From the NCBI GenBank assembly GCA_029251405.1, contig JAQXDK010000006.1:1-64000 (forward strand): a DNA stretch of 64,000 bases. Reading direction: 5' to 3'. This DNA is from Flavobacteriales bacterium (GTDB lineage: Bacteria; Bacteroidota; Bacteroidia; Flavobacteriales_D; Parvicellaceae). Shown in pieces: positions 1-64,000 of the stretch. Made by a program: the position numbers and the translations under genes. Position 1 is the first letter of the stretch; every line of letters starts with the position of its first letter. The notes under the pieces are model-generated. The model ran no database searches. It was not told the DNA's origin and saw only the letters and a list, made by a program, of their open reading frames with translations.

Positions 1-2
1 CA

Positions 3-3000
3 AAGGTACAGGATGTGCAGTGTAATGGAGCTGCGGATGGTAGCATATCAGTATCAGCATCAGGAGGCACACCAAATTACACGTATTTATGGGATGATGG
101 TGCTGGGCAGACAACGGCAACAGCTACGAATTTAGCACCTGGGAATTATACGGTAACAGTAACAGATGATAATGGATGTTCATTTACGACAGCACCAGCA
201 GTGTCAATTACGGAGCCAAATGCGTTAGTTGCAAATCTTATAGATATAGATAGTGTTATTTGTAATGGAGGATCGAATGGCGCTGCAACAATAGATGCTA
301 GCGGAGGATCTGCCGGTTATAATGTAAGTTGGACAGGTGTAACTGTTAGTGGTACAACTATTTTTGAAGATCCTCTCGGAACAGAAATTATAAACGATGG
401 AGATACATATACCATAAATTCTTTCTCATCCGGGACTTATGATATTACCGTAATAGATCAGAACGGTTGTAATACATCAATAAATACTGTTGTTATTGAG
501 GAGCCACCAGTAATGACTGTCTCAACTATTGCACATCCTGTTATTGCTGACTTTCAATATATGGGAGTAAATGAAGACAAACAAACTTTTTGCTATTTCC
601 ACGACGGTACTTTGAGTTGGGATGCTGGAAGAGCAAAATGTCAGATCAATGGTGGTGACTACATTATGGTTAAAACACTTGCAGAGCAAACCGCTTATAA
701 TGCATTATTTGGTGGTTTAACCGATTCAAGAGGTTGGATTGGTCTTAGCCAAAATGAAAGCTCACCTTTATACACCCCAATTGTTTCTGGTGGAACAAGT
801 GGTAATCCAGATGAAGCTAAAACTGGATGGGAATGGATCGATGGAACACAGTTAACATATGACGATGCTTCTGACACTTGGAGTGGTTTTCAATCTTGGG
901 GTAGTGGAGAACCTAATGATTGGAAGTTTGGTGTGGCTACAGCAGTCGGACAAGAACAATGGGCTCAGTTTTGGAGTCAGCCAAATCCAGGTGAGTTCTC
1001 TTGGAATGATCACAGAGATCCTCAAAAATTTTATATGGAAATCCCCATTGGAAATACAATCAATGGTAACCATGTTTCTTGCTTTGGTGGTAATGACGGT
1101 AAAGTTGTTGTTACTGCTGTTGGTGGAGAAACTCCATATTCTTATTCTTGGAATACAACACCGGTCCAAACAACCGATACAGCTTTTAACTTAACTGCAG
1201 GTGAGTACATTGTTGTAGTAACAGATAATCTTGGATGTGAAGCAAAAGATACTGTAGATATTACTCAGCCATTACCCTATGATATAAGTTCTTCGCAAGA
1301 TAGTGTAAACTGTTTCAATGGAAATGATGGTTCTGCAACAGTTGTGGTTTCAGGTGGCACACCTAATTACACATATTTATGGGACGACGCATCGGCCCAA
1401 ACTACTGCAGCTGCAACAAACCTAGTTGCTGGCACCTATACTGTTTTAATTTCAGATGATAAAAGTTGCGACTCAATTGTGACAATTGATGTTTTAGAAC
1501 CTGCAATATTTGATATTTCTACAGATCAAGATAGTGTAACTTGTTTTGGAAGCATAGATGGTTCAGCTATTGTTATCGTTAATAGTGGAGGAACAGGTTC
1601 TTATTCATATTTATGGGACGCAGCAGCTGGAAATCAAACTTCCTCTACAGCTACCAATTTATCTGCTGGAACCTATTCCATAACTATTTCAGATTCCTAT
1701 TCTTGTGATACTGTGATTTCTGTTCAAGTTCTTCAACCAAATACTCTAACTGTCCTTAATACAAGAAATGATATTACTTGTTTTGGAGGTAGTGATGGGG
1801 AGTTTATTTTAACGGTTACTGGAAGTACAGCGCCTTACAACATTTCTTGGTCTGGTACAGAATCAGGCGATCCTTTAGGCTCTGAAATTTTGAATGATGG
1901 AGGTAATTATACCATATCTTCTTTAAGTGCAGGCCCTTATGCAATTAATATATCAGATCAGTATGGTTGTGACACAACAATTTTTAAGACTATTCTATCA
2001 CCAGAACAATTAATTGTTTATACCTCTCAAGACAGTGTAAGTTGTAATGGTTTTGTTGATGGTTCAGCTTTTATTGATTCGACAACTGGTGGGATCATTA
2101 ATTATTCATATTTATGGAGTAACGGATCAACTAATGATACGGCAACAAATCTATTAGCTGGGACATACACAGTAACAGTTACAGATGCATTTCTTTGCGA
2201 TACTACGGTGACTGTAACAGTATTGGAGCCGGATGCGTTATTGATAGCGTCTATGAGTATGGACAGTGCTAGTTGTAATGGGGTTGCAGATGGGACAGCT
2301 ACGGCAAATGGGATAACTGGAGGAAATGGAGTGAATACGTTCAGTTGGAATACGACACCGGTACAGACTACGAATCCTGCTACAGGATTAGCAGCAGGGA
2401 ATTACGAGATTACGGTTACGGATCAGAAAGGCTGTTTTGCTAAGAGAGATACTACGGTATTGGAGCCATTAATATTAACAGCAGATACGACAGCACAAGA
2501 CAGTGTAAGTTGCAACGGGTTAGCAGATGGGTCTGCTAGTGTATTAGGTTTAGGAGGAAATGGAGTTTACACTTACCAATGGGATTTAGCAGCAGGCGGA
2601 CAGATTGGAGATACGGCAACGAATTTATTAGCTGGGACTTATACGGTAACGATTACAGATCAGAAGGGATGTTTCAAGGATACAACGGTAACAGTTTTAG
2701 AGCCAGCAGCATTAACAGCAGATACGACAGCACAGGACAGTGTAAGTTGTAACGGTTTAGCAGATGGGTCTGCTAGTGTATTAGGTTTAGGAGGAAATGG
2801 AATTTATACTTACCAATGGGGTGTTGCAGCAGGCGGACAGATTGGAGATACGGCAACGAATTTATTAGCTGGGACTTATACGGTAACGATTACAGATCAG
2901 AAGGGATGTTTCAAGGATACAACGGTAACAGTTTTAGAGCCAAATACTCTTACTATTGATACTACTTATCAAGACACAGTAACGTGTAACGGTCTTAATG

Positions 3001-6000
3001 ATGGATCAGCTACCGTTACAGTCATTGGCGGTAATGGATCTTACACTTATCAATGGGATTTAGCAGCAGGTGGCCAAACAACAAGCACAGCAACCAATTT
3101 ATCAGCCGGAATATTTTCAGTTACTGTTACGGACCAATATGGATGTAACATTGATACAACGGTAAGTGTCTTTCAAAAAGATTCGTTAATAATTGGTTTG
3201 GTGAATCAAGACAGTGTAAGTTGTAATGGATTGGCAAATGGATCTGCAAGTGTCGGAAATATTAGTGGAGCAGGTGGTATTTATACATATTTGTGGGACC
3301 TGTCTACAGGTAGCCAAACTGGTGATACAGCAACAAATTTATTAGCGGGAACATACACGGTAACAGTTTCAGACCAGAATGGATGTAATTTAGATACTTC
3401 TATTGTTGTTCTGGAGCCTTTAACATTAACAGCTGACACTACTGCACAAGATAGTACAAGCTGTAATGGATTAGCAGATGGATCTGCAAGTGTTTTGGGT
3501 ATAGGCGGTAACGGTATTTATACTTACCAGTGGGATTTAGCAGCAGGTGGTCAAGTTGGAGATACAGCTACAAATTTATTAGGAGGAATTTATACTGTTA
3601 CTATAACAGATCAGAAAGGATGTAATAAAGACACTACTATTGAGGTATTACAACCAAATCAAATTTCTTTAACGATAAGAGTTGATAGTTCAACTTGTGG
3701 TAACAGCGATGGAGGTGCTTATGTTGATGCATCTGGAGGTTCAGTAATAACAGACTATTTTTATCAATGGAAGGACAATACTGGTTTAGATTTAAACAAT
3801 AATGATGACAGTCTTAATAACGTAGCTTCTAGTGCTTACTTTGTTTTTGTTACTGACGACAATTTATGTACAGATTCTATCCAAATTATAGTACCGGAAA
3901 TTGGTGGCCCTCAAGTTAGCGATAGTGTAGTAAATATTCTTTGCTATGGGGACTCTACAGGTGAAATACATATTACAGCAACCGGAATCAGTCCTTTTAG
4001 TTATTCGTGGATTGGACCAGCAGGTTTTAATGCCCCTGGAGACACTTCAATTGTTTATAATTTAGATACTGGTTTATACACTGTAACAGTAACGGACGAC
4101 ATTAATTGTAATACAACTCTTGATAGTATTAGAATTTCTGAACCAAACTTTCCATTATCTATAGATACAACTATTAAAACATTAACTTGTAATAGCGATT
4201 TATCTGGTGCAATTAACATTAATGTTAATAACGGTACTTCTCCATTCGATTATTCATGGACAGGAGACAATGGATTTACTTCAACCACTCAAAACATCTC
4301 TGGGTTAGCGGCTGGTGTTTACGTTCTTAATGTTATAGATGATAATTCTTGTAAAATAATTAACGATTCTATTACAATTACTGAGCCTGACACAATTATC
4401 ATTAACGAAACTTTAATTGCACCAACATGTAATAATACTGATGGTAGCATAGTTGTCAATGTTACAGGAGGTTCAACAGCAATAGATTATACTTATAATT
4501 GGGAAGAGTCACCTTCGGGTAATCCATTAGTAGGAAATGCAACTCTGACGAATATAGGTCCTGGAGCATATCAAGTAACTGTTCAAGATGATAGTTCATG
4601 TAGTGAGACAAAAGTGATCACTATAAGTACCGTTGATGGACCAATATTAGCAGACTCAATAATTAATATCACATGTAATGGCAATGCAGACGGAGAAATT
4701 TATTTAGCAGTTAGTAATTTAAGTGGTGTTGCATATGGTGTAGATTGGGATTTAGATAATTTAATTGGAAGCGGTGATGCAAATGGTCCAGATTCAGATA
4801 CTTTATTAAACTTACCAGCTGGAACATATACAGTTTATGTTACTGATTCAACAAATGGTTGTGTGACAATTTCTCCTTATATTGTTGTAGATCCAGGAGT
4901 AATTCTTCTTACTACTTCTGTTGATAGTGTTTCATGTACTGGTGGAACAGATGGTTCACTGTCAGTAGCTGCAACAGGAGGAAATTTAGGATATAATTAC
5001 CAATGGGATTTAGCAGCAGGTGGTCAAGTTACAGATACTGCAACTAACTTGACAGCGGGTACTTACACCGTTACAGTTACTGACATAAAAGGTTGCGATA
5101 GCGATACCTCGATTCTTTTGGAAGAACCTAATGAATTGTTGATAACTTCTATATGGTCTGACAGTATTAGTTGTAACGGATTAGCAAATGGTTCAGCTAG
5201 TGCTATACCTTCTGGCGGAAACGCTGGATATACTTATCAGTGGGATTTATTTGCAGGTGGTCAAACATCAGATACTGCTACAAATTTAAGTCCTGGAACT
5301 TATATAGTTACTATTACGGACTCTAAAGGCTGTTTTAAGGACACCACAATTACAATTTCTGAACCTGATATTTTAGCTGTAGACTCAGCTTATCAGGATA
5401 GTGTAAGCTGTAATGGATTAGCTAATGGTAGAGCGGTAATAGATAGCGTAAGTGGTGGAAATGGAATTTATTCTTATGCATGGGATATTGCAGCAGGTGG
5501 TCAAACGACAGACACTGCAAGTAATTTAACAGCTGGAATTTACACTGTGAGAGTTTCTGACCAAAAGGGGTGTTTTGAAGATACTTCTATAACAGTTTTT
5601 GAGCCTAGTGCAATTTCAGCTGATACTACAGTACAAGACAGTGTAAGTTGTAATGGATTAGCAAATGGTTCTGCAAGTGTACTAGGTCAAGGTGGAAATG
5701 GAATTTATTCTTATGCTTGGGATATTGCAGCGGGTAGTCAATTAAACGATACAGCTATAAATTTAGCAGCAGGTAATTATATTGTAACAATCACAGATCA
5801 AAAGGGTTGTTTCAAAGATACTTCTGTAACTGTATTGGAGCCTATAATTTTAACGTTTGACACCGCATACCAGGACAGTGTTAGCTGTAATGGATTAGCA
5901 GATGGATTAGCTACAGTGTCTGTTTCTGGAGCAAATGGAGGATTTACTTATTTATGGGATGCTACTGCAGCTAGTCAGACAACAGCAATTGCAAGTAATT

Positions 6001-7355
6001 TGACTGCTGGGACTTTTAGAGTGGTAGTTTCAGATCAAAATAACTGTTTAGATAGCGTAGATATTACGGTTTTTGAACCTAATAGTATTAGTATTTACAC
6101 TTCTAACGATTCAGTAAGTTGTTATGGATTAGCAGATGGATCTTCATGGGTAGATAGTATTACTGGTGGAAACGGATCTTTTACTTATCAGTGGGATGCC
6201 AATGCCAATAATCAACAAACCGATACCGCAAGTAATTTGACCGCTGGTACATTCAATGTTACGGTAACAGATCAAAACAATTGCTCTTTAGATAGTAATG
6301 TGGTTATTTTACAACCAGATTCTTTAACTGTAGATACGGTTAGTACCACAGACCCATATTGCCCTTCTGCTAATGATGGAAGTATTAACCTAGCCATCAA
6401 CGGTGGATCTCTTCCAATAACTACTAGTTGGACAAATGTTGCAAACACTTTTACTTCAACTGACCAAGACATTAGTAATTTATTTATAGGAACTTATATT
6501 GTTACTGTAACTGATAATAATGGATGTAATTCTAAAGACACTACAACCTTGTCTCCAATTGTTGAGATAGTGGTTAATGCAGGTAGCGATACTCTTGTTT
6601 GCTTTAGCGATAGTCTAGTTCTAACGGGATCCAGCACTGGAACAATAACCCCTACTTTGGATTGGTCATTCTACAATCCAACTGCAGGTACAGATTCTTC
6701 TATTGCTACAGCATCAAGTCAAGTAGATATTTCTTCCTTCACTCAGGATTCTGCACAAGTTTATAGCTTTATCTATACTGTGACTGAGCAGTCTTGTACA
6801 GTAAATGACACAATTCAAGTAAATGTTGCTGCTTTACCGATTGCAAGTGCAGGAAATGATACAACTCTTGGTTATAACGACCCTTACATACTAGGAGGCA
6901 ATCCAACAGGGCCTGTCGGATCTAGCTACATATGGAATAATACAGTTAATTTTGTTTTTGAGTCAGATTCTATAGAACCGAATCCATCTATTGATGTTTT
7001 AACTAGTCAAATTTATGTTGTAATTGTTACAGATAGCAATGGATGTATTAATTCAGATGACGTTGATATTAAATTAATACCTGATATCATTGTTCCGTCT
7101 GGATTTTCACCGAACGGAGATGGAATTAATGATACTTGGATAATCCAAAACCTTGACCAATTCGACGAGCCAAAAGTGAGTGTATATAACAGATGGGGAT
7201 CTAGATTATTCTTCACTGATAATTCAAATGAAAACTGGGATGGTGGAGGAAACGATAAAATGACTCCAGTAGGAACTTATTACTATATCATTGAATTCGT
7301 TGGATATGATGGAAAGCAAAATAATTTAACAGGACCAATAACAATAATTAGATAA
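3..7355 (+). CDS. SprB-repeat giant adhesin with C-type lectin-like domain and T9SS type B sorting domain (5' partial)
   Basis: The reading frame is already open at the window edge, so the N-terminus is missing; a GTG at 15 is only an internal Val. About 25 tandem SprB-type repeats of 65-85 residues are visible. Each begins near SVSCNGLADGSA, continues with YxWD, NLxAGTYTVTVTD and GC, and ends near VLEP. A C-type lectin-like domain sits between the second and third repeats (nt ~575-1050), with WIGL, GEPND and WND motifs. Near the end are a PKD/Ig-like region (NAGSD, SAGNDTT) and a type B sorting domain (FSPNGDGINDTW, YNRWG, GTYYYIIEF). The family comprises cell-surface adhesins exported by the T9SS, such as SprB in gliding. 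The stop overlaps the start of a PorP/SprF gene, its likely outer-membrane partner. The ligand is unknown. Confidence 0.9.
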   Translation, partial: KVQDVQCNGAADGSISVSASGGTPNYTYLWDDGAGQTTATATNLAPGNYTVTVTDDNGCSFTTAPAVSITEPNALVANLIDIDSVICNGGSNGAATIDASGGSAGYNVSWTGVTVSGTTIFEDPLGTEIINDGDTYTINSFSSGTYDITVIDQNGCNTSINTVVIEEPPVMTVSTIAHPVIADFQYMGVNEDKQTFCYFHDGTLSWDAGRAKCQINGGDYIMVKTLAEQTAYNALFGGLTDSRGWIGLSQNESSPLYTPIVSGGTSGNPDEAKTGWEWIDGTQLTYDDASDTWSGFQSWGSGEPNDWKFGVATAVGQEQWAQFWSQPNPGEFSWNDHRDPQKFYMEIPIGNTINGNHVSCFGGNDGKVVVTAVGGETPYSYSWNTTPVQTTDTAFNLTAGEYIVVVTDNLGCEAKDTVDITQPLPYDISSSQDSVNCFNGNDGSATVVVSGGTPNYTYLWDDASAQTTAAATNLVAGTYTVLISDDKSCDSIVTIDVLEPAIFDISTDQDSVTCFGSIDGSAIVIVNSGGTGSYSYLWDAAAGNQTSSTATNLSAGTYSITISDSYSCDTVISVQVLQPNTLTVLNTRNDITCFGGSDGEFILTVTGSTAPYNISWSGTESGDPLGSEILNDGGNYTISSLSAGPYAINISDQYGCDTTIFKTILSPEQLIVYTSQDSVSCNGFVDGSAFIDSTTGGIINYSYLWSNGSTNDTATNLLAGTYTVTVTDAFLCDTTVTVTVLEPDALLIASMSMDSASCNGVADGTATANGITGGNGVNTFSWNTTPVQTTNPATGLAAGNYEITVTDQKGCFAKRDTTVLEPLILTADTTAQDSVSCNGLADGSASVLGLGGNGVYTYQWDLAAGGQIGDTATNLLAGTYTVTITDQKGCFKDTTVTVLEPAALTADTTAQDSVSCNGLADGSASVLGLGGNGIYTYQWGVAAGGQIGDTATNLLAGTYTVTITDQKGCFKDTTVTVLEPNTLTIDTTYQDTVTCNGLNDGSATVTVIGGNGSYTYQWDLAAGGQTTSTATNLSAGIFSVTVTDQYGCNIDTTVSVFQKDSLIIGLVNQDSVSCNGLANGSASVGNISGAGGIYTYLWDLSTGSQTGDTATNLLAGTYTVTVSDQNGCNLDTSIVVLEPLTLTADTTAQDSTSCNGLADGSASVLGIGGNGIYTYQWDLAAGGQVGDTATNLLGGIYTVTITDQKGCNKDTTIEVLQPNQISLTIRVDSSTCGNSDGGAYVDASGGSVITDYFYQWKDNTGLDLNNNDDSLNNVASSAYFVFVTDDNLCTDSIQIIVPEIGGPQVSDSVVNILCYGDSTGEIHITATGISPFSYSWIGPAGFNAPGDTSIVYNLDTGLYTVTVTDDINCNTTLDSIRISEPNFPLSIDTTIKTLTCNSDLSGAININVNNGTSPFDYSWTGDNGFTSTTQNISGLAAGVYVLNVIDDNSCKIINDSITITEPDTIIINETLIAPTCNNTDGSIVVNVTGGSTAIDYTYNWEESPSGNPLVGNATLTNIGPGAYQVTVQDDSSCSETKVITISTVDGPILADSIINITCNGNADGEIYLAVSNLSGVAYGVDWDLDNLIGSGDANGPDSDTLLNLPAGTYTVYVTDSTNGCVTISPYIVVDPGVILLTTSVDSVSCTGGTDGSLSVAATGGNLGYNYQWDLAAGGQVTDTATNLTAGTYTVTVTDIKGCDSDTSILLEEPNELLITSIWSDSISCNGLANGSASAIPSGGNAGYTYQWDLFAGGQTSDTATNLSPGTYIVTITDSKGCFKDTTITISEPDILAVDSAYQDSVSCNGLANGRAVIDSVSGGNGIYSYAWDIAAGGQTTDTASNLTAGIYTVRVSDQKGCFEDTSITVFEPSAISADTTVQDSVSCNGLANGSASVLGQGGNGIYSYAWDIAAGSQLNDTAINLAAGNYIVTITDQKGCFKDTSVTVLEPIILTFDTAYQDSVSCNGLADGLATVSVSGANGGFTYLWDATAASQTTAIASNLTAGTFRVVVSDQNNCLDSVDITVFEPNSISIYTSNDSVSCYGLADGSSWVDSITGGNGSFTYQWDANANNQQTDTASNLTAGTFNVTVTDQNNCSLDSNVVILQPDSLTVDTVSTTDPYCPSANDGSINLAINGGSLPITTSWTNVANTFTSTDQDISNLFIGTYIVTVTDNNGCNSKDTTTLSPIVEIVVNAGSDTLVCFSDSLVLTGSSTGTITPTLDWSFYNPTAGTDSSIATASSQVDISSFTQDSAQVYSFIYTVTEQSCTVNDTIQVNVAALPIASAGNDTTLGYNDPYILGGNPTGPVGSSYIWNNTVNFVFESDSIEPNPSIDVLTSQIYVVIVTDSNGCINSDDVDIKLIPDIIVPSGFSPNGDGINDTWIIQNLDQFDEPKVSVYNRWGSRLFFTDNSNENWDGGGNDKMTPVGTYYYIIEFVGYDGKQNNLTGPITIIR
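2475..2948 (+). repeat. Near-identical tandem duplication of one SprB repeat (2 x 237 bp)
   Basis: Units 2475-2711 and 2712-2948 are almost identical over 237 bp (79 codons), differing at only a few positions such as GATTTA versus GGTGTT after CAATGG. Neighbouring repeats share only protein-level similarity. This indicates a recent in-frame duplication or gene conversion within the adhesin gene. Confidence 0.85.
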
Positions 7356-8302
7356 TGAAAGTAGCATCTAAACATATCATTATTTTAATTGGAATTATAG
7401 CATGTATCACTGCTTACAATGCACAACAAATTCCAGTTTACAGTCAATTCTTTATGAATAAATACACCCAAAACCCAGCTTTTGCAGGAATGGATCATGT
7501 ATACGATGTTACCTCTAATCATAGGTATCAGTGGGTTGGAATTCGAGATTATCCAAGAACATATACTCTTAGCATTAACGGACCCACAAAAGATTTGAAA
7601 AATGGTTTAGGAGCATTTATATACACAGATAATGTGGGGCCTACCCGAAGAACAGGTGCCCAAGCGTCTTATGCATATCACATGAATGTTACTGAAGATA
7701 TCGAAGTTTCTTTATCTCTAAGTGCAGGACTAATAGAATGGAAAGTAGATGGTAATCAATTAACTTTCACTGAACCAAATGATCCTGCTTCTTCAGGTAA
7801 TGTTATGAGATCTGTAATGCCAGACGCTAAGTTTGGGTTTTTATTTTATAATGATAAATGGCATTTTGGTGGAGCGGCGCCTAATTTACTTCAAAATAGA
7901 ATCAACTTTTTTGAAGATAAAAATCCAATATCAAAAGGCAATAAGTTAGAGGACCATTATTTTATTCATGGTGGATATGACTTCATATTACCTTATGATT
8001 TGGTTGCAGACCCTTACCTCTTAATGAGATATGTTGCTAACGTACCACTTCAACTAGAATTTGGGTCTACAGTTACATGGAAAAGCACTGCTTGGGCAGG
8101 GTTTTCTTATAGAACAGGAGATGCACTTTCGATGCTCTTAGGGTATACCTATCAAGATTATATATCCTTTGGTTATTCTTATGATTTTACCACTTCCAAT
8201 TTGAGTAACTATTCTGGAGGATCTCATGAGCTACTTTTTAGAATTCTTTTTAAAAGGTCCAAAAATAAAAATGAGAAAAATAAACCAGAAAAAGTACTCT
8301 AA
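7355..8302 (+). CDS. PorP/SprF family type IX secretion system membrane protein
   Basis: This 315-residue protein has a signal peptide (hydrophobic residues ~8-22, ending near YNAQQ). It then has the family hallmark: PVYSQFFMNKYTQNPAFAG, followed by alternating beta strands typical of an outer-membrane barrel (GAFIYTDNVGPTRR, LLGYTYQDYISFGYSYDF). PorP/SprF proteins lie in the outer membrane and bind to T9SS components or to type B sorting-domain cargo at the surface. The ATG overlaps the TAA of the upstream adhesin by one base (TAATG), so the two are probably translationally coupled and function as an adhesin-anchor pair. The C-terminus is lysine-rich. It is more likely a cargo-dedicated paralogue than the core PorP, because no PorK-N genes lie nearby. 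Confidence 0.9.
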   Translation: MKVASKHIIILIGIIACITAYNAQQIPVYSQFFMNKYTQNPAFAGMDHVYDVTSNHRYQWVGIRDYPRTYTLSINGPTKDLKNGLGAFIYTDNVGPTRRTGAQASYAYHMNVTEDIEVSLSLSAGLIEWKVDGNQLTFTEPNDPASSGNVMRSVMPDAKFGFLFYNDKWHFGGAAPNLLQNRINFFEDKNPISKGNKLEDHYFIHGGYDFILPYDLVADPYLLMRYVANVPLQLEFGSTVTWKSTAWAGFSYRTGDALSMLLGYTYQDYISFGYSYDFTTSNLSNYSGGSHELLFRILFKRSKNKNEKNKPEKVL

Positions 8303-8425
8303 TTAAATCAATTTTTGCTCTCAATTTTATCACCAATTCTTCTTATTTTATCAACAAGTACTTAAGGATAATAAAAAAGCCTATTTATTCAATATTTTAG
8401 TTAATATTGCATTTTTATGAAATAA

Positions 8426-8536
8426 ATGAACATAGTTTTTCTTTTTTGGTTTTTTTTGACACTCAGCATTTTTGGTTATTTCTTTAACCCAAAGAAATCC
8501 AACAGCTTAAAAAAAGCAAATAAGCAAACTAATTAA
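8426..8536 (+). CDS. Possible 36-residue membrane microprotein
   Basis: A short ATG-initiated frame fills the gap between the PorP/SprF gene and the convergent GNAT gene. The predicted peptide starts MNIVFLFWFFLTLSIF, one very hydrophobic segment, and then becomes a lysine/asparagine-rich polar tail after FFNPKK. That topology would suit a single-pass membrane microprotein. It ends 7 nt before the neighbouring stop codon. In such AT-rich DNA, poly-T runs easily produce Phe/Leu-rich chance frames, so this is weakly supported. No family is recognised. Confidence 0.3.
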   Translation: MNIVFLFWFFLTLSIFGYFFNPKKSNSLKKANKQTN

Positions 8537-8542
8537 GCAGAA

Positions 8543-9010
8543 TTAGTCTTCGACCTTTAACAACATTTTATAATCGCCACGAAGATATTTTTTTGAGTCA
8601 AGTGGAACTTCCTTGAAATTAAAAATATCGTACAAACTTCTGGCAGCTTTCAATTTACTATTGGAGATTAAAAAAATTTCTTTCATTTTTTCATTTTTTG
8701 CATAAGAAATACATTGAGACAAGAGGATTTTAGATAACCCTAACCCTCTATAATTAACGTGAATTGTCATTTTTGCAAGTTCCATAATTCTATTGTCTAA
8801 AGGAATCATAGCAGCTGTTCCGATTATTACTTCTTTGTGAAGGATAAAAAAAATTTCACCACCTTTTTCTATTACTGATGTTATAGGGTTTAGTAAGTCA
8901 TTTAAATCAGATTGCTCTAATTCCCAATATTCTTCTATCCAGTTCTTATTTAGCTCATAAAATGCTTTAGCGTATTGAGGTTGGAAAGTTTTTAGCTGAA
9001 ATTTTTCCAT
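8543..9010 (-). CDS. GNAT family N-acetyltransferase
   Basis: The protein is about 155 residues with the GNAT fold: an acceptor-side strand IIGTAAMIPL, then the acetyl-CoA pyrophosphate-binding motif A (HVNYRGLGLSKILL, Q/RxxGxG/A type), then motif B around AARSLYDIFNFKEV. A longer frame starts at 9046, but the ATG at 9010 overlaps the stop of the upstream gene in a TAATG junction and begins just before the conserved fold (MEKFQLKTF), so I prefer it. It is the last gene of the minus-strand run that starts at 14124. The substrate cannot be told from sequence; GNAT proteins may acetylate small molecules, antibiotics or protein amines. Confidence 0.8.
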   Translation of the reverse strand: MEKFQLKTFQPQYAKAFYELNKNWIEEYWELEQSDLNDLLNPITSVIEKGGEIFFILHKEVIIGTAAMIPLDNRIMELAKMTIHVNYRGLGLSKILLSQCISYAKNEKMKEIFLISNSKLKAARSLYDIFNFKEVPLDSKKYLRGDYKMLLKVED

Positions 9011-10119
9011 TATTTCTTTTTCTTGAAAGGATACCTTTGAATCCATTTTTTTGGAGATATTTTTTTAATAAAGGGATAAGTTAAAAATCTTAAAAATGCA
9101 TTGTTTGAGTAAATACTACTCTTAGATTTAACAGGTATTGCGCCAATTGTACTTTTAAATTCTGAAGCAGTTCGTCCATAAACAATCTTGCTTACTTTTT
9201 TTTCTATTCCATGAATAATGGAATCGTATAATATTCTATTGTAAATGCTATATTCCTTATTGTAAGAATAATCTATACCTATGAAGTAAGAGTATAATGT
9301 ATTATTACAATGAAACTCAGAAGAAAACCCAATAATTTCTTCATTTAAAGAGTATGTATATAAAGAAAATTCTATTTTCGAATAGGTAGTAAAATCTATA
9401 AGTGTATGTAAATCTAAAGGTGGACCTGAAAACAAAGACTTTCTATAAACATTTAGATATAATTCTTGTAATTCTGGAATTAGTGATTCTATTTTATTGG
9501 AAGAGATTTTTTTTATTTGTAAAGAATTACTTTGTTTAAATACTTTTCGAATTCTTTTTTTGTACTTAGAAATAACGGCATCGGTATAATCACCAAAGGA
9601 TTTCCATTTAGAATCTAAATACAAGACCATATCAGGATCAATATTAAATTCAGAAGATAGTAGTAAGTTTTGTTGTTTAGTAATTGAATTTAAAAAATCA
9701 CTTGGAAGCAAAAAGAAATTGATTTTATAATTAGTACTAATAAAATCGATTAAATTTTTTAAATCTTCTTCTTTAAGTTTAGAATTTGGAAATGAATTGG
9801 AAGAGATATTTGATAAGTGAGTATTCCCAAAACAAAAAAATTTCAAGTTTAATTTTCTTATAAATAGTTTTGTTAAACTGTACTTTTTGTTATTGATATA
9901 GTTAGCTACTTTTTCTCCTTCAATGGTAATTAAATGTCCATAAACAACACCGTTTTCAAAATTTATGTAAAAAGGTTGAATCTCTTTTTCATTTAAATTT
10001 TTCTCAAAATTTTTTAAAAATTCTGATTCAAGGAAAATATGGTTCAAGTCTAAATTAGAATTCCATAATTTTTGATCTAATTCGTTTACTGAATGGAATA
10101 TTTCAAAAGATGTATTCAA
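9010..10119 (-). CDS. FemAB/GNAT-like acyltransferase domain protein
   Basis: This 369-residue cytoplasmic protein has a C-terminal half resembling the peptidoglycan FemAB / GNAT-superfamily fold. It has a basic segment KYKKRIRKVFKQ, then strand-rich EEIIGFSSEFHCNNTLYSYF, then YGRTASEFKSTIGAIPV, a motif seen in Bacteroidota GNAT/FemAB-like proteins. FemAB relatives transfer aminoacyl groups to cell-wall precursors, but this protein's acceptor is unknown. It overlaps the upstream helicase gene by 4 nt and the downstream GNAT gene by 1 nt, so the three are probably co-translated. The N-terminal ~150 residues are not recognisable. It could instead be a specialised acetyltransferase. Confidence 0.65.
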   Translation of the reverse strand: MNTSFEIFHSVNELDQKLWNSNLDLNHIFLESEFLKNFEKNLNEKEIQPFYINFENGVVYGHLITIEGEKVANYINNKKYSLTKLFIRKLNLKFFCFGNTHLSNISSNSFPNSKLKEEDLKNLIDFISTNYKINFFLLPSDFLNSITKQQNLLLSSEFNIDPDMVLYLDSKWKSFGDYTDAVISKYKKRIRKVFKQSNSLQIKKISSNKIESLIPELQELYLNVYRKSLFSGPPLDLHTLIDFTTYSKIEFSLYTYSLNEEIIGFSSEFHCNNTLYSYFIGIDYSYNKEYSIYNRILYDSIIHGIEKKVSKIVYGRTASEFKSTIGAIPVKSKSSIYSNNAFLRFLTYPFIKKISPKKWIQRYPFKKKK

Positions 10120-11516
10120 TTAAAGAATGCATTACTGAAATTAATAAGATATAATTTTTTTGATGCTCTTGTAATGGCTGTATATAACCACCTTAAATAA
10201 CTTAAATCTAACATGTCGTTTTTAAAATAACCTAAATCTACAAGTACATTTTCCCATTGACCTCCTTGAGATTTATGACATGTAATAGAATAAGAAAATT
10301 TGACCTGCAAGGCATTTAAAAATTTATTTTCTTTAATTTTCTTTTTTGCGTTCTCCCCTTTATACTCTAAGCTGATTTTTTGATATAGCTTTTGATATTC
10401 TTCATAAGGTAATGAGGGGGTTTCTAATTTAATGGTATCGAGCATTACAATGACATCTAATTCCTTTTCTTCCAAAAAGTCAATCATTTTTATGGTGACA
10501 TTGGCAAATTTTAAATCATACTTACTTATGATTTCATTAACGCTTAATACTTCAATAATATCTCCATTAGCTATTAGTTCTGATTTGGTATTATCTCCTA
10601 GCCAGAAGTAATTATTCTTAACAACCATTAGCAAATCTCCAGTAGAAATCTCTTCTTCAAAATACCTGATTCTAGAACGTATTTGTTGGTTGTAAATATT
10701 TGCTCTTTTGTTAGAACGACAAAGTACAATGGTATTGGTAATGCCAGTTTTATTGTAATTATCTTCTAAACATTCTTGCAGTTCATCACCAGACTGTATT
10801 CTTGTAACATCCTCACTTTCTAGAAATTTAGGTAGATTGAAATCATGGTTAGAAATTTGCATCCTTAGGTTGGTAGCATTATGGAGAATAGTTGAAGACT
10901 TAGCTTGCCTAACTACTTCTTTGAGGCTATGTGAAATGATATCTTTTGAATAATTTTGTCTTAAAGAATCTTCACTTAAAGCAGGACTAATTTCTAAATG
11001 CACCGGTGGCAATTGAGCAGTATCTCCAATTAAAATTAATTTGCAGCCGATACCATCATAGACATACTGAATTAAGTCATCTAATAGCGACCTGTTGCCA
11101 AAACCTTTATCAGAGGCTTCTGGAATCATGGAAGCCTCATCTACAATGAAAATTGTATTTGAATGTGTATTCTCTTTTAGCTTTATGTAGGTATTACCAT
11201 GTTTATTTGAATTTATCCAATATATTTTTCTGTGGATGGTAGAGGCACTTTTTTTAGAATACTTGGACAATACTTTAGCTGCTCTACCAGTTGGGGCGAG
11301 TAGTGATGATTTTTTATTTACAGATGATAGACTGTTAACCAAAGCAGAAATTAAGCTGGTTTTACCAGTTCCTGCATAACCTTTTAGTAGGAAAATACTT
11401 CCCGTACTAATTGAAAGAATGTAATCGGATAATTCCAAAGTAATCTCCTGCTGTTCTTTGGTAAAAGAAAAAGGAAAATTGGAAGTTATTTTATCTTTTA
11501 AAATTTTAGTGTTCAA
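10116..11516 (-). CDS. ATP-dependent RecD/Pif1-like DNA helicase (SF1B)
   Basis: The 466-residue protein has a Walker A LKGYAGTGKTSLISAL (residues ~44-58), motif Ia LAPTGRAAKVLSKY, Walker B FIVDEASMIPE, motif III LILIGDTAQLPPV, and a C-terminal UvrD_C2-type block with YSITCHKSQGGQWENV and LYTAITRAS. These are the ordered motifs of RecD/Pif1-type 5'-3' helicases. It is shorter than RecD2, with no long N-terminal extension. Single-copy helicases of this kind are common in Flavobacteria and probably process DNA ends or stalled forks. It lies 26 nt after the MoxR-like gene and overlaps the FemAB-like gene by 4 nt. Confidence 0.88.
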   Translation of the reverse strand: MNTKILKDKITSNFPFSFTKEQQEITLELSDYILSISTGSIFLLKGYAGTGKTSLISALVNSLSSVNKKSSLLAPTGRAAKVLSKYSKKSASTIHRKIYWINSNKHGNTYIKLKENTHSNTIFIVDEASMIPEASDKGFGNRSLLDDLIQYVYDGIGCKLILIGDTAQLPPVHLEISPALSEDSLRQNYSKDIISHSLKEVVRQAKSSTILHNATNLRMQISNHDFNLPKFLESEDVTRIQSGDELQECLEDNYNKTGITNTIVLCRSNKRANIYNQQIRSRIRYFEEEISTGDLLMVVKNNYFWLGDNTKSELIANGDIIEVLSVNEIISKYDLKFANVTIKMIDFLEEKELDVIVMLDTIKLETPSLPYEEYQKLYQKISLEYKGENAKKKIKENKFLNALQVKFSYSITCHKSQGGQWENVLVDLGYFKNDMLDLSYLRWLYTAITRASKKLYLINFSNAFFN

Positions 11517-11542
11517 ATTGCATCTAAATTAAAGTTCAATAA

Positions 11543-13006
11543 CTATATGTTTTTAATATAGTTTCCGTAAGGATCTTGAATTTGGATTCCATTACTGTAC
11601 GCTACTTTAGTCAATTTTTTAAACTGAACCAACCCCCAGAGAGTAAATTCTTTTAAGAACGGGAGATCTTTTTTCAAGGTATTAGGTTGATATTTTTTAA
11701 CTAGATTATTTAGAGGCAAAATAGACATCAATTTTTCTTGATATTCTTCATCAGTTATATCATTTAAGATTTCGAAACCTGTTTCGTTAAAAAACCAAGA
11801 AATAAGTTCGTCATAAGGGCTCTCACCGTTCTCTTTTTCTAATTTTTCTATTTTAGGAAATAATTTTACAAACAATGTTTTTACGGCATTTTCAATTAGT
11901 TGATTTGCTACAAATTCTGCACCTTCTTGTTCTCCTTCATAAACTAATTCAACTTTACCAGTTATTGCAGGTATAATACTGGTGAAATCTGCTAATCTTA
12001 AACAGGTTTTTTCCTCGTTATTTTTAAGCAATCTTAATTCAGCTTTACTTAATAGATTTTCTAAAGCGGATATACTAAGTCTTGCACTAACTCCACTTTT
12101 TTCATCAACATATTCACTTACTCTAGCTTCAAAACTAATTTGTTCTAATAAATCTCTTGCAAGTTCTGGGATATGAATATTTGTTTTTTGAGATTCAGTA
12201 GATTTAATTTCTTGTGAGGTTATTTTTTTTGCTATTTCTATATCTTTTGGATAATGCGTTAGGATTTGAGAACCAATTCGATCTTTAAGTGGTGTTACAA
12301 TACTTCCTCTATTGGTATAATCTTCGGGGTTGGCAGTAAAAATAAACTGGATATCTAAAGCTAGTCTTAACTTGAAACCACGGATTTGAATGTCCCCTTC
12401 CTGTAGAATATTAAACAACGAAACTTGGATCCTTGCTTGTAAATCAGGAAGTTCATTAATCACAAAAATACAACGATTTGCTCTTGGAATCATTCCGTAA
12501 TGTATAACTCTATCATCCGCATAACTTAGTTTTAAATTGGCCGCTTTAATAGGATCTATGTCTCCGATTAAATCTGCAACTGTTACATCAGGTGTCGCTA
12601 ATTTTTCTGCAAATCTATCAGATCGATGAAGCCAACTTATAGAAGTTTTGTCTCCTAGTTCTTTTATTTTCTCTTTTGCAAACTCTGAAATGGGAGCTAA
12701 AGGGTCGTCATAAATCTCAGATCCTTCTACATATGGAATATATTCATCTAACAGTTTTATGAGTAACCTAGCAATTTTTGTTTTTGCTTGACCTCTCAAT
12801 CCTAGTAAATTAATATTATGTCTTGATAGAATGGCTTGTTCCAGTTCTGGAATTACAGATTCTTCATAACCGTGAATGTTGTCAAAAACATTTATTTTAT
12901 TTTTGATATTATGAATTAAGTTGTCTCTAAGTTCATCTTTAATACTTTTTTGTACGTATGAAGTTTTTCTAAGTTCTCCAAGTGTTTTAGTTTTAAGATA
13001 ATTCAT
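11543..13006 (-). CDS. MoxR/magnesium-chelatase-like AAA+ ATPase
   Basis: This 487-residue AAA+ protein has Walker A LLGLRGQAKTKIARLL (near residue 70), with Ala-Lys-Thr in the P-loop, and Walker B CIFVINELPDL. The sensor-1 region is FIFTANPEDYTNRGS, with the arginine-rich LKDRIGSQILTHYP after it. The layout matches the magnesium chelatase I / MoxR branch of AAA+ ATPases, which act with VWA-domain partners to remodel proteins or insert metal ions. The partner is clear: the VWA gene upstream overlaps it by 4 nt. No chlorophyll or cobalamin genes are nearby, so a chaperone-like role is more likely than chelation. Confidence 0.85.
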   Translation of the reverse strand: MNYLKTKTLGELRKTSYVQKSIKDELRDNLIHNIKNKINVFDNIHGYEESVIPELEQAILSRHNINLLGLRGQAKTKIARLLIKLLDEYIPYVEGSEIYDDPLAPISEFAKEKIKELGDKTSISWLHRSDRFAEKLATPDVTVADLIGDIDPIKAANLKLSYADDRVIHYGMIPRANRCIFVINELPDLQARIQVSLFNILQEGDIQIRGFKLRLALDIQFIFTANPEDYTNRGSIVTPLKDRIGSQILTHYPKDIEIAKKITSQEIKSTESQKTNIHIPELARDLLEQISFEARVSEYVDEKSGVSARLSISALENLLSKAELRLLKNNEEKTCLRLADFTSIIPAITGKVELVYEGEQEGAEFVANQLIENAVKTLFVKLFPKIEKLEKENGESPYDELISWFFNETGFEILNDITDEEYQEKLMSILPLNNLVKKYQPNTLKKDLPFLKEFTLWGLVQFKKLTKVAYSNGIQIQDPYGNYIKNI

Positions 13007-14124
13007 TTTATTCTTTTTTTTCTATTGGTTTCGTAATCTTCAAAAATCATTTCTCCTAGATTTTGAAGCCCGGTGTAAAAAGCTTTTCCCTTATTAGCAT
13101 CTGTAAATTGTTTTACAAATTGCATTAAATATGGATCTTGAGCTATCATGAATGTTGTAATAGGGATATGCAACCTTCTTGCTTGTTGAGCCATCGCATA
13201 ACATTGATTGGTTATGTAAGGGTCTAAACCATTACTGTTTTTATAATATCTTCCATCTTTTTCTATTACACAACTTGGTTTGCCGTCAGTAATCATAAAG
13301 ATTTGTTTATTGGTATTTCTTTTTCTTCGAAGCATATCCATCGCAAGACTAAGACCTGCAACAGTATTGGTGTGGTAGGGACCAACTTTAAGATAGGGAA
13401 GATCTTTAACTCCTATGGGCCAAGCATCATTTCCAAATACTAATATTTCGACACTGTCCTTAGGATATCTGGTTTTTATAAACTCTGAAAGAGCCATAGC
13501 TACTTTTTTTGCAGGTGTTATCCTATCTTCTCCATAAAGTATCATGCTATGGCTAATATCAATCATAAGCACTGTACTCATTTGACTTTTATGATAAGAC
13601 TCTTCAACAACTAAATCGTTTTCGCTTAAAGTGAAGTCACCAATACCGTGATTCACATGAGCATTTTTTAGAGATTCAGTAATGGATATTTTTTCAATGG
13701 GATCTCCAAACTGAAAAGCCTTAAAATCACCTGTTTGCTCGTCACCAATTCCTTGTTTATTGCTTTTATGATTTCCTAAACCATTTCTTTTTATTTTACC
13801 AAATATTTGGGTTAAGGCTTGTTTTCTTATCGCTTGCTCAGTTTTAGCTGTCAAGGAAATACCACCATTCCCTTCTGCATCTATTTCTTCCCGGATATAT
13901 CCTTTTTCTTTAAGTTCTTCAACAAAGTCATCAATTGTATAATCTTCATTTGTTAACTTATATTCTCTATCCAGTTGTTTCAGCCAATCTATAGCTTCGT
14001 CAAAATCTCCAGATGTGTGAGTGATAAGTTCTTTGAAGATATCTAATAGCTTATCAAATGGACTTTGGATTTTCGATTCATAATTTTTAAATATGAACCC
14101 TGATTTGTTTTTAGATTTTGACAT
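13003..14124 (-). CDS. VWA domain-containing protein, partner of the MoxR-like ATPase
   Basis: The 373-residue protein has a von Willebrand A domain in its C-terminal half. The MIDAS motif DISHSM (DxSxS) is at residues ~189-194, followed by PAKKVAMALSEFIK, the strand VEILVFGNDAW and MITDGKPSC, the last two marking further metal-site residues. The N-terminal ~150 residues are charged and helical (DFDEAIDWLKQLDRE). There is no signal peptide, so it is cytoplasmic. It heads the minus-strand run and overlaps the AAA+ ATPase by 4 nt, the usual MoxR-VWA pairing in which ATPase and metal-dependent adhesion domain form a remodelling complex. The target is unknown. Confidence 0.85.
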   Translation of the reverse strand: MSKSKNKSGFIFKNYESKIQSPFDKLLDIFKELITHTSGDFDEAIDWLKQLDREYKLTNEDYTIDDFVEELKEKGYIREEIDAEGNGGISLTAKTEQAIRKQALTQIFGKIKRNGLGNHKSNKQGIGDEQTGDFKAFQFGDPIEKISITESLKNAHVNHGIGDFTLSENDLVVEESYHKSQMSTVLMIDISHSMILYGEDRITPAKKVAMALSEFIKTRYPKDSVEILVFGNDAWPIGVKDLPYLKVGPYHTNTVAGLSLAMDMLRRKRNTNKQIFMITDGKPSCVIEKDGRYYKNSNGLDPYITNQCYAMAQQARRLHIPITTFMIAQDPYLMQFVKQFTDANKGKAFYTGLQNLGEMIFEDYETNRKKRIK

Positions 14125-14382
14125 TTTTTATAAATCTAAAACATATTAAATCTATAACCTCAATTTTATGATTTTTTAAGGAAAATGTTTAAATAATTTT
14201 AATTTTCAAAAAATATATAAAATTCAATAAAATCGATATTTATTTAAAAAAGATCAAAAAACTTGAAATATTGTTAAAAAAAAGCTGATTTAATAAAAAA
14301 AGTTAGATAATTATTTTTGTAAAACTTCAACTATATTACTTAGATATATAGGGTTAGATAATTATTCTTTATATTCATAAAT

Positions 14383-16350
14383 ATGAAAAAGCTGATTCTA
14401 TTGTTTTCACTTTTGGTTGGATTTTCAACTGTTAAGTTAAATGCACAGGAGATTCAAAAAAAAATGGATTCTTTAATTGATTTTTGGCACAATAAATCTA
14501 ACCCAGATACTGCAAGGTTTACAGCGATTAACGATTTCATTTGGAGTTATAGAAATATTAATGCAGATTCTTGTTTTTATTTTATTGATCTTATGTTTAA
14601 TGAGGCCAGTCTTAAAAATAATCAAAAATATACAGCCCGTTCGTGGAGTTTAAGAGGGACTTTATCAAGAGTAATAGGGAACGAGAAAAAAGCATTAATC
14701 TATTATAAAAAAGCCTCAGAAATTTACAATAGTTATAACGATATTGATGGTGAGGCAACGTCAAATAATAATATTGCCCTCTTATATCGAACTAATGGAA
14801 TGGGTAATGAGGCCTTAAAAATGTTTTTGGAGAATAAAAAAACAGCTATAAAAATTGGAGATAGAGGCCTATTAGAGGTATCACTTCTGAATATAGGGCA
14901 AACATTTTTTGAAAATAATAATTATGATTCTGCACTAACTTATTTTAAAAAAAGTATTGATTTATGTAATGAATTAAAAAAAGAAAAATATGTAAAACAC
15001 AAGTTTTGGGCCTTTCTTTTTCAAGGTCATATTTACAGAAATCAAAGTAAAATGGAATTAGCAATTGATAAGTATAATAATTGCATAAAACTTGCGATGT
15101 CTTTAAACGATTTAGACGGACTTAGTTCTGCTTATTCATCTGTTGGCTACCTCTTTTTTTTAAAAGATAATTATCAAAAAGCATTACTAAATTATTTAAA
15201 CGCAGAAAAATATCAAAAAGCACTTTCAGGTCATACTAAACAGGGTACTTTATATATGATATATAAAAATTACATTGCTCTTAAGAAAGATAAATTAGCA
15301 CTACTCACAATTGATAAATATTTGAAAGTTAGAGATTCTACAGAATCTCTAAAGTCAAATAATGAACTCATAAAGCTTAAGCTGGATAAAGAGTTTAATT
15401 TATTAAAAGAAATAGACAGTATTAAATATCTAAATGAAATTAATCTTAATCAAGCTGAAGTTGCATCTGAAAAGCAAAGAAGAAATGGTCTTATAATAAT
15501 AATTTTACTGGTGCTTATATCACTAGTTTTTTTGTATAGACAGTTTACCCAAACCAGAAAACAAAAAGTACTAATTGAAAGTAAACAGAAAGAAATAAAA
15601 GATAGTATTTCATATGCCAAGAAAATTCAAGATGCTATTATGACTTCAACCGTTTACATTGAAGATGTATTACCAAAAAGTTTTATTTTTTTTCAACCTA
15701 AGGATGTGGTCTCAGGTGACTTTTATTGGGTATATAAGTCTTCTAAAAGTGATATTTATATTGCAGTCGCGGATTGTACTGGCCATGGTGTCCCTGGAGC
15801 ATTTATGAGTATGATTGGGAATTCTCTTTTAAATGAAATTATTGTTGAAAAGAAAATAGAGAACACAGCTGAGATTCTAGATCTCTTAAGAGAGCAGATT
15901 ATAAAATCCTTACATCAGGGAGAAGAAAACGTCGAATCTAAAGACGGAATGGATATGTCGTTATGTAAAATTAATATGGTTGACAAGAAAATTGAATTTT
16001 CTGGGGCCTATAACTCTTTAATTCATGTCTCTAATGGAGAATTAACAACAATAAAAGGGGACAATCAGCCTGTTTCATTGCATTACGCAGAAAGTAAACC
16101 CTTCACAAAAAAAATTATTAAAGTGGAGAAAGGAGATATGATTTATTTGTATTCAGATGGTTACCAAGACCAGTTTGGCGGATTTAAAGATAAAAAGTTC
16201 ATGTCTCTTAAATTTAAAAATTTGTTAAAAAAAATCAGTAACAATACCTCACATGAACAATATTCAATACTTCAAAAAGAATTTTATCTATGGAAAGGTT
16301 CAAGAGAGCAAATCGATGATGTCTGCGTAATGGGGATTAGAATAGTTTGA
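14383..16350 (+). CDS. TPR sensor membrane protein with SpoIIE-type PP2C phosphatase domain
   Basis: The 655-residue protein has a signal peptide (residues 1-21, ending LNAQE), about 300 residues of TPR helices (KALIYYKKASEIY, DSALTYFKKSIDLC, ELAIDKYNNCIKLA), a coiled segment, and a transmembrane helix (LIIIILLVLISLVFLY, ~365-381). A cytoplasmic SpoIIE/PP2C domain follows. Its metal-binding motifs are intact: VVSGDFYW, ADCTGHGVPGAFMS, MDMSLC, YSDGYQDQFGG and QIDDVCVMG. This architecture suggests a periplasmic sensor controlling dephosphorylation of a serine/threonine-phosphorylated partner, in the style of partner switching. It stands alone, divergent from the VWA run. No anti-sigma factor or antagonist gene is adjacent, so the partner is unknown. 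Confidence 0.88.
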   Translation: MKKLILLFSLLVGFSTVKLNAQEIQKKMDSLIDFWHNKSNPDTARFTAINDFIWSYRNINADSCFYFIDLMFNEASLKNNQKYTARSWSLRGTLSRVIGNEKKALIYYKKASEIYNSYNDIDGEATSNNNIALLYRTNGMGNEALKMFLENKKTAIKIGDRGLLEVSLLNIGQTFFENNNYDSALTYFKKSIDLCNELKKEKYVKHKFWAFLFQGHIYRNQSKMELAIDKYNNCIKLAMSLNDLDGLSSAYSSVGYLFFLKDNYQKALLNYLNAEKYQKALSGHTKQGTLYMIYKNYIALKKDKLALLTIDKYLKVRDSTESLKSNNELIKLKLDKEFNLLKEIDSIKYLNEINLNQAEVASEKQRRNGLIIIILLVLISLVFLYRQFTQTRKQKVLIESKQKEIKDSISYAKKIQDAIMTSTVYIEDVLPKSFIFFQPKDVVSGDFYWVYKSSKSDIYIAVADCTGHGVPGAFMSMIGNSLLNEIIVEKKIENTAEILDLLREQIIKSLHQGEENVESKDGMDMSLCKINMVDKKIEFSGAYNSLIHVSNGELTTIKGDNQPVSLHYAESKPFTKKIIKVEKGDMIYLYSDGYQDQFGGFKDKKFMSLKFKNLLKKISNNTSHEQYSILQKEFYLWKGSREQIDDVCVMGIRIV

Positions 16351-16389
16351 TGATTTTAAATTACAGATACAACCAAATATGTACATTTG

Positions 16390-16411
16390 AAATAACAGGA
16401 TTGTTATTTTT
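16390..16411 (+). terminator. Weak hairpin after the SpoIIE-type gene
   Basis: AAATAACA and TGTTATTT form a perfect 8-bp stem around the loop GGAT, followed by further T residues, 39 nt after the stop codon. The stem is AT-rich and therefore weak, but its position fits termination of the upstream gene. Confidence 0.4.
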
Positions 16412-16639
16412 GGAAGTCAATTCATGATCATTAGGAGCTTCTTTCTTTTCACATATATGTGGAAAAAAATCATTCTTTTTGTTTGCAACTAATTTCATTG
16501 AGCGCAACGTATTGATAATAACTAGCCCTTGTTGGTTTTGTCTATCTAAGTTGCTGTATTTTAGTAATTTGCATGAACTAATGAGTAGCCTTTGTTAGCA
16601 AGGATGAAACAAAACTCAAAAAAAAGACTTCTTAAATTT
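16412..16639. other. Non-coding gap with a repeated 13-mer
   Basis: No credible gene lies in this gap. It is less AT-rich than other gaps here and contains two imperfect direct copies of a 13-mer, TAGCCCTTGTTGG at 16523-16535 and TAGCCTTTGTTAG at 16586-16598, 63 bp apart, plus GAGCGCAACG at 16500-16509. It may be a copy of an interspersed intergenic repeat or a decayed element. I could not compare it with the rest of the genome. Confidence 0.45.
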
Positions 16640-16822
16640 TTATTGTTCTATTGAATTTGCCTCAAAAAATGCAATTTCGTTCTCTGTAGTGGTATAATTG
16701 ATTTGAATAGGATTACAGCAAGTTTCACAATCCTCTATATAGTTTTGTCCTGTAACTGAAGTGTCTATAAGCATAGAAATTTGCTCCCAACAGTAGGGGC
16801 AGGTAAAAAAGTTCTCAATCAT
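16640..16822 (-). CDS. CPXCG motif-containing cysteine-rich protein
   Basis: This 60-residue protein has paired cysteine motifs CPYCW (residues 8-12) and CETCCNP (~32-38), which should bind one zinc ion as a small ribbon. The C-terminus is acidic (TENEIAFFEANSIEQ). The layout and length match the CPXCG cysteine-rich family, found widely in Proteobacteria and Bacteroidota with no known function. Here the first motif has W instead of G after the second Cys. It overlaps the upstream 61-residue gene by 8 nt, so the two form a bicistron. Confidence 0.8.
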   Translation of the reverse strand: MIENFFTCPYCWEQISMLIDTSVTGQNYIEDCETCCNPIQINYTTTENEIAFFEANSIEQ

Positions 16823-17000
16823 GAATAATTTTGTTTATTCTTAGAAGTTGTTTAGTAAGTCGCTTTTTATATCTGCGTTGCCTTTGACTTGCTTTTGCTG
16901 CATTAGCTCTCCAGTTTTCACGCTTGTCAATCACAATTTCGTCAAGATCATTTGCTACTTCAATTTTAGTAGCATTTTTTTCATAGGTTCTAAGTGCCAA
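16815..17000 (-). CDS. Small basic protein of unknown function, coupled to the CPXCG gene
   Basis: A 61-residue frame starts with TTG at 17000 (MALRTYEKNATKIEVA) and has no ATG alternative. The middle is acidic (DLDEIVIDKREN) and the C-terminal half strongly basic and helical (KASQRQRRYKKRLTKQLLRI), so RNA, DNA or ribosome binding is possible. I do not recognise a family. It overlaps the downstream CPXCG gene by 8 nt, typical of the real gene junctions in this window, which supports its being expressed. The start codon is the uncertain part. Confidence 0.6.
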   Translation of the reverse strand: MALRTYEKNATKIEVANDLDEIVIDKRENWRANAAKASQRQRRYKKRLTKQLLRINKIIHD

Positions 17001-17113
17001 ATTCTTAATTTGAAATAAACATATTGAATTGTTTATTTTTCAACTAAAATGTTTAAGATTTTATATAATTTAAATGGAGATACTGAGAACAATATATCTT
17101 GAAAATAGAGAAA

Positions 17114-17986
17114 CTATTTTTTAAATATTTTAAATTCTTTTGTGCTATTTCCACAAGTTACTTTAAGTAAATATACTCCTGTTTTATAATTTTCAAGGTT
17201 TATTGTTTTAGACTGCGTAGTTTGTAATAAATCTCCAGAAATATTAAAAAGTCTGAGTTCATATACATCAGCAATACTATTCGACTCTATTTGTAATCTA
17301 TGGGACGTTGGGTTAGGAAAAACTTTAAATTTTAATGAAGACTCTTTCATAATATTTGTTGAATTATCATAGTTAAGGACTAGTCCGTCTAACTTCAGAC
17401 TATTTCCAGCTACAGGAAAATCGCTGTTTCCAGCAGTAATATAAATTTCTAAATAGTCTCCACCAACGGAATCAAAATATAAAATAGGGATGTTAAACAA
17501 AGTGTAATTAGGAATATTATTATCAAACTCAATGGCCCCTAATCCAGTCATGTCTCCAGATTCAGAATAAACTAAAACAGAGATTGATGTAGAATTTGTA
17601 GAAGAATTAACAATATCTTGCTTAACGTACCCAGATAAAGAAAGTAAATTACTATCAATATTCATATTTGCAGAGTCTAAATTTTCATTTTTTAAATTGA
17701 GCATTGCTACAGGAATTATAGTATCAGATATTAATGTAGAAGCAGGTATTTTTGATCTTAGTTCCATCGCATATGCTCCAGAGTAAGCATCAGATGACTT
17801 AACAATGGTACTATCTAAAATTCCTAAAAAGAGCGAATTGTAGAGTTGTAAACTTAATTCACCCCAATTAGCAGGTTCTTCTCCGTAAGTTTCTTGAATC
17901 CAGTTCTCAAAATTCCCATTTGGAATTTGTTGTCCTTTTACTGAAATGCTTAGCAAGATAATTAGTGATAGTATTATTTTTTTCAT
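17114..17986 (-). CDS. Secreted T9SS type A sorting domain protein
   Basis: The 290-residue protein starts MKKIILSLIILLSISVKGQQ, a clear signal peptide. It has a beta-rich middle beginning IPNGNFENWIQETYGEEPANW, like carbohydrate-binding or jelly-roll modules in Bacteroidota secreted proteins. It ends in a type A T9SS sorting domain: KVFPNPTSHRLQIES, then LRLFNISGDLL and YKTGVYLLKV, with a basic end KIFKK. It should cross the inner membrane by Sec and the outer membrane by the T9SS, then be released or anchored. The gene is monocistronic. No catalytic motif is visible, so its substrate is unknown. Confidence 0.8.
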   Translation of the reverse strand: MKKIILSLIILLSISVKGQQIPNGNFENWIQETYGEEPANWGELSLQLYNSLFLGILDSTIVKSSDAYSGAYAMELRSKIPASTLISDTIIPVAMLNLKNENLDSANMNIDSNLLSLSGYVKQDIVNSSTNSTSISVLVYSESGDMTGLGAIEFDNNIPNYTLFNIPILYFDSVGGDYLEIYITAGNSDFPVAGNSLKLDGLVLNYDNSTNIMKESSLKFKVFPNPTSHRLQIESNSIADVYELRLFNISGDLLQTTQSKTINLENYKTGVYLLKVTCGNSTKEFKIFKK

Positions 17987-18034
17987 GTTCTTAAGTATTT
18001 TAAAATTTTCTTTTGAAACAACCTTGTAAGGGTT

Positions 18035-20095
18035 TTATCTTATTGTATTTCCAGGATTAATTTCTTTAGTTGGTGCAACAAATGATAACTCCCCATCTTC
18101 GGTTTCTGCCATTAATATCATTCCTTGAGATTCAACACCTCTAATTTTTCTAGGTGCTAAATTTAATAGAACACTTACTTTTTTTCCTACAACATCATCA
18201 GCCGAAAAGTGTTCTGCTATGCCAGAAACAACTGTTCTTACATCAATTCCTGTATCAACAGTTAATTTAAGTAATTTATCTGCTTTTTCAACTTTTTCTG
18301 CGGCTTTAATAATACCGACTCTAATATCCATTTTAGAGAACTCATCAAAGGTTATTTCGTCTTTCATAGGTGAAAATTTGGTTTGGTTTTTATTAGAGGA
18401 TTTTAGTTTATTGATTTGGTATTCAATTATTTCATCTTCAATTTTCTCAAATAATATATTGGGTTTATTAATTTGATGTCCCTCTAAAATAAGGTTTTGA
18501 TTACCACAATAAGACCATTTAGGGATCTCAATATTTAATAAATTAGCTAATTCAAGAGATTTTTTTGGCATAAAAGGTTCAAAAACAATTACAAGGTTTG
18601 CAGAAATCTGCAACGATATATTCATAATAGTCTTAACTCTCTCTGGATTGGTTTTTACTAATTTCCAAGGTTCAGTTTCAGCTAAATATTTATTTCCAAC
18701 TCTTGCTAATTTCATAGCGTTTGACAAACCGTCTCTAAATTTAAATGCTCTTATGTCCTTTTCTATTTGTAAATGGATTTCTTCAAGATTTAATAATACT
18801 TCTTGATCTATTTCTATCAGCTCTCCAAGAGTTGGTACTACTCCAGCATAATATTTTTGAGTAAGTACTAAAGCGCGATTGATAAAATTTCCAAATATTG
18901 AACAAAGTTCGTTGTTGTTTCTCGCTTGAAAATCTTTCCATGAAAAATCACTGTCTTTGTTTTCTGGTGCTATCGAACAAAGAACATATCTCAAAACATC
19001 TTCCTGATTTGGGAAATCATTTAGAAAATCCTCTGCCCATACCGCCCAATTTTTTGAGGTACTTAATTTTTGTCCCTCTAAATTTAAAAATTCATTAGCA
19101 GGAACATTTTTCGGTAGTATGTACCCGTCTAATTCTGAAAGAATAGCCGGAAAAATTATAGTATGAAAAACAATATTATCTTTTGCTAAAAAATGGACAA
19201 GGTTAGTATCTTCACTTTTCCAATAATCCTCCCAATTTTTATTTTTTTCTTCAGCCCATTTTTTTGTTGCAGATATATATCCAATTGGAGCATCAAACCA
19301 TACGTACAATACTTTTCCCTCACCATCTTTTAGAGGAACTTTTACTCCCCAATCTAAATCTCTTGTAATTGCTCTGGGTTGTAATCCAGCATTAATCCAG
19401 CTCAAACACTGCCCCACTACTTGATTTTTCCATTTTGAAACATCATGTAATTGTTTTCCTCTAAACACCCCTGTGTTAATCCAGTTTTTTAACCATCCTT
19501 CATGCTTATTTAGTGGTAAATACCAATGAGTAGTTTTTCTAAGTTCTGGAATTTTACCACTTAATGTAGATTTTGGATTAATAAGCTCTGTTGGACTAAG
19601 AGCACTTCCACACTTTTCGCATTGATCTCCGTAAGCATTTGCTGCATTGCATTTTGGACATTCTCCAGTTATATATCTATCGGCTAAAAACTGATTAAAA
19701 TCTTTATCAAAATATTGCTCAGATTCTTTTTTTACAAAAGCATTTTTTTTCTCTAATTCTAGAAATAATTCCTGAGCTGTTTTATGGTGGTACTTTGAAG
19801 AAGTTCTGTCATATATATCAAAACTAATTCCTAGTTTTTTAAATACTTCTTTATTATTGGTGTGATAAAGGTCTACTATTTCTTTGGGAGATTTACCTTC
19901 CTTTTTAGCCCTTAAAGTAATTGCTGCACCGTGTTCATCAGACCCACAAATAAAGGCTACGTCTTCTTGGTTAGATCTTAAAAATCTTGCATAAATATCG
20001 GCGGCTATATAAACACCTGCCAAATGACCTAAATGAAGTGGACCATTGGCGTAGGGAAGTGCCGCAGTAATAGTATGTCTTTTAGGTTCCTTCAA
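18035..20095 (-). CDS. metG: Methionine--tRNA ligase
   Basis: This 686-residue class I aminoacyl-tRNA synthetase charges tRNA-Met. The HIGH-type signature is YANGPLHLGHLAG at residues ~15-27. A zinc knuckle CPKCN/CEKCG lies at ~145-162. The KMSKS-type loop is KLSTSKNW near residue 342. A C-terminal EMAP/Trbp111-like tRNA-binding domain (~580-686) begins at FSKMDIRVGIIKAAEKVEKA. Its length matches the long MetG form with the C-terminal dimerisation domain. The frame begins with TTG at 20095 (MKEPKRHTITAALPYANG). The catalytic core starts only a few residues later and no ATG fits, so TTG is probably the real start. The LD-carboxypeptidase gene is divergent, 67 nt away. Confidence 0.97.
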   Translation of the reverse strand: MKEPKRHTITAALPYANGPLHLGHLAGVYIAADIYARFLRSNQEDVAFICGSDEHGAAITLRAKKEGKSPKEIVDLYHTNNKEVFKKLGISFDIYDRTSSKYHHKTAQELFLELEKKNAFVKKESEQYFDKDFNQFLADRYITGECPKCNAANAYGDQCEKCGSALSPTELINPKSTLSGKIPELRKTTHWYLPLNKHEGWLKNWINTGVFRGKQLHDVSKWKNQVVGQCLSWINAGLQPRAITRDLDWGVKVPLKDGEGKVLYVWFDAPIGYISATKKWAEEKNKNWEDYWKSEDTNLVHFLAKDNIVFHTIIFPAILSELDGYILPKNVPANEFLNLEGQKLSTSKNWAVWAEDFLNDFPNQEDVLRYVLCSIAPENKDSDFSWKDFQARNNNELCSIFGNFINRALVLTQKYYAGVVPTLGELIEIDQEVLLNLEEIHLQIEKDIRAFKFRDGLSNAMKLARVGNKYLAETEPWKLVKTNPERVKTIMNISLQISANLVIVFEPFMPKKSLELANLLNIEIPKWSYCGNQNLILEGHQINKPNILFEKIEDEIIEYQINKLKSSNKNQTKFSPMKDEITFDEFSKMDIRVGIIKAAEKVEKADKLLKLTVDTGIDVRTVVSGIAEHFSADDVVGKKVSVLLNLAPRKIRGVESQGMILMAETEDGELSFVAPTKEINPGNTIR

Positions 20096-20162
20096 AGGAT
20101 TGAATTTTTAGTGGCCAAATATAAGTTAATATGCTATTTTTAGCATTAAGAAACTAAATGAA

Positions 20163-21059
20163 ATGCAAATCCCTCCAAAATTAAAAATAAAAGATGAGGT
20201 AATTATATTAGCTCCAGCTAGAAAAGTAGATCAAATAGCTTTAAATACAGCTGAAGAATTACTAAAAAGCTGGGGATTAAGAACATTACTATCAAAAAAC
20301 ATCAAGAAAGAAAATGGTATTTTTGCAGGAACTAAAGACTTAAGAAAACAAGATTTTCAATGGGCTTTAGACCACCCTACAGCCAAAGTAATTTGGTGTT
20401 TTAGAGGAGGTTATGGCTCTACTCAAATCTTAGAAGGGTTAAACCCTTCAGTTTTTTTGAAAGATCCAAAATGGATAATTGGTTATTCAGATATTACCAA
20501 CCTGCACTGTTTTGCTAATATTATATTAAATGCCGCTTCCATACATGCAACTATGCCTATTAATATTTCTAACAATACTAAGGCAACCTTATTATCCCTA
20601 AAAGATTTTCTTTTTAAAAATCAATCTAAGTATCAAATTAAGTCTAATAAGTTTAATGTTTTGGGGAATATTAACGGTAGACTAACTGGAGGAAATCTTT
20701 CTGTATTATGTGCTTGTCTTGGAACTAACTATCAACCCGATTTTGAAAATAAAATTTTATTTATTGAAGATATTGATGAATATTACTACAAGATTGATAG
20801 AATGTTATGGCAACTAAAATATGCTGGAGTTTTTCATCAAATTAGAGGATTAATTGTTGGGAAATTTACAAATATTAAAGACAACACAACCACCTTTGGG
20901 ATGTCATTGGAAGCTATTGTTTTAGAGAAGGTAAAGGAATATAAATTCCCAGTAGTATTTGATTTCCCCTCGGGTCATGTGAACGAAAACCTCACATTGC
21001 CTTTTGGTATAGAAATGAAACTTCAAGTTAATGAAGAATATGTTAAATTAATTTTATGA
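20163..21059 (+). CDS. LD-carboxypeptidase (peptidase family S66)
   Basis: The 298-residue protein matches the S66 family, which trims the terminal D-Ala from murein tetrapeptides during peptidoglycan recycling. The nucleophile Ser is in IIGYSDITNLHC (residues ~101-112). Upstream is the conserved WCFRGGYGSTQIL, and the acid/base residues are expected in LFIEDIDEYYYKIDRML and FPSGHVNENLTLPFG. No signal peptide is visible, consistent with a cytoplasmic recycling enzyme. It overlaps the next gene by 4 nt, joining two envelope-modifying enzymes in one transcript, and lies divergent from metG. Confidence 0.93.
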   Translation: MQIPPKLKIKDEVIILAPARKVDQIALNTAEELLKSWGLRTLLSKNIKKENGIFAGTKDLRKQDFQWALDHPTAKVIWCFRGGYGSTQILEGLNPSVFLKDPKWIIGYSDITNLHCFANIILNAASIHATMPINISNNTKATLLSLKDFLFKNQSKYQIKSNKFNVLGNINGRLTGGNLSVLCACLGTNYQPDFENKILFIEDIDEYYYKIDRMLWQLKYAGVFHQIRGLIVGKFTNIKDNTTTFGMSLEAIVLEKVKEYKFPVVFDFPSGHVNENLTLPFGIEMKLQVNEEYVKLIL

Positions 21060-21670
21060 AGTTTTACATTATTTTTTTTGGAACACTATGTTTGTATAGT
21101 GGTTCTCTTACCAGTCAGTTAGAAAAAGCGTATTTTGAAGTAGAAAAAACTACTTTTAAGTACAGTTTAAACACAGGAGTTTATAAATCCAGGCTTTCAG
21201 GTGCTAATGAAAGAGAAAATAGTTTTAAAAACTTTTCAATTTTTGCTCAAGTATATTTTCCTTTTAAAAGAGCATTAGATACCCCTAATAATTTTCAAAA
21301 GTCTGAAGGGGATTCTACTTATTTTGAACGCTTATTTTCTGTTTGTCCTGTAGCTGTTCTTCATGTTACCGAAAAAGGGGGTAATGCTGTAGGAATGGGA
21401 CAAGAATTATCATTTAAAATAACAAATAAATTTTTTATAAGATCTCAGATCGCAGTAGTTTGGGTTGAATCAAACTCTCAAAAAAACGACGGTTTGCAAA
21501 GCGGTTTAAATTTCCATCATTTTTGGCAATTGTCTCACTATTTAAGCGCTAAAACTTATTTATCTGTTGGGTATAATCATATTTCAAATGGAAAAATATT
21601 TTCAAAAGAAGTAGGGGCTTTATTTGATATGGTGGTAATAGGATTCAGCCACAGACTAGTTAAAAAATAA
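21056..21670 (+). CDS. PagL-like acyloxyacyl hydrolase (lipid A 3-O-deacylase)
   Basis: The 204-residue protein has an N-terminal signal sequence (residues ~1-20) and the beta pattern of a small outer-membrane barrel. Near the end it has LSVGYNHISNGKIF, matching the His-x-Ser catalytic motif of PagL-type lipid A deacylases (YxHxSNG). Earlier strands include GGNAVGMGQELSF and KFFIRSQIAVVWVE. PagL enzymes remove the 3-O acyl chain of lipid A in the outer leaflet. In Bacteroidota, members of this family are often annotated only as acyloxyacyl hydrolase. The 4-nt overlap with the LD-carboxypeptidase gene suggests joint envelope remodelling. The exact substrate is inferred. Confidence 0.8.
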   Translation: MKFYIIFFGTLCLYSGSLTSQLEKAYFEVEKTTFKYSLNTGVYKSRLSGANERENSFKNFSIFAQVYFPFKRALDTPNNFQKSEGDSTYFERLFSVCPVAVLHVTEKGGNAVGMGQELSFKITNKFFIRSQIAVVWVESNSQKNDGLQSGLNFHHFWQLSHYLSAKTYLSVGYNHISNGKIFSKEVGALFDMVVIGFSHRLVKK

Positions 21671-21705
21671 AATTATCGTAAGTGTCTAAAAGTTAAATGT
21701 CTTTC

Positions 21706-23151
21706 TTACTTTATAAATTGCATTCTGTTATTATGGACTCCTTTAAAATCAACTAAATAGACTCCTCTTGGTAATTTAGAAACATCAACATTTACTTGTT
21801 CACTGTTCACTAAAACATTCTTTACAATTTGTCCTACGGAGTTGTATATGGTAATGGTTTCAACAAATTTAATATTTGAAATCGTCAATTCATTACGAAC
21901 TGGATTAGGGAAAATTTTTATTTTATTTTTATTTTCTATTTTTTTAATATTGGTATTAACCCCTCCATTAATATATAGTCTAGATATAGGTAAGTTAGAG
22001 GAATTACCAGCAATTAAAACATCTATATCCGCATCTCCATCAACATCTGCAAATGCAATTGAGGAATTGGAAACATTTTCAAAAGGTGCCGTTGTATCTT
22101 CTGTGAAAACACCTGTTCCATCATTAGTGTATAACCTAGAAAGTGATAGATTAAAAGTATCTCCAATTATTAAGACATCCATGTCGGCATCATTATCTAT
22201 ATCAGCGAATGCAACAGAAGGAGATGAGGCCCCTCGAAAGGGGGAACTAGTTTGTTCTGTGAATAATCCATTTCCGTCATTGTTATATAACTTAGATATG
22301 GGTCTGTAAGACGAATCACTTCCTGCAATTAACAGATCCATATCAGCATCCCCATCCACATCTGCAAATGCAACTGAAGGTCCACGGACACCTTGAAAAG
22401 GCGTAGTAGTTAATTCTGTAAATAAACCATTTCCATCATTGGAATATAGTCTTGGAACGTATGCAGGACTTGCGGGAGAAATGGATAATGTATTACCTGA
22501 AATTAATAGATCCATGTCTGAGTCCCCGTCTATATCTGCAAAGGCAATTGAAGAAAAAGAAACTCCCTGAAAAGGCGTACTTGTTACTTCTGAATAGTTA
22601 CCGTTACCATCATTAGTATACAATTTCGTTATATTTTGGCTGGGCCAAGAAGAAGAAGAATTTCCTGAAATTAACACATCCAGATCAGTATCACCGTCGA
22701 TATCAGCAAATTTAATTGAAGAAAAAGAAACACCTTGAAATGGTGTTCCCGTTAATTCTGTAAAAATACCTGTTCCATCATTAGTGTATAATTTAGATAT
22801 AGGAGGACTTTGACTGGAGGGTGCTCCTGTTATCAAGACATCCATATCTCCGTCTCCATCAACATCAGCAAAAGCTACAGAAGACCAAGAAACCCCCTCG
22901 AAAGGTGTTCCAAATACTTCTGTAAATACACCACTTCCATTATTGGTATATAACTTCGAAATAGTTTGACTTTGATTGGTTGTATCTCCAGTTATTAAGA
23001 CATCTAAATCCGTATCTCCATCTATATCAGCAAAAGCAATTGAGGAATTAGCAACTCCATCGAAAGGCGTACCAATTTGCTCAGTGAATATTTGACCTTC
23101 ATAATAAGAATAGAGTAAAAAACTCAAGCCGAATAAAATAGTTTTTTTCAT
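21706..23151 (-). CDS. FG-GAP/VCBS repeat protein with T9SS type A sorting domain
   Basis: The best start is the ATG at 23151 (MKKTILFGLSFLLYSYYEGQ), a proper signal peptide; the frame extends upstream but that part would precede the signal. Seven repeats of ~58 residues follow, each with FADIDGDTDLDVLITG-type DxDGDxDxD calcium loops and LYTNDGNGLFTE linkers, predicting a seven-bladed beta-propeller. The end is a type A sorting domain (KIFPNPVRNELTISN, TIYNSVGQIV, LPRGVYLVDF). The protein should be exported by the T9SS and bind calcium. Such propellers usually serve in adhesion or as enzyme scaffolds; no catalytic domain is seen here. Confidence 0.87.
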   Translation of the reverse strand: MKKTILFGLSFLLYSYYEGQIFTEQIGTPFDGVANSSIAFADIDGDTDLDVLITGDTTNQSQTISKLYTNNGSGVFTEVFGTPFEGVSWSSVAFADVDGDGDMDVLITGAPSSQSPPISKLYTNDGTGIFTELTGTPFQGVSFSSIKFADIDGDTDLDVLISGNSSSSWPSQNITKLYTNDGNGNYSEVTSTPFQGVSFSSIAFADIDGDSDMDLLISGNTLSISPASPAYVPRLYSNDGNGLFTELTTTPFQGVRGPSVAFADVDGDADMDLLIAGSDSSYRPISKLYNNDGNGLFTEQTSSPFRGASSPSVAFADIDNDADMDVLIIGDTFNLSLSRLYTNDGTGVFTEDTTAPFENVSNSSIAFADVDGDADIDVLIAGNSSNLPISRLYINGGVNTNIKKIENKNKIKIFPNPVRNELTISNIKFVETITIYNSVGQIVKNVLVNSEQVNVDVSKLPRGVYLVDFKGVHNNRMQFIK

Positions 23152-23288
23152 TTTATGGGGTGTTTTGATTATTTGATGTTGAAGCATGAGTTGATATGTC
23201 ATCAAAAACCTTTATCTCACCATCAAAGTCAGTCATATTGAAAATATTAATTTAAAGATACTAAAAGACTTTAATGCTGGGTAATTAG

Positions 23289-23888
23289 TTACATTATAAC
23301 CAATTGTATGGGCCTAGGCTTATCTCCCAAAACTACTAAATGATAAATTCCTTTAGGTAAAATTGAAACATCAAGATTGGGTAATGATTTACCGTGCATT
23401 ACTAAAGAACCGTTTGAATCAAAGATTTGAAATTGAAATCCTAAGTAATTTGATTTAAAATTGATAGCTCCTTTTGTAGGATTTGGGTAAACAAATGGAT
23501 TTAAATCCGAAACTATTTTACTAATTGAACTTGGATTTCCCACTACATTAAAACTGCCCACCATATTCATTGGAATATGAGGTGTACAAACGTACTCATA
23601 CAATCCTACATGAGTAGGAATGTATTGAAAAAAAGTATCTGCAGGAGCCTGCCATATTTGATCAAAAGGTGCAGCACCTAATGGTATGTTTGACGAAGTG
23701 ATAGTATGCACCATTGAGGGGAAATCTAAAGGAAGCCATTGAACGGTATCACCAACATTGACAGAATCTAAATTACCCTGAGGTAAAAACTGCATATAAC
23801 CGTCCCAAACTAAAATTTCATGAATCGTAGCTTTGAATGGATTAATTAAAGAAGAAAACAAACAGATTACAAGCAACTTTTTCATCAT
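23289..23888 (-). CDS. Secreted cupredoxin (plastocyanin/azurin-like) with T9SS type A sorting domain
   Basis: The likely start is one of two adjacent ATGs at 23888/23885 (MMKKLLVICLFSSLINPFKA), which places the signal peptide at the N-terminus. The mature N-terminal domain of ~100 residues carries type 1 copper ligands: His in SMVHTITSS and the Cys-His-Met cluster YVCTPHIPMNMVG. This is the arrangement of small blue copper proteins. A type A sorting domain follows (PFVYPNPTKGAINFKS, FQIFDSNGSLV, LPKGIYHLVVL). It is therefore probably a surface or secreted electron-transfer or copper-binding protein. It is a single gene; the redox partner is not evident. Confidence 0.85.
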   Translation of the reverse strand: MMKKLLVICLFSSLINPFKATIHEILVWDGYMQFLPQGNLDSVNVGDTVQWLPLDFPSMVHTITSSNIPLGAAPFDQIWQAPADTFFQYIPTHVGLYEYVCTPHIPMNMVGSFNVVGNPSSISKIVSDLNPFVYPNPTKGAINFKSNYLGFQFQIFDSNGSLVMHGKSLPNLDVSILPKGIYHLVVLGDKPRPIQLVIM

Positions 23889-24041
23889 TTTTTTAGTTAT
23901 TAATTCTAAATAGAATATCAATTAATTCGATTCTATGTTATATTAAACGAAAAAATTTAGATAAGTGGGGGAGGGTTAAGAATGTAAAATTATCTATTTA
24001 TAAATTCCTCTCTGTAGAACCATCAGAATATTTATAGATAA

Positions 24042-24887
24042 CTATTTCTTTGATTTGATACTTGTTATTAAATCTTTACTTTTTCTAATATAACCATAGT
24101 CTTCTTTTTTTCCAGAAGCTACATCAATGACTGAGTTAGCAGTATTAATTGCTTCTTTTTTCTTGCCCATTATCTTCAAAATTCTAGCTTTATGGTAAAG
24201 CATCCAAAACGCTTCAGGTTTTTTTTCAATGGCAATATTGATCCAATCCAGTGCTAATTCTGGTTCGTTAGAATTATCAGCGTAAAACTTGGCCCCATTA
24301 TAAAAATCATTTGCAGATGGACCCTTGGTTAAAAGTTCTAAATATTGATTCGCAATTTTTTTAGAGGACATTGTTTTTATTTTTATTTCAACTAAAGTGT
24401 TTGCCCATTTTAGAGACATAACAGCACTGAAATCTTTAAATGTCCCAAAATCAATTGTAAATGATTCTACAAAACCTGAAGATTCTCTTAATTCAATAGT
24501 TTGATTATAAACTTCTTTGGCTTCATCGTAATCACCAGTGCCCCAAAGTTCTGTTTCAGAATTTAATAAAACCTTCCAAGCCTTACCATTTGGAACAGTA
24601 AACAAAGAATAACTTCCTTTTTTAACTCTTTGGCCGCCAAAAATTACATCTTCCTCAAAGGTAATTTTAGTTGCTTTGTTAGCTCCTGTTCTCCAAATTT
24701 TATCATAAGGCACTAATCCTCCAAAAATCTCTCTTTCTTTTACTCCTGGTCTAGAGTATTCAACAGAAATGTTAGAAATCCCTACCTTTTGGGTAATAGT
24801 TGCTGTAGGACTAGCTTGAGGTATTTTAATTTGAGCGGTTAAAAAACTGTTGCAAAATATTGCTGTTAGAAGTGTTAATTTTCTCAT
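24042..24887 (-). CDS. DUF2911 domain-containing exported protein with TPR-like tail
   Basis: The 281-residue protein has a signal peptide (residues 1-18, ending FLTAQ). A DUF2911 domain follows, recognised from VEYSRPGVKEREIFGGLVPYD, KIWRTGANKATKITFEEDV and GSYSLFTVPNG. The C-terminal ~80 residues form TPR-like helices (ALDWINIAIEKKPEAFWMLY, KAINTANSVIDVA-like). DUF2911 proteins are common in Bacteroidota and are presumed periplasmic; their function is unknown. The gene is monocistronic and divergent from yraN. Confidence 0.88.
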   Translation of the reverse strand: MRKLTLLTAIFCNSFLTAQIKIPQASPTATITQKVGISNISVEYSRPGVKEREIFGGLVPYDKIWRTGANKATKITFEEDVIFGGQRVKKGSYSLFTVPNGKAWKVLLNSETELWGTGDYDEAKEVYNQTIELRESSGFVESFTIDFGTFKDFSAVMSLKWANTLVEIKIKTMSSKKIANQYLELLTKGPSANDFYNGAKFYADNSNEPELALDWINIAIEKKPEAFWMLYHKARILKIMGKKKEAINTANSVIDVASGKKEDYGYIRKSKDLITSIKSKK

Positions 24888-24954
24888 TATTTTTTATTTA
24901 GTTCTCAAATTTAAAATAAAAAAATTACCAAGAATATATATTATATTTATATAA

Positions 24955-25320
24955 TTGAAGATTAAGAATTTGGAACTGGGGGTTGTAGGCGAATTATTGG
25001 CGTCAGAATTTTTAATTAAAAAAAAGTATAAAATTCTAGAGAAGAATTGGCGTTATAAAAAGTACGAAATTGATCTTATTGCCACCAAAAAAAACTTTCT
25101 TATATTTTTTGAAGTTAAAACGAGAACGAACCCTTACAATTCTATTGAAAATACCATAAGTAGTTGTCAGGAAAAAAGAATTATTTCAGCAGCGGACAGC
25201 TACATAAAAATAAATAAAATTGATTTAGAGATAAGATTTGATATGATATTTATTGAAAGAATTGTAAAATCATATAAATTCACACATTACAAAGAAATAT
25301 TTTATCCAACTTTTGATTAG
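24955..25320 (+). CDS. YraN family (UPF0102) endonuclease-fold protein
   Basis: The 121-residue protein matches the YraN/UPF0102 family, a restriction-endonuclease-like fold of unknown role often encoded near rRNA or DNA metabolism genes. Signature features are GELLASEFL, KILEKNWRYKKYEIDLIA and FFEVKTRT, the last two holding the D...ExK nuclease-type residues. The start is TTG at 24955, directly after an in-frame TAA. No ATG precedes the conserved region, so TTG is effectively forced. It overlaps the following pseudouridine synthase gene by 8 nt, so the pair form an operon. Confidence 0.88.
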   Translation: MKIKNLELGVVGELLASEFLIKKKYKILEKNWRYKKYEIDLIATKKNFLIFFEVKTRTNPYNSIENTISSCQEKRIISAADSYIKINKIDLEIRFDMIFIERIVKSYKFTHYKEIFYPTFD

Positions 25321-26035
25321 ACTTAACAAATATATTTCAAATTCAGGTGTTTGCTCAAGAAGAGAAGCAGATTTACTCATCTCGGATGGTAAAATAAAAG
25401 TTAATAATAAAGTGGAGACAGCATTAGGAATAAAAGTGGATGTTAACGATGTAGTTACTTACAATGGTAAAATACTAAAAGCTGAAAAGCACCAATATAT
25501 ACTGATTAACAAACCAAAGAATTGCATAACTACAGTTAAAGATACTCACGACAGAAAAACAGTAATGGATATTATTGAGGGGGCATGTAGTGAAAGACTT
25601 TACCCTGTAGGAAGATTAGATAGAGACACCACCGGATTATTATTAATGACTAACGATGGCGAATTAACTAAAAGGTTAACACATCCAAGCTTTGGAATAA
25701 AAAAGAAATATGTCATTCAGCTAGCGAGTAGTATTCATCCAGATTGCCTAAAAGAGATGATGAATGGAGTTGTTTTAGAGGATGGTAAAGTAGTATACGA
25801 TGATGTGAAATACGGCCGTCAACAAACAGACAGAACACAACTAATTGTAACGTTACACTCAGGTAAAAATAGAGTTATTAGAAGAACCATTGAATACTTC
25901 AATAAAGAGCTATTACATTTGGATAGAATTGAATTTGCTGGTATTCAAAAAGATGATTTAGTTAGAAATAAATGGCGATTTCTTTCCTTAAAAGAGGTAG
26001 GATATTTAAAAATGATTAAATCTCGGAAATCTTAA
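25313..26035 (+). CDS. 16S/23S rRNA pseudouridine synthase (RsuA/RluB/E/F family)
   Basis: The 240-residue protein has an N-terminal S4 RNA-binding domain (RLNKYISNSGVCSRREADLLI) and a RsuA-type catalytic domain. The catalytic Asp is in GRLDRDTTGLLLMTNDGEL. Later conserved segments are THPSFGIKKKYVI and HSGKNRVIRRTIEYF. It isomerises a uridine in ribosomal RNA; the exact site cannot be told from sequence. It starts with TTG at 25313 inside the end of yraN (8-nt overlap), and no ATG lies before the S4 domain. Its 3' end overlaps the convergent rnc gene by 20 nt. Confidence 0.93.
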   Translation: MIRLNKYISNSGVCSRREADLLISDGKIKVNNKVETALGIKVDVNDVVTYNGKILKAEKHQYILINKPKNCITTVKDTHDRKTVMDIIEGACSERLYPVGRLDRDTTGLLLMTNDGELTKRLTHPSFGIKKKYVIQLASSIHPDCLKEMMNGVVLEDGKVVYDDVKYGRQQTDRTQLIVTLHSGKNRVIRRTIEYFNKELLHLDRIEFAGIQKDDLVRNKWRFLSLKEVGYLKMIKSRKS

Positions 26036-26729
26036 GAGCATCTTTACTTGCATTTTGTTCCGCTATTTTTTTGGAACTTCCTTTACCTTTACCGATGATT
26101 TTATTTTCATTTAAAACGTTAGAAACAAATTGAATTTCTTTAGATGTTTCGATGTCTTTTACCGTTTTAAATTTTATTTCAGAATCATTTTTTTGGTGAA
26201 GGATTAATAATTCACTTTTATAATCTCTGTTTTCAACTATGAGTTGGTCGATATTTAAATAAGGTTTTAGAATGTATTCTTCTATACTTTTTTGTGCAGT
26301 TACATATCCTAAGTCAAAAAAGATAGCACCATAAATCGCTTCAAAGGCATTTCCAATTAAAGATTTAAAATTATTGGATCCTTTTTGATAAAATATAAAT
26401 TCTTCCAATCCAATTTTAGACCCCATTTTGTTTAAATTTTCTCTGCTAACAATTTTAGATCTCAACTGTGTGAGGTATCCTTCTTGCTTTTCAGGATACA
26501 GTTTATATAAATAATTGGCAACACTTAGTGAAATAAATGCATCACCTAAAAACTCCAGTCTTTCATTATCTAAGTTTTTGTTTTGGATGTTTTTATACGA
26601 GCTGTGAGTTAGGGCTTCTAAGTAAATTTTTTGGTCTACAGGGCAAACCCCAAGTTTATTTTTTAGAAAAAGAATAAATGAATCTGATAATAAGGGTGTT
26701 TTCTTTTTTTTAAAAAGAAAATTAAGCAT
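26016..26729 (-). CDS. rnc: Ribonuclease III
   Basis: The 237-residue double-strand-specific endoribonuclease processes rRNA precursors and structured RNAs. The catalytic signature is NERLEFLGDAFISLSVA (residues ~59-76), the second acidic site lies in NAFEAIYGAIFFDLGY, and the C-terminal dsRNA-binding domain ends SSKKIAEQNASKDALKI. An N-terminal lysine-rich stretch (LFKKKKTPLL) precedes the domain. It overlaps fabF by 8 nt and shares the acpP-fabF-rnc operon order common in Bacteroidota. The last 20 nt overlap the convergent pseudouridine synthase gene. Confidence 0.96.
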   Translation of the reverse strand: MLNFLFKKKKTPLLSDSFILFLKNKLGVCPVDQKIYLEALTHSSYKNIQNKNLDNERLEFLGDAFISLSVANYLYKLYPEKQEGYLTQLRSKIVSRENLNKMGSKIGLEEFIFYQKGSNNFKSLIGNAFEAIYGAIFFDLGYVTAQKSIEEYILKPYLNIDQLIVENRDYKSELLILHQKNDSEIKFKTVKDIETSKEIQFVSNVLNENKIIGKGKGSSKKIAEQNASKDALKISEI

Positions 26730-27975
26730 CGAATTTTTTTACGATTACTGTTGTATTGTGTCCACCAAAACCGAAAGTATTACTTAAAGCTGCATTTACA
26801 GTTCTTTTTTCAGCTTTGTTGAGAGTTAGGTTAAGTTTATAATCTATATTCTCGTCTTCAGTTTCAAAGTTTATGGTAGGTGGAACTACATTATTTTCTA
26901 TAGCTTTTACACAGGCAATAGCCTCGATTGCTCCCGCGGCACCTAGTAAGTGACCAGTCATAGATTTTGTACTACTTATATTTAAATCATATGCAGATTT
27001 ACCAAAAACCTCTTTAATAGCTTTTGTTTCTGCAATGTCTCCAAGCGGAGTAGAAGTTCCATGTACGTTTACATAATCAATATCCTCTGGTGACATATTC
27101 GCATCTTCTAGAGCTAACTTCATGGCATTTATAGCGCCTAATCCTTCAGGATGAGGAGCTGTAATATGATGAGCATCTGCGGTTAGACCTCCACCAACAA
27201 CTTCTGCATATATTTTAGCATTTCTAGATTTAGCATGTTCCAATTCTTCGAGTATTAAACATCCAGAACCTTCTCCAAGGACAAATCCGTCTCTATTAGC
27301 ATCAAATGGTCTAGAAGCTACAGCTGGATTATCGTTTCTTGTAGAAAGAGCTTTTAGGGCATTAAAACCACCAATTCCGGTAATATTGACTCCTGCTTCA
27401 GAACCACCAGTAACAATAATATCAGATTTTCCTAATTGGATTAACATAAGCGCATCTATAATGGCATTATTTGAAGATGCACAAGCTGAAACAGTAGCGT
27501 AATTAGGGCCACGTAAGCCATATTTCATGGAAATATGACCTGGGGCAATATCAATTATCATTTTAGGAACGAAAAAAGGGTTGAATCTCGGTGAACCGTC
27601 TCCATCCTTGAAATTAAAACTTTCATCTTGAAAGGTTTTCATTCCGCCAATCCCTGAACCCCAAACAACACCAGCTCTGTTTAGATTTATTTTTTCTAGA
27701 TTAATACCAGAATCTAATATAGCTTCGTGAGTTGTTGCCAAAGCATAGGTTGAAAAAAGATCTAATTTTCTAGCTTCTTTACGATCCATGATTTCTAATG
27801 GATCAAAATTTTTGACTTCGCACGCAAATTTAGTTTTGAATAAATTGGCGTCAAACTTTGTTATAGGCGCAGCCCCACTTTTACCAGCTATCAAATTTTC
27901 CCAGTAATCGTCTACGGTGTTACCAATAGGAGTCAAGGCTCCCATTCCAGTTATGACAACTCTTTTTTTACTCAT
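26722..27975 (-). CDS. fabF: 3-oxoacyl-[acyl-carrier-protein] synthase II
   Basis: The 417-residue ketosynthase elongates acyl chains in type II fatty acid synthesis by condensing malonyl-ACP. The nucleophile Cys lies in VSACASSNNAI (near residue 163). The two catalytic His residues lie in YVNVHGTSTPLGD and SMTGHLLGAAG. It opens with the typical KKRVVITGMGALTPIG. The length is normal. It sits between acpP (31 nt upstream) and rnc (8-nt overlap), so the carrier protein and its condensing enzyme are made together. Confidence 0.97.
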   Translation of the reverse strand: MSKKRVVITGMGALTPIGNTVDDYWENLIAGKSGAAPITKFDANLFKTKFACEVKNFDPLEIMDRKEARKLDLFSTYALATTHEAILDSGINLEKINLNRAGVVWGSGIGGMKTFQDESFNFKDGDGSPRFNPFFVPKMIIDIAPGHISMKYGLRGPNYATVSACASSNNAIIDALMLIQLGKSDIIVTGGSEAGVNITGIGGFNALKALSTRNDNPAVASRPFDANRDGFVLGEGSGCLILEELEHAKSRNAKIYAEVVGGGLTADAHHITAPHPEGLGAINAMKLALEDANMSPEDIDYVNVHGTSTPLGDIAETKAIKEVFGKSAYDLNISSTKSMTGHLLGAAGAIEAIACVKAIENNVVPPTINFETEDENIDYKLNLTLNKAEKRTVNAALSNTFGFGGHNTTVIVKKFDA

Positions 27976-28006
27976 AAATACAATTTGAGACGTGTATTAA
28001 AAAGAA

Positions 28007-28240
28007 TTATTTATTCTCTTCAATATATTTTATTGCTTCACCAACAGTTTGAATATTTTCAGCTTGTTCGTCTGGTATAGCAATGTTGAATTCTTTTTCA
28101 AATTCCATAATTAGTTCTACTGTATCTAGGGAATCTGCTCCTAAATCATTAGTGAAGCTAGATTCTGAGGCAACTTCCCCTTCATCAACTCCTAACTTAT
28201 CAACTATGATAGATATAACTTTAGATTTTACGTCTGACAT
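28007..28240 (-). CDS. acpP: Acyl carrier protein
   Basis: The 77-residue acidic protein carries the phosphopantetheine attachment site [17 protein letters not shown], with the modified Ser near residue 37. It matches bacterial ACP in length and in the four-helix pattern. It carries growing acyl chains for FabF and the other fatty acid synthase enzymes. It is the first gene of acpP-fabF-rnc and is divergent from purN, the usual neighbour order in Bacteroidota. A candidate promoter lies just upstream. Confidence 0.97.
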
Positions 28241-28266
28241 ATCGTGTTTTTTAATTGTTTGCAGTG

Positions 28267-28297
28267 CAAATAAATAACTTTTCCTTTACCCGACAAA
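28267..28297 (-). promoter_or_regulatory. Candidate acpP promoter (Bacteroidota type)
   Basis: Read on the minus strand, TTTG (28294-28297) is separated by 19 nt from TTTATTTG (28267-28274). The latter matches the Bacteroidota -7 consensus TAnnTTTG at seven of eight positions. Transcription would begin ~20 nt before the acpP ATG. Spacing and position both fit. Confidence 0.45.
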
Positions 28298-28313
28298 ATA
28301 CTTTACTTTAAAC

Positions 28314-28338
28314 TTATTCAACAATTATAGTTGAATAA
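28314..28338. promoter_or_regulatory. Perfect inverted repeat between acpP and purN
   Basis: TTATTCAAC (28314-28322) and GTTGAATAA (28330-28338) are perfect inverted copies with a 7-nt spacer. The repeat sits in the divergent intergenic region, about 20 nt upstream of the candidate acpP -33 box and 36 nt upstream of the purN ATG. It could be an operator for a dimeric regulator or a small hairpin in the purN leader. No regulator gene is adjacent. Confidence 0.45.
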
Positions 28339-28374
28339 CAATTAATCTATCTTTATATTTCCAAAAAATAAGGG

Positions 28375-28938
28375 ATGAACATAGCTTTATTTGCTTCAGG
28401 AAAGGGTACTAATGTTGAAAATATTTTAAAGTATTTTGCAGTTAATAAAAAAGTAAATATTGTACTAATTGGAACAAATAATATTAAATCAGGAGCTATT
28501 CAGCACGCTAAAACCTTTAAAACACCGTATTTAATTTTTCAAAAACAAGATCTTTCCCACCCTCAAAATTTAATTGATCGTTTAAATGGCGATAATATCG
28601 AATTACTAATTTTAGCTGGATTTTTATTAAAAATACCTGGATTATTAATCAATAAATTTAATGGTAAAATAATAAATATTCATCCTTCACTATTGCCTAA
28701 GTATGGTGGAAAAGGCATGTATGGGGATCACATTCATAAACAAATTTTAAAAAATAAAGAAAAAGAGACAGGAATTACGTTTCATTATGTAAATGAAAAC
28801 TACGATGAAGGAAAAATAATTTCTCAACATAAAATATTAATTGAAAAATCTGAAACTTTATTTACGCTGAAACAAAAAATAAGTCGACTAGAATTGTTAA
28901 ATTATCCACTAATTATAAGCTCTTTTATAAATGAATAG
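28375..28938 (+). CDS. purN: Phosphoribosylglycinamide formyltransferase
   Basis: The 187-residue enzyme transfers a formyl group from 10-formyltetrahydrofolate to GAR in purine synthesis. The N-terminal substrate loop is ALFASGKGTNVENIL. The catalytic Asn and His lie in INIHPSLLPKYGGKGMYG, and the catalytic Asp in NENYDEGKII. The length is typical of PurN. It is divergent from acpP and overlaps the K+ channel gene by 8 nt, starting a five-gene plus-strand operon that runs to 31936. Confidence 0.96.
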   Translation: MNIALFASGKGTNVENILKYFAVNKKVNIVLIGTNNIKSGAIQHAKTFKTPYLIFQKQDLSHPQNLIDRLNGDNIELLILAGFLLKIPGLLINKFNGKIINIHPSLLPKYGGKGMYGDHIHKQILKNKEKETGITFHYVNENYDEGKIISQHKILIEKSETLFTLKQKISRLELLNYPLIISSFINE

Positions 28939-29740
28939 ATTCAGATTTAAAGTTCACGAAATCATATTTGAAGCTGATACTCCATTGGGTAAGATATTCG
29001 ACATATTACTTTTGGTAATGATACTCTTAAGTGTAGGTGTAGTAATGTTGGAGAGTGTTGAGGGGTATCGTTTAGAATGGTTTTGGCTATTTGATATTTT
29101 TGAGTGGGTATTTACTATTTTATTTTCTATTGAGTATTTGCTTAGAATTTATTCAGTTAAGAATCCATTAAAATACATATTCAGTTTTTATGGGTTAATC
29201 GATTTAATTTCATTAATACCCTCTTTTTTGGGTATAGGCTTAGGGACAAATAATATTGCCTCTATTAAAACAATTAGATCCATCCGTCTTATAAGAATAT
29301 TTAGAATTTTAAAATTAATTAGATATGTAAAAGAAGCAGCAGCACTAAAAAAAGCTTTTTTAGCAAGTAGACAAAGAATAATTGTCTTTCTATTTGTTGT
29401 TTTTTCAATAGCTGTTCTAATGGGTTCTATAATATATATGCTAGAAGATCCTAAAGATGGATTCACCTCAATTCCTAGAAGCATTTACTGGGCAATTGTC
29501 ACTTTAACCACGGTTGGCTATGGGGATATTGCCCCTCAAACACCTCTAGGGCAGTTTTTTGCCTCGATTATAATGATTCTAGGGTACTCCATAATTGCTG
29601 TCCCTACTGGTTTAATTTCGGTAGAACTTTCAAGGACTTCTTTAAACACTCAATCCTGCCGCTCTTGTTCATTAGATGAGCATGAAGATGATGCTAAATA
29701 TTGTAAAATTTGTGGAGACGAGCTTAATCCAATTAGTTAA
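28931..29740 (+). CDS. Voltage-gated potassium channel with C-terminal zinc ribbon
   Basis: The 269-residue protein has six transmembrane segments of the Kv type. S4 carries regularly spaced arginines (IRSIRLIRIFRILKLIR, residues ~112-128), and the pore loop has the K+ selectivity filter TLTTVGYGD (~191-199) before S6. It lies in the inner membrane and should conduct K+. The C-terminus is unusual: two CxxC pairs (CRSC and CKIC, ~20 residues apart) form a likely cytoplasmic zinc ribbon. The gene overlaps purN by 8 nt and rnhA by 1 nt. The zinc ribbon could be a gating or protein-binding module, which is inference. Confidence 0.9.
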   Translation: MNRFRFKVHEIIFEADTPLGKIFDILLLVMILLSVGVVMLESVEGYRLEWFWLFDIFEWVFTILFSIEYLLRIYSVKNPLKYIFSFYGLIDLISLIPSFLGIGLGTNNIASIKTIRSIRLIRIFRILKLIRYVKEAAALKKAFLASRQRIIVFLFVVFSIAVLMGSIIYMLEDPKDGFTSIPRSIYWAIVTLTTVGYGDIAPQTPLGQFFASIIMILGYSIIAVPTGLISVELSRTSLNTQSCRSCSLDEHEDDAKYCKICGDELNPIS

Positions 29741-30213
29741 TGAAAATAAATCTATACACTGACGGTTCAGCAAAAGGAAATCCCGGAAAAGGTGGATTTG
29801 GAATTGTATTAATAGCGGGTAAACACTATAAGGAAATCTCCCAAGGGTTTAGACACACCACTAATAATAGAATGGAATTGCTTGCAGTAATAGTGGGTTT
29901 AGAAAAATTAAGTAAAGAAAATAGTATTGTTCAAGTTTATTCAGATTCTAAATACGTAGTAGATGCAGTAGAAAAAAAGTGGGTTTTCAATTGGGAAAAA
30001 AAGAATTATAAGGGTAAGAAAAATTCAGACCTTTGGAAAAGATTTTTAATCATATTTCGAAAACACAAAGTTTCTTTTACTTGGATAAAGGGCCATGCCG
30101 GTCATATAGAAAATGAAAAATGTGATTTATTAGCAGTTGAAGCATCAGAAAATAAAAATTTATTGGTTGATCAAGGCTATGAAAATACTATTAATCCTAA
30201 TTCTTTATTTTAA
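29740..30213 (+). CDS. rnhA: Ribonuclease HI
   Basis: The 157-residue enzyme degrades the RNA strand of RNA-DNA hybrids. The four acidic catalytic positions are visible: YTDGSAKGNPGKGGFG (Asp), NRMELLAVIVGL (Glu), VYSDSKYVVDAV (Asp) and the last Asp in NEKCDLLA after the catalytic-loop His in GHAGH. The length is that of classical RnhA without an extra hybrid-binding domain. It starts at TAATG, overlapping the channel gene by one base, and is followed after 2 nt by the oxidoreductase gene. Confidence 0.96.
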   Translation: MKINLYTDGSAKGNPGKGGFGIVLIAGKHYKEISQGFRHTTNNRMELLAVIVGLEKLSKENSIVQVYSDSKYVVDAVEKKWVFNWEKKNYKGKKNSDLWKRFLIIFRKHKVSFTWIKGHAGHIENEKCDLLAVEASENKNLLVDQGYENTINPNSLF

Positions 30214-30215
30214 TA

Positions 30216-31244
30216 ATGAGGGCCATTCAATTAGTTAAGTACGGAAGTGCTGAAACAGCTTTTCAAACCAATATTGTTGCTGATCCTCAACTTCAAAATA
30301 CGGAAGATATATTGATCAAAGTTCATTCTTTTGGCATTAATTTTGCCGACGTCATGGCTAGAAATGGGCTTTACAGAGCAGCTCCTGCTTTGCCTGCTAC
30401 ATTAGGATACGAAGTTGTTGGAATTGTTGAAAAAGTAAACAATCCTCTAAATAATAATTTATTAGGCAAAAGAGTTTTGGGATTAACTCGATTTGGAGGG
30501 TATGCAGAATATGCAATTTCATCCAGTAATGGGGTAATTGAAATCCAAGATAATTTATCAAACGGCCAAGCATTAGCGTTAGCTACTCAATATTGTACAG
30601 CTTTCTTAGCCTTAGAAAAAACATCAGTTTCAAAAAATGATTTTGTTCTAATACATTCTGCTTCAGGAGGAGTAGGAATAGCATTAACACAACTTTCTAA
30701 ACTCAAAAAATGCAAAACTATTGGACTAACGAGAACTGCAAGTAAATTATCTTTTTTAAAGCAGAATGGTGTTGATTACCCAATAGAAACAAAAGCTGGT
30801 AATTATCATGAAAAGATTTTAAATGTTTTGGAAAATAAAAGAATTTCAGCAATTTTTAATTCTGTTGGAGGAACAACTTTCAAAAAAGATTTGAAAATAT
30901 TAGAAGCTACAGGACATTTAGTTTTTTTCGGAATTTCAGATAGAATTAATAATAAGAAAGGGATTCTTAACACCATTTATCAAATGTTGAAAATTGGTAA
31001 AATTCACCCAGCTAAACTTATTTTAAATTCTCAATCGATTAACGGATTAAACCTTTTAGAAATAGCAGATAAAAAGCCTGAACAAATCCAAAATGCTTTG
31101 AAAGAGTTAATTTATTTGTTTGATAATAAAAAAATTAATCCACAAGCATCAAATGAATTTAGTTGGGAGCAACTCTCAATTGCACACGAGGGTTTGGAAA
31201 ATGCAAAGTTCATTGGGAAAGTTTTTGTTAATGTCAACAAGTAA
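30216..31244 (+). CDS. Medium-chain dehydrogenase/reductase, quinone oxidoreductase-like
   Basis: The 342-residue protein has the zinc-independent MDR fold. It has an N-terminal GroES-like domain with FGINFADVMARNGLYRAAPALP and a nucleotide-binding Rossmann motif LIHSASGGVGIALTQL (~144-159). NAD(P)H-dependent quinone oxidoreductases and VAT-1-like proteins share this layout. The structural and catalytic zinc cysteines of true alcohol dehydrogenases are absent. The substrate is unknown. The gene lies in the purN operon, 2 nt after rnhA and overlapping the SCO gene by one base (TAATG). Confidence 0.88.
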   Translation: MRAIQLVKYGSAETAFQTNIVADPQLQNTEDILIKVHSFGINFADVMARNGLYRAAPALPATLGYEVVGIVEKVNNPLNNNLLGKRVLGLTRFGGYAEYAISSSNGVIEIQDNLSNGQALALATQYCTAFLALEKTSVSKNDFVLIHSASGGVGIALTQLSKLKKCKTIGLTRTASKLSFLKQNGVDYPIETKAGNYHEKILNVLENKRISAIFNSVGGTTFKKDLKILEATGHLVFFGISDRINNKKGILNTIYQMLKIGKIHPAKLILNSQSINGLNLLEIADKKPEQIQNALKELIYLFDNKKINPQASNEFSWEQLSIAHEGLENAKFIGKVFVNVNK

Positions 31245-31936
31245 TGAAAAGAGTTTTTGTAGTATTTATTGTTTTTCTCATTGGAGCGGGATCTATTATT
31301 TATTTAAATTTAGATTGGCAAAAAAAAAGAAAGTTACCTGTCTTTCAACCAAGAGATATTAATCCTGAATTAGTAGATTCTTCTTTGCATGGAAGAGGTA
31401 GAGGAATTAACGGTGGGGATCATGAAATTTCAGAATTCAAACTTACAGACCAACTGAATCAAGCGGTCACTAAAAAACTATTAAAGAATAAAATTGTAGT
31501 TGCTAATTTTTTCTTTGTCTCTTGCCCTTCAATATGCCCAAAAATGACTTCAAATTTAAATACTATTCACCGACAATATAGTGGAGATAGTTCATTTTTG
31601 ATTTTATCTCATACGGTTTGGCCAGAAGTTGATAATGCAACTTTATTATTTAGTTATGCAGAAAAGTACAAGGTGAACCATAATAGTTGGCGGTTTTTAA
31701 CAGGAAATAAAGAAGAATTGTATCGGCTCGCTCGCCAAGATTATTTAGTAGTTCCGGATGTTAACGATTCAAATTTTCAGCACGGTAGTGATGCAGATTT
31801 TATTCATACAGAGAATGTCGTTTTGCTAGATCCAAAACAAAGAATAAGAGGATTCTATGATGGAACCAATCCAAATGAAATGTCTAGATTAAAAGAGGAT
31901 ATTGAAATTCTAAAACAAATTTTTTGGAATCACTAA
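31244..31936 (+). CDS. SCO1/SenC family copper chaperone
   Basis: The 230-residue protein has an N-terminal membrane anchor (VFVVFIVFLIGAGSIIYL, residues ~4-21) and a periplasmic thioredoxin-like domain. The copper site CPSICP (CxxxC) lies in FFFVSCPSICPKMTSN, and the third ligand His lies in DADFIHTENVVLLD. SCO proteins load copper into the CuA site of cytochrome c oxidase, or act as thiol reductases. It is the last gene of the purN operon. No oxidase genes are in the window, so its partner is elsewhere. Confidence 0.92.
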   Translation: MKRVFVVFIVFLIGAGSIIYLNLDWQKKRKLPVFQPRDINPELVDSSLHGRGRGINGGDHEISEFKLTDQLNQAVTKKLLKNKIVVANFFFVSCPSICPKMTSNLNTIHRQYSGDSSFLILSHTVWPEVDNATLLFSYAEKYKVNHNSWRFLTGNKEELYRLARQDYLVVPDVNDSNFQHGSDADFIHTENVVLLDPKQRIRGFYDGTNPNEMSRLKEDIEILKQIFWNH

Positions 31937-31954
31937 AAATGGTCAAGACCTATT

Positions 31955-32701
31955 TTAAAAGTATTTTTTTAGTTTTCTGGTTAGATAATAAAAGGGCAGC
32001 GTATCTAAAAGAGCGATAATTAATTTAAAAAAATAACCGGAAATTATAAAGTAGAATAATGAATGAGTCAATTCACCATCTACGCTTTTTGGTAGACCAT
32101 CTACCAAATAATGGGTGATAAGAATAACAGCAATACTGTCTATCAATTGACTTACGATAGTAGAAACATTATTTCGAAGCCATAGTTTTTTATCTCCATT
32201 TTTTTTCTTTAAGTAATGAAAAATTTGAACATCGATGAATTGAGCACTTAAGTAAGCAACCATAGAAGCTAATGTAGCACCCATAGTAAGATTTCTTATG
32301 TGGTAAAATGCGTACTGAGGATGTATGTAAACACTTCCATTTTTAATTTCATGTAGAGGTAATCCTTTGGCAATCTCTTCGGGTTGGTCAAGCGTACCTG
32401 ATAGCCATATAAAAAAAAGAACCCATAGGTTAATCCCAAACCCCATCCAGACCACCCAGTTGGCCTTTTTTTTCCCAAAAAGTTCACTTATTAAATCGGT
32501 ACATAAAAAGGTAATGGGGTAAGGAAGAACACCTATTGCTATTACGAACGGAATTTTAAAATTAAATATTTCGAAAGAATAATCGATAAACTTTGATGTT
32601 CCAAGAACATTGAGTAGAGTTATAGAACCTAAAAAAAATCCTGACAAGATTAAAAATATCAAGGATTTAATACTTTCATTTTTTACTGAAATTGGATTCA
32701 T
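31955..32701 (-). CDS. Queuosine precursor transporter (YhhQ/VUT family)
   Basis: The 248-residue integral membrane protein has about six hydrophobic helices and the VUT/YhhQ signature features ITFLCTDLISELFGKKKA and AYLSAQFIDVQIFHYLKK, plus RNNVSTIVSQLIDSIAVI. The family imports queuosine precursors such as preQ0 or preQ1 for tRNA modification. I see no preQ1 riboswitch in the 79-nt leader. It is a single gene convergent with the SCO operon and divergent from the nitrilase gene. Confidence 0.9.
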   Translation of the reverse strand: MNPISVKNESIKSLIFLILSGFFLGSITLLNVLGTSKFIDYSFEIFNFKIPFVIAIGVLPYPITFLCTDLISELFGKKKANWVVWMGFGINLWVLFFIWLSGTLDQPEEIAKGLPLHEIKNGSVYIHPQYAFYHIRNLTMGATLASMVAYLSAQFIDVQIFHYLKKKNGDKKLWLRNNVSTIVSQLIDSIAVILITHYLVDGLPKSVDGELTHSLFYFIISGYFFKLIIALLDTLPFYYLTRKLKKYF

Positions 32702-32780
32702 ATTTAGTTTAATGAAAATAAAGTTTTAATAAATATAAAACTAATATGTATTTTTAAAATACGTATTTAATAATTTTATA

Positions 32781-33572
32781 ATGAAAATAGCTTCTATTCA
32801 AACGGATATTATATGGGAAAACTCAGTAGCTAATAAAGTTTATTATGATCATTTATTAAAAAATATTCAACAAATAGATCTTATTGTTTTTCCTGAAATG
32901 TTTACTACAGGGTTCTCTACAAACAATCATGAAATTGCAGAACTGGCTCAGGGAGACACATTAAAATGGATGCAAGAGCACGCAAGAAATTTAAAAACTT
33001 GTATTATTGGAAGTGTAGCAGTCAAGCAAGGGAATAACTTATATAATAGACTCTATGTGGTAAAAGCTAATGAAGTAAAGTTTTATGATAAAAGATATCT
33101 TTTTTCAATGGCTGGAGAAGATAAAACATTTACAAAAGGGAAAAAAGAGCTAATTTTTGATATTAACAGTTGGAAAATTAAGCCATTAATATGCTACGAT
33201 TTACGTTTTCCAGTTTGGAGTAAAAATAAGGTTGTAGAAAAAAATCACCAATATGATATTTTAATTTATATCGCTAATTGGCCTCAAAAACGGTCTGCAG
33301 CTTGGACTTCGTTATTAAGGGCTAGAGCTATTGAAAACTCGTCATATGTTGTGGGGGTTAATCGACTTGGAATAGATGGTAATAATATTAAATACGACGG
33401 ATCTTCAAGGGTATTTGATTTTAAGGGTAAAAGATTGGATAGTTTTAAAAAAAACAAATCCAAAATAGCAATCAGTTCTTTTTCCAAAACTGCATTAAAT
33501 GACTATCGAAAAAAATTTCCTGTATTAAGCGATGCAGATAATTTCACTTTTCATTTTGGAAGTCCCAAATAA
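32781..33572 (+). CDS. Nitrilase-superfamily amidohydrolase (YafV/omega-amidase-like)
   Basis: The 263-residue enzyme has the Glu-Lys-Cys triad of C-N hydrolases: Glu in LIVFPEMFTTGFSTN, Lys in KFYDKRYLFSMAGED, and Cys in KPLICYDLRFPVWS. The spacing and the MFTTGFS motif point to the YafV/Nit2 omega-amidase branch, which hydrolyses alpha-keto-glutaramate or keto-succinamate-type amides. The length is typical and no signal peptide is present. The 3' end overlaps the convergent Ig-like lipoprotein gene by 29 nt. Confidence 0.9.
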   Translation: MKIASIQTDIIWENSVANKVYYDHLLKNIQQIDLIVFPEMFTTGFSTNNHEIAELAQGDTLKWMQEHARNLKTCIIGSVAVKQGNNLYNRLYVVKANEVKFYDKRYLFSMAGEDKTFTKGKKELIFDINSWKIKPLICYDLRFPVWSKNKVVEKNHQYDILIYIANWPQKRSAAWTSLLRARAIENSSYVVGVNRLGIDGNNIKYDGSSRVFDFKGKRLDSFKKNKSKIAISSFSKTALNDYRKKFPVLSDADNFTFHFGSPK

Positions 33573-35067
33573 TATTGGTAATCCAATTCTTTTTTAACTC
33601 AACTTCTCCCTTATAGTCAAAAATTGGTTCAGGGTTTTTTCTAATTTTTATGTCTCCCTTTGTCCAATAATTGTTTCCATCTAGATCCGCAATAAGTTTT
33701 AATTTATATTTCCCAACAAAACACTTTGGAATAATTGTATCTAATTGGCTACCTGAAAAGGAAATTTGTTTTAAAATTTGATCGTTTTTTAAAACTTGAA
33801 GAATAGATTTTTTAAAAGGTAAATTTTTAATATTCAATCCGAAACTAGAAAGTTTCCGTTCTTGAAGAAAAGTAAAATTAATACTACTGGTATCTTTTTT
33901 AATGTTTTTGATTCCTTCTATACTTTCAGGAAATAATATCATTTTAAAAGGGCCATCGCTATTTTCTGGTATTATAGTAAGTAAGTTGTTTTGGTGCTGA
34001 AAATCGGCTTTAATTATTGTAGTATCTAAAAGCAATTTAATTTTTGAGGTATCTATTTTTTTTATGTATTGATTAAAATCCAAAATAAATTTATTATTTG
34101 ATTCAAGCTGATTGCTTACAAGCTGCTTGTAAATAAGTTTATTTTTTATTCTTTTATTTTCAGAGGCTATTCTTATGGTGTCATTTAAAAAATATTTTGA
34201 TTGAACCACAATAACATGTTTTTTTATAGTGTCAGCAAAATAAAATTTGTGGTTTTCACTAAGGATATTCGAAAAGTATGTTGTTCCCGTAGTTAAGTCT
34301 GAAACAATACAGGAATCGATACTAACATTAAAGGAAAGCGATAAATTTCCTTGGAGATTATATTTTACTTTTTCAATCGAAATTTTTTTATCAGCTTCAT
34401 ACACGATAATACTCAAGATACTATCATTTAACTCTATAGTATCTTTTATAAATCCATGAATTTCAGTGTTAGTATCTAACTTAAAGTTATTGTTTTCATC
34501 CTCAAAAGTGTGCAATAAATATTCATCTTTTTTTAAATTGTTAAAAGTGAATTTCCCTTTTGAATCGGAATAGGATTTATAATAATTGGTAGATTTCCCT
34601 AGAGCTTTAGCAATAATAAGAGCTTCTTTTAGTGGTGTTTTTTCAGGATATTTATATACAAATCCAGAAATTCTACCACTGTCTATTTTGTCCCCTGTAG
34701 CTATAACATAATTTAATTCCTTTATTTTATTATTTTCTGTTATATCTGCAATAGAATTCCTAAAAACAAATGAATAGGTTGTTTCATTCTTTAAGGTGTC
34801 TTCCCATTTTATTTCAAGAGAATTTTTATCATCCGTGTATTCTATATTATTTATTTCAGGATTAATAATTACTCCTCTTTTACCTTTTAAGAATTGAATA
34901 TTCTCATCAAATTCTAATAGGAAACTTTGTTCTCTAAAATTGGTATTTTTCAGGTTGCTATCAATTAATAATACTGGAGAAGCAACATCTTTATCCCCAC
35001 CTGTTAATACAGTTTGTTGCGCGCAGCTAGCGAATAGAATTATGGTACTTAAATAAAGATACTTCAA
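33544..35067 (-). CDS. Ig-like domain lipoprotein of Bacteroidota type
   Basis: The 507-residue protein has a lipoprotein signal with lipobox LFASC (residues ~11-15) followed by AQQTVLTGGDKDVASP, the typical start of Bacteroidota Ig-like (Big_5) lipoproteins. The first domain (SFLLEFDENIQFL, GVIINPEI) is this Ig-like module. A carboxypeptidase-regulatory-like segment follows (ISGFVYKYPEKTPLKEALIIA, SYSDSKGKFTFNNLKKDEYLL). The rest is beta-rich. It is probably an inner- or outer-membrane-anchored periplasmic protein of unknown role. It overlaps the upstream fRMsr-like gene by 4 nt and the convergent nitrilase gene by 29 nt. Confidence 0.83.
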   Translation of the reverse strand: MKYLYLSTIILFASCAQQTVLTGGDKDVASPVLLIDSNLKNTNFREQSFLLEFDENIQFLKGKRGVIINPEINNIEYTDDKNSLEIKWEDTLKNETTYSFVFRNSIADITENNKIKELNYVIATGDKIDSGRISGFVYKYPEKTPLKEALIIAKALGKSTNYYKSYSDSKGKFTFNNLKKDEYLLHTFEDENNNFKLDTNTEIHGFIKDTIELNDSILSIIVYEADKKISIEKVKYNLQGNLSLSFNVSIDSCIVSDLTTGTTYFSNILSENHKFYFADTIKKHVIVVQSKYFLNDTIRIASENKRIKNKLIYKQLVSNQLESNNKFILDFNQYIKKIDTSKIKLLLDTTIIKADFQHQNNLLTIIPENSDGPFKMILFPESIEGIKNIKKDTSSINFTFLQERKLSSFGLNIKNLPFKKSILQVLKNDQILKQISFSGSQLDTIIPKCFVGKYKLKLIADLDGNNYWTKGDIKIRKNPEPIFDYKGEVELKKNWITNIIWDFQNEK

Positions 35068-35522
35068 AGTATTGGTACTATTAATTTATTAATCGTCTTT
35101 AAATTCATCTCGTCTATTTTATTAAACGCATTTTTTTGATCGTGGTCAATGTCTAATACATAAACAATTTCATCATTACTATTTTTAAAAGGTATAACTA
35201 TTTCTGATCGCGATGCGGGATTACAAGATATATGACCTTCAAATAGATCAACATCTTCCACAATTATCGATTTATTTTCTGACCATGCTTTACCACAAAC
35301 TCCATTTCCCTTTGGTATTCTAACGCAGGCAGCAGGTCCTTGGAATGCATTCAATATTAATTCTGATTTTTCTACTTTGTAAAACCCTACCCAAAACCAA
35401 TTAAAACGACTTTTAATTAAAGCAGATACATTACCTAAATTGGTATGTGTCGGAATTGAAGGGTCTATAATATTACCGATATCTTGTATTAATTTTTTGT
35501 ATGTTAAAGAGTCAGAATCCAT
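35064..35522 (-). CDS. GAF-domain free methionine-R-sulfoxide reductase
   Basis: The 152-residue GAF protein keeps the three conserved cysteines of fRMsr enzymes: two in AACVRIPKGNGVCGKAW and one in GHISCNPASRSEIVIP. It also has the family motifs FWVGFYKVE and VLDIDHD. The enzyme reduces free methionine-R-sulfoxide, repairing oxidative damage to the amino acid pool. The length is normal and it is cytoplasmic. It overlaps the lipoprotein gene by 4 nt and is divergent from the YebC gene. Confidence 0.92.
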   Translation of the reverse strand: MDSDSLTYKKLIQDIGNIIDPSIPTHTNLGNVSALIKSRFNWFWVGFYKVEKSELILNAFQGPAACVRIPKGNGVCGKAWSENKSIIVEDVDLFEGHISCNPASRSEIVIPFKNSNDEIVYVLDIDHDQKNAFNKIDEMNLKTINKLIVPIL

Positions 35523-35596
35523 TGTCTAAAAAACAAAAATAGTCTCATATAGTAGAAATACAATTTTTATTTAATTTTATAAATTAATTTTACAAA

Positions 35597-36346
35597 ATGG
35601 CAGGACATAGTAAGTGGGCTAATATCAAACACCGAAAAGCAGCTCAAGATAAAAAGAGAGCAAAGGTTTTTACAAGGGCAATTAAAGAAATTACCATCGC
35701 AGCACGAGATGCTGGTGGAGATGTAGAAACGAATCCTTCTCTAAGATTGGCTGTTCAAAATGCCAAAGGTGCTAATATGCCTAAAGACACTATTGAAAGA
35801 GCAATTAAAAAAGGATTAGGTGGTGAAGGAGCTAGTTTAGCAGAAATTACTTTTGAAGGGTATGCTTCTAAAGGAATTGCTGTTTTTGTCGAAGCTACAA
35901 CAGATAATAATAATAGAACGGTTGCTTCCGTTAGATCAATATTTAATAAATATGCTGGAAATTTAGGAACCAACGGATCTTTAGGTTTTTTATTTGAAAG
36001 AAAAGGAGTTTTCACTATCAAAAGAGAAAGCATAAATATTGAAGATTTAGAAGAAGTAGAGATGGAGCTAATTGACTTTGGACTTGAGGAGTTGTCTGCT
36101 ATTGAAGATGAAGTTATCATTCAAACAAGTTTCGATGAATATGGGAAAATGCAAGCTGCCTTAGAGGAAAAAAAATGGCTTGTTAGCAATACAGAACTTC
36201 AGAGAATCCCCATGGAAACCACCTCTTTATCTATAGAAGATGCACAAACTGTAATGAAGCTAATTGATAAGATGGAAGAAGACGACGATGTTAATGCAGT
36301 TTATCATAATTTAGAAATTACAGAAGAGTTAATAAAATCTCTATAG
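35597..36346 (+). CDS. YebC/PmpR family DNA-binding regulatory protein
   Basis: The 249-residue protein starts with the family hallmark MAGHSKWANIKHRKAAQDKK. It continues with NMPKDTIERAIKKGLGGE and EGYASKGIAVFVEATTDN, and ends in the conserved alpha/beta lobe. YebC proteins are annotated as transcriptional regulators; recent work also links them to resolving ribosome stalls at proline runs. The length is typical. It is a single gene; the next gene converges with a gap of 4 nt. Confidence 0.95.
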   Translation: MAGHSKWANIKHRKAAQDKKRAKVFTRAIKEITIAARDAGGDVETNPSLRLAVQNAKGANMPKDTIERAIKKGLGGEGASLAEITFEGYASKGIAVFVEATTDNNNRTVASVRSIFNKYAGNLGTNGSLGFLFERKGVFTIKRESINIEDLEEVEMELIDFGLEELSAIEDEVIIQTSFDEYGKMQAALEEKKWLVSNTELQRIPMETTSLSIEDAQTVMKLIDKMEEDDDVNAVYHNLEITEELIKSL

Positions 36347-36350
36347 TTTA

Positions 36351-36962
36351 TCACCACTCTTTTTTCTTAGCTTCCATCCATAATTCAAACCCTTTTCTTG
36401 CAGAAACAGACTTTTTAGTTTTTTCTAGTGTTTTTATATCAAACTTACTTGAAAATAATTCATAGTAATCTTTATGAGACCCTCCAAAGGGAGGCCCCTC
36501 AGTATTAAAGATTTTTTCAAACAATAAGCCAAATATTTTACCATTACTATTGAGAATTTGATAGGCTTTATCCACATACTTTTTTCTTAATTTTGGATTT
36601 ATTGCACAAAAAAAAGTTTGTTCTATAATAACATCAAAAAAGCCTATTTGACTCACGTCAAAAAAATCAATCATTAAGATTTGTTCATTAGGAAAATACG
36701 GACAATTTTTTTTAAAACCTTTTACTGCATTTTCAGAAAGATCTAAATAGAAAATATTTTTAAATCCATTTTCAAATCCATATTTTGCTTCGTAACCATT
36801 ACCTGCTCCAGGAATTAGAATATTTAAACTTTTATTTTTTTCATTATCGAACCAGAATTTGATAGCAGGCGAAACAACCCCTAGATCCCATCCAATTTGA
36901 TTTTGAAAGTATCTATTTTCCCAGTAAGACTTATTTAGATTATTCTTTTTCACTAATATCAC
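36351..36962 (-). CDS. TPMT-type SAM-dependent methyltransferase
   Basis: The ~200-residue protein has a class I methyltransferase core. It opens SYWENRYFQNQIGWDLG, the pattern of thiopurine-S-methyltransferase-like proteins, then motif I NILIPGAGNGYEAKYGF and acidic motif II IFYLDLSENAVKGF. Both possible starts are GTG (36962, or 36953 giving MKKNNLNKSYW); the shorter one cuts the overlap with the AI-2E-type gene to 14 nt. The natural substrate is unknown; halide, thiol or chalcogen methylation is typical of relatives. Confidence 0.85.
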   Translation of the reverse strand: MILVKKNNLNKSYWENRYFQNQIGWDLGVVSPAIKFWFDNEKNKSLNILIPGAGNGYEAKYGFENGFKNIFYLDLSENAVKGFKKNCPYFPNEQILMIDFFDVSQIGFFDVIIEQTFFCAINPKLRKKYVDKAYQILNSNGKIFGLLFEKIFNTEGPPFGGSHKDYYELFSSKFDIKTLEKTKKSVSARKGFELWMEAKKKEW

Positions 36963-37977
36963 CTTTTTCTGAAAGTAATATTGCTAAAGGTCTAGTACCT
37001 TCAATTTCTGATAGAATTATGATTATTACAACAGTAAATGGTACACTCACAATCATTCCAGTAGTTCCCCATATAAGACCCCAAAACATAAGCGATAAAA
37101 TACTTATAAGTGGGCTTATATTCATTGAATTCCCCATCCATCTAGGTTCTATTAAGTTTCCAATTATTATTTGAATAGCACCAACTACTACTAAGATAAT
37201 AGACGCTGTTGTAAATTCTCCAAATTGGAGCATTGAAAAAGCTACGGGAAAGAGAGTTGCTAATAGTGACCCAATGGTAGGTATATAATTAAGAAGGAAA
37301 ATTAAAAATGCCCAAAAAACTGCAAAATTTAGATCACATATATAGAATACTATTAAACTCAAGAACCCAGTTAGTAGACTTGATAAGGTTTTTATACCTA
37401 GATACTTAGCTACAGACCACTCTATCTTTTCTAATGTATTGGAAAGACTTTTATATTCCGCTTTGGATTCAGATAAAAATTGGTTTAGTTTTTTACTGAA
37501 ATGTTTTTCTTCAATAAATATGAAAATGGTGAAAATTATAATTAGAAGTGTGCTGCTGACAATATTTGAAATTGCATCAAAAAGTATCTCAGCAAATCCA
37601 GCAATGCTTATTTCCGCACTTTGATTTTTAATATATGACTTTAAATCTATTTGAAATTCATTATTTATTAATGAAATTAAATTACTTAGATTTTCGTTGT
37701 AATCGTGGTGAGACTGAATTATTGAATTAAAACTTGAAAAAATTATTTGCGTAAAAAAATAAAGTATGTAAAATACAAATACCGCAGAAAGAACTTTTTT
37801 CACTTTATTAGGAACAAGTTTACCATAACCTGGAATTTTTTCAGAAATAGAGCTGAATACACGTATTGTAAACCACAGTAATAGTGCAAAAATAAGTGGG
37901 ATCAATATGGACTGTCCATATATTAATACAACAATTACTCCTGTAAAACCAATAACATATTTAGAGAAAGTATTCAC
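36940..37977 (-). CDS. AI-2E family (PerM-like) membrane transporter
   Basis: The 345-residue inner-membrane protein has the AI-2E/PerM pattern: paired N-terminal helices (YVIGFTGVIVVLIYGQSILI), a central amphipathic part (TLEKIEWSVAKYLGIKTL), and the late signature NYIPTIGSLLATLFPVAF with VVVGAIQIIIGNLIEPRWMG. Members export diverse substrates, and only some handle autoinducer-2, so the substrate is open. Its 3' end overlaps the methyltransferase gene by up to 23 nt, implying one transcript. Confidence 0.9.
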   Translation of the reverse strand: MNTFSKYVIGFTGVIVVLIYGQSILIPLIFALLLWFTIRVFSSISEKIPGYGKLVPNKVKKVLSAVFVFYILYFFTQIIFSSFNSIIQSHHDYNENLSNLISLINNEFQIDLKSYIKNQSAEISIAGFAEILFDAISNIVSSTLLIIIFTIFIFIEEKHFSKKLNQFLSESKAEYKSLSNTLEKIEWSVAKYLGIKTLSSLLTGFLSLIVFYICDLNFAVFWAFLIFLLNYIPTIGSLLATLFPVAFSMLQFGEFTTASIILVVVGAIQIIIGNLIEPRWMGNSMNISPLISILSLMFWGLIWGTTGMIVSVPFTVVIIIILSEIEGTRPLAILLSEKGDISEKE

Positions 37978-38031
37978 TTAGTTTGAATTTCAGTTTTAAA
38001 AATATAAAATTTCCTAGTCTCTTTTCCAAAA

Positions 38032-38061
38032 AAAAGGCCTGATACATATATCAGGCCTTTT
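38032..38061 (-). terminator. Intrinsic terminator of the 1044-residue cargo gene
   Basis: AGGCCTGATA and TATCAGGCCT form a perfect 10-bp stem with loop CATA, flanked by an A run that reads as eight or more U residues on the minus-strand transcript. It begins 24 nt after the stop codon at 38085. Flanking A/T pairs could also let it act in the other direction. Confidence 0.88.
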
Positions 38062-38084
38062 GTATAAATTAGAATCTAAATTTC

Positions 38085-41000
38085 TTATTTAAGAATTTGT
38101 AGCTTTTTAGTATTAGTAGATTCACCTACTTTAAACATTAAGTTGTAAATGCCGTTATTAACATTACTTACATCTAAGTTGTAAAAGTCTGAACTAGATT
38201 TTGAAGTATAACTTTCAGAGATAATTAATTCTCCTAATAGATTATACAACTCAATAGTAACATTCTCTCCCTCAATTCCACTGAATGCAACTGTTGCAGT
38301 ATTTTCAGTAGGGTTAGGAAATACCATAAGTTCAGTTACTTGATTTTCGTTAATACCTGTAGAACTTTCAACAGACACAGTAGACTGAAGAATTTCTTTA
38401 CTGTTATCATCTTGAATCCAAGTTACAACACCTAAATTACTAAAGTCTTCAACAGAGTGCTCGCTATTATGGTCTATTGGACTGTTTGCATCAGAAGGTA
38501 ATCTGTAAGAGCCTGCAAATGTATGAGAGAAATTCTCTACTACAGTTTGTCCGTCTGTTAAACTTCCTAATGAAAATCCAGTTGAACTAGGAACCATTTT
38601 CTTCATTACTTTAGAAAATTGTGTTTCTCCATTACTACCAACATTGTTGTAGGTCATATATTCAAATACTGCAGAATATAAAGTAAGAGGTCCAGTAAAG
38701 TCTCCTAACGGATTAATTGTCACTGTAAAATCTACAGTTTGACCACTAGCCACATGGTAAGAAGATAAACTAACAAAAGCAGGATCTGCCATAACAGCAT
38801 CTATTTGACTAGCAGTTACACTACTAGAGTTCCCTTGCCAAACATTTCCATCTAGAATAAAATCTGGAACAGCGTTTACATTGTAATAAGCTCTTCTATC
38901 ACCACCTTCAGCTGTGTAATAAGGATCACCAGATCCTGGCCAAGACATTTGATACTTTACCATTGAATACTGGTCGTCTCCATAACCAGCAAGTACAGCT
39001 GATGTATTTTGATTACCAGCTACACAAGGGCCACAAGTAGAACTTGTAAACGACTCCAACATAGGTCTCTTAATATCTCCGTTAGCGAAAACAGTAACAG
39101 AACCAGAAGCCATATCGTTGCTAGTATCCATGTCAGTAGCACCGTTGATGTTAGTCGCCCATACATCAATATTATAAGTTCCTGCAGCTGGAGACCATGG
39201 AGTCCCATGAATAAAGCTGTAGTAATCGCCAGTAGCTAATGTTAGACCAGAAACGCTTTCAGTTACCATAGCTCCACCGTCAATAGAATAATTAATATCC
39301 ATTGAGGTTACAGTACTACTTCCCATATTTTGGAGATCACCAGAAATAAGAAAAGGTCCATTCGCTAAAATTAGAGACGGAGCTGTAGTCATTGCTCTAC
39401 CTGCTATATCGAGTGCAGAAGGAGTTGAACAACTAATTGTTAATTCTAATGGCACATAAGGGCCACCTACTCCATCAACACAATTCCAAATAGCATCACC
39501 ATTTATAAACATGGTAATAGTTCCTGAAGTTGATAGTACAGAAACACCTGTATGATCACCGTCTGCACTATATAGTAAGTTACCTGAGTTACCAACACCA
39601 TCATAAAATTCAAGATTATCGTAACCAACTTCTGTTTCACCAGCTATAACATTAACAGTAATAAAATCTCCAGGTGTTGCAGTTGCTGTAAATACAGTGT
39701 AAGCGTTAGCATCGTAACAATATGGGCCGAAAGAATCTCCACAACCTGGTTGTATAAAGGTTGTTGATATAGATAACGGTCCTATCCAGTAACTGACGTC
39801 AGTAGCACTACAAACAGCTTGTACATATACATCATAATCTGTAGAAGGTGTTAACCCAGTCATAGCGTAAGTAGTAGCTGTAACGTTGTTATTAGTCCCT
39901 GTTCCTAGTGTGAAACCTGGAGCACCATATTCAATATTCCATGAAGTTTCAGTACCACCAGCTGTCCAAGAAATGTCAGCTGTTGAAGAACCCACAGTTG
40001 AAGCAGTTAATGCACTGGGCTGAGGACAAGTAGAAGCTTGTCTAATTTGAAAATGATCGATAGCTACATCACTCCAGTACGAAATGGTACCACCAGCATC
40101 AACACCAACAGTTGCGGTGAATTTAACTGTTGCATTAGATCCTGTAAGAGGAATAATTTCTTCAACCCATTGATCGCCTTGATCACCAGATTTAGTCCAA
40201 ACCGTGTTAAAAGTAGTTCCACCATCAGACGAAACAGCAACACTAAGACTTCCCATAGATGCACCATACATGTGTGATCTGAAAGAAATTTCAGCTGCAG
40301 TTAAAGTACTTAAGTCAAAGTCAGGAGAAATTAATACAGCACTGTCACCAACAGTTCTAGGAACTGATGTTTCAATATACATATAATTACCACCACCAGT
40401 TATGTCATCAGAAGGACCAGTTGTCGCAGAAACTGTGGTACCTGAATTAGCTAGCCAATCAAAAACATCGTTGGTAGACTGCGTCCAGCAAGCTGATGTA
40501 GCATTTGTCAAAATTTGAGAAGCAGGTATTGCATCAAAATCTTCTAAGAAAGGCACTCCGTTAGGACATGTACTTAAGGAAACTGGGCCTGCAAATGAAC
40601 TCATCCCATTTGTTCCACAATCTGCTTGCACATAAAAATCGTATACAGTGTAAGAAGTTAATCCAGTTACAGTAGTAGAATTTGTTGAAGAAGCAACAGT
40701 TGTTCCCGTACCTTGTGTAAATCCACTAAGACCGTATTCTACAGTATAAGTAGTTGCGTTGGGTCCACCTGTCCAAGAAACATCTACACTTGAAGATGTG
40801 CCATTACCAGCTGTTAATCCGTAAGGATCTAAGCAAGCGGGTGGTGCACACGTAGAATTAGAAACTCCAGTCCAAATACTTTGGTCGTTTCCTGAGTTAG
40901 TTGCAAATGGGCCATAATTTCCAACAGAAGATCCGTCAGGAGCAAATATTTGAAATGTAATTTCTGTATCCCAAGAACCAGAAATAAAATAAAATTCAAC

Positions 41001-41219
41001 ATTATCTCCAGTGTATGTAGAATAATATGCTGAATCAGCTGTAGCAGCAGCGCCAGAAACAGTGAAACTGGTCATCACCACACCATTTATTGACATGTCT
41101 AGTTGAGCGCCATTCCATCCGTCTCCATAAGCATCTTGCATCACCACATAGTAATCACATTGTGCTTTGGTAATAAAAATCGTTAATAAAAACGACATTA
41201 GTAAAGTAATTTTTTTCAT
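38085..41219 (-). CDS. Multidomain T9SS type A cargo with FnIII, MAM-like, CUB-like and Omp28-like domains
   Basis: The 1044-residue secreted protein has a signal peptide (1-19) and then, approximately, these domains. A calcium-type domain with DAYGDGWNG comes first (20-125). FnIII modules lie at 128-215 and 392-485, with a MAM/jelly-roll-like domain between them (217-390; FLEDFDAIPASQ, YWSDVAIDHFQIRQ). A CUB-like domain (488-595) and a CARDB-like domain (597-705) come next. An Omp28-like thioredoxin-fold domain with redox motif CGPC near 728 (FTSSTCGPCVAGNQN) extends to ~945. The end is a type A sorting domain (MVFPNPTENTATVAF). It is therefore a large surface or released protein, probably for adhesion or macromolecule binding. 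The gene stands alone with its own terminator. Confidence 0.88.
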   Translation of the reverse strand: MKKITLLMSFLLTIFITKAQCDYYVVMQDAYGDGWNGAQLDMSINGVVMTSFTVSGAAATADSAYYSTYTGDNVEFYFISGSWDTEITFQIFAPDGSSVGNYGPFATNSGNDQSIWTGVSNSTCAPPACLDPYGLTAGNGTSSSVDVSWTGGPNATTYTVEYGLSGFTQGTGTTVASSTNSTTVTGLTSYTVYDFYVQADCGTNGMSSFAGPVSLSTCPNGVPFLEDFDAIPASQILTNATSACWTQSTNDVFDWLANSGTTVSATTGPSDDITGGGNYMYIETSVPRTVGDSAVLISPDFDLSTLTAAEISFRSHMYGASMGSLSVAVSSDGGTTFNTVWTKSGDQGDQWVEEIIPLTGSNATVKFTATVGVDAGGTISYWSDVAIDHFQIRQASTCPQPSALTASTVGSSTADISWTAGGTETSWNIEYGAPGFTLGTGTNNNVTATTYAMTGLTPSTDYDVYVQAVCSATDVSYWIGPLSISTTFIQPGCGDSFGPYCYDANAYTVFTATATPGDFITVNVIAGETEVGYDNLEFYDGVGNSGNLLYSADGDHTGVSVLSTSGTITMFINGDAIWNCVDGVGGPYVPLELTISCSTPSALDIAGRAMTTAPSLILANGPFLISGDLQNMGSSTVTSMDINYSIDGGAMVTESVSGLTLATGDYYSFIHGTPWSPAAGTYNIDVWATNINGATDMDTSNDMASGSVTVFANGDIKRPMLESFTSSTCGPCVAGNQNTSAVLAGYGDDQYSMVKYQMSWPGSGDPYYTAEGGDRRAYYNVNAVPDFILDGNVWQGNSSSVTASQIDAVMADPAFVSLSSYHVASGQTVDFTVTINPLGDFTGPLTLYSAVFEYMTYNNVGSNGETQFSKVMKKMVPSSTGFSLGSLTDGQTVVENFSHTFAGSYRLPSDANSPIDHNSEHSVEDFSNLGVVTWIQDDNSKEILQSTVSVESSTGINENQVTELMVFPNPTENTATVAFSGIEGENVTIELYNLLGELIISESYTSKSSSDFYNLDVSNVNNGIYNLMFKVGESTNTKKLQILK

Positions 41220-41339
41220 GTTTTAAGATTATAATTTGTTACAATGTAAATAAAAATTATCCTAATTATCTTTTAGTTATATCTTTTCAAATATATCTTA
41301 AACAAAACCTTCATTTGGAAAATAATATTGATTTAACGT

Positions 41340-41528
41340 TTGCTTGAAAAATTGAGAAAAGATGCTGTTCTGACGCAGCAAGACTTATCAGTTTCTGCAG
41401 AAGTGTCGAGAAAAAGCATAAATACTATTGAAAATGATATATATATTCCTTCAACTGTTTTAGCATTAAAAATTTCAAAAACCGTAGGGTGTAAAGTTGA
41501 AGACTTATTCGAACAGCCTCAGTTATAA
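41340..41528 (+). CDS. Small XRE-family helix-turn-helix regulator
   Basis: The 62-residue protein is a bare Cro/CI-type HTH domain: LTQQDLSVSAEVSRKSINTIE contains helices 2-3, and TVLALKISKTVGCKVEDLFEQ completes the fold. It resembles the short YgzD-like regulators. The start is TTG at 41340 (MLEKLRKDAV), six nt after an in-frame TAA, with no ATG before the HTH. The N-terminus is slightly short compared with relatives. It lies between a cargo gene and tRNA-Arg; its target is unknown, but autoregulation is likely. Confidence 0.75.
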   Translation: MLEKLRKDAVLTQQDLSVSAEVSRKSINTIENDIYIPSTVLALKISKTVGCKVEDLFEQPQL

Positions 41529-41531
41529 AAT

Positions 41532-41562
41532 AAAAAAACCCCACTTTAAAAAATGAGGTTTT
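41532..41562 (-). terminator. Terminator after tRNA-Arg
   Basis: Read on the minus strand, AACCTCA (41554-41560) pairs with TGGGGTT (41537-41543) with one mismatch, around an A/T loop, and is followed by seven U residues. It lies just downstream of the tRNA 3' end. Read in the plus direction it may also end the XRE transcript. Confidence 0.6.
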
Positions 41563-41568
41563 GTGCGG

Positions 41569-41642
41569 TGACCCCGGAAGGATTCGAACCCTCAACCCTC
41601 AGAGCCGAAATCTGATATTCTATCCAGTTGAACTACGGAGCC
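41569..41642 (-). tRNA. tRNA-Arg (anticodon TCG)
   Basis: The minus strand folds as a 74-nt cloverleaf: acceptor GGCTCCG/CGGGGTC with two G-U pairs, D-stem GTTC/GAAT, anticodon stem TCAGA/TCTGA with loop TTTCGGC (anticodon TCG at positions 34-36), a five-base variable loop, and T-arm GAGGG-TTCGAAT-CCTTC. The discriminator base is A. CCA is not encoded (CCG follows). It decodes CGN arginine codons. Confidence 0.95.
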
Positions 41643-41652
41643 AATTTTAAAA

Positions 41653-41660
41653 CAAAAGTA
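41653..41660 (-). promoter_or_regulatory. Candidate -7 box of tRNA-Arg
   Basis: On the minus strand TACTTTTG matches the Bacteroidota -7 consensus TAnnTTTG exactly and ends 10 nt before the tRNA 5' end, giving a leader of only a few nucleotides. No clear -33 TTG was found at the usual distance. Confidence 0.45.
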
Positions 41661-41707
41661 GTTTATTTGCAATAATTATTCTGAATTATTAGTTAGTTTG
41701 TATAGAT

Positions 41708-44026
41708 ATGAAATGGATTACTTTTTTTTTGGTTTTAATATCCAATCAAATTTTTTTGATTAACGCTCAAGATTTTGGTGTTGGCAACTGGAGAGATCAT
41801 CTCCCTTATTCTTCTGTTAAGCAGATCGCTCAAGTTGGTAATACTTACTACGCAGCAACAGCCCACTCATTAATTGAATTTGATAATTCTACCAATGAAG
41901 TTAGAAAGTTAAGTACTGTAAATGGATTAAGCGAGGTGGGCATATCTTGTATTGTAAGTAATTTAAGTCATCAGGCTTTGGTGGTTGCTTATAATTCTAG
42001 CAATTTAGATATTATTAAAAATGATAGAATAATTAACCTTTCATCCATTTTAAATAGTACGATTACAGGAGATAAAACCATTAATAATCTATACAGTAAT
42101 AATAAATATGTTTATGTAGCTACTGGGTTTGGTATCGTTGTTATTGATATAGAAAGAGAAGAGATAAAAGACACATACATAATAGGAAATAGCAACTCTC
42201 AAGAAGCAGTTTTAGGAATTCATATTTCTGATGATTTCATATACGCTTTAACTAATAACGGAATCAAATACGCCAATATTAACAGTCCTTTTTTATCTGA
42301 CGCAAGTATTTGGAACAATCTTGACATGCCTTTAGGCGCTAACATTACCAAAATAAGATCTTACAACAATGATTTTTTTGCCTTTAATTCTACAAATTTC
42401 ATTCTTAAATATTCTAATAACAATTGGGATACCTTATTCAATTATCCCAATGAAACATTGAGAAATTTCAGAGTACAAGACGATAATTACATCACTTGCA
42501 CGAATAATCGAATTACTGTTTATAATCAAAATTTAGATACAACTTCATTGTTTTTTGCTTACAGTTCTCTTCCAGGTATTACACCAAATGATGTTCAATT
42601 TAGTAACGGATATTATTGGATTGCAGACGAGTCAAGAGGATTTAGGAGAATAAAAAAAAATTATGATAGTCGAAAATCTTTAATAGGTTATGGTGGTCCT
42701 TTTACTAATGAATGTTTTCATTTATCTTCTAGTAATAATCAATTACTTGTTGCCGCTGGCACAACGTATGGTACTAACTGGAATAAGACTTTTAACTGGA
42801 GAGGCATTTATAAATTCCAAAATTCTTGGTCTTTTTTTAATAGAAAAAATGTGCCTGAAATGCTGGAAGAAATAGATTCAATAACTGACTTAGTTTGGGT
42901 TACTCCGAATCCTAAAAATGAGAATGAGTTTGTTGCTTCTTCTTTTAATGGAGGATTATTAGTATTCAATAACGATCAATTAACTGAAAGATATTCTTTT
43001 CACAATTCTTCACTTCAAACTAGAATAGGTCAAAATTTAGATTATGTTTTTGTTGCTGGTACATCCTACGACGATTTAGGTAATTTATGGATGGCGAACC
43101 CATTTACCACCTCCCCATTATCTGTGAGAACAAGTGACAATCAGTGGCAATCTTTTTATTGTGGTCCTTTAGCGGTTAATCAATTATGTACGGATTTAAT
43201 TGTAGACAACCAGTATGGATATGTTTGGATGGTAGTCAAAGATGTTGGATTAGTAGTTTACGATTATAACAATACTCCTTTAGACAGCTCTGACGATCAA
43301 TATAAAATATTGACTACCAGTTCAGGGTCTGGAGCTTTGCCAACAAGTAATGTCAATACTTTAGCTATTGATAACGATGGAGAAATTTGGGTAGGTACAG
43401 ATCAAGGACCTTGTGTTTTTTACAGCTCCTATTCCATCTTTGATGATGCAAATATAGACGCACAAAATGTCTTAATAGAATTGGACGGTACCTTACAATA
43501 TTTGTTGCAAAATGAGATAATTACAGATATTGTTATAGATGGAGCTAATCGCAAATGGTTTGCAACTGACGGCGGTGGACTTTTTTTAATGTCTGAAGAT
43601 GGAACACAAACTATTTACTCTTTTTCTAAAGAAAACAGCCCTTTATTCAGCAATAAAATTAAAGCTTTGGCGCTGAACTCTAATACTGGAGAATTATATA
43701 TCGGTTCAGAAATAGGTATTATGGGATATAAATCAAATGCTACGTCATCTAATACACAGTTTGTTGACCTAGAAGTTTATCCAAATCCAGTTAGACCGGA
43801 TTATGATGGTAAAATAGCTATTAAAGGAATGATGAAAAATTCAGAAGTTAAAATAGTTGATGCAAGTGGTTTTCTCATTAAAAATATAATTTCTGAAGGA
43901 GGTCAAGCTGTGTGGGACGGAAGAGATCGAAACAATTTCAAAGTTGGGAGTGGGGTATATTACTTTTTTGCTACTTCACAAGACGGTTATTCGAAGGCAA
44001 AATCAAAAATATTAATCGTTAGATAG
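41708..44026 (+). CDS. porZ: T9SS surface protein PorZ (two-component-regulator-like propeller)
   Basis: The 772-residue protein begins with a signal peptide (1-20, ending LINAQ) and then the PorZ hallmark DFGVGNWRDHLPYSSVKQIAQ. Repeated propeller blades follow (YVYVATGFGIVVIDIE, GEIWVGTDQGPCVFY, RKWFATDGGGLFLM). A C-terminal domain resembling a sorting signal begins at VYPNPVRPDYDGK. In Porphyromonas, PorZ is a surface part of the T9SS attachment complex that delivers anionic LPS to PorU for anchoring cargo. Its presence fits the many sorting-domain proteins in this window. It precedes the CvpA-holB-gldH genes on the same strand. Confidence 0.88.
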   Translation: MKWITFFLVLISNQIFLINAQDFGVGNWRDHLPYSSVKQIAQVGNTYYAATAHSLIEFDNSTNEVRKLSTVNGLSEVGISCIVSNLSHQALVVAYNSSNLDIIKNDRIINLSSILNSTITGDKTINNLYSNNKYVYVATGFGIVVIDIEREEIKDTYIIGNSNSQEAVLGIHISDDFIYALTNNGIKYANINSPFLSDASIWNNLDMPLGANITKIRSYNNDFFAFNSTNFILKYSNNNWDTLFNYPNETLRNFRVQDDNYITCTNNRITVYNQNLDTTSLFFAYSSLPGITPNDVQFSNGYYWIADESRGFRRIKKNYDSRKSLIGYGGPFTNECFHLSSSNNQLLVAAGTTYGTNWNKTFNWRGIYKFQNSWSFFNRKNVPEMLEEIDSITDLVWVTPNPKNENEFVASSFNGGLLVFNNDQLTERYSFHNSSLQTRIGQNLDYVFVAGTSYDDLGNLWMANPFTTSPLSVRTSDNQWQSFYCGPLAVNQLCTDLIVDNQYGYVWMVVKDVGLVVYDYNNTPLDSSDDQYKILTTSSGSGALPTSNVNTLAIDNDGEIWVGTDQGPCVFYSSYSIFDDANIDAQNVLIELDGTLQYLLQNEIITDIVIDGANRKWFATDGGGLFLMSEDGTQTIYSFSKENSPLFSNKIKALALNSNTGELYIGSEIGIMGYKSNATSSNTQFVDLEVYPNPVRPDYDGKIAIKGMMKNSEVKIVDASGFLIKNIISEGGQAVWDGRDRNNFKVGSGVYYFFATSQDGYSKAKSKILIVR

Positions 44027-44102
44027 CTATTAATTTAATTACGAAAATATTTATTGTGTTCATAAAAAAAAATAGTATTTATTTTCTCACTAAATTTATT
44101 AA

Positions 44103-44621
44103 ATGGTTTGGATTGATATAGTTTTTTTAGTACCAATATTGTGGGGAGTTTACTCTGGTTTTAAAAAAGGTTTAATTGCTCAGGTAATAGGTTTAATAAG
44201 CTTAGTTTGTGGTGTTTGGATTGGAACACATTTCCAACATATAGTTCAACCCCTTTTAGTAGATAAAGTACAAGAGAAATACCTTTCTATACTCTGTTTT
44301 GTAGTTTTATTTTTTTCTATTCTTATCATAGGTGCAATAATTTCTAAGATCTTGGAGAAGTTTATAAATTTCATACAACTAAAATTATTAAATAAAGTAG
44401 GAGGGATTCTTTTAGGAGTTTTTAAAATAATTTCATTTTTAGTAATTATTGTTTTTATTATTGAAAGTTTTGATCGTCAAAGTATGCTTATAGCAAGAGA
44501 CACCAAAAACAATTCTTATTGCTATCCTGTATTAAAAAACATTGGAGAATTAGTCGTTCCAAACTTGAATCATGAGAAATTATTGGACAATTTACCCAAT
44601 GAAAATAAAGGCACTATCTAA
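44103..44621 (+). CDS. CvpA family membrane protein
   Basis: The 172-residue protein has four predicted helices and the family start MVWIDIVFLVPILWGVYSGFKKGLIAQVIGLI, the VYSGFKKG stretch being diagnostic. CvpA proteins are inner-membrane proteins first linked to colicin V production and later to envelope stress and purine genes; their exact function is open. The start lies 76 nt after porZ, and holB follows 25 nt downstream, so it may belong to the same transcript. Confidence 0.9.
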   Translation: MVWIDIVFLVPILWGVYSGFKKGLIAQVIGLISLVCGVWIGTHFQHIVQPLLVDKVQEKYLSILCFVVLFFSILIIGAIISKILEKFINFIQLKLLNKVGGILLGVFKIISFLVIIVFIIESFDRQSMLIARDTKNNSYCYPVLKNIGELVVPNLNHEKLLDNLPNENKGTI

Positions 44622-44646
44622 GTCAAACTTTAATTACATTTGTTAA

Positions 44647-45768
44647 GTGTATTTCTCAGAATTTAACTGTCAAGATTCCTCAAAAAATCAATTATTAAAT
44701 TTATTTAGTTCTAGTAGAGTACCTCATGCTTTACTATTAAGTGGTCCAGAAGGTTGTGGCCATTTACAATTAGCACTTTCTTTTTCAACCCTTATCTTAT
44801 GTCAGTCACCAAAGAATAACGATGCATGTAAAGAATGCTCTTCTTGTAAGATGAATGAAAAATACCAACACCCGGATTTGCATTTTTCTTTCCCCATACA
44901 TTTACTTAAATCTGAGCATTCAGAGGTTTCTGACGATAGAAGGAAACTTTTTATTTCTACTCTACAAAAAGAAAAATGTTTAGGTAAAAAAAGTTGGTAT
45001 TCACTAATGGGGAACGAGAATAAGCAGGGAATAATTGGGGTTAAAGAAAGTCAAGCTGTAATTCAAAAAATGATTTTAAAATCATTTATGGGAGGTCCAA
45101 AAGTTTTGATACTATGGCTGCCAGAACTTATGAATTTGCAAGCTGCAAACAAGCTTCTTAAATTAATTGAGGAACCACCGGAAAAAACTTATTTCATCTT
45201 TGTTACCGATCAGAAAAATAAAATATTGCCTACAATTTATTCTAGATTACAGAACATCTCTATTCCAAAAATGTCTTCATCTGAAATATCCGGTTTCCTT
45301 GAAAAGATCTTTCATCTTTCTGCATCCGATGCTACTGATCTAGCCTCTCTTTCTAATGGAAATTTAAATAAAGCAATAACAGAACATTTCAACACCAACT
45401 CTTCTGAATTGAATATTTCGCTTTTTGTAAAGTGGATGCGATTGTGTTATTCAAGAAATATTGCTGACACAATTGACTGGGTCAATGAATTATCTAAAAT
45501 GGGTAGAGAGCAAGTAAAAGATTTACTTATTTATTCATTAGAAATGTCTAGAAAATGTATACTTGGAAACTTCTCAGCATCTACAGAAAAAATCAATGAT
45601 AAGGAAGAAAAATTCTTATCTAAATTCCAACCTTTTATCAACCATAAAAACATTTCAGAAATTAATGGATTATTAAACGATGCTCATTTCCATTTGGAAA
45701 GAAATGCTAATCCAAAAATTTTGATGCTTGATGTGTCTTTACAATTGTATAAATTACTAAGAAAGTAA
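44647..45768 (+). CDS. holB: DNA polymerase III subunit delta'
   Basis: The 373-residue clamp-loader subunit starts with GTG (MYFSEFNCQ). The N-terminal AAA+ fold has RVPHALLLSGPEGCGHLQLA, where the P-loop Lys-Thr is lost, as is usual for the non-hydrolysing delta' subunit. The zinc module CKECSSCKM follows, then LIEEPPEKTYFIFVT and the sensor region RLQNISIP. Here the insert after the zinc site (LHFSFPIHLLKSEHSEVSDD) is of the Bacteroidota type. The gene lies between the CvpA-family gene and gldH, and gldH starts 4 nt after its stop. Confidence 0.92.
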   Translation: MYFSEFNCQDSSKNQLLNLFSSSRVPHALLLSGPEGCGHLQLALSFSTLILCQSPKNNDACKECSSCKMNEKYQHPDLHFSFPIHLLKSEHSEVSDDRRKLFISTLQKEKCLGKKSWYSLMGNENKQGIIGVKESQAVIQKMILKSFMGGPKVLILWLPELMNLQAANKLLKLIEEPPEKTYFIFVTDQKNKILPTIYSRLQNISIPKMSSSEISGFLEKIFHLSASDATDLASLSNGNLNKAITEHFNTNSSELNISLFVKWMRLCYSRNIADTIDWVNELSKMGREQVKDLLIYSLEMSRKCILGNFSASTEKINDKEEKFLSKFQPFINHKNISEINGLLNDAHFHLERNANPKILMLDVSLQLYKLLRK

Positions 45769-45772
45769 ATAA

Positions 45773-46261
45773 ATGAGTTTCCTAAAAAACATAATTAAGT
45801 CTGCTAGTTTTTTATTAGTAATAAACTTTACAAGTTGCACTCATGAAAATGTGGTAATTAGTGAATATGTAGATATTATCGATTCAAATTTCTCTTATTT
45901 AGACACTATTTCTTTCGAGGTTGCAATAGATGACACAGTTAGTAATCACAATGTGTTTTTACAACTCAGAACATCGACTAATTACAAGTGGTCCAATATG
46001 TTTGTATTTTCTGATATTGATTTTCCAAATGGAAAAACAAGAACAGATACTTTTCAAGTTTTTATAACTGATAACATGGGTCACTGGATGGGTAATAAAT
46101 CAGGATTGATTGTTAACTTTAATCATTCATTATACAATAATATAAAGTTTCCAGTAGCGGGGGATTATAAGTTTAGTTTTAATCAAGCAATGAGAGACAC
46201 TGTTCTTAAAAATGTAATGAGCTTAGGATTAAAAATCACCAAAAAAAGTAAGGAGAATTAA
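45773..46261 (+). CDS. gldH: Gliding motility lipoprotein GldH
   Basis: The 162-residue lipoprotein has a signal peptide with lipobox NFTSC (residues ~18-22). It has the GldH pattern: beta strands VFLQLRTSTNYKWSNMFVF, then FITDNMGHWMGNKSG, FPVAGDYKFSFNQAMRDTVL and MSLGLKIT. GldH is essential for gliding and for T9SS function in Flavobacterium, and homologues occur in non-gliding T9SS bacteria. It starts four nt after holB and ends nine nt before the aminotransferase gene, so all three are probably one operon. Confidence 0.9.
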   Translation: MSFLKNIIKSASFLLVINFTSCTHENVVISEYVDIIDSNFSYLDTISFEVAIDDTVSNHNVFLQLRTSTNYKWSNMFVFSDIDFPNGKTRTDTFQVFITDNMGHWMGNKSGLIVNFNHSLYNNIKFPVAGDYKFSFNQAMRDTVLKNVMSLGLKITKKSKEN

Positions 46262-46270
46262 AAAATAATT

Positions 46271-47419
46271 TTGAAGATATTACCCGACTCCAAACTTCCT
46301 AATATAGGCACTAATATTTTCACTAAAATGTCTTCTTTAGCTACGTCTTGTAAGGCTATAAATTTATCACAAGGTTATCCAGACTTTGGAGTCGATGAAG
46401 AGCTAATAAAGTTGGTAAAAAAATATTTAGATTTAGGATTTGATCAATATGCACCTATGCAAGGTGTTTTAAAATTAAGAGAGGCTGTTTCCGAAAAGTA
46501 CCATAATTTATATGGTAGATATTATCATGAAAATGATGAAATCACCATAACAGCAGGAGCTACCCAAGCAATATTTACTGCTCTTACAGCTTTTATTAAT
46601 CAAGGGGATGAAGTTCTTATTTTTTCTCCTACCTATGATTGTTATGAGCCTGCAATTCAACTCAACGGTGGAAAGCCAGTTTTCATTGAACTAGATTCTC
46701 CAAATTTTAAAATTGATTGGCAAAAAGTAGAAAATAAGATTTCCAATAAAACGAGAATGATTATTGTAAATAGTCCACAAAATCCGCTGGGTACTATTTT
46801 GACCAATCATGACTTTTTAAGATTAGAAGAAATTTCAGAAAAGTATGATTTACTAGTATTAAGTGATGAAGTATACGAGCATTTGGTATACGATGGTAAA
46901 AAGCATTTTTCAGTTGGCCAGTATCCCAATTTATTTAAAAGATCCATTGCTACGTTTTCTTTTGGAAAAACATTCCATGTAACTGGATGGAAATTAGGTT
47001 ATGTTTTAGCGCCTAATAATTTAATGACAGAAATACGAAAAGTACATCAGTTTAATGTTTTTTCATGCAATCATCCTTTTCAATTAGCCATTGCAGACTA
47101 TTTAGAAAATAACGAAACCTATCTCAAACTCAACGAGTTTTATCAAAGAAAAAGAGATTTATTTTTAGACATAATTTCAGCTTCAAGATTTACTGCAAAT
47201 CCATGCAATGGTACGTATTTTCAATTACTCAACTATTCTGAAATTTCAAACTTGCCTGATGTGGAAATGGCTGAAAATTTAACTATAAAGAATGGTGTTG
47301 CTAGTATCCCTATTTCAGTTTTTTCAGCTAAAAAAAATGACGAAAAAAACTTAAGATTTTGTTTTGCAAAAACTGATGAAACTCTAAAAAAAGCAGGAGA
47401 TATTCTCATTAAAATTTAA
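46271..47419 (+). CDS. PLP-dependent aminotransferase (methionine/kynurenine aminotransferase type)
   Basis: The 382-residue class I/II fold-type I enzyme has INLSQGYPDFGVDEELI, AGATQAIFTALTAFI, NSPQNPLGTIL and the PLP Lys in ATFSFGKTFHVTGWKLGY, which is the GKTFH(V/A)TGWK motif of the YbdL methionine aminotransferase group. The cofactor Asp/Tyr are in LVLSDEVYEHL. It starts with TTG at 46271, nine nt after gldH, since no ATG precedes the conserved region (MKILPDSKLPNIGTNIFTKM). Likely role: transamination of methionine or aromatic amino acids. Confidence 0.92.
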   Translation: MKILPDSKLPNIGTNIFTKMSSLATSCKAINLSQGYPDFGVDEELIKLVKKYLDLGFDQYAPMQGVLKLREAVSEKYHNLYGRYYHENDEITITAGATQAIFTALTAFINQGDEVLIFSPTYDCYEPAIQLNGGKPVFIELDSPNFKIDWQKVENKISNKTRMIIVNSPQNPLGTILTNHDFLRLEEISEKYDLLVLSDEVYEHLVYDGKKHFSVGQYPNLFKRSIATFSFGKTFHVTGWKLGYVLAPNNLMTEIRKVHQFNVFSCNHPFQLAIADYLENNETYLKLNEFYQRKRDLFLDIISASRFTANPCNGTYFQLLNYSEISNLPDVEMAENLTIKNGVASIPISVFSAKKNDEKNLRFCFAKTDETLKKAGDILIKI

Positions 47420-47494
47420 TTATTCACAATTACTTCTTAAGATTTGGTTTGTTTTTGTTAAATCTAATTTTTATTTTCTTTTACATTTACTTTC

Positions 47495-48445
47495 ATGAAG
47501 AAATACATCAGTTTATTATTTGTTATCATCGCCACTAATTTTTATTCTCAAAATATAATTGATGTTTATTGCTCAGATGATACTTGCAGTCACTCAGTCA
47601 TAGATACGGAGATGTTGGTGATAGAAAGATGGGATACTTTGCCACAGTCTAAGTTTTGGAAAACAGTAATTAATACTACTAAAGATTCTTGTATTATAAA
47701 TATTGCTAGCTCAAGAACGATATTAGCAACGATAAATCAAGAATTGTGGTTTAGTCAAACAGAGGATGAAAAAAAACAATTTAAAGATTCTATTAACAAA
47801 TATTTTTGTTTGGATACTACTACAAAGTTGTACGTCACTACAGGCAAAAAAGAATTTTATCAGATTCAAGAAGTCATTCCTTCTATTGAAAGTGCTATTG
47901 AAATTTTTCAAGACAACGATGTAGATCCCTGGTTCGCTCAGTCCATATTACTTATAGAAAGTCCTGCTCAACTAAAATATTCTAGTGTAGGTGCTTATGG
48001 TCCTTTTCAAATTATGAAAAGAGTTGCTAGAACAATGGGGTTAACGGTTAACAGATATGTAGATGAAAGAAAAGATTTCAAAAAGTCAGCTTTTGCAGCC
48101 AGCCAATTATTAAAAACCGTATGTATCCCACAAGCGAGAAAAATATTATGTGATGTAGACGATATCGATCCAGCAGGAAACGAGCTTTGGTTCAAATTTT
48201 TAGTGCTTCATGTATACCATGCTGGTGCTAGAAATGTAGGCTCTTTATTAAGTCAATTAGAGGAGCCCTTAGAAGGAATGGAGCTCATCCAATGGATGTG
48301 GAAAAATGAATATGGAAATTTTAAAAATGCTTCCCAAAATTATTCTCAAATTGCTATTGCAGCAATGTTAACATTGAATGAAATAGTTCTTTCAGATTGT
48401 GATTACATATTAGAAAATCATAATTTTAATGCTATTGAGAATTAA
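47495..48445 (+). CDS. Exported lytic transglycosylase (SLT domain)
   Basis: The 316-residue protein has a signal peptide (1-19, ending FYSQN) and an N-terminal ~120-residue region of unknown fold. A goose-lysozyme/SLT domain follows, with catalytic Glu in QSILLIESPAQLKYSSVGAYG and the downstream substrate motif YGPFQIMKRVARTMG. It should cleave peptidoglycan glycan strands in the periplasm to form anhydro ends. No LysM modules are visible. It overlaps the next membrane-protein gene by one base (TAATG). Confidence 0.87.
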   Translation: MKKYISLLFVIIATNFYSQNIIDVYCSDDTCSHSVIDTEMLVIERWDTLPQSKFWKTVINTTKDSCIINIASSRTILATINQELWFSQTEDEKKQFKDSINKYFCLDTTTKLYVTTGKKEFYQIQEVIPSIESAIEIFQDNDVDPWFAQSILLIESPAQLKYSSVGAYGPFQIMKRVARTMGLTVNRYVDERKDFKKSAFAASQLLKTVCIPQARKILCDVDDIDPAGNELWFKFLVLHVYHAGARNVGSLLSQLEEPLEGMELIQWMWKNEYGNFKNASQNYSQIAIAAMLTLNEIVLSDCDYILENHNFNAIEN

Positions 48446-49059
48446 TGAATAGTCTTTTAAATTGGATTAATAATACACTCATATTAATATTTGTCGTGGT
48501 TTCTTTCTTTCATCATAATTATGATTATGGATGGGATATCTATTTTTATAAAGAATTCACCTTATTTCTCCCATTATTTATTTCTTTAATTTGGCTTTTT
48601 AAAACCTACTCCAGATGGAGAAAACTAAAATTGCTAACAGCAGAAAAAGGATATAAAATATCTAGTGGAGGGTTTAAGAAATCTCTTTTTAAAGAAACCT
48701 TACCCTTTTATTGCTATTTATTTTTGATCATTATTTTATTGCTATATATCTCTCAAACAGTTTTATTTTCGATAGTGCTAATCATTATTATTTTAGAAGG
48801 ACTGTTGTTTTTAAGATGGGGTAGAAAATCTTTCAAAATGATAATAACTCCAAAAACCATTATAATTTTACATCATCTTCAATATTTTATATTTTGGGAT
48901 AAAGTAAAAAGTATCTCTTTTCAGTATAAAGGAGTTCTAATTTCTTTAAGTAGTAATAAGCAAATTTATATTGCTGAAAATGATTTTCTTGATTTTAAGG
49001 AATGGAAAAAAGACATTGAAAAGCAAGCAGTTCTCAAAGAAATATATATTCATAACTAG
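48445..49059 (+). CDS. Membrane protein of unknown function, coupled to lytic transglycosylase
   Basis: The 204-residue protein has an N-terminal half with about four hydrophobic helices (NTLILIFVVVSFF, FTLFLPLFISLIWLF, YCYLFLIIILLLYI, IVLIIIILEGLLFL). A C-terminal cytoplasmic part of ~85 residues follows, with a PH-like strand pattern (MIITPKTIIILHHLQYFIFW, GVLISLSSNKQIYIAE). I do not recognise a family. Its start overlaps the transglycosylase stop by one base, so the two are translationally coupled and may cooperate at the envelope. The gene is short of any catalytic motif. Confidence 0.7.
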   Translation: MNSLLNWINNTLILIFVVVSFFHHNYDYGWDIYFYKEFTLFLPLFISLIWLFKTYSRWRKLKLLTAEKGYKISSGGFKKSLFKETLPFYCYLFLIIILLLYISQTVLFSIVLIIIILEGLLFLRWGRKSFKMIITPKTIIILHHLQYFIFWDKVKSISFQYKGVLISLSSNKQIYIAENDFLDFKEWKKDIEKQAVLKEIYIHN

Positions 49060-49060
49060 C

Positions 49061-50074
49061 TTATATTCCGCTAATAATTATAGCTTCTAATTCTCTTAAA
49101 TAATTTTGCTTTTCAAAGTTTGGTGCATACACATAACCTTCGGCAGTAATTATAGTGTCTTTAAGACTGTTTAACCACGAATAACTTATGAAGGGGCCTC
49201 CCATCTTGTCATTTTTCATTCTCCAACAGCCTTTAACGAGTTTTACATATTTACCCTTTATATAAAATGAAGAATCGGTTAGCTGGCTAATATTATTTTT
49301 GGAAGTGGTCATAAATGATTTTTTCTTTTCACCTTTTAAAAAGCGCTTCCCAATAGAATCTTTTAATTTGATATAAGATTCTTTACTAAACTGATGTTGA
49401 TTTTTGTAGAGTTTTTGATAAATAACTATTCCTTTTTGAATCTCATGAGGACCATTTTGATCTTTTTTAATTTCCAAGTTACTCCACCACCAAAAATTTT
49501 TGGTTTTTTTATTTAGTTTATAGCCGTTTGGAGCTCGGAATTGTAAGTTACTACCACCATCTAAGCTAGAAGAAATAGAGTTTTTAAAGGACCAGTTTTC
49601 AGATATTTTATTGAGATTAAACTCATGAATAATTGATTTTAACTCATTTGATCTTTTTAAGAAATAATTAATGGCATCTTGAAACGATTTAAACTTTAGT
49701 TCAATAATTATTTGATTTCTTGACCATAAGTTCTTCTTAATTGTTGGCGCGCTTTCGTCCGGATGATATTTAGCAATATCTATGAAGACAAAGCAATTGT
49801 TATTTTTAATGTTTTTTAAAATTTTATTAGGAACTACAAAATCTATCTGAAATTGTTTTTCAAATGGTAGTGGCGTTGTTTTTACAAGTACTTCAAATGA
49901 TTTTCTTATCTGATCTCCCAAATCAGATTTCCAGTGCTTTTTATCTATTGCAAATAAAATTTCCTGGTAATTTTTTTTTGTTTTTGGCTTTAGTAAGTGT
50001 GGACTGTACTTGTCGTTACTACAATTTTGCAACAAAAATAATGTCGTTAAAATGAAAAATATTCTTATAAACAT
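49061..50074 (-). CDS. DUF4837-like lipoprotein
   Basis: The 337-residue protein starts with a lipoprotein signal (lipobox LLQNC at residues ~14-18). It has DUF4837 features: HWKSDLGDQIRKSF near the start, LWSRNQIIIELKF, and late KGCWRMKNDKMGGPFISYSW with TAEGYVYAPNFEKQNYLRELEA. The family is restricted mainly to Bacteroidota and is of unknown function. It is expected to be anchored in the envelope by its acylated Cys. It overlaps the upstream beta-rich exported protein gene by 10 nt, suggesting joint expression. Confidence 0.83.
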   Translation of the reverse strand: MFIRIFFILTTLFLLQNCSNDKYSPHLLKPKTKKNYQEILFAIDKKHWKSDLGDQIRKSFEVLVKTTPLPFEKQFQIDFVVPNKILKNIKNNNCFVFIDIAKYHPDESAPTIKKNLWSRNQIIIELKFKSFQDAINYFLKRSNELKSIIHEFNLNKISENWSFKNSISSSLDGGSNLQFRAPNGYKLNKKTKNFWWWSNLEIKKDQNGPHEIQKGIVIYQKLYKNQHQFSKESYIKLKDSIGKRFLKGEKKKSFMTTSKNNISQLTDSSFYIKGKYVKLVKGCWRMKNDKMGGPFISYSWLNSLKDTIITAEGYVYAPNFEKQNYLRELEAIIISGI

Positions 50075-50850
50075 ATTGTTAAGCCGAATGAATAGTTTGA
50101 TAATTCTGGAAAAATAGTGTTGTATTTAGTTAAATTCGATTGCATAAAAACACCTATTTTTCTATAGATTATTTTGAAAGATCCAGATAAATAATATCGC
50201 GAATTGAAAAAATTATTTTTAATATTTTCAGAATATTTAATGTTATTTTCAACATATTTAAAATTTGACTTTCCGTACCACAAAATTTGGTTAGAAAATT
50301 CTAACTGAAGCAAAAGATTTTTTTTCTTTTTCGAAAATGGAACCCAACTTATATTAAATGGTAAGGTGAGGTAGTGAAGATTGAGATTGTTTTTATTTAC
50401 TGATTCAATATTTACCTTACTAAACATTAGACTATCATTCAAAACACTTACTGTATTTCCACCTAAATTGAGTTTGTTTTTTTGAACGCCAATTCCTATA
50501 AAAATTTTAAGCAGCTCAGCTTTTATTTTAATAGACTTAAAGTATAATTTGAAATTAGTCATGCTAGAATTTACATTGTTGTAAGGAAGCCTATTGGAGC
50601 TGTTGAATCCATTAAATAAATAGTTGTCATTTAATTTTAGGATTCCGAAAGATGAATTTATTCTAAAGGAATGGTTACTTTTTTCTACTTCAATTTGATC
50701 TTCTTCAAAACTCCATTCATCAATCTCATTACTTTTTGAAATAATAAGAATTTTAGAATCTTTGTATTTCAAAGATAAAGTATCATTAAATTGTCCAAAA
50801 CCCGTCAAATGGGTATACAAAACAATGAATAAGCTAATGGAAAATCTCAA
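50065..50850 (-). CDS. Beta-rich exported protein of unknown function
   Basis: The frame extends upstream to an ATG at 50913, but that start would bury a signal peptide. The TTG at 50850 gives MRFSISLFIVLYTHLTGFGQ, an excellent signal peptide, so I choose it (261 residues). The mature part alternates short polar and hydrophobic strands (KLYFKSIKIKAELLKIFIGI, LLLQLEFSNQILWYGKSNF, YYLSGSFKIIYRKIGVFM) and ends NYSFGLTICL, like an outer-membrane barrel. No family is recognised. It overlaps the DUF4837-like gene by 10 nt. Its 5' end overlaps the oppositely oriented microprotein gene. Confidence 0.65.
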   Translation of the reverse strand: MRFSISLFIVLYTHLTGFGQFNDTLSLKYKDSKILIISKSNEIDEWSFEEDQIEVEKSNHSFRINSSFGILKLNDNYLFNGFNSSNRLPYNNVNSSMTNFKLYFKSIKIKAELLKIFIGIGVQKNKLNLGGNTVSVLNDSLMFSKVNIESVNKNNLNLHYLTLPFNISWVPFSKKKKNLLLQLEFSNQILWYGKSNFKYVENNIKYSENIKNNFFNSRYYLSGSFKIIYRKIGVFMQSNLTKYNTIFPELSNYSFGLTICL

Positions 50851-50947
50851 ACGGTTCTGGAAAAAATATAAAATATATTTTGTTGATGTTTGGCAATACC
50901 TAGTTATCATCATTATATTTCTGATAGCATTAATTTTTATTTTATAA
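50837..50947 (+). CDS. 36-residue single-pass membrane microprotein
   Basis: A short plus-strand frame lies in the gap between two minus-strand genes. From the ATG at 50837 it encodes a basic amphipathic start (MENLKRFWKKYKIYFVDVW) followed by a strongly hydrophobic C-terminal helix (QYLVIIIIFLIALIFIL). This positive-inside layout is that of a C-tail-anchored microprotein. An earlier ATG at 50825 adds MNKL. It ends one base before the convergent coiled-coil gene stop. I think it resembles small membrane proteins seen in other Bacteroidota, but I cannot name a family. It is likely to be missed by gene finders. Confidence 0.55.
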   Translation: MENLKRFWKKYKIYFVDVWQYLVIIIIFLIALIFIL

Positions 50948-51916
50948 TTATCTTAAAGCAAAGGAGGATTCTCCGATAATATAGCCATCGTTGTATACTT
51001 CCACTTTGAATTTCCCAACAGTAACTCCTCCAATAATTTCGTGGTATATGCAAATATCCATATTTTCATTCTGGTAGTTCACCACTCTTTTGGAGCTGAC
51101 CTCAATATTAGTGCCTTCAGCATTTTCAATTAAAATAGGATCTGCTGATGACAGTGTTTTATTATCCTGATCTATTACTCTTATGTATATAGTTTTATCT
51201 CCAGAAAGAGTCAATTTATTTTCTAATAAAGTAAAGCAACCTTTTACCATATTTGTTTTAGAGGCTCTTGTAGTTTCACTTTGAGAACCTGAGCTCCTAA
51301 TTCTAATTGCTGAAACTGTAACATTAGCAGATTGGAGAACAGCTCCTAACGCTACTTTCTTTGCTAGATCATTATTTTCCTTTTTAATTTCCTTATTTTG
51401 TTTAGATACTTTTGATAAACTATTGGATTTCTCTGTGAGGGAGTTGGACAAATTAATGTTTAATGTATTTAAGGAATCAATAGTATGTATATAACCCTTC
51501 ATGATTCCTCTTAATGTCTCAGCTTCTTTTTTTAAGGAAAATATTTTTCGCCAATCTCTATTAGACTTACTATTTAATTTATCAACTTTTTTCATTAAAG
51601 ACATGATTTTCAGCTTCTGTTTATTAATACTGTCTAGAGAAATGGTGTTGTTTTTTTCAAGACTATCATAAGAAAATAACATCAGCTTTAAATTATCTTT
51701 TAAGCTCTCTGTTTTAGATGCGTTTAAAGCGTCTTCATTAATTAAGATTTGATTCATTTCATTATTCTCAAACAACAAGTTCGATAGTTCTTTATTAATT
51801 TGATGATTTTCTTTATTTAAAGTGCTAATCAAGTAACCAGTATATCCAAGAGCAATTATAAGTGCTAGGATTATTACAGTAGAATAATTTTTTTTAACGG
51901 AATTGGATTCTGACAT
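50948..51916 (-). CDS. Membrane-anchored coiled-coil protein of unknown function
   Basis: The 322-residue protein has a short cytoplasmic N-terminus, one transmembrane helix (VIILALIIALGYTGYLI, residues ~14-30), and a periplasmic coiled coil of ~160 residues rich in Leu/Lys/Asn/Ser (ELSNLLFENNEMN, SNSLSKVSKQNKEIKKEN). A C-terminal beta domain follows (VTVSAIRIRSSGSQSET, LTLSGDKTIYIRVID, GKFKVEVYNDGYIIGESSF). Bacteroidota have many such proteins of unknown role. The topology would let it span the periplasm. It is upstream of the two minus-strand envelope genes, with the microprotein gene in between. Confidence 0.8.
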   Translation of the reverse strand: MSESNSVKKNYSTVIILALIIALGYTGYLISTLNKENHQINKELSNLLFENNEMNQILINEDALNASKTESLKDNLKLMLFSYDSLEKNNTISLDSINKQKLKIMSLMKKVDKLNSKSNRDWRKIFSLKKEAETLRGIMKGYIHTIDSLNTLNINLSNSLTEKSNSLSKVSKQNKEIKKENNDLAKKVALGAVLQSANVTVSAIRIRSSGSQSETTRASKTNMVKGCFTLLENKLTLSGDKTIYIRVIDQDNKTLSSADPILIENAEGTNIEVSSKRVVNYQNENMDICIYHEIIGGVTVGKFKVEVYNDGYIIGESSFALR

Positions 51917-51989
51917 CTTAATTTTATTGTAATATTAAATTTAAGAAATTTATAATTATGCCTATAACTCTGGTCAAATTTAATACATA

Positions 51990-52658
51990 TTGATTAAAGA
52001 ATTCATTCAACTTATTTATCCTGAATTTTGTGCTGGTTGTGGTGATCAACTCCAGTTTTCCGAAAAAGCAGTTTGTAGTTCTTGTTTAGTAGAATTAAGA
52101 AATTATTCTTTTACATCAGCTAAATCTTTTTTTGGACGACATATTGCTGAAGATGAAATTTATCTTTTTAATAATTTTAAAAATAAAATTCTCCAGAAAA
52201 TCGTTTATGAATTAAAGTATAACAGAAATAAATCGTCTGGATATATATTAGGAATGGAGTTGGGTTATTTAATTAAAAAATCAATCCATGATTGTAGTTA
52301 TGATTTTATAGTACCAGTACCCATTAGTAAAGTCAAAAGAAATAAACGAGGATATAATCAATGTGAATTGATTGCAGAAGGGGTTTCACAGATCTTAAAA
52401 GTTCCAATAGCTTTCAATTATTTAAACCGGAATAACAATTTAAATTCTCAAATAAACAGTAACCGATATCAAAGGTGGTTAAATGTTGAGGAACAGTACA
52501 GTTTAATAAAAGAGTTTAAAAACTATTCTAAATTGTTGATTGTAGATGACATAGTTACAACTGGAGCAACAATTAACAGTTGTATTAAAGCAATAAAGAA
52601 AAACAACAGTAAGATTACGATTTCTGTTGCTGCGTTAGCTGGTAGTAAAGTTATTTAG
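51990..52658 (+). CDS. ComF family phosphoribosyltransferase-like protein
   Basis: The 222-residue protein has an N-terminal zinc ribbon with CAGCGDQ and CSSC (residues ~10-30) and a C-terminal PRTase domain. Its PRPP loop is LLIVDDIVTTGATINSC, and YDFIVPVPISKVKRNKRGYNQ is the ComF signature. ComF proteins support DNA uptake in naturally competent bacteria, but are also widespread in others. The start is TTG at 51990; the zinc ribbon begins a dozen residues later and no ATG is available. The 3' end overlaps the MORN gene by 8 nt. Confidence 0.92.
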   Translation: MIKEFIQLIYPEFCAGCGDQLQFSEKAVCSSCLVELRNYSFTSAKSFFGRHIAEDEIYLFNNFKNKILQKIVYELKYNRNKSSGYILGMELGYLIKKSIHDCSYDFIVPVPISKVKRNKRGYNQCELIAEGVSQILKVPIAFNYLNRNNNLNSQINSNRYQRWLNVEEQYSLIKEFKNYSKLLIVDDIVTTGATINSCIKAIKKNNSKITISVAALAGSKVI

Positions 52659-53064
52659 AATCTTTTTCTGGGCTTTCAACAGATGCTTCAATCTCGACAC
52701 TTTCCAATTGACCATCTTTAAACATTCCTTCGTAAGTAGCTGATTCTTTCGACCAACGATATTTGCCAATTCCATTGGTGAGACCTTCTTTCCAATGTCC
52801 ATCATATGTATTGCCATTTTTCCAAGTGTATTTCCCAATACCGCTTCTTTTTCCAGCAATAAAATTTCCTTTATACTTGTCTCCATTTTCATACATGAAA
52901 TCTCCAAAACCGTGTGGTTTTCCGTCCACCCAATATCCATCATATGCACTACCGTTTTCCCACTTAAAAGTACCATGACCCCTGTGACAGTTTCCTTTAA
53001 CACATTGAGAATAAGAAATTGAAGTAGTAAAGGAGATTAAAATAATGATAAATATATTTTTCAT
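52651..53064 (-). CDS. Exported MORN-repeat protein
   Basis: The 137-residue protein has a signal peptide (1-19, ending ISYSQ) and about five MORN repeats (GHGTFKWENGSAYDGYW, GFGDFMYENGDKYKGNF, GIGKYTWKNGNTYDGHW, GIGKYRWSKESATYEGMF). It ends in an acidic tail. MORN repeats form elongated beta hairpin arrays that often bind lipids or mediate protein contacts. Bacterial exported forms are poorly characterised. A long overlapping frame in a different phase (52635-53003) is a shadow of this repetitive sequence. The 3' end overlaps comF-like by 8 nt. Confidence 0.87.
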   Translation of the reverse strand: MKNIFIIILISFTTSISYSQCVKGNCHRGHGTFKWENGSAYDGYWVDGKPHGFGDFMYENGDKYKGNFIAGKRSGIGKYTWKNGNTYDGHWKEGLTNGIGKYRWSKESATYEGMFKDGQLESVEIEASVESPEKDSK

Positions 53065-53145
53065 GATACTTAAATTAGTTTTTACAAAGTTAATAAATTA
53101 AAAATTACAAATAACATGCCAATTTTTTAAGCCAAAATAAAATTA

Positions 53146-54228
53146 TCAATTCTCAGATATTTTTTTGACACTTTGGATGGTTTGAGAATTTACTTTTTTT
53201 ACAAATCTTTTGATGTCAACTAACTTATCAAGTTGCTTATTTTCAAAAATAGACTCCAGTAACTCATTTATCAAAAGTGGAGCCATTAGCACTGCTTTAC
53301 TACCCATTCCATTGATAACAAATAAATTTTTTACTAAAGGGTGCTCACCTATCAAAGGTTTACGATCCGAAGTTGTGGGTCTAAAACCAAATTTTTGACG
53401 TATTATTTGTAAGTCATTTATTTTGACAATTTTTCCAATTTTTGTCATTAGTTCTTCTTTTGCTTCTAATGTGTTTTTATAAGTCCTATCTAGATGATTA
53501 TAGGTTGCCCCTAGAGTAAATAAATTATTACCCGTAGGTAATGAAAACACACCAGAGTTAAGTATTAATTTCGGTAAATTTTCTGATTTTATTTCTAATA
53601 ATTCTCCTTTGTTTGGGATTATAGGTAGATAACTAAATAATTCATTGGTATTTGCTCCGACACCCTGGCATAAAACAACATTTTGATAAGAAATTCCCTG
53701 ATAATTAAAGATTTTTCCTTTTATTTTTAAATTTTCTGATTTAAAATTTTCATTAATTATATTCTTTCGGTATTTATTTTTTACTAATTGTAAAAAATCT
53801 TTAACGTTAAGTCTATGAGATTTTTTTAGAAGTCCGTTTCCATATGGGGTTTTAATTTTTTTAATGGGTAAATTATTAAAAGCAATTAAATCCTCATAAT
53901 TCGAATCTGCGGTTTTACCTATCCAATTATTTTGCTCTTCGAAAGAGCTAAAAATTCTTTTAAGTTTATGATTTTCGAAATAATTGGTTTCATTTAATTC
54001 ATCAAATGAGGTATAAAAATCTTTGCTAAAATTATAGAATTCTTTTCCTCTCCACGAAATAGTTCCTCTCTTTAGTGCTAGAGGGTGCATAATTCCTGCA
54101 GCAACTTTTGAACTAGAGTTATTTTCGTAGGAGTTAATAATTTTAAAACGTTTTGATAATTTCTCAAGCTGAATAGCTAAAATAGATCCACTAAGCCCTT
54201 GTCCTACAATTAAGAAGTCATATTTCAT
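53146..54228 (-). CDS. FAD-dependent oxidoreductase (DAO family)
   Basis: The 360-residue protein has the FAD dinucleotide motif FLIVGQGLSGSILAIQL (GxGxxG, residues ~5-21) and the DAO-type SSKVAAGIMHPLALKRGTIS. A later conserved block is FGFRPTTSDRKPLIGEHPL with VINGMGSKAVLMAPLLI near the end. Relatives include glycine/D-amino acid oxidases and MnmC-like enzymes; the substrate is not apparent. It is cytoplasmic. Its ATG immediately follows the TAA of the LysE-family gene with no gap, so they form a two-gene operon. Confidence 0.88.
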   Translation of the reverse strand: MKYDFLIVGQGLSGSILAIQLEKLSKRFKIINSYENNSSSKVAAGIMHPLALKRGTISWRGKEFYNFSKDFYTSFDELNETNYFENHKLKRIFSSFEEQNNWIGKTADSNYEDLIAFNNLPIKKIKTPYGNGLLKKSHRLNVKDFLQLVKNKYRKNIINENFKSENLKIKGKIFNYQGISYQNVVLCQGVGANTNELFSYLPIIPNKGELLEIKSENLPKLILNSGVFSLPTGNNLFTLGATYNHLDRTYKNTLEAKEELMTKIGKIVKINDLQIIRQKFGFRPTTSDRKPLIGEHPLVKNLFVINGMGSKAVLMAPLLINELLESIFENKQLDKLVDIKRFVKKVNSQTIQSVKKISEN

Positions 54229-54876
54229 TTATAATGAATCCTTGAAAAATATTGCTAGACCAAAAAACATCAATAAGCAACCGATCAAAATTCCTATAAT
54301 CGATAAAGTATTGTTAGTTAATTTTTCCTTGAGTTTACTTGAAAAGTAGATTTTTAAAACGTCTACAGAAAACATAGTTAGTAAAGTGATTCCAAAAAAA
54401 GTGAATAACTTAACATCTGTTAGTTTCAACTCATTAGTTGCATACGTACAGGCGGCAATCCAAAACATCAGAACCCCTGGATTAATAGCGTTAAGTCCTA
54501 ATCCTTTAACAATTAATTGTATAGGATAAATTATTTTAGTTTCATCACTTTCAACCTCCTTAACTCCTTGAGCATCTAAATTTTTATCTCTTCTTTTCAA
54601 ATAATTTTTCCTAATTGAAAAAAAACCAAGTATAATAAAAACTAAACCAGCTACATATTGAACGTATTCGTTAGCAGATAACCAAACATTAATTTTTTCT
54701 GCTACAAAAAATGCAGCTAATAAATATATCGCATCACTGAGTAATATACCAAGGTCTAGGAAAAGAGCAGATTTAAATCCCTTTTTTATACTGGTTTCAA
54801 TTAAAATAAAGAAAGCAGGTCCTAGCATAAAGCTTATGACAATACCGAATAATATTCCTTTCTGAATTAAAATCAT
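54229..54876 (-). CDS. LysE family amino acid exporter
   Basis: The 215-residue membrane protein has six predicted helices and LysE/RhtB features: GILFGIVISFMLGPAFFILIETSIKKGFKSAL at the start, then LGLNAINPGVLMFWIAACTYA. LysE family proteins export lysine, arginine, threonine or homoserine lactones. The middle insert (RDKNLDAQGVKEVESDETK) is cytoplasmic and charged. It is followed directly by the FAD oxidoreductase gene, with which it is probably co-expressed. A terminator of the upstream small gene separates their transcription. Confidence 0.9.
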   Translation of the reverse strand: MILIQKGILFGIVISFMLGPAFFILIETSIKKGFKSALFLDLGILLSDAIYLLAAFFVAEKINVWLSANEYVQYVAGLVFIILGFFSIRKNYLKRRDKNLDAQGVKEVESDETKIIYPIQLIVKGLGLNAINPGVLMFWIAACTYATNELKLTDVKLFTFFGITLLTMFSVDVLKIYFSSKLKEKLTNNTLSIIGILIGCLLMFFGLAIFFKDSL

Positions 54877-54890
54877 TTTTTTATAAAAAA

Positions 54891-54910
54891 AAACCGCCCA
54901 CAGGCGGTTT
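54891..54910 (-). terminator. Intrinsic terminator of the 71-residue protein gene
   Basis: AAACCGCC (54891-54898) and GGCGGTTT (54903-54910) form an 8-bp perfect stem with loop CACA. Read on the minus strand, a nine-U tract follows. It lies 27 nt after the stop codon of the small gene at 54938 and just upstream of the LysE-family start. Confidence 0.88.
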
Positions 54911-54937
54911 TAAATCTTAGATATAGTAATAAAGATT

Positions 54938-55153
54938 CTAGCCTCTTAATAGTGGAAGACCAGTCTTATCACTTTCAACAACTGTTTTCCCAGAAGGAAC
55001 GTCGCATACAGAACATTTGTTTCCTTTCGGAGTTACTGTTCTTTCGTCTTTACAGAAGTAATATATAGTTTGATTTTGCCCACCTTTTAAAGTAACATGC
55101 TGTTCGTGTAAAAAGTAGGTATTTCCTTTACTATTTGTGTGTGAATAACCCAT
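54938..55153 (-). CDS. Small conserved cysteine-containing protein of unknown function
   Basis: The 71-residue protein reads MGYSHTNSKGNTYFLHEQHV, continues GGQNQTIYYFCKDERT and ends NKCSVCDVPSGKTVVE with GLPLLRG. The pattern HTNSKGxTYxLH, xGGxxQTIYYFxKD, and P-G-x-V-x-E is shared by a small bacterial family of unknown function that I recognise without a formal name. Here a CSVC pair is inserted, suggesting a metal site or redox pair. It is monocistronic with a strong terminator, so it is well expressed or insulated. Confidence 0.7.
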   Translation of the reverse strand: MGYSHTNSKGNTYFLHEQHVTLKGGQNQTIYYFCKDERTVTPKGNKCSVCDVPSGKTVVESDKTGLPLLRG

Positions 55154-55346
55154 TTTGATAAATTTATAATTAATAACTAAGTGAATATATTAAAAATATA
55201 GTAAATATTCTCTATAAATATATCTTTTTTGAATAATTTTTACAGAGGTAGTTATTGTTCTAAGATTTATTACGTCAATATGACACAATAAATTGTTAAA
55301 TATATTTAGCTAGGAACCCATAAATAGGCGATAAAAAATATTTTAC

Positions 55347-56657
55347 TTAGGGCTTTGACTCCAATCCATATTTTTCACAATACTTCTCGTAATTTTTAAT
55401 CTGATCATTAGAAAGATCTATTTCTCTTCCATCAATAAATGCATGTGTTACTTTATTTTTCATTATTTCTAGTGCATCACCATTGGATATAAATAAAGTA
55501 GCAGATTTACCACTCTCTAATACACCGTATTTTTCTAATCCTAGTATTTGAGCACAATTGTAACTGAGCGCTTTTATTGCTTCCTCATAAGGCAACCCAT
55601 AAGCAACCGCTGTTCCTGCTAAAAAAGGAAGATTTCTAGTTTGCATTTGCTCCATATCTCCTTGATTTTCAAAGCAAAATAAAATACCAGCTTCAAATAG
55701 TTTTGCTGCTAATTTGTAACTGTCGTCTAATTGACTTTGGCGGTAATGGGGTAAAGAGTGAACTCTATTAATTAAAACTGAAATTTTATTTTCTGCAATT
55801 AATTCAAGGATGTAATGTATATCTTGACCACCAACTAAAGTGATTTTTTCAAGTTTAAATTTATTTTTAAAGCTGATTATATCTTTGATTTGTTGAACTT
55901 CATCAGCATGTATATACAACCTTTTATTTCCATTAAAAATAGACTTCATGGCTTCCATTTTCAAGTCTATTATGTTGTTATTTGTTTTACTGTATGCTTG
56001 TGCTTTTAAGAAGAATTCTTCAAGTAAACTTTTTTGCTTCTGAATATTTTTTTGACTTTTTTTGATTTCTATTTGACTCAAATTCTGATTTACTCTGCTT
56101 CTTGGCCAATTTAAGTGGATACCCTCATCAGCTTTAATCACCGCATCTTCCCAATTCCAAGCGTCAAACCTCATTACTGAAGAAGTTCCAGAAATTATAC
56201 CACCTCTTGGAGATATTTGCCCAATCAGGACTCCATTTGATCGAACAGTAGGCGTTATTCTTGAGTCTGTATTGTAAGATGTAAGAGTTCTTGCATTGGG
56301 ATTGAACTTTCCAGATTCTCTATAATCTTTTGTTGCTCTAACGGCCCCTATTTCCATTAATCCTAAAGTAGAATTCATAGCGATAAAACCAGGGTAAATT
56401 TCTCTGCCTTCTATATTAATTATTGTATCATAGCTCAGACTATCAATCTTGTTTTTTTCTAAATCAGCAACTTGATTAATAACTCCTTTTTTGAAACCTA
56501 TGACTGATTTTTGAATTACAGATCCATTTCCAAGGTGTGCAGTTCCTCCAACTAGTAAAATACTTTTACTCTGTATTTCACCAGGTGTTACTTGAGAAAC
56601 GCCATTAAGACATAAGGACATTAGAATAACTATTGTATGTAGTAATTTCTTATTCAT
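55347..56657 (-). CDS. Amidohydrolase-like exported protein lacking the metal-binding HxH motif
   Basis: The 436-residue protein has a signal peptide (1-21) and an amidohydrolase-family layout: a small beta domain (VGGTAHLGNGSVIQKSVIGF), GREIYPGFIAMNSTLGL where active enzymes have PGxIDxHxH, then the TIM-barrel and C-terminal domain (SGKSATLFISNGDALEI, HAFIDGREIDL). The first metal-binding histidines are absent, so hydrolysis in the usual way is doubtful. It overlaps the upstream 1025-residue amidohydrolase gene by 8 nt, so the two are a cooperating pair, the smaller perhaps a structural subunit. Confidence 0.82.
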   Translation of the reverse strand: MNKKLLHTIVILMSLCLNGVSQVTPGEIQSKSILLVGGTAHLGNGSVIQKSVIGFKKGVINQVADLEKNKIDSLSYDTIINIEGREIYPGFIAMNSTLGLMEIGAVRATKDYRESGKFNPNARTLTSYNTDSRITPTVRSNGVLIGQISPRGGIISGTSSVMRFDAWNWEDAVIKADEGIHLNWPRSRVNQNLSQIEIKKSQKNIQKQKSLLEEFFLKAQAYSKTNNNIIDLKMEAMKSIFNGNKRLYIHADEVQQIKDIISFKNKFKLEKITLVGGQDIHYILELIAENKISVLINRVHSLPHYRQSQLDDSYKLAAKLFEAGILFCFENQGDMEQMQTRNLPFLAGTAVAYGLPYEEAIKALSYNCAQILGLEKYGVLESGKSATLFISNGDALEIMKNKVTHAFIDGREIDLSNDQIKNYEKYCEKYGLESKP

Positions 56658-59600
56658 CTATTTCAAAATCATTACACTTATGAAGCTTATTAACTTGTTT
56701 TTTTATTCTTTGGGTAGGTACTCCATTCTTTTTTGCAGCTATCATTTCAGTAATTAGATTTGAACGTTTTGCTTCATTTTCTTTAAATAAATCTTCTTGT
56801 TTTTCAGAATCGAAAAGAAGCCTTCCGTCAACATATGTTTGCTCTACTTTTGAATAAATGGATAACGGCGAACGGGTCCAAATTACAATATCTGCATCTT
56901 TACCCACTTTTATTGAACCAGTAAACTGGTCGATATGTAATAGCTTTGCAGGATTAATGGTAACTAACTTAAGAGCTTCATTTTCTGAGCATCCCCCGTA
57001 TTTTATGGCCTTACTAGCTTCTTGATTAAGGCGTCGACCCATTTCAGCGTCATCAGAATTAACTGCTGTTACGATACCCATTTTACTCAGTATACACGCA
57101 TTGTAGGGAATGGCATCTCTAACCTCGTATTTATAAGCCCACCAATCAGAAAAAGTGGATGCTCCAACTCCATGTTTTTTCATTTTATCTGCTACTTTAT
57201 AGCCTTCCAAAATATGGGTAAATGTATTGATCTGAAATCCCATAGAATCGGCCATTTTCATTAACATATTTATTTCTGACTGTATATAAGAATGACAAGT
57301 AATGAATCGTTTTTCATCTATGATTTCACTTAACGCTTCTAGCTGCAAATTTCTTTTAGGTGAAGTTTTAATACTTTTTTCTTTTTTACTTAACGAATTG
57401 TAATTATTTATTGAATTCTGATAGTTTTTAGCATCTGAAAAGGCGTCATAATAGATTTGCTCAACACCCATTCTTGTCTGTGGATATCGTACACTGTACC
57501 TCCAACCCCAATTAGATTGCTTTACATTTTCACCCAAAGCAAACTTAATAAACCCTGGGGCAGCAAGGATTTTCATATTTTCAGCAGTTTGCCCCCATCG
57601 CATTTTAATAATAGCGCTTTGCCCTCCAACAGGATTTGCTGATCCATGTAATAATTGAGCTGCAGTAACACCACCAGAAAGTTGCCTGTAAATATTTATA
57701 TCTTCTGGATTGATAACGTCGCCTATTCTCACTTCAGAAGTAATGGCGTTAGAACCTTCATTAACTCCATTCTGAATAGCAATATGAGAATGTTCATCAA
57801 TAATTCCTGGAGATATGTGCTTACCATCTAAGTCAATAATTTTTAAATTATCGCTTCCCTCTGTATTAATGTTTTTACCAACAGCTATAATTTTACCATT
57901 TTTAATCCAAAGATCTCCTTTAAAAGTTCCTAATTCATCGGAGGTCCAAATGGTGGCATTTTTAAATATAATATTTTCTTGAGAAGGATATTTTTCTTGA
58001 CAAAAATCCAGATGTTGATTGGAATTAAATGATTTTATTGGATCGATTGTAGAATTAGAATCTTCCGATACTCTATTGAGGTTTTTGTTTTTAATAACCG
58101 ACCAGCTTAGCCAATCCCCATTTTTATTTTGACCTTCACCACTCCATTTATTTCCTCCATCTTCAATTAATCCATTAAGTCTAATGTAACTATCACCTTC
58201 CGGGTAACTAAGGGTTACAGTGTTAGAGTTTCTTAAAAAAGTTGTTTTAATTTTTTTTTCTTTTTTAGTTTTAATTTTTTCTCCCTCGTTATTAAATACA
58301 AGGTCTCCATTTACAGTACTATCTGCTAAAAAAGGGTAGGAAATTATTGCTTTTGGAGAATTAACAGGTCCTGAAACAGTTAGTTTTTTTTGTTTTGCAC
58401 CACACATTAGTTGGTAAGTTCCTCTAATATCAATTTCTTCTGTAGGCTTTTCAAATTGCTTGCTTCCTAACACCCAGTTTTCGATAACATTAGAATTTTT
58501 AGAAAATATTTTTGAATCTGTAATTATGAAATTCGCCAGTTTACCCTTTTTTAAATTTCCACAAATGGAATCAATCCCTAACCATCGAGCTGGAAGCTCA
58601 GTTAAAGAATATATAATTTTTTCTACTGAAGCTTCGTTTTTAATACTTGAACGTATAGCATTAAAAAAATCTTTACTTTTCAAAGTAGAAGAAGTGATGC
58701 AATATGAAAGATTTTCTTTTTCAAGTCTCCCTAAGTTAGTGGAGGCGTATTTCCAATGACTTAATTCTGAAGTACTTACTGAAATGGCGTCGTATGGGTT
58801 GTCCAGATTCATAGGTTTTGGAAAATCAACAGGAATAATAAGTTTTGGATTTAGAGCTTTAATTTGTTCTAAATTTTCATACTCTTTTCCAGTCCCTTTG
58901 TAGTAAAAATCAAGATTAGCTTCCTTTGAAATTTTTTGAGCTCTAAAAAGATTAAGTTTACTTTCAACCATAAACATATTTGGAAGATGGTTATTAGCAA
59001 TTTGTGCTTCGTAAGAAAGATTAGCAGTTGGATGAAAATTCACATTGTTTTTTTCGTACCATTTAGAGTCTATGAAATATTGTCTTAATAAGGCAATAGA
59101 ACCCATTAAAGATGTAGGATATATTTGATTCGATTTTCCTTTGCTAAAAGAAAAGAAATTTGCTGCCTTATCAATTAAAATAACTTTTTTATAATCTTTA
59201 GTCAAAGCCAGTAAGGTTCCAGTCCCTCTAACAATTCCGTTATTTTGATGTGAAAGAACAATTCCATACCCTTTTTCTAAGTAGGGTACGGTTTTCTCAT
59301 GATCAAATTGTATAAAATTAGCAGTGTTGTATTCTGGTCTAACTGCTTCATTCCAGTGATAGGGCCCTTCTTTAGAAGACTTGTATTGGGGTTGATTAGT
59401 TCTTTTTTTTCTTTCTTCTTTTAAAACATTTAATTCACTTACTAGTTCAATAAACGAAGGGTAAATATGCTTTTGATTTAAATCATGAATAATTGCATTT
59501 TTGGGAATTGGAATACTTTCTCCAACGTCAGAAATTCTGTCTCCTTTAATTAAAAGCACTCCGTCGTTGATAGTAGTTTTAGAATCTAGATGAATAACAC

Positions 59601-59727
59601 CATTTATAAATGCATGCGTAGCAACAGCATTCTCTTGAATTCCAATATGTGGAATAAAAAGGTGATTCTGTGCTATTGTAAGCAATAGCACAAAAAAGGA
59701 TGAAACAAATAGTAGGTATCTTTTCAT
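56650..59727 (-). CDS. Two-module exported amidohydrolase
   Basis: The 1025-residue protein has a signal peptide (1-19) and two amidohydrolase-like modules. The N-terminal module (~25-430) resembles a degenerate family member (VATHAFINGVIHLDSKTTIND, GKLANFIITDSKIFSKNSNVI) and lacks HxH. After a ~160-residue linker region, the C-terminal module (~590-1010) has the metal motif PGIIDEHSHIAI with HSH, GGVTAAQLLHGSANPVGGQ, the metal-ligand region RFITCHSYIQSEI and FTHILEGYKVADKM, Asp in VTAVNSDDAEMGRR, and KVGKDADIVIWTRSPL. Family enzymes are imidazolonepropionase-like hydrolases. The substrate is unknown. It begins the pair ending at 55347. Confidence 0.85.
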   Translation of the reverse strand: MKRYLLFVSSFFVLLLTIAQNHLFIPHIGIQENAVATHAFINGVIHLDSKTTINDGVLLIKGDRISDVGESIPIPKNAIIHDLNQKHIYPSFIELVSELNVLKEERKKRTNQPQYKSSKEGPYHWNEAVRPEYNTANFIQFDHEKTVPYLEKGYGIVLSHQNNGIVRGTGTLLALTKDYKKVILIDKAANFFSFSKGKSNQIYPTSLMGSIALLRQYFIDSKWYEKNNVNFHPTANLSYEAQIANNHLPNMFMVESKLNLFRAQKISKEANLDFYYKGTGKEYENLEQIKALNPKLIIPVDFPKPMNLDNPYDAISVSTSELSHWKYASTNLGRLEKENLSYCITSSTLKSKDFFNAIRSSIKNEASVEKIIYSLTELPARWLGIDSICGNLKKGKLANFIITDSKIFSKNSNVIENWVLGSKQFEKPTEEIDIRGTYQLMCGAKQKKLTVSGPVNSPKAIISYPFLADSTVNGDLVFNNEGEKIKTKKEKKIKTTFLRNSNTVTLSYPEGDSYIRLNGLIEDGGNKWSGEGQNKNGDWLSWSVIKNKNLNRVSEDSNSTIDPIKSFNSNQHLDFCQEKYPSQENIIFKNATIWTSDELGTFKGDLWIKNGKIIAVGKNINTEGSDNLKIIDLDGKHISPGIIDEHSHIAIQNGVNEGSNAITSEVRIGDVINPEDINIYRQLSGGVTAAQLLHGSANPVGGQSAIIKMRWGQTAENMKILAAPGFIKFALGENVKQSNWGWRYSVRYPQTRMGVEQIYYDAFSDAKNYQNSINNYNSLSKKEKSIKTSPKRNLQLEALSEIIDEKRFITCHSYIQSEINMLMKMADSMGFQINTFTHILEGYKVADKMKKHGVGASTFSDWWAYKYEVRDAIPYNACILSKMGIVTAVNSDDAEMGRRLNQEASKAIKYGGCSENEALKLVTINPAKLLHIDQFTGSIKVGKDADIVIWTRSPLSIYSKVEQTYVDGRLLFDSEKQEDLFKENEAKRSNLITEMIAAKKNGVPTQRIKKQVNKLHKCNDFEIDE

Positions 59728-59795
59728 TTACAATGAAATTAAAAATATTAACTATATCTTGTAGCTTAATTTAAAAAAAAATAATATTTAGCTGT

Positions 59796-60224
59796 ATGAA
59801 AGCATTAGTTTCCGCACATTCTGGATTAAGATGGATAGTATTATTAGCCTTGTTATTCTCAATAGTCGTTTCTTTGATTAATAGAGATTCTAATGAGATT
59901 AGTAAAAAACAAAAACTTATTTATTTAGCAGCCTTAATTTCATCACATATTCAATTACTAATAGGATTAATTCTCTATTTCTTGAGTAGTAAAGTTGTTT
60001 TTTCAAAAGAAACCATGGGGAACACAATTACTAGATTCTTCACTGTTGAACATGTCTTAGGAATGGTCTTAGCTATTGCATTGGTAACCATAGGTTACAG
60101 TAAAAGCAAAAAGGCTAAAAATCACAAAAAAATACTATTGTTTTACACTCTAGCATTAGTAGTAATTTTCCTTTCTATTCCTTGGCCTTTTAGAGAAGCA
60201 TTAGGTGTTGCAAATTGGGCTTAA
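59796..60224 (+). CDS. Four-helix membrane protein (cytochrome b-like annotation in Bacteroidota)
   Basis: The 142-residue protein has four hydrophobic segments: LRWIVLLALLFSIVVSLI, LIYLAALISSHIQLLIGLIL, TVEHVLGMVLAIALVTIGYS and ILLFYTLALVVIFLSIPW. A His appears in helix 1 (AHSGLRW), in helix 2 (SSHIQLL) and in helix 3 (VEHVLGM), which could bind heme, and similar small proteins are sometimes annotated as cytochrome b. I infer rather than prove this. It is divergent from the amidohydrolase pair and 3 nt before hflX, so the two are likely one operon. Confidence 0.75.
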   Translation: MKALVSAHSGLRWIVLLALLFSIVVSLINRDSNEISKKQKLIYLAALISSHIQLLIGLILYFLSSKVVFSKETMGNTITRFFTVEHVLGMVLAIALVTIGYSKSKKAKNHKKILLFYTLALVVIFLSIPWPFREALGVANWA

Positions 60225-60227
60225 TAT

Positions 60228-61349
60228 ATGGAAAAAGCCGTTTTAGTAGGAATTCATTATTCTTCTCAAACCAAAGCCCAAACCAATGAGTTTTTAGATG
60301 AATTAGCTTTTTTAGCAACAACATCAGGAGCTAAAACCATCCAGCGTTTTACACAATCGTTGAATGTCCCACATACCACTACATTTGTTGGTAAAGGTAA
60401 ATTAACAGAAATCACACAATTTATTAAAGAAAATGAAATAGACCTAGCCATTTTCGACGACGATCTTACCCCATCTCAGTTAAGGAATATAGAGAAGCAA
60501 TTGTGTTGCAAAATATTAGACAGAAGTAATTTAATTCTTGATATTTTCGCTAGTAGGGCAAGAACTTCACATGCGAAAACACAAGTAGAACTTGCTCAAT
60601 ACCAATATTTACTCCCTAGACTAACAAGAATGTGGACGCACCTAGAAAGACAAAAAGGGGGAATTGGAATGAGAGGCCCTGGGGAAACTCAAATTGAAAC
60701 AGATAGAAGAATAATTAATCAAAAAATTAGCAACCTTAAACAAAAGCTAATTAAAATAGATAAGCAAAAATCTGCCCAAAGAAATAACAGAGGGAATATG
60801 GTTAAAGTTGCTTTAGTAGGCTACACCAATGTAGGGAAATCTACACTAATGAACATTATAAGTAAATCTAAAGTTTTTGCAGAAAACAAACTATTTGCAA
60901 CTCTAGACACCACGGTTAGAAAAGTAGTTGTTGACCAAATTCCCTTTCTGCTAAGTGACACTGTTGGGTTTATTAGAAAATTACCGCATCAACTTATTGA
61001 GTCATTCAAGTCCACTTTAGATGAGGTTAGAGACGCAGATATCTTGATTCATGTAGTAGATTTGTCCCATACTGTATATGAAGACCAAATGGCCTCAGTT
61101 AATGAAACTTTAAATGAGTTACTAGAAAAACCTAAATCTACTATTCTTTGTTTTAACAAGATAGACTTAATGGAAAAAAAAGAACTTAATGCACTTAAAG
61201 AATACTGGGAAAATAAAGACATCAAAGTTGTTTTTATTTCAGCTCAAACAAAAAGCAATATAACTAGTTTAAAAACAGAACTATTCGATCAAGTAAAAGA
61301 CATTCATTTTACAAGATTTCCGTTTAATAAAACCCAAATTTATTATTAG
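60228..61349 (+). CDS. hflX: GTPase HflX
   Basis: The 373-residue Era-superfamily GTPase has the HflX N-terminal domain (EFLDELAFLATTSGAKTIQRF) and the signature RGPGETQIETDRR. The P-loop is VALVGYTNVGKSTLMN, the G3 region is LLSDTVGFIRKLPHQLI, and the NKID motif is LCFNKIDLM. HflX rescues stalled or heat-inactivated ribosomes by splitting the 70S particle. The length is typical. It starts 3 nt after the four-helix membrane protein gene and is followed after 26 nt by the epimerase gene. Confidence 0.95.
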   Translation: MEKAVLVGIHYSSQTKAQTNEFLDELAFLATTSGAKTIQRFTQSLNVPHTTTFVGKGKLTEITQFIKENEIDLAIFDDDLTPSQLRNIEKQLCCKILDRSNLILDIFASRARTSHAKTQVELAQYQYLLPRLTRMWTHLERQKGGIGMRGPGETQIETDRRIINQKISNLKQKLIKIDKQKSAQRNNRGNMVKVALVGYTNVGKSTLMNIISKSKVFAENKLFATLDTTVRKVVVDQIPFLLSDTVGFIRKLPHQLIESFKSTLDEVRDADILIHVVDLSHTVYEDQMASVNETLNELLEKPKSTILCFNKIDLMEKKELNALKEYWENKDIKVVFISAQTKSNITSLKTELFDQVKDIHFTRFPFNKTQIYY

Positions 61350-61375
61350 ATTCTTTTTTGTTATCTTCAATCCGC

Positions 61376-62317
61376 ATGGGAAATAAATTAATAATAGGTT
61401 CTTCAGGACAAATTGGAGTAGAGTTAATTGAGCAACTTTCAAAGTTACATGGAGCAGATAAAATAATAGCATCTGACATAAAACCCGCAACAAAAAATAT
61501 AATTGAGGGAGTAACTTACCTTACTTTAGATGTTCTCGATAAAGAGAAATTACTAGATACAGTTAAAAAATATAATATTTCTGAAGTTTATTTACTTGCA
61601 GCCATGTTGTCAGCGGTTGCAGAAAAGAATATTCAATTTGCTTGGGATCTAAATATGAAAGGACTTTTTCATGTTCTTGACTTAGCAAAAGAAAATTACA
61701 TAAAGAAAATATTTTGGCCCAGCTCAATTGCTGTTTTTGGCCCAACGAGCCCTAAGATAGGTACCCCTCAAACTACAATATTGGAACCATCTACTGTTTA
61801 TGGAATAAGTAAAATGTCTGGCGAAAGATGGTGTGAATATTATTTCTTAAAATACGGTGTTGATGTAAGAAGTTTAAGGTATCCAGGAATAATTAGCTAT
61901 AAATCCCCACCGGGTGGAGGTACTACCGACTATGCGATTGAGATTTTCCATTCCGTAATCAACAAAAACAGCTATGATTGTTTTATAGAGGAAGATGTTC
62001 AACTACCAATGATATATATGGACGATGCTATTAGAGCTACCCTAGAACTAATGAATTGCGATAGAAAAAAATTATCAATTAACTCTAGTTATAATTTGTC
62101 TGGAATTAGTTTTTCACCAAAAGAAATTGCTTTAGCCATAAAAAAAATACATACTGATTTTTCTATTACCTACAATCCTGATTTTAGAAATAACATTGCT
62201 TTGTCTTGGCCTTCTTCAATTGACGATTCTATAGCTAGAAAGGATTGGCTTTGGAGTCACGAATTTAATCTTGAAAAAACAGTTGAAAAAATGCTGTTTG
62301 GGATTACGACTTTATAA
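61376..62317 (+). CDS. NAD-dependent epimerase/dehydratase, L-threonine 3-dehydrogenase-like
   Basis: The ATG at 61376 gives MGNKLIIGSSGQIGVELIEQL, with the Rossmann GxxGxxG motif near residue 10; a TTG at 61358 is less convincing. The SDR catalytic YxxxK is in VYGISKMSGERW (near residue 143). RYPGIISYKSPPGGGTTDYA is the fingerprint of the SDR-type threonine 3-dehydrogenases and their relatives, which turn L-threonine to 2-amino-3-oxobutanoate with NAD+. The length (~313 residues) fits. It overlaps the convergent acyltransferase gene by 6 nt. Confidence 0.92.
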   Translation: MGNKLIIGSSGQIGVELIEQLSKLHGADKIIASDIKPATKNIIEGVTYLTLDVLDKEKLLDTVKKYNISEVYLLAAMLSAVAEKNIQFAWDLNMKGLFHVLDLAKENYIKKIFWPSSIAVFGPTSPKIGTPQTTILEPSTVYGISKMSGERWCEYYFLKYGVDVRSLRYPGIISYKSPPGGGTTDYAIEIFHSVINKNSYDCFIEEDVQLPMIYMDDAIRATLELMNCDRKKLSINSSYNLSGISFSPKEIALAIKKIHTDFSITYNPDFRNNIALSWPSSIDDSIARKDWLWSHEFNLEKTVEKMLFGITTL

Positions 62318-63634
62318 TTCTAAAGTTTTTTTAATATTCTCAAATGATTTTTTGGCATTTACAAATTCCTTTTTTCTAGTCGCTTTGCGATAATTCCAAG
62401 CACCTTTAATTTTAATAAATAGAATCCAATAATTAAAATTAATTTTTGCAAATACTGGCAATAATACAGCGCTTAATAAAGTAAACTTCCAACCCATTGA
62501 AATTAAGATGATTAGAAGAAGAAGAAACCAATAAATAAAGAAAAATAGAACCCCAAGAGCCATCTTCAATGAACTATGAAAATGCTTGTCTTTAATTTTA
62601 TTTTCTACAAACCATACAGGAATCTTGTATGGAAGGTAATTAGTAGTTAACATAAATAAATGAAATGGTAATAAAATCGTTAGCATTAAACTTACTAATG
62701 AAAATTTAAATAATGAAATGGTTGGTTTTGTAAATAAATAGGGTCTTAGTTTATGTTTTGTAACAAAGGATTTTACTTCCTTAACATCTGAAATTAATTC
62801 TTCATATCTATTAAAATGACTTTCTTTTAATGAATTAATTTTATTCAATAAGTTTTTTCTTTCAAAAAACTTCTGCTCGACATTTTTACTTTTTAATGGA
62901 AATCTATGTAGTAAATAGTAGATGTCATTGTAGTTTTCAGAATCAGATATGTTAATCAAAAGATCTTTTAATTTGTCCTCAACTTTGACAGTGAGCTTAT
63001 TAGTAGTTTCTGCACTGTTTTTCACAGATTCATCATAATAATCGCTAATATTAATAGGATCTCCAACATTTATTAAAATATCAGCATTCATACTGAAGTG
63101 ATTTTCATAATCAATTCCCATTGGAACAATATAAAGGGGGATATTTTTCCCATATGTTTTCATGGTCCCTAAAGCTATTCTAGAAACTCCTTTTTTTAGA
63201 GTTCTTAGATTTTTTTTAAAGTTGTGATTTCCCTCAGGAAAAATAATCAGATTTCTTTTTTCCTTTAAAATGTCATAACAGTCTTCAAAAGTCTTTTGAT
63301 TTTTAGCGATTGTATCTACGCCATCACGTTGTCTGTATATAGGTAATAAATAAAGTTGACGCAGCAGTTTTCCTGCTAATTTATTTTTAAAAATATCGGC
63401 TCTGGCTAAAAAATTAATGGGTGCAAATGTTTGACCAGCAATTACAATAGGATCAAGAAATGCATTTTGATGATTCATGGCAAAAATGATTCCTGCATTT
63501 TTTGGAATTTTCTCTTTTCCAAGGTATTTGAAATTTTTAAAATACGTTCTGGAGCCTGCAATCACTATAGCATACCCAATTTTATAAATGAAATACCAAT
63601 TTTTAAACCAGTAACCTAACCATAATTTGCGCAT
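62312..63634 (-). CDS. PlsC-type 1-acylglycerol-3-phosphate O-acyltransferase-like protein
   Basis: The 440-residue protein has an N-terminal PlsC-like domain. The catalytic His and Asp are in IFAMNHQNAFLDPIV (HX4D), the substrate Glu in NLIIFPEGNHNFKKN, and the late motif in LYIVPMGIDYENH. A C-terminal part (~280-430) contains two or three hydrophobic helices (LVSLMLTILLPFHLFML, VLFFFIYWFLLLLIILI), so it is membrane-attached and longer than standard PlsC (~240 residues). It should acylate a lysophospholipid. It is 3 nt downstream of pheT on the same strand and overlaps the epimerase gene by 6 nt. Confidence 0.88.
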   Translation of the reverse strand: MRKLWLGYWFKNWYFIYKIGYAIVIAGSRTYFKNFKYLGKEKIPKNAGIIFAMNHQNAFLDPIVIAGQTFAPINFLARADIFKNKLAGKLLRQLYLLPIYRQRDGVDTIAKNQKTFEDCYDILKEKRNLIIFPEGNHNFKKNLRTLKKGVSRIALGTMKTYGKNIPLYIVPMGIDYENHFSMNADILINVGDPINISDYYDESVKNSAETTNKLTVKVEDKLKDLLINISDSENYNDIYYLLHRFPLKSKNVEQKFFERKNLLNKINSLKESHFNRYEELISDVKEVKSFVTKHKLRPYLFTKPTISLFKFSLVSLMLTILLPFHLFMLTTNYLPYKIPVWFVENKIKDKHFHSSLKMALGVLFFFIYWFLLLLIILISMGWKFTLLSAVLLPVFAKINFNYWILFIKIKGAWNYRKATRKKEFVNAKKSFENIKKTLEL

Positions 63635-63637
63635 AAC

Positions 63638-64000
63638 TTACCTTAAAACAGCATTAAATTCTTCTTTCATTTTATCTTGAATTGCAACCATTACTCTGTC
63701 AACCTCTTCATCTTTTAAAGTTCTTTCTGGATGTAAAAACTCAAACCTTAAACCATAGGATTTTTTATCAGCTAATTTTTTATCGCGAAAAATATCAAAT
63801 AAAGATACTGACTTCAAAATAGAATTATTTATTTTTTTAATTGATAATACCATTTCATTCATCGTGATTTCTTCATCAATAAGAATGGAAAAGTCTCTAA
63901 AAGACTTCTGAAATTTATTTACACCTTTAATTTTATTTTTTATGTTTTCAGTAGTTGAAATAAAATGATCAAAGAAAATCTCGGAAATAAAGCACGGAGC
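63638..64000 (-). CDS. pheT: Phenylalanine--tRNA ligase subunit beta, C-terminal part (5' partial)
   Basis: The frame is open to the window edge, so only the last 120 residues are present; the ATG at 63862 is internal. They cover the FDX-ACB anticodon-binding domain, with NKFQKSFRDFSILIDEEIT, VSLFDIFRDKKLADKKSYG, LRFEFLHPERTLKDEEVDR and the end EEFNAVLR. This is the terminal signature of PheT, part of the alpha2-beta2 enzyme that charges tRNA-Phe. The catalytic and editing domains are outside the window. The acyltransferase gene follows 3 nt downstream on the same strand. Confidence 0.92.
   Translation of the reverse strand, partial: APCFISEIFFDHFISTTENIKNKIKGVNKFQKSFRDFSILIDEEITMNEMVLSIKKINNSILKSVSLFDIFRDKKLADKKSYGLRFEFLHPERTLKDEEVDRVMVAIQDKMKEEFNAVLR

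Follow-up and report, generated by a model that had tools for sequence, protein, structure and literature searches.

At its 5' end, the window (the whole stretch of DNA that was analysed, 64,000 nucleotides) carries the 3' part of a gene for a giant SprB-repeat adhesin, in which a C-type lectin-like domain (CTLD) is set between two of the repeats. We consider it likely that the protein is a lectin adhesin that is tethered to the cell surface and depends on calcium. Its lectin probably falls in the EPN (mannose/fucose/glucose) class, and the adhesin is more likely static than gliding. In the mechanism that we propose, about 35 or more SprB repeats would form a stalk. The C-terminal domain would pass the adhesin to the adjacent carrier of the PorP/SprF family, which would anchor it in the outer membrane. 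The CTLD would then be placed far out from the membrane, though not at the N-terminal tip, where it would bind sugar through Ca2+ and so attach the cell to glycans on algae, on particles or on other cells. Within an SprB-type adhesin, the CTLD is a specific candidate for a sugar-binding module, whereas the repeats alone name no ligand. If it does bind, it names the glycan class by which such bacteria hold algae or particles.

The adhesin gene and its probable 5' part

The adhesin frame spans positions 3..7355, on the forward strand as all window features given below, and corresponds to 2450 amino acids with an open 5' end. Pfam recognises 25 SprB stretches in it (E 1.3e-156). The cores of repeats 2 and 3, at 249..365 (SprB hit at residues 83-121) and at 1068..1184 (residues 356-394), lie on the 5' and 3' sides of the CTLD, respectively. 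The tail is a T9SS type B C-terminal sorting domain (7089..7340), found both as CHU_C by Pfam (E 1.5e-20) and as TIGR04131 by NCBIfam (60.5 bits vs. a cut-off of 35). The first-pass annotation of this DNA had described a T9SS adhesin with about 25 SprB repeats, in agreement with these matches. The protein belongs with the type B SprB-repeat adhesins and, by its lectin-like domain, with the CTLD superfamily.

The adjacent gene encodes a 315-residue carrier of the PorP/SprF family (7355..8302; TIGR03519, 257 bits vs. a cut-off of 90.55). In Flavobacterium johnsoniae, according to the available part of the report, secretion of two type B substrates requires a PorP/SprF-like protein encoded just downstream, and the order type B substrate then PorP/SprF-like gene is described as common (PMC12618676). 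PorP/SprF proteins have been proposed as anchors of type B proteins (PMC9143113, available in part). Adhesin and carrier are laid out in the window as in these F. johnsoniae type B pairs, so that a long stalk of repeats would hold the lectin outside the cell.

The contig that holds the window (C37) starts at window base 1, and the 5' part of the gene very likely lies on a second contig of the same genome, C45. Indeed, nucleotide comparison within the genome gives 88-96% identity between the terminal repeats of C45 and window positions 1-227. By arithmetic, the C45 frame is in phase with that of the window, with 814 codons from C45:43064 to C45:45506. This last frame of C45 adds 10 SprB repeats, and its start resembles a signal peptide, as judged by eye only. 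The ends of C45 and C37 are not identical to each other, and the two contigs together hold 33 of the genome's 39 SprB matches. From these data, we infer the join and thus a single adhesin gene, whose product would have some 3300 residues and at least about 35 SprB repeats, not counting repeats in the contig gap. The comparison with the gene 5' of the window, for which the first-pass annotation had asked, yields a probable in-frame continuation of the repeats. The near-identical repeats at window positions 1-227 and C45:45018-45663 perhaps go back to a recent tandem amplification, at which the assembly broke. Directly 5' of the adhesin's 5' part, C45 also carries a second pair, made up of a small CHU_C-tailed protein and its own PorP/SprF gene (L010:13933-15929).

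A C-type lectin-like domain between two SprB repeats

The CTLD occupies approximately positions 549..1046 (about 165 residues, from Pfam, profile and model) and lies in the short linker that runs from the end of repeat 2 (...EEPPVMTVST) to the start of repeat 3 (...HVSCFGGNDG). This is the position first proposed for it, with a length slightly greater than the 155 or so residues then estimated. When the domain is scanned alone, Pfam Lectin_C gives 23.3 bits (E 1.1e-4), over the Pfam cut-off of 22.6, and together with its neighbours in the frame it gives 23.8 bits. The score falls to 19.0 bits (E 0.0025), under the cut-off, when the full protein is scanned. It is the genome's only Lectin_C match at E 10, a level at which 2 of 14 control genomes are matched, below the cut-off. 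Sequence searches with the domain return the mannose-receptor family and other CTLDs, and a 10-row profile does likewise.

A model of the domain (178 residues, from the 10-row alignment; m99b507fcaa7b) has a pLDDT of 73.6 and a pTM of 0.75. The best 50 of its 558 Foldseek matches are all C-type lectin or lectin-like domains, and 544 of 712 chains picked by Foldseek and aligned to the model reach Z >= 8. The best structural match is CL-K1/collectin-11, with a Z of 15.1 and an rmsd of 2.0 Å over 123 residues at 23% identity. The WIGL core motif is found at 735..746, and the EPND and WND motifs noticed along with it at 909-920 and 1002-1010. Domain search and predicted structure thus agree on the C-type lectin fold that had been suggested from the letters, and a prediction devoid of that fold, named beforehand as the result that would speak against it, did not appear. 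As far as prediction goes, the fold is secure.

Modelling the domain jointly with repeats 2 and 3 gave a poor model (pLDDT 54.5), with which Foldseek still returned CTLDs. The seventh match of that joint model, the Aureispira grappling-hook protein GhpA, superposes with an rmsd of 44.5 Å over 424 columns and was set aside as a chance likeness of Ig-like repeats. When window positions 1290-3000 were searched by sequence, the one PDB match was a decoration protein, and GhpA was not found.

The predicted calcium site and the cysteines of the CTLD

Alignments place the putative sugar site in three elements. The first is the EPN motif (909..917), whose Glu and Asn are predicted Ca2+ and sugar ligands. 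The second is a Glu (954..956, in GQEQW, opposite GNED of the relatives), the predicted third ligand. The third is the WND motif (1002..1010), whose Asn and Asp are predicted Ca2+ ligands. Through the 10-row profile, these columns fall on EPNN, LED and WND of a CTLD of Endo180. The E and N of EPN, the E, and the N and D of WND are what we take, from mannose-binding protein, to be the five ligands of the principal Ca2+ site. At the level of sequence, alignments with the relatives and with Endo180 find all five in the window CTLD. The EPN motif is associated with sugars of the mannose, fucose and glucose class. Hence, the domain most likely serves to bind, through Ca2+, a mannose-, fucose-, glucose- or GlcNAc-class sugar.

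The first-pass annotation had proposed an EPN-type Ca2+ site for mannose or glucose and had pointed to the absence of the EPN and WND residues as the finding that would count against it. Both motifs are in place, so that a site of this type is supported at the level of sequence. In the model, the loop that carries three of the five ligands is enlarged and poorly modelled, and the ten-residue blocks with EPN (model residues 121-130) and with the third Glu (131-140) have mean pLDDT values of 48 and 52.

The disulfide cysteines, left open at that stage, are mostly gone. By eye on the alignment, helix 1 retains its canonical CTLD cysteine (639..641, in AKC), the only one of four, and the residues close to the three remaining positions are Met, Trp and His. 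An extra, non-canonical cysteine is seen in TFCYF (591..593) in the translation and alignment. Since one canonical cysteine out of four is present, we do not class the domain as a canonical disulfide-bonded carbohydrate-recognition domain.

Lectin-like domains in related bacteria

CTLDs as such are ordinary in the class of this genome, which we take to be Bacteroidia from the names of its relatives. C-type lectin domains, familiar above all from animal immunity, occur there often, with Pfam Lectin_C matching 68 of 395 genomes at E 0.1 and 46 of 395 over the cut-off, and none of 14 control genomes. With profile A4 at 1e-6, 52 of 399 genomes from the order are matched, as are 39 of 395 from the class; these counts include the seed genomes and come from overlapping draws. 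The window domain itself finds matches in 3 of 100 related genomes, its own included, and in 1 of 395 genomes of the phylum, which is its own. As a single-protein query, it gave no confirmed relatives in genome contigs or viral contigs. Profile A2 found 12 loci in genome contigs and none in viral contigs. Profile A4 found 48 viral-contig loci, three of which were used as alignment rows. These 48 loci (L161-L208) encode CTLD relatives as judged by tblastn, and L161, L178 and L205 show EPN, GNEDY and WND.

Other large Lectin_C proteins of the same class or order belong to the same broad CTLD family, and many have both EPN and WND. In two proteins from other CTLD loci, a Pfam scan lists Calx-beta or HYR domains in place of the SprB flanks. 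In a Marinoscillum protein (L027:3779-11884), the CTLD seems by eye to be split: its first half runs up to about residue 768, and its second half, with EPN...WND, is at 905. The stretch between them reads like Calx-beta (Pfam lists eight). Along the protein, halves that belong to successive CTLDs alternate. CTLD halves in the same odd order were seen by eye at L025, L026 and L020-L023. For L022, HYR domains are present and Pfam lists no Lectin_C.

The SprB-CTLD-SprB layout and the fate of the putative sugar site

SprB repeats within 70 residues on both sides of a CTLD are also found in a genome of the same genus (G001), twice in one of the same family (G025) and in one of another family (G536). 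The window's own upstream gap between SprB and CTLD is 62 residues. The first scan covered 58 loci (L100-L157, 77 CTLD segments, from the A4 surveys, with about 1.5 kb of flank each). Three of them have both flanks (L100, from G001; L101, the window; L129, from G536) and one, L150, has a single flank. The second covered 54 CTLD ORFs from L016-L029, L060-L099 (40 places from the Pfam survey of the class) and the window; it found both-sided flanks only in those genomes and in both CTLDs of G025 (L017). SprB anywhere in the frame of a CTLD is commoner, with 12 of 59 ORFs (L100-L157) and 15 of 54 (second set), duplicates included. The SprB model was built from the window, so that divergent repeats may be missed in all these counts. 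The G001 adhesin lies in several frames (L016:8316-8783 and neighbours), and a frameshift is seen close to the end of the first of its CTLDs, through sequencing error or decay.

In a tree of 77 rows, a clade (98/85) unites five CTLDs, which are those of the window, G001 and G025, and the CTLD of G536 stands apart on weak branches. When all six SprB-flanked rows are held together, the log-likelihood is 7.18 higher than that of the free tree (p-AU 0.679). A single origin of the SprB-flanked CTLDs is thus neither rejected nor shown by these trees.

These comparisons bear on an alternative in which the CTLD fold is intact and sugar binding has been lost, the domain binding protein instead, as many animal CTLDs do, or serving as a spacer in the stalk. 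The end branch of the window CTLD (1.68) is the second longest of the 77. Two of the five readable SprB-flanked CTLDs, sisters of that of the window, carry Gln in place of the third ligand and WDD instead of WND, the sixth being frameshifted. The three missing canonical cysteines and the enlarged, poorly modelled loop point the same way. Against such a loss, the window CTLD has retained all five ligand residues in its sequence despite its divergence. In addition, 50 of 99 distinct CTLD segments have EPN with W-[NDAY]D or WFD after it, a regular-expression count that misses some by construction and includes the seeds and the window. We regard loss of binding as unlikely, and a calcium-dependent sugar site remains our preferred reading of the domain. 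Because of the long branch and the enlarged loop, its specificity may nonetheless have drifted.

The PorP/SprF carrier and the question of gliding

The adhesin had initially been called gliding-type. The gliding machinery would pull a moving adhesin of the SprB/RemA kind along the cell while the lectin of this adhesin grips the substratum. SprB repeats, a type B tail and an adjacent PorP/SprF carrier are all features that such a protein would have, and the genome encodes GldJ, with a summed score of 472.9 bits for the frame (cut-off 458.2), as well as GldL (200.9 bits, cut-off 68.3). Both moving and static type B adhesins are described for F. johnsoniae in the accessible part of one report, where the static one stands beside a PorE-like gene (PMC12618676). 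In the window, the next listed ORFs downstream of the carrier (8543-14124) are on the opposite strand and therefore no PorE-like gene follows in the adhesin operon, as would be the case for a moving adhesin.

The carrier tail argues in the other direction. In F. johnsoniae, as far as the available part of the source goes, a Cys-X-Cys in the SprF tail forms a disulfide to GldK and couples SprF to the gliding track. When the twin cysteines are substituted, gliding is abolished and the continuous movement of SprB is almost completely suppressed, with SprB still exposed at the surface (PMC12635249). The window carrier, in contrast, has a single cysteine, at residue 17 near the N-terminus, and none in its tail. 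Cysteine is entirely absent from the carrier next to the G536 adhesin. The carrier of G025 (672 residues, PorP/SprF at 23-294) and that of G001 (split across three frames) have no Cys-X-Cys, and in each a single cysteine lies about 20 residues before the end. A SPOR-like end suspected by eye in the G001 and G025 carriers is not listed by Pfam at E 0.01.

Cys-X-Cys is found in none of the genome's 12 PorP/SprF proteins, one of which (L219) is covered to 811 of 873 residues. Four of them (L212, L214, L215 and L220) have a cysteine in the last 15 residues (e.g., SCPSF), none as Cys-X-Cys, and L214 lies beside gldJ; in L213, a cysteine is 19 residues from the end. Since all 12 proteins, as far as read, are without the motif, its lack in the window carrier is weak evidence for a static adhesin. 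We do not file the protein as a gliding adhesin because the carrier tail has no Cys-X-Cys. The label gliding-type is not supported. A moving adhesin seems improbable to us, and a static tether is more likely, on this weak evidence.

A further proposal is that SprB-CTLD-SprB is one cassette, inherited or transferred, present in two families of the class and marking stationary lectin tethers. These would be giant type B adhesins whose carriers are devoid of the SprF twin-cysteine link (either plain without a tail cysteine, or extended), and through them the cell could grip glycans of the mannose, fucose or glucose class whether or not it glides. We put it forward as a rather doubtful conjecture, which the single cysteine near the end of the G001 and G025 carriers makes slightly less likely. 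The carrier tail may offer a simple predictor of moving vs. stationary adhesins. The novelty of the arrangement is that of a recurring combination of known parts. Among the papers searched, none was found on C-type lectin or lectin together with SprB or SprB repeat. Lectin_C, PF00059 and "C-type lectin" are not mentioned among the matches listed in wider searches, and the further matches listed include, by title, none on Bacteroidota gliding.

Finally, the CTLD fold is a usual target fold of diversity-generating retroelements and the branch of the window CTLD is long, but we rejected directed hypermutation of a variable protein as extremely improbable, since there is no template-like copy of the CTLD and window positions 1-1500 match elsewhere in the genome only in SprB repeats (E 0.001, 53-contig draft).

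Relationships with known systems

SprB of F. johnsoniae has SprB repeats in common with the window adhesin. The two proteins also share a type B tail and a PorP/SprF gene directly downstream, as given in the part of the report at hand (PMC12618676). The window adhesin differs by its CTLD, which is absent from the descriptions of F. johnsoniae SprB in the portions of the sources available, and by a carrier without the tail Cys-X-Cys that F. johnsoniae SprF has.

The lectin domain of F. johnsoniae RemA is galactose-binding, with a fold different from that of a CTLD. In the accessible parts of the sources, RemA is likewise a T9SS-secreted surface adhesin with a lectin domain, which is mobile and binds rhamnose and galactose (PMC11205867), and it has a type A tail (PMC12618676), whereas the window adhesin has a type B tail and SprB repeats.

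Among the matches listed, the animal C-type lectins (collectins, langerin, mincle, the DC-SIGN family and the mannose-receptor family) have the same fold as the window CTLD, with Z values of 13.5-15.1. They share with it the WIGL core and the EPN, E and WND residues. In contrast, the window CTLD keeps one of the four canonical cysteines, has an enlarged long loop and is carried by a bacterial repeat stalk.
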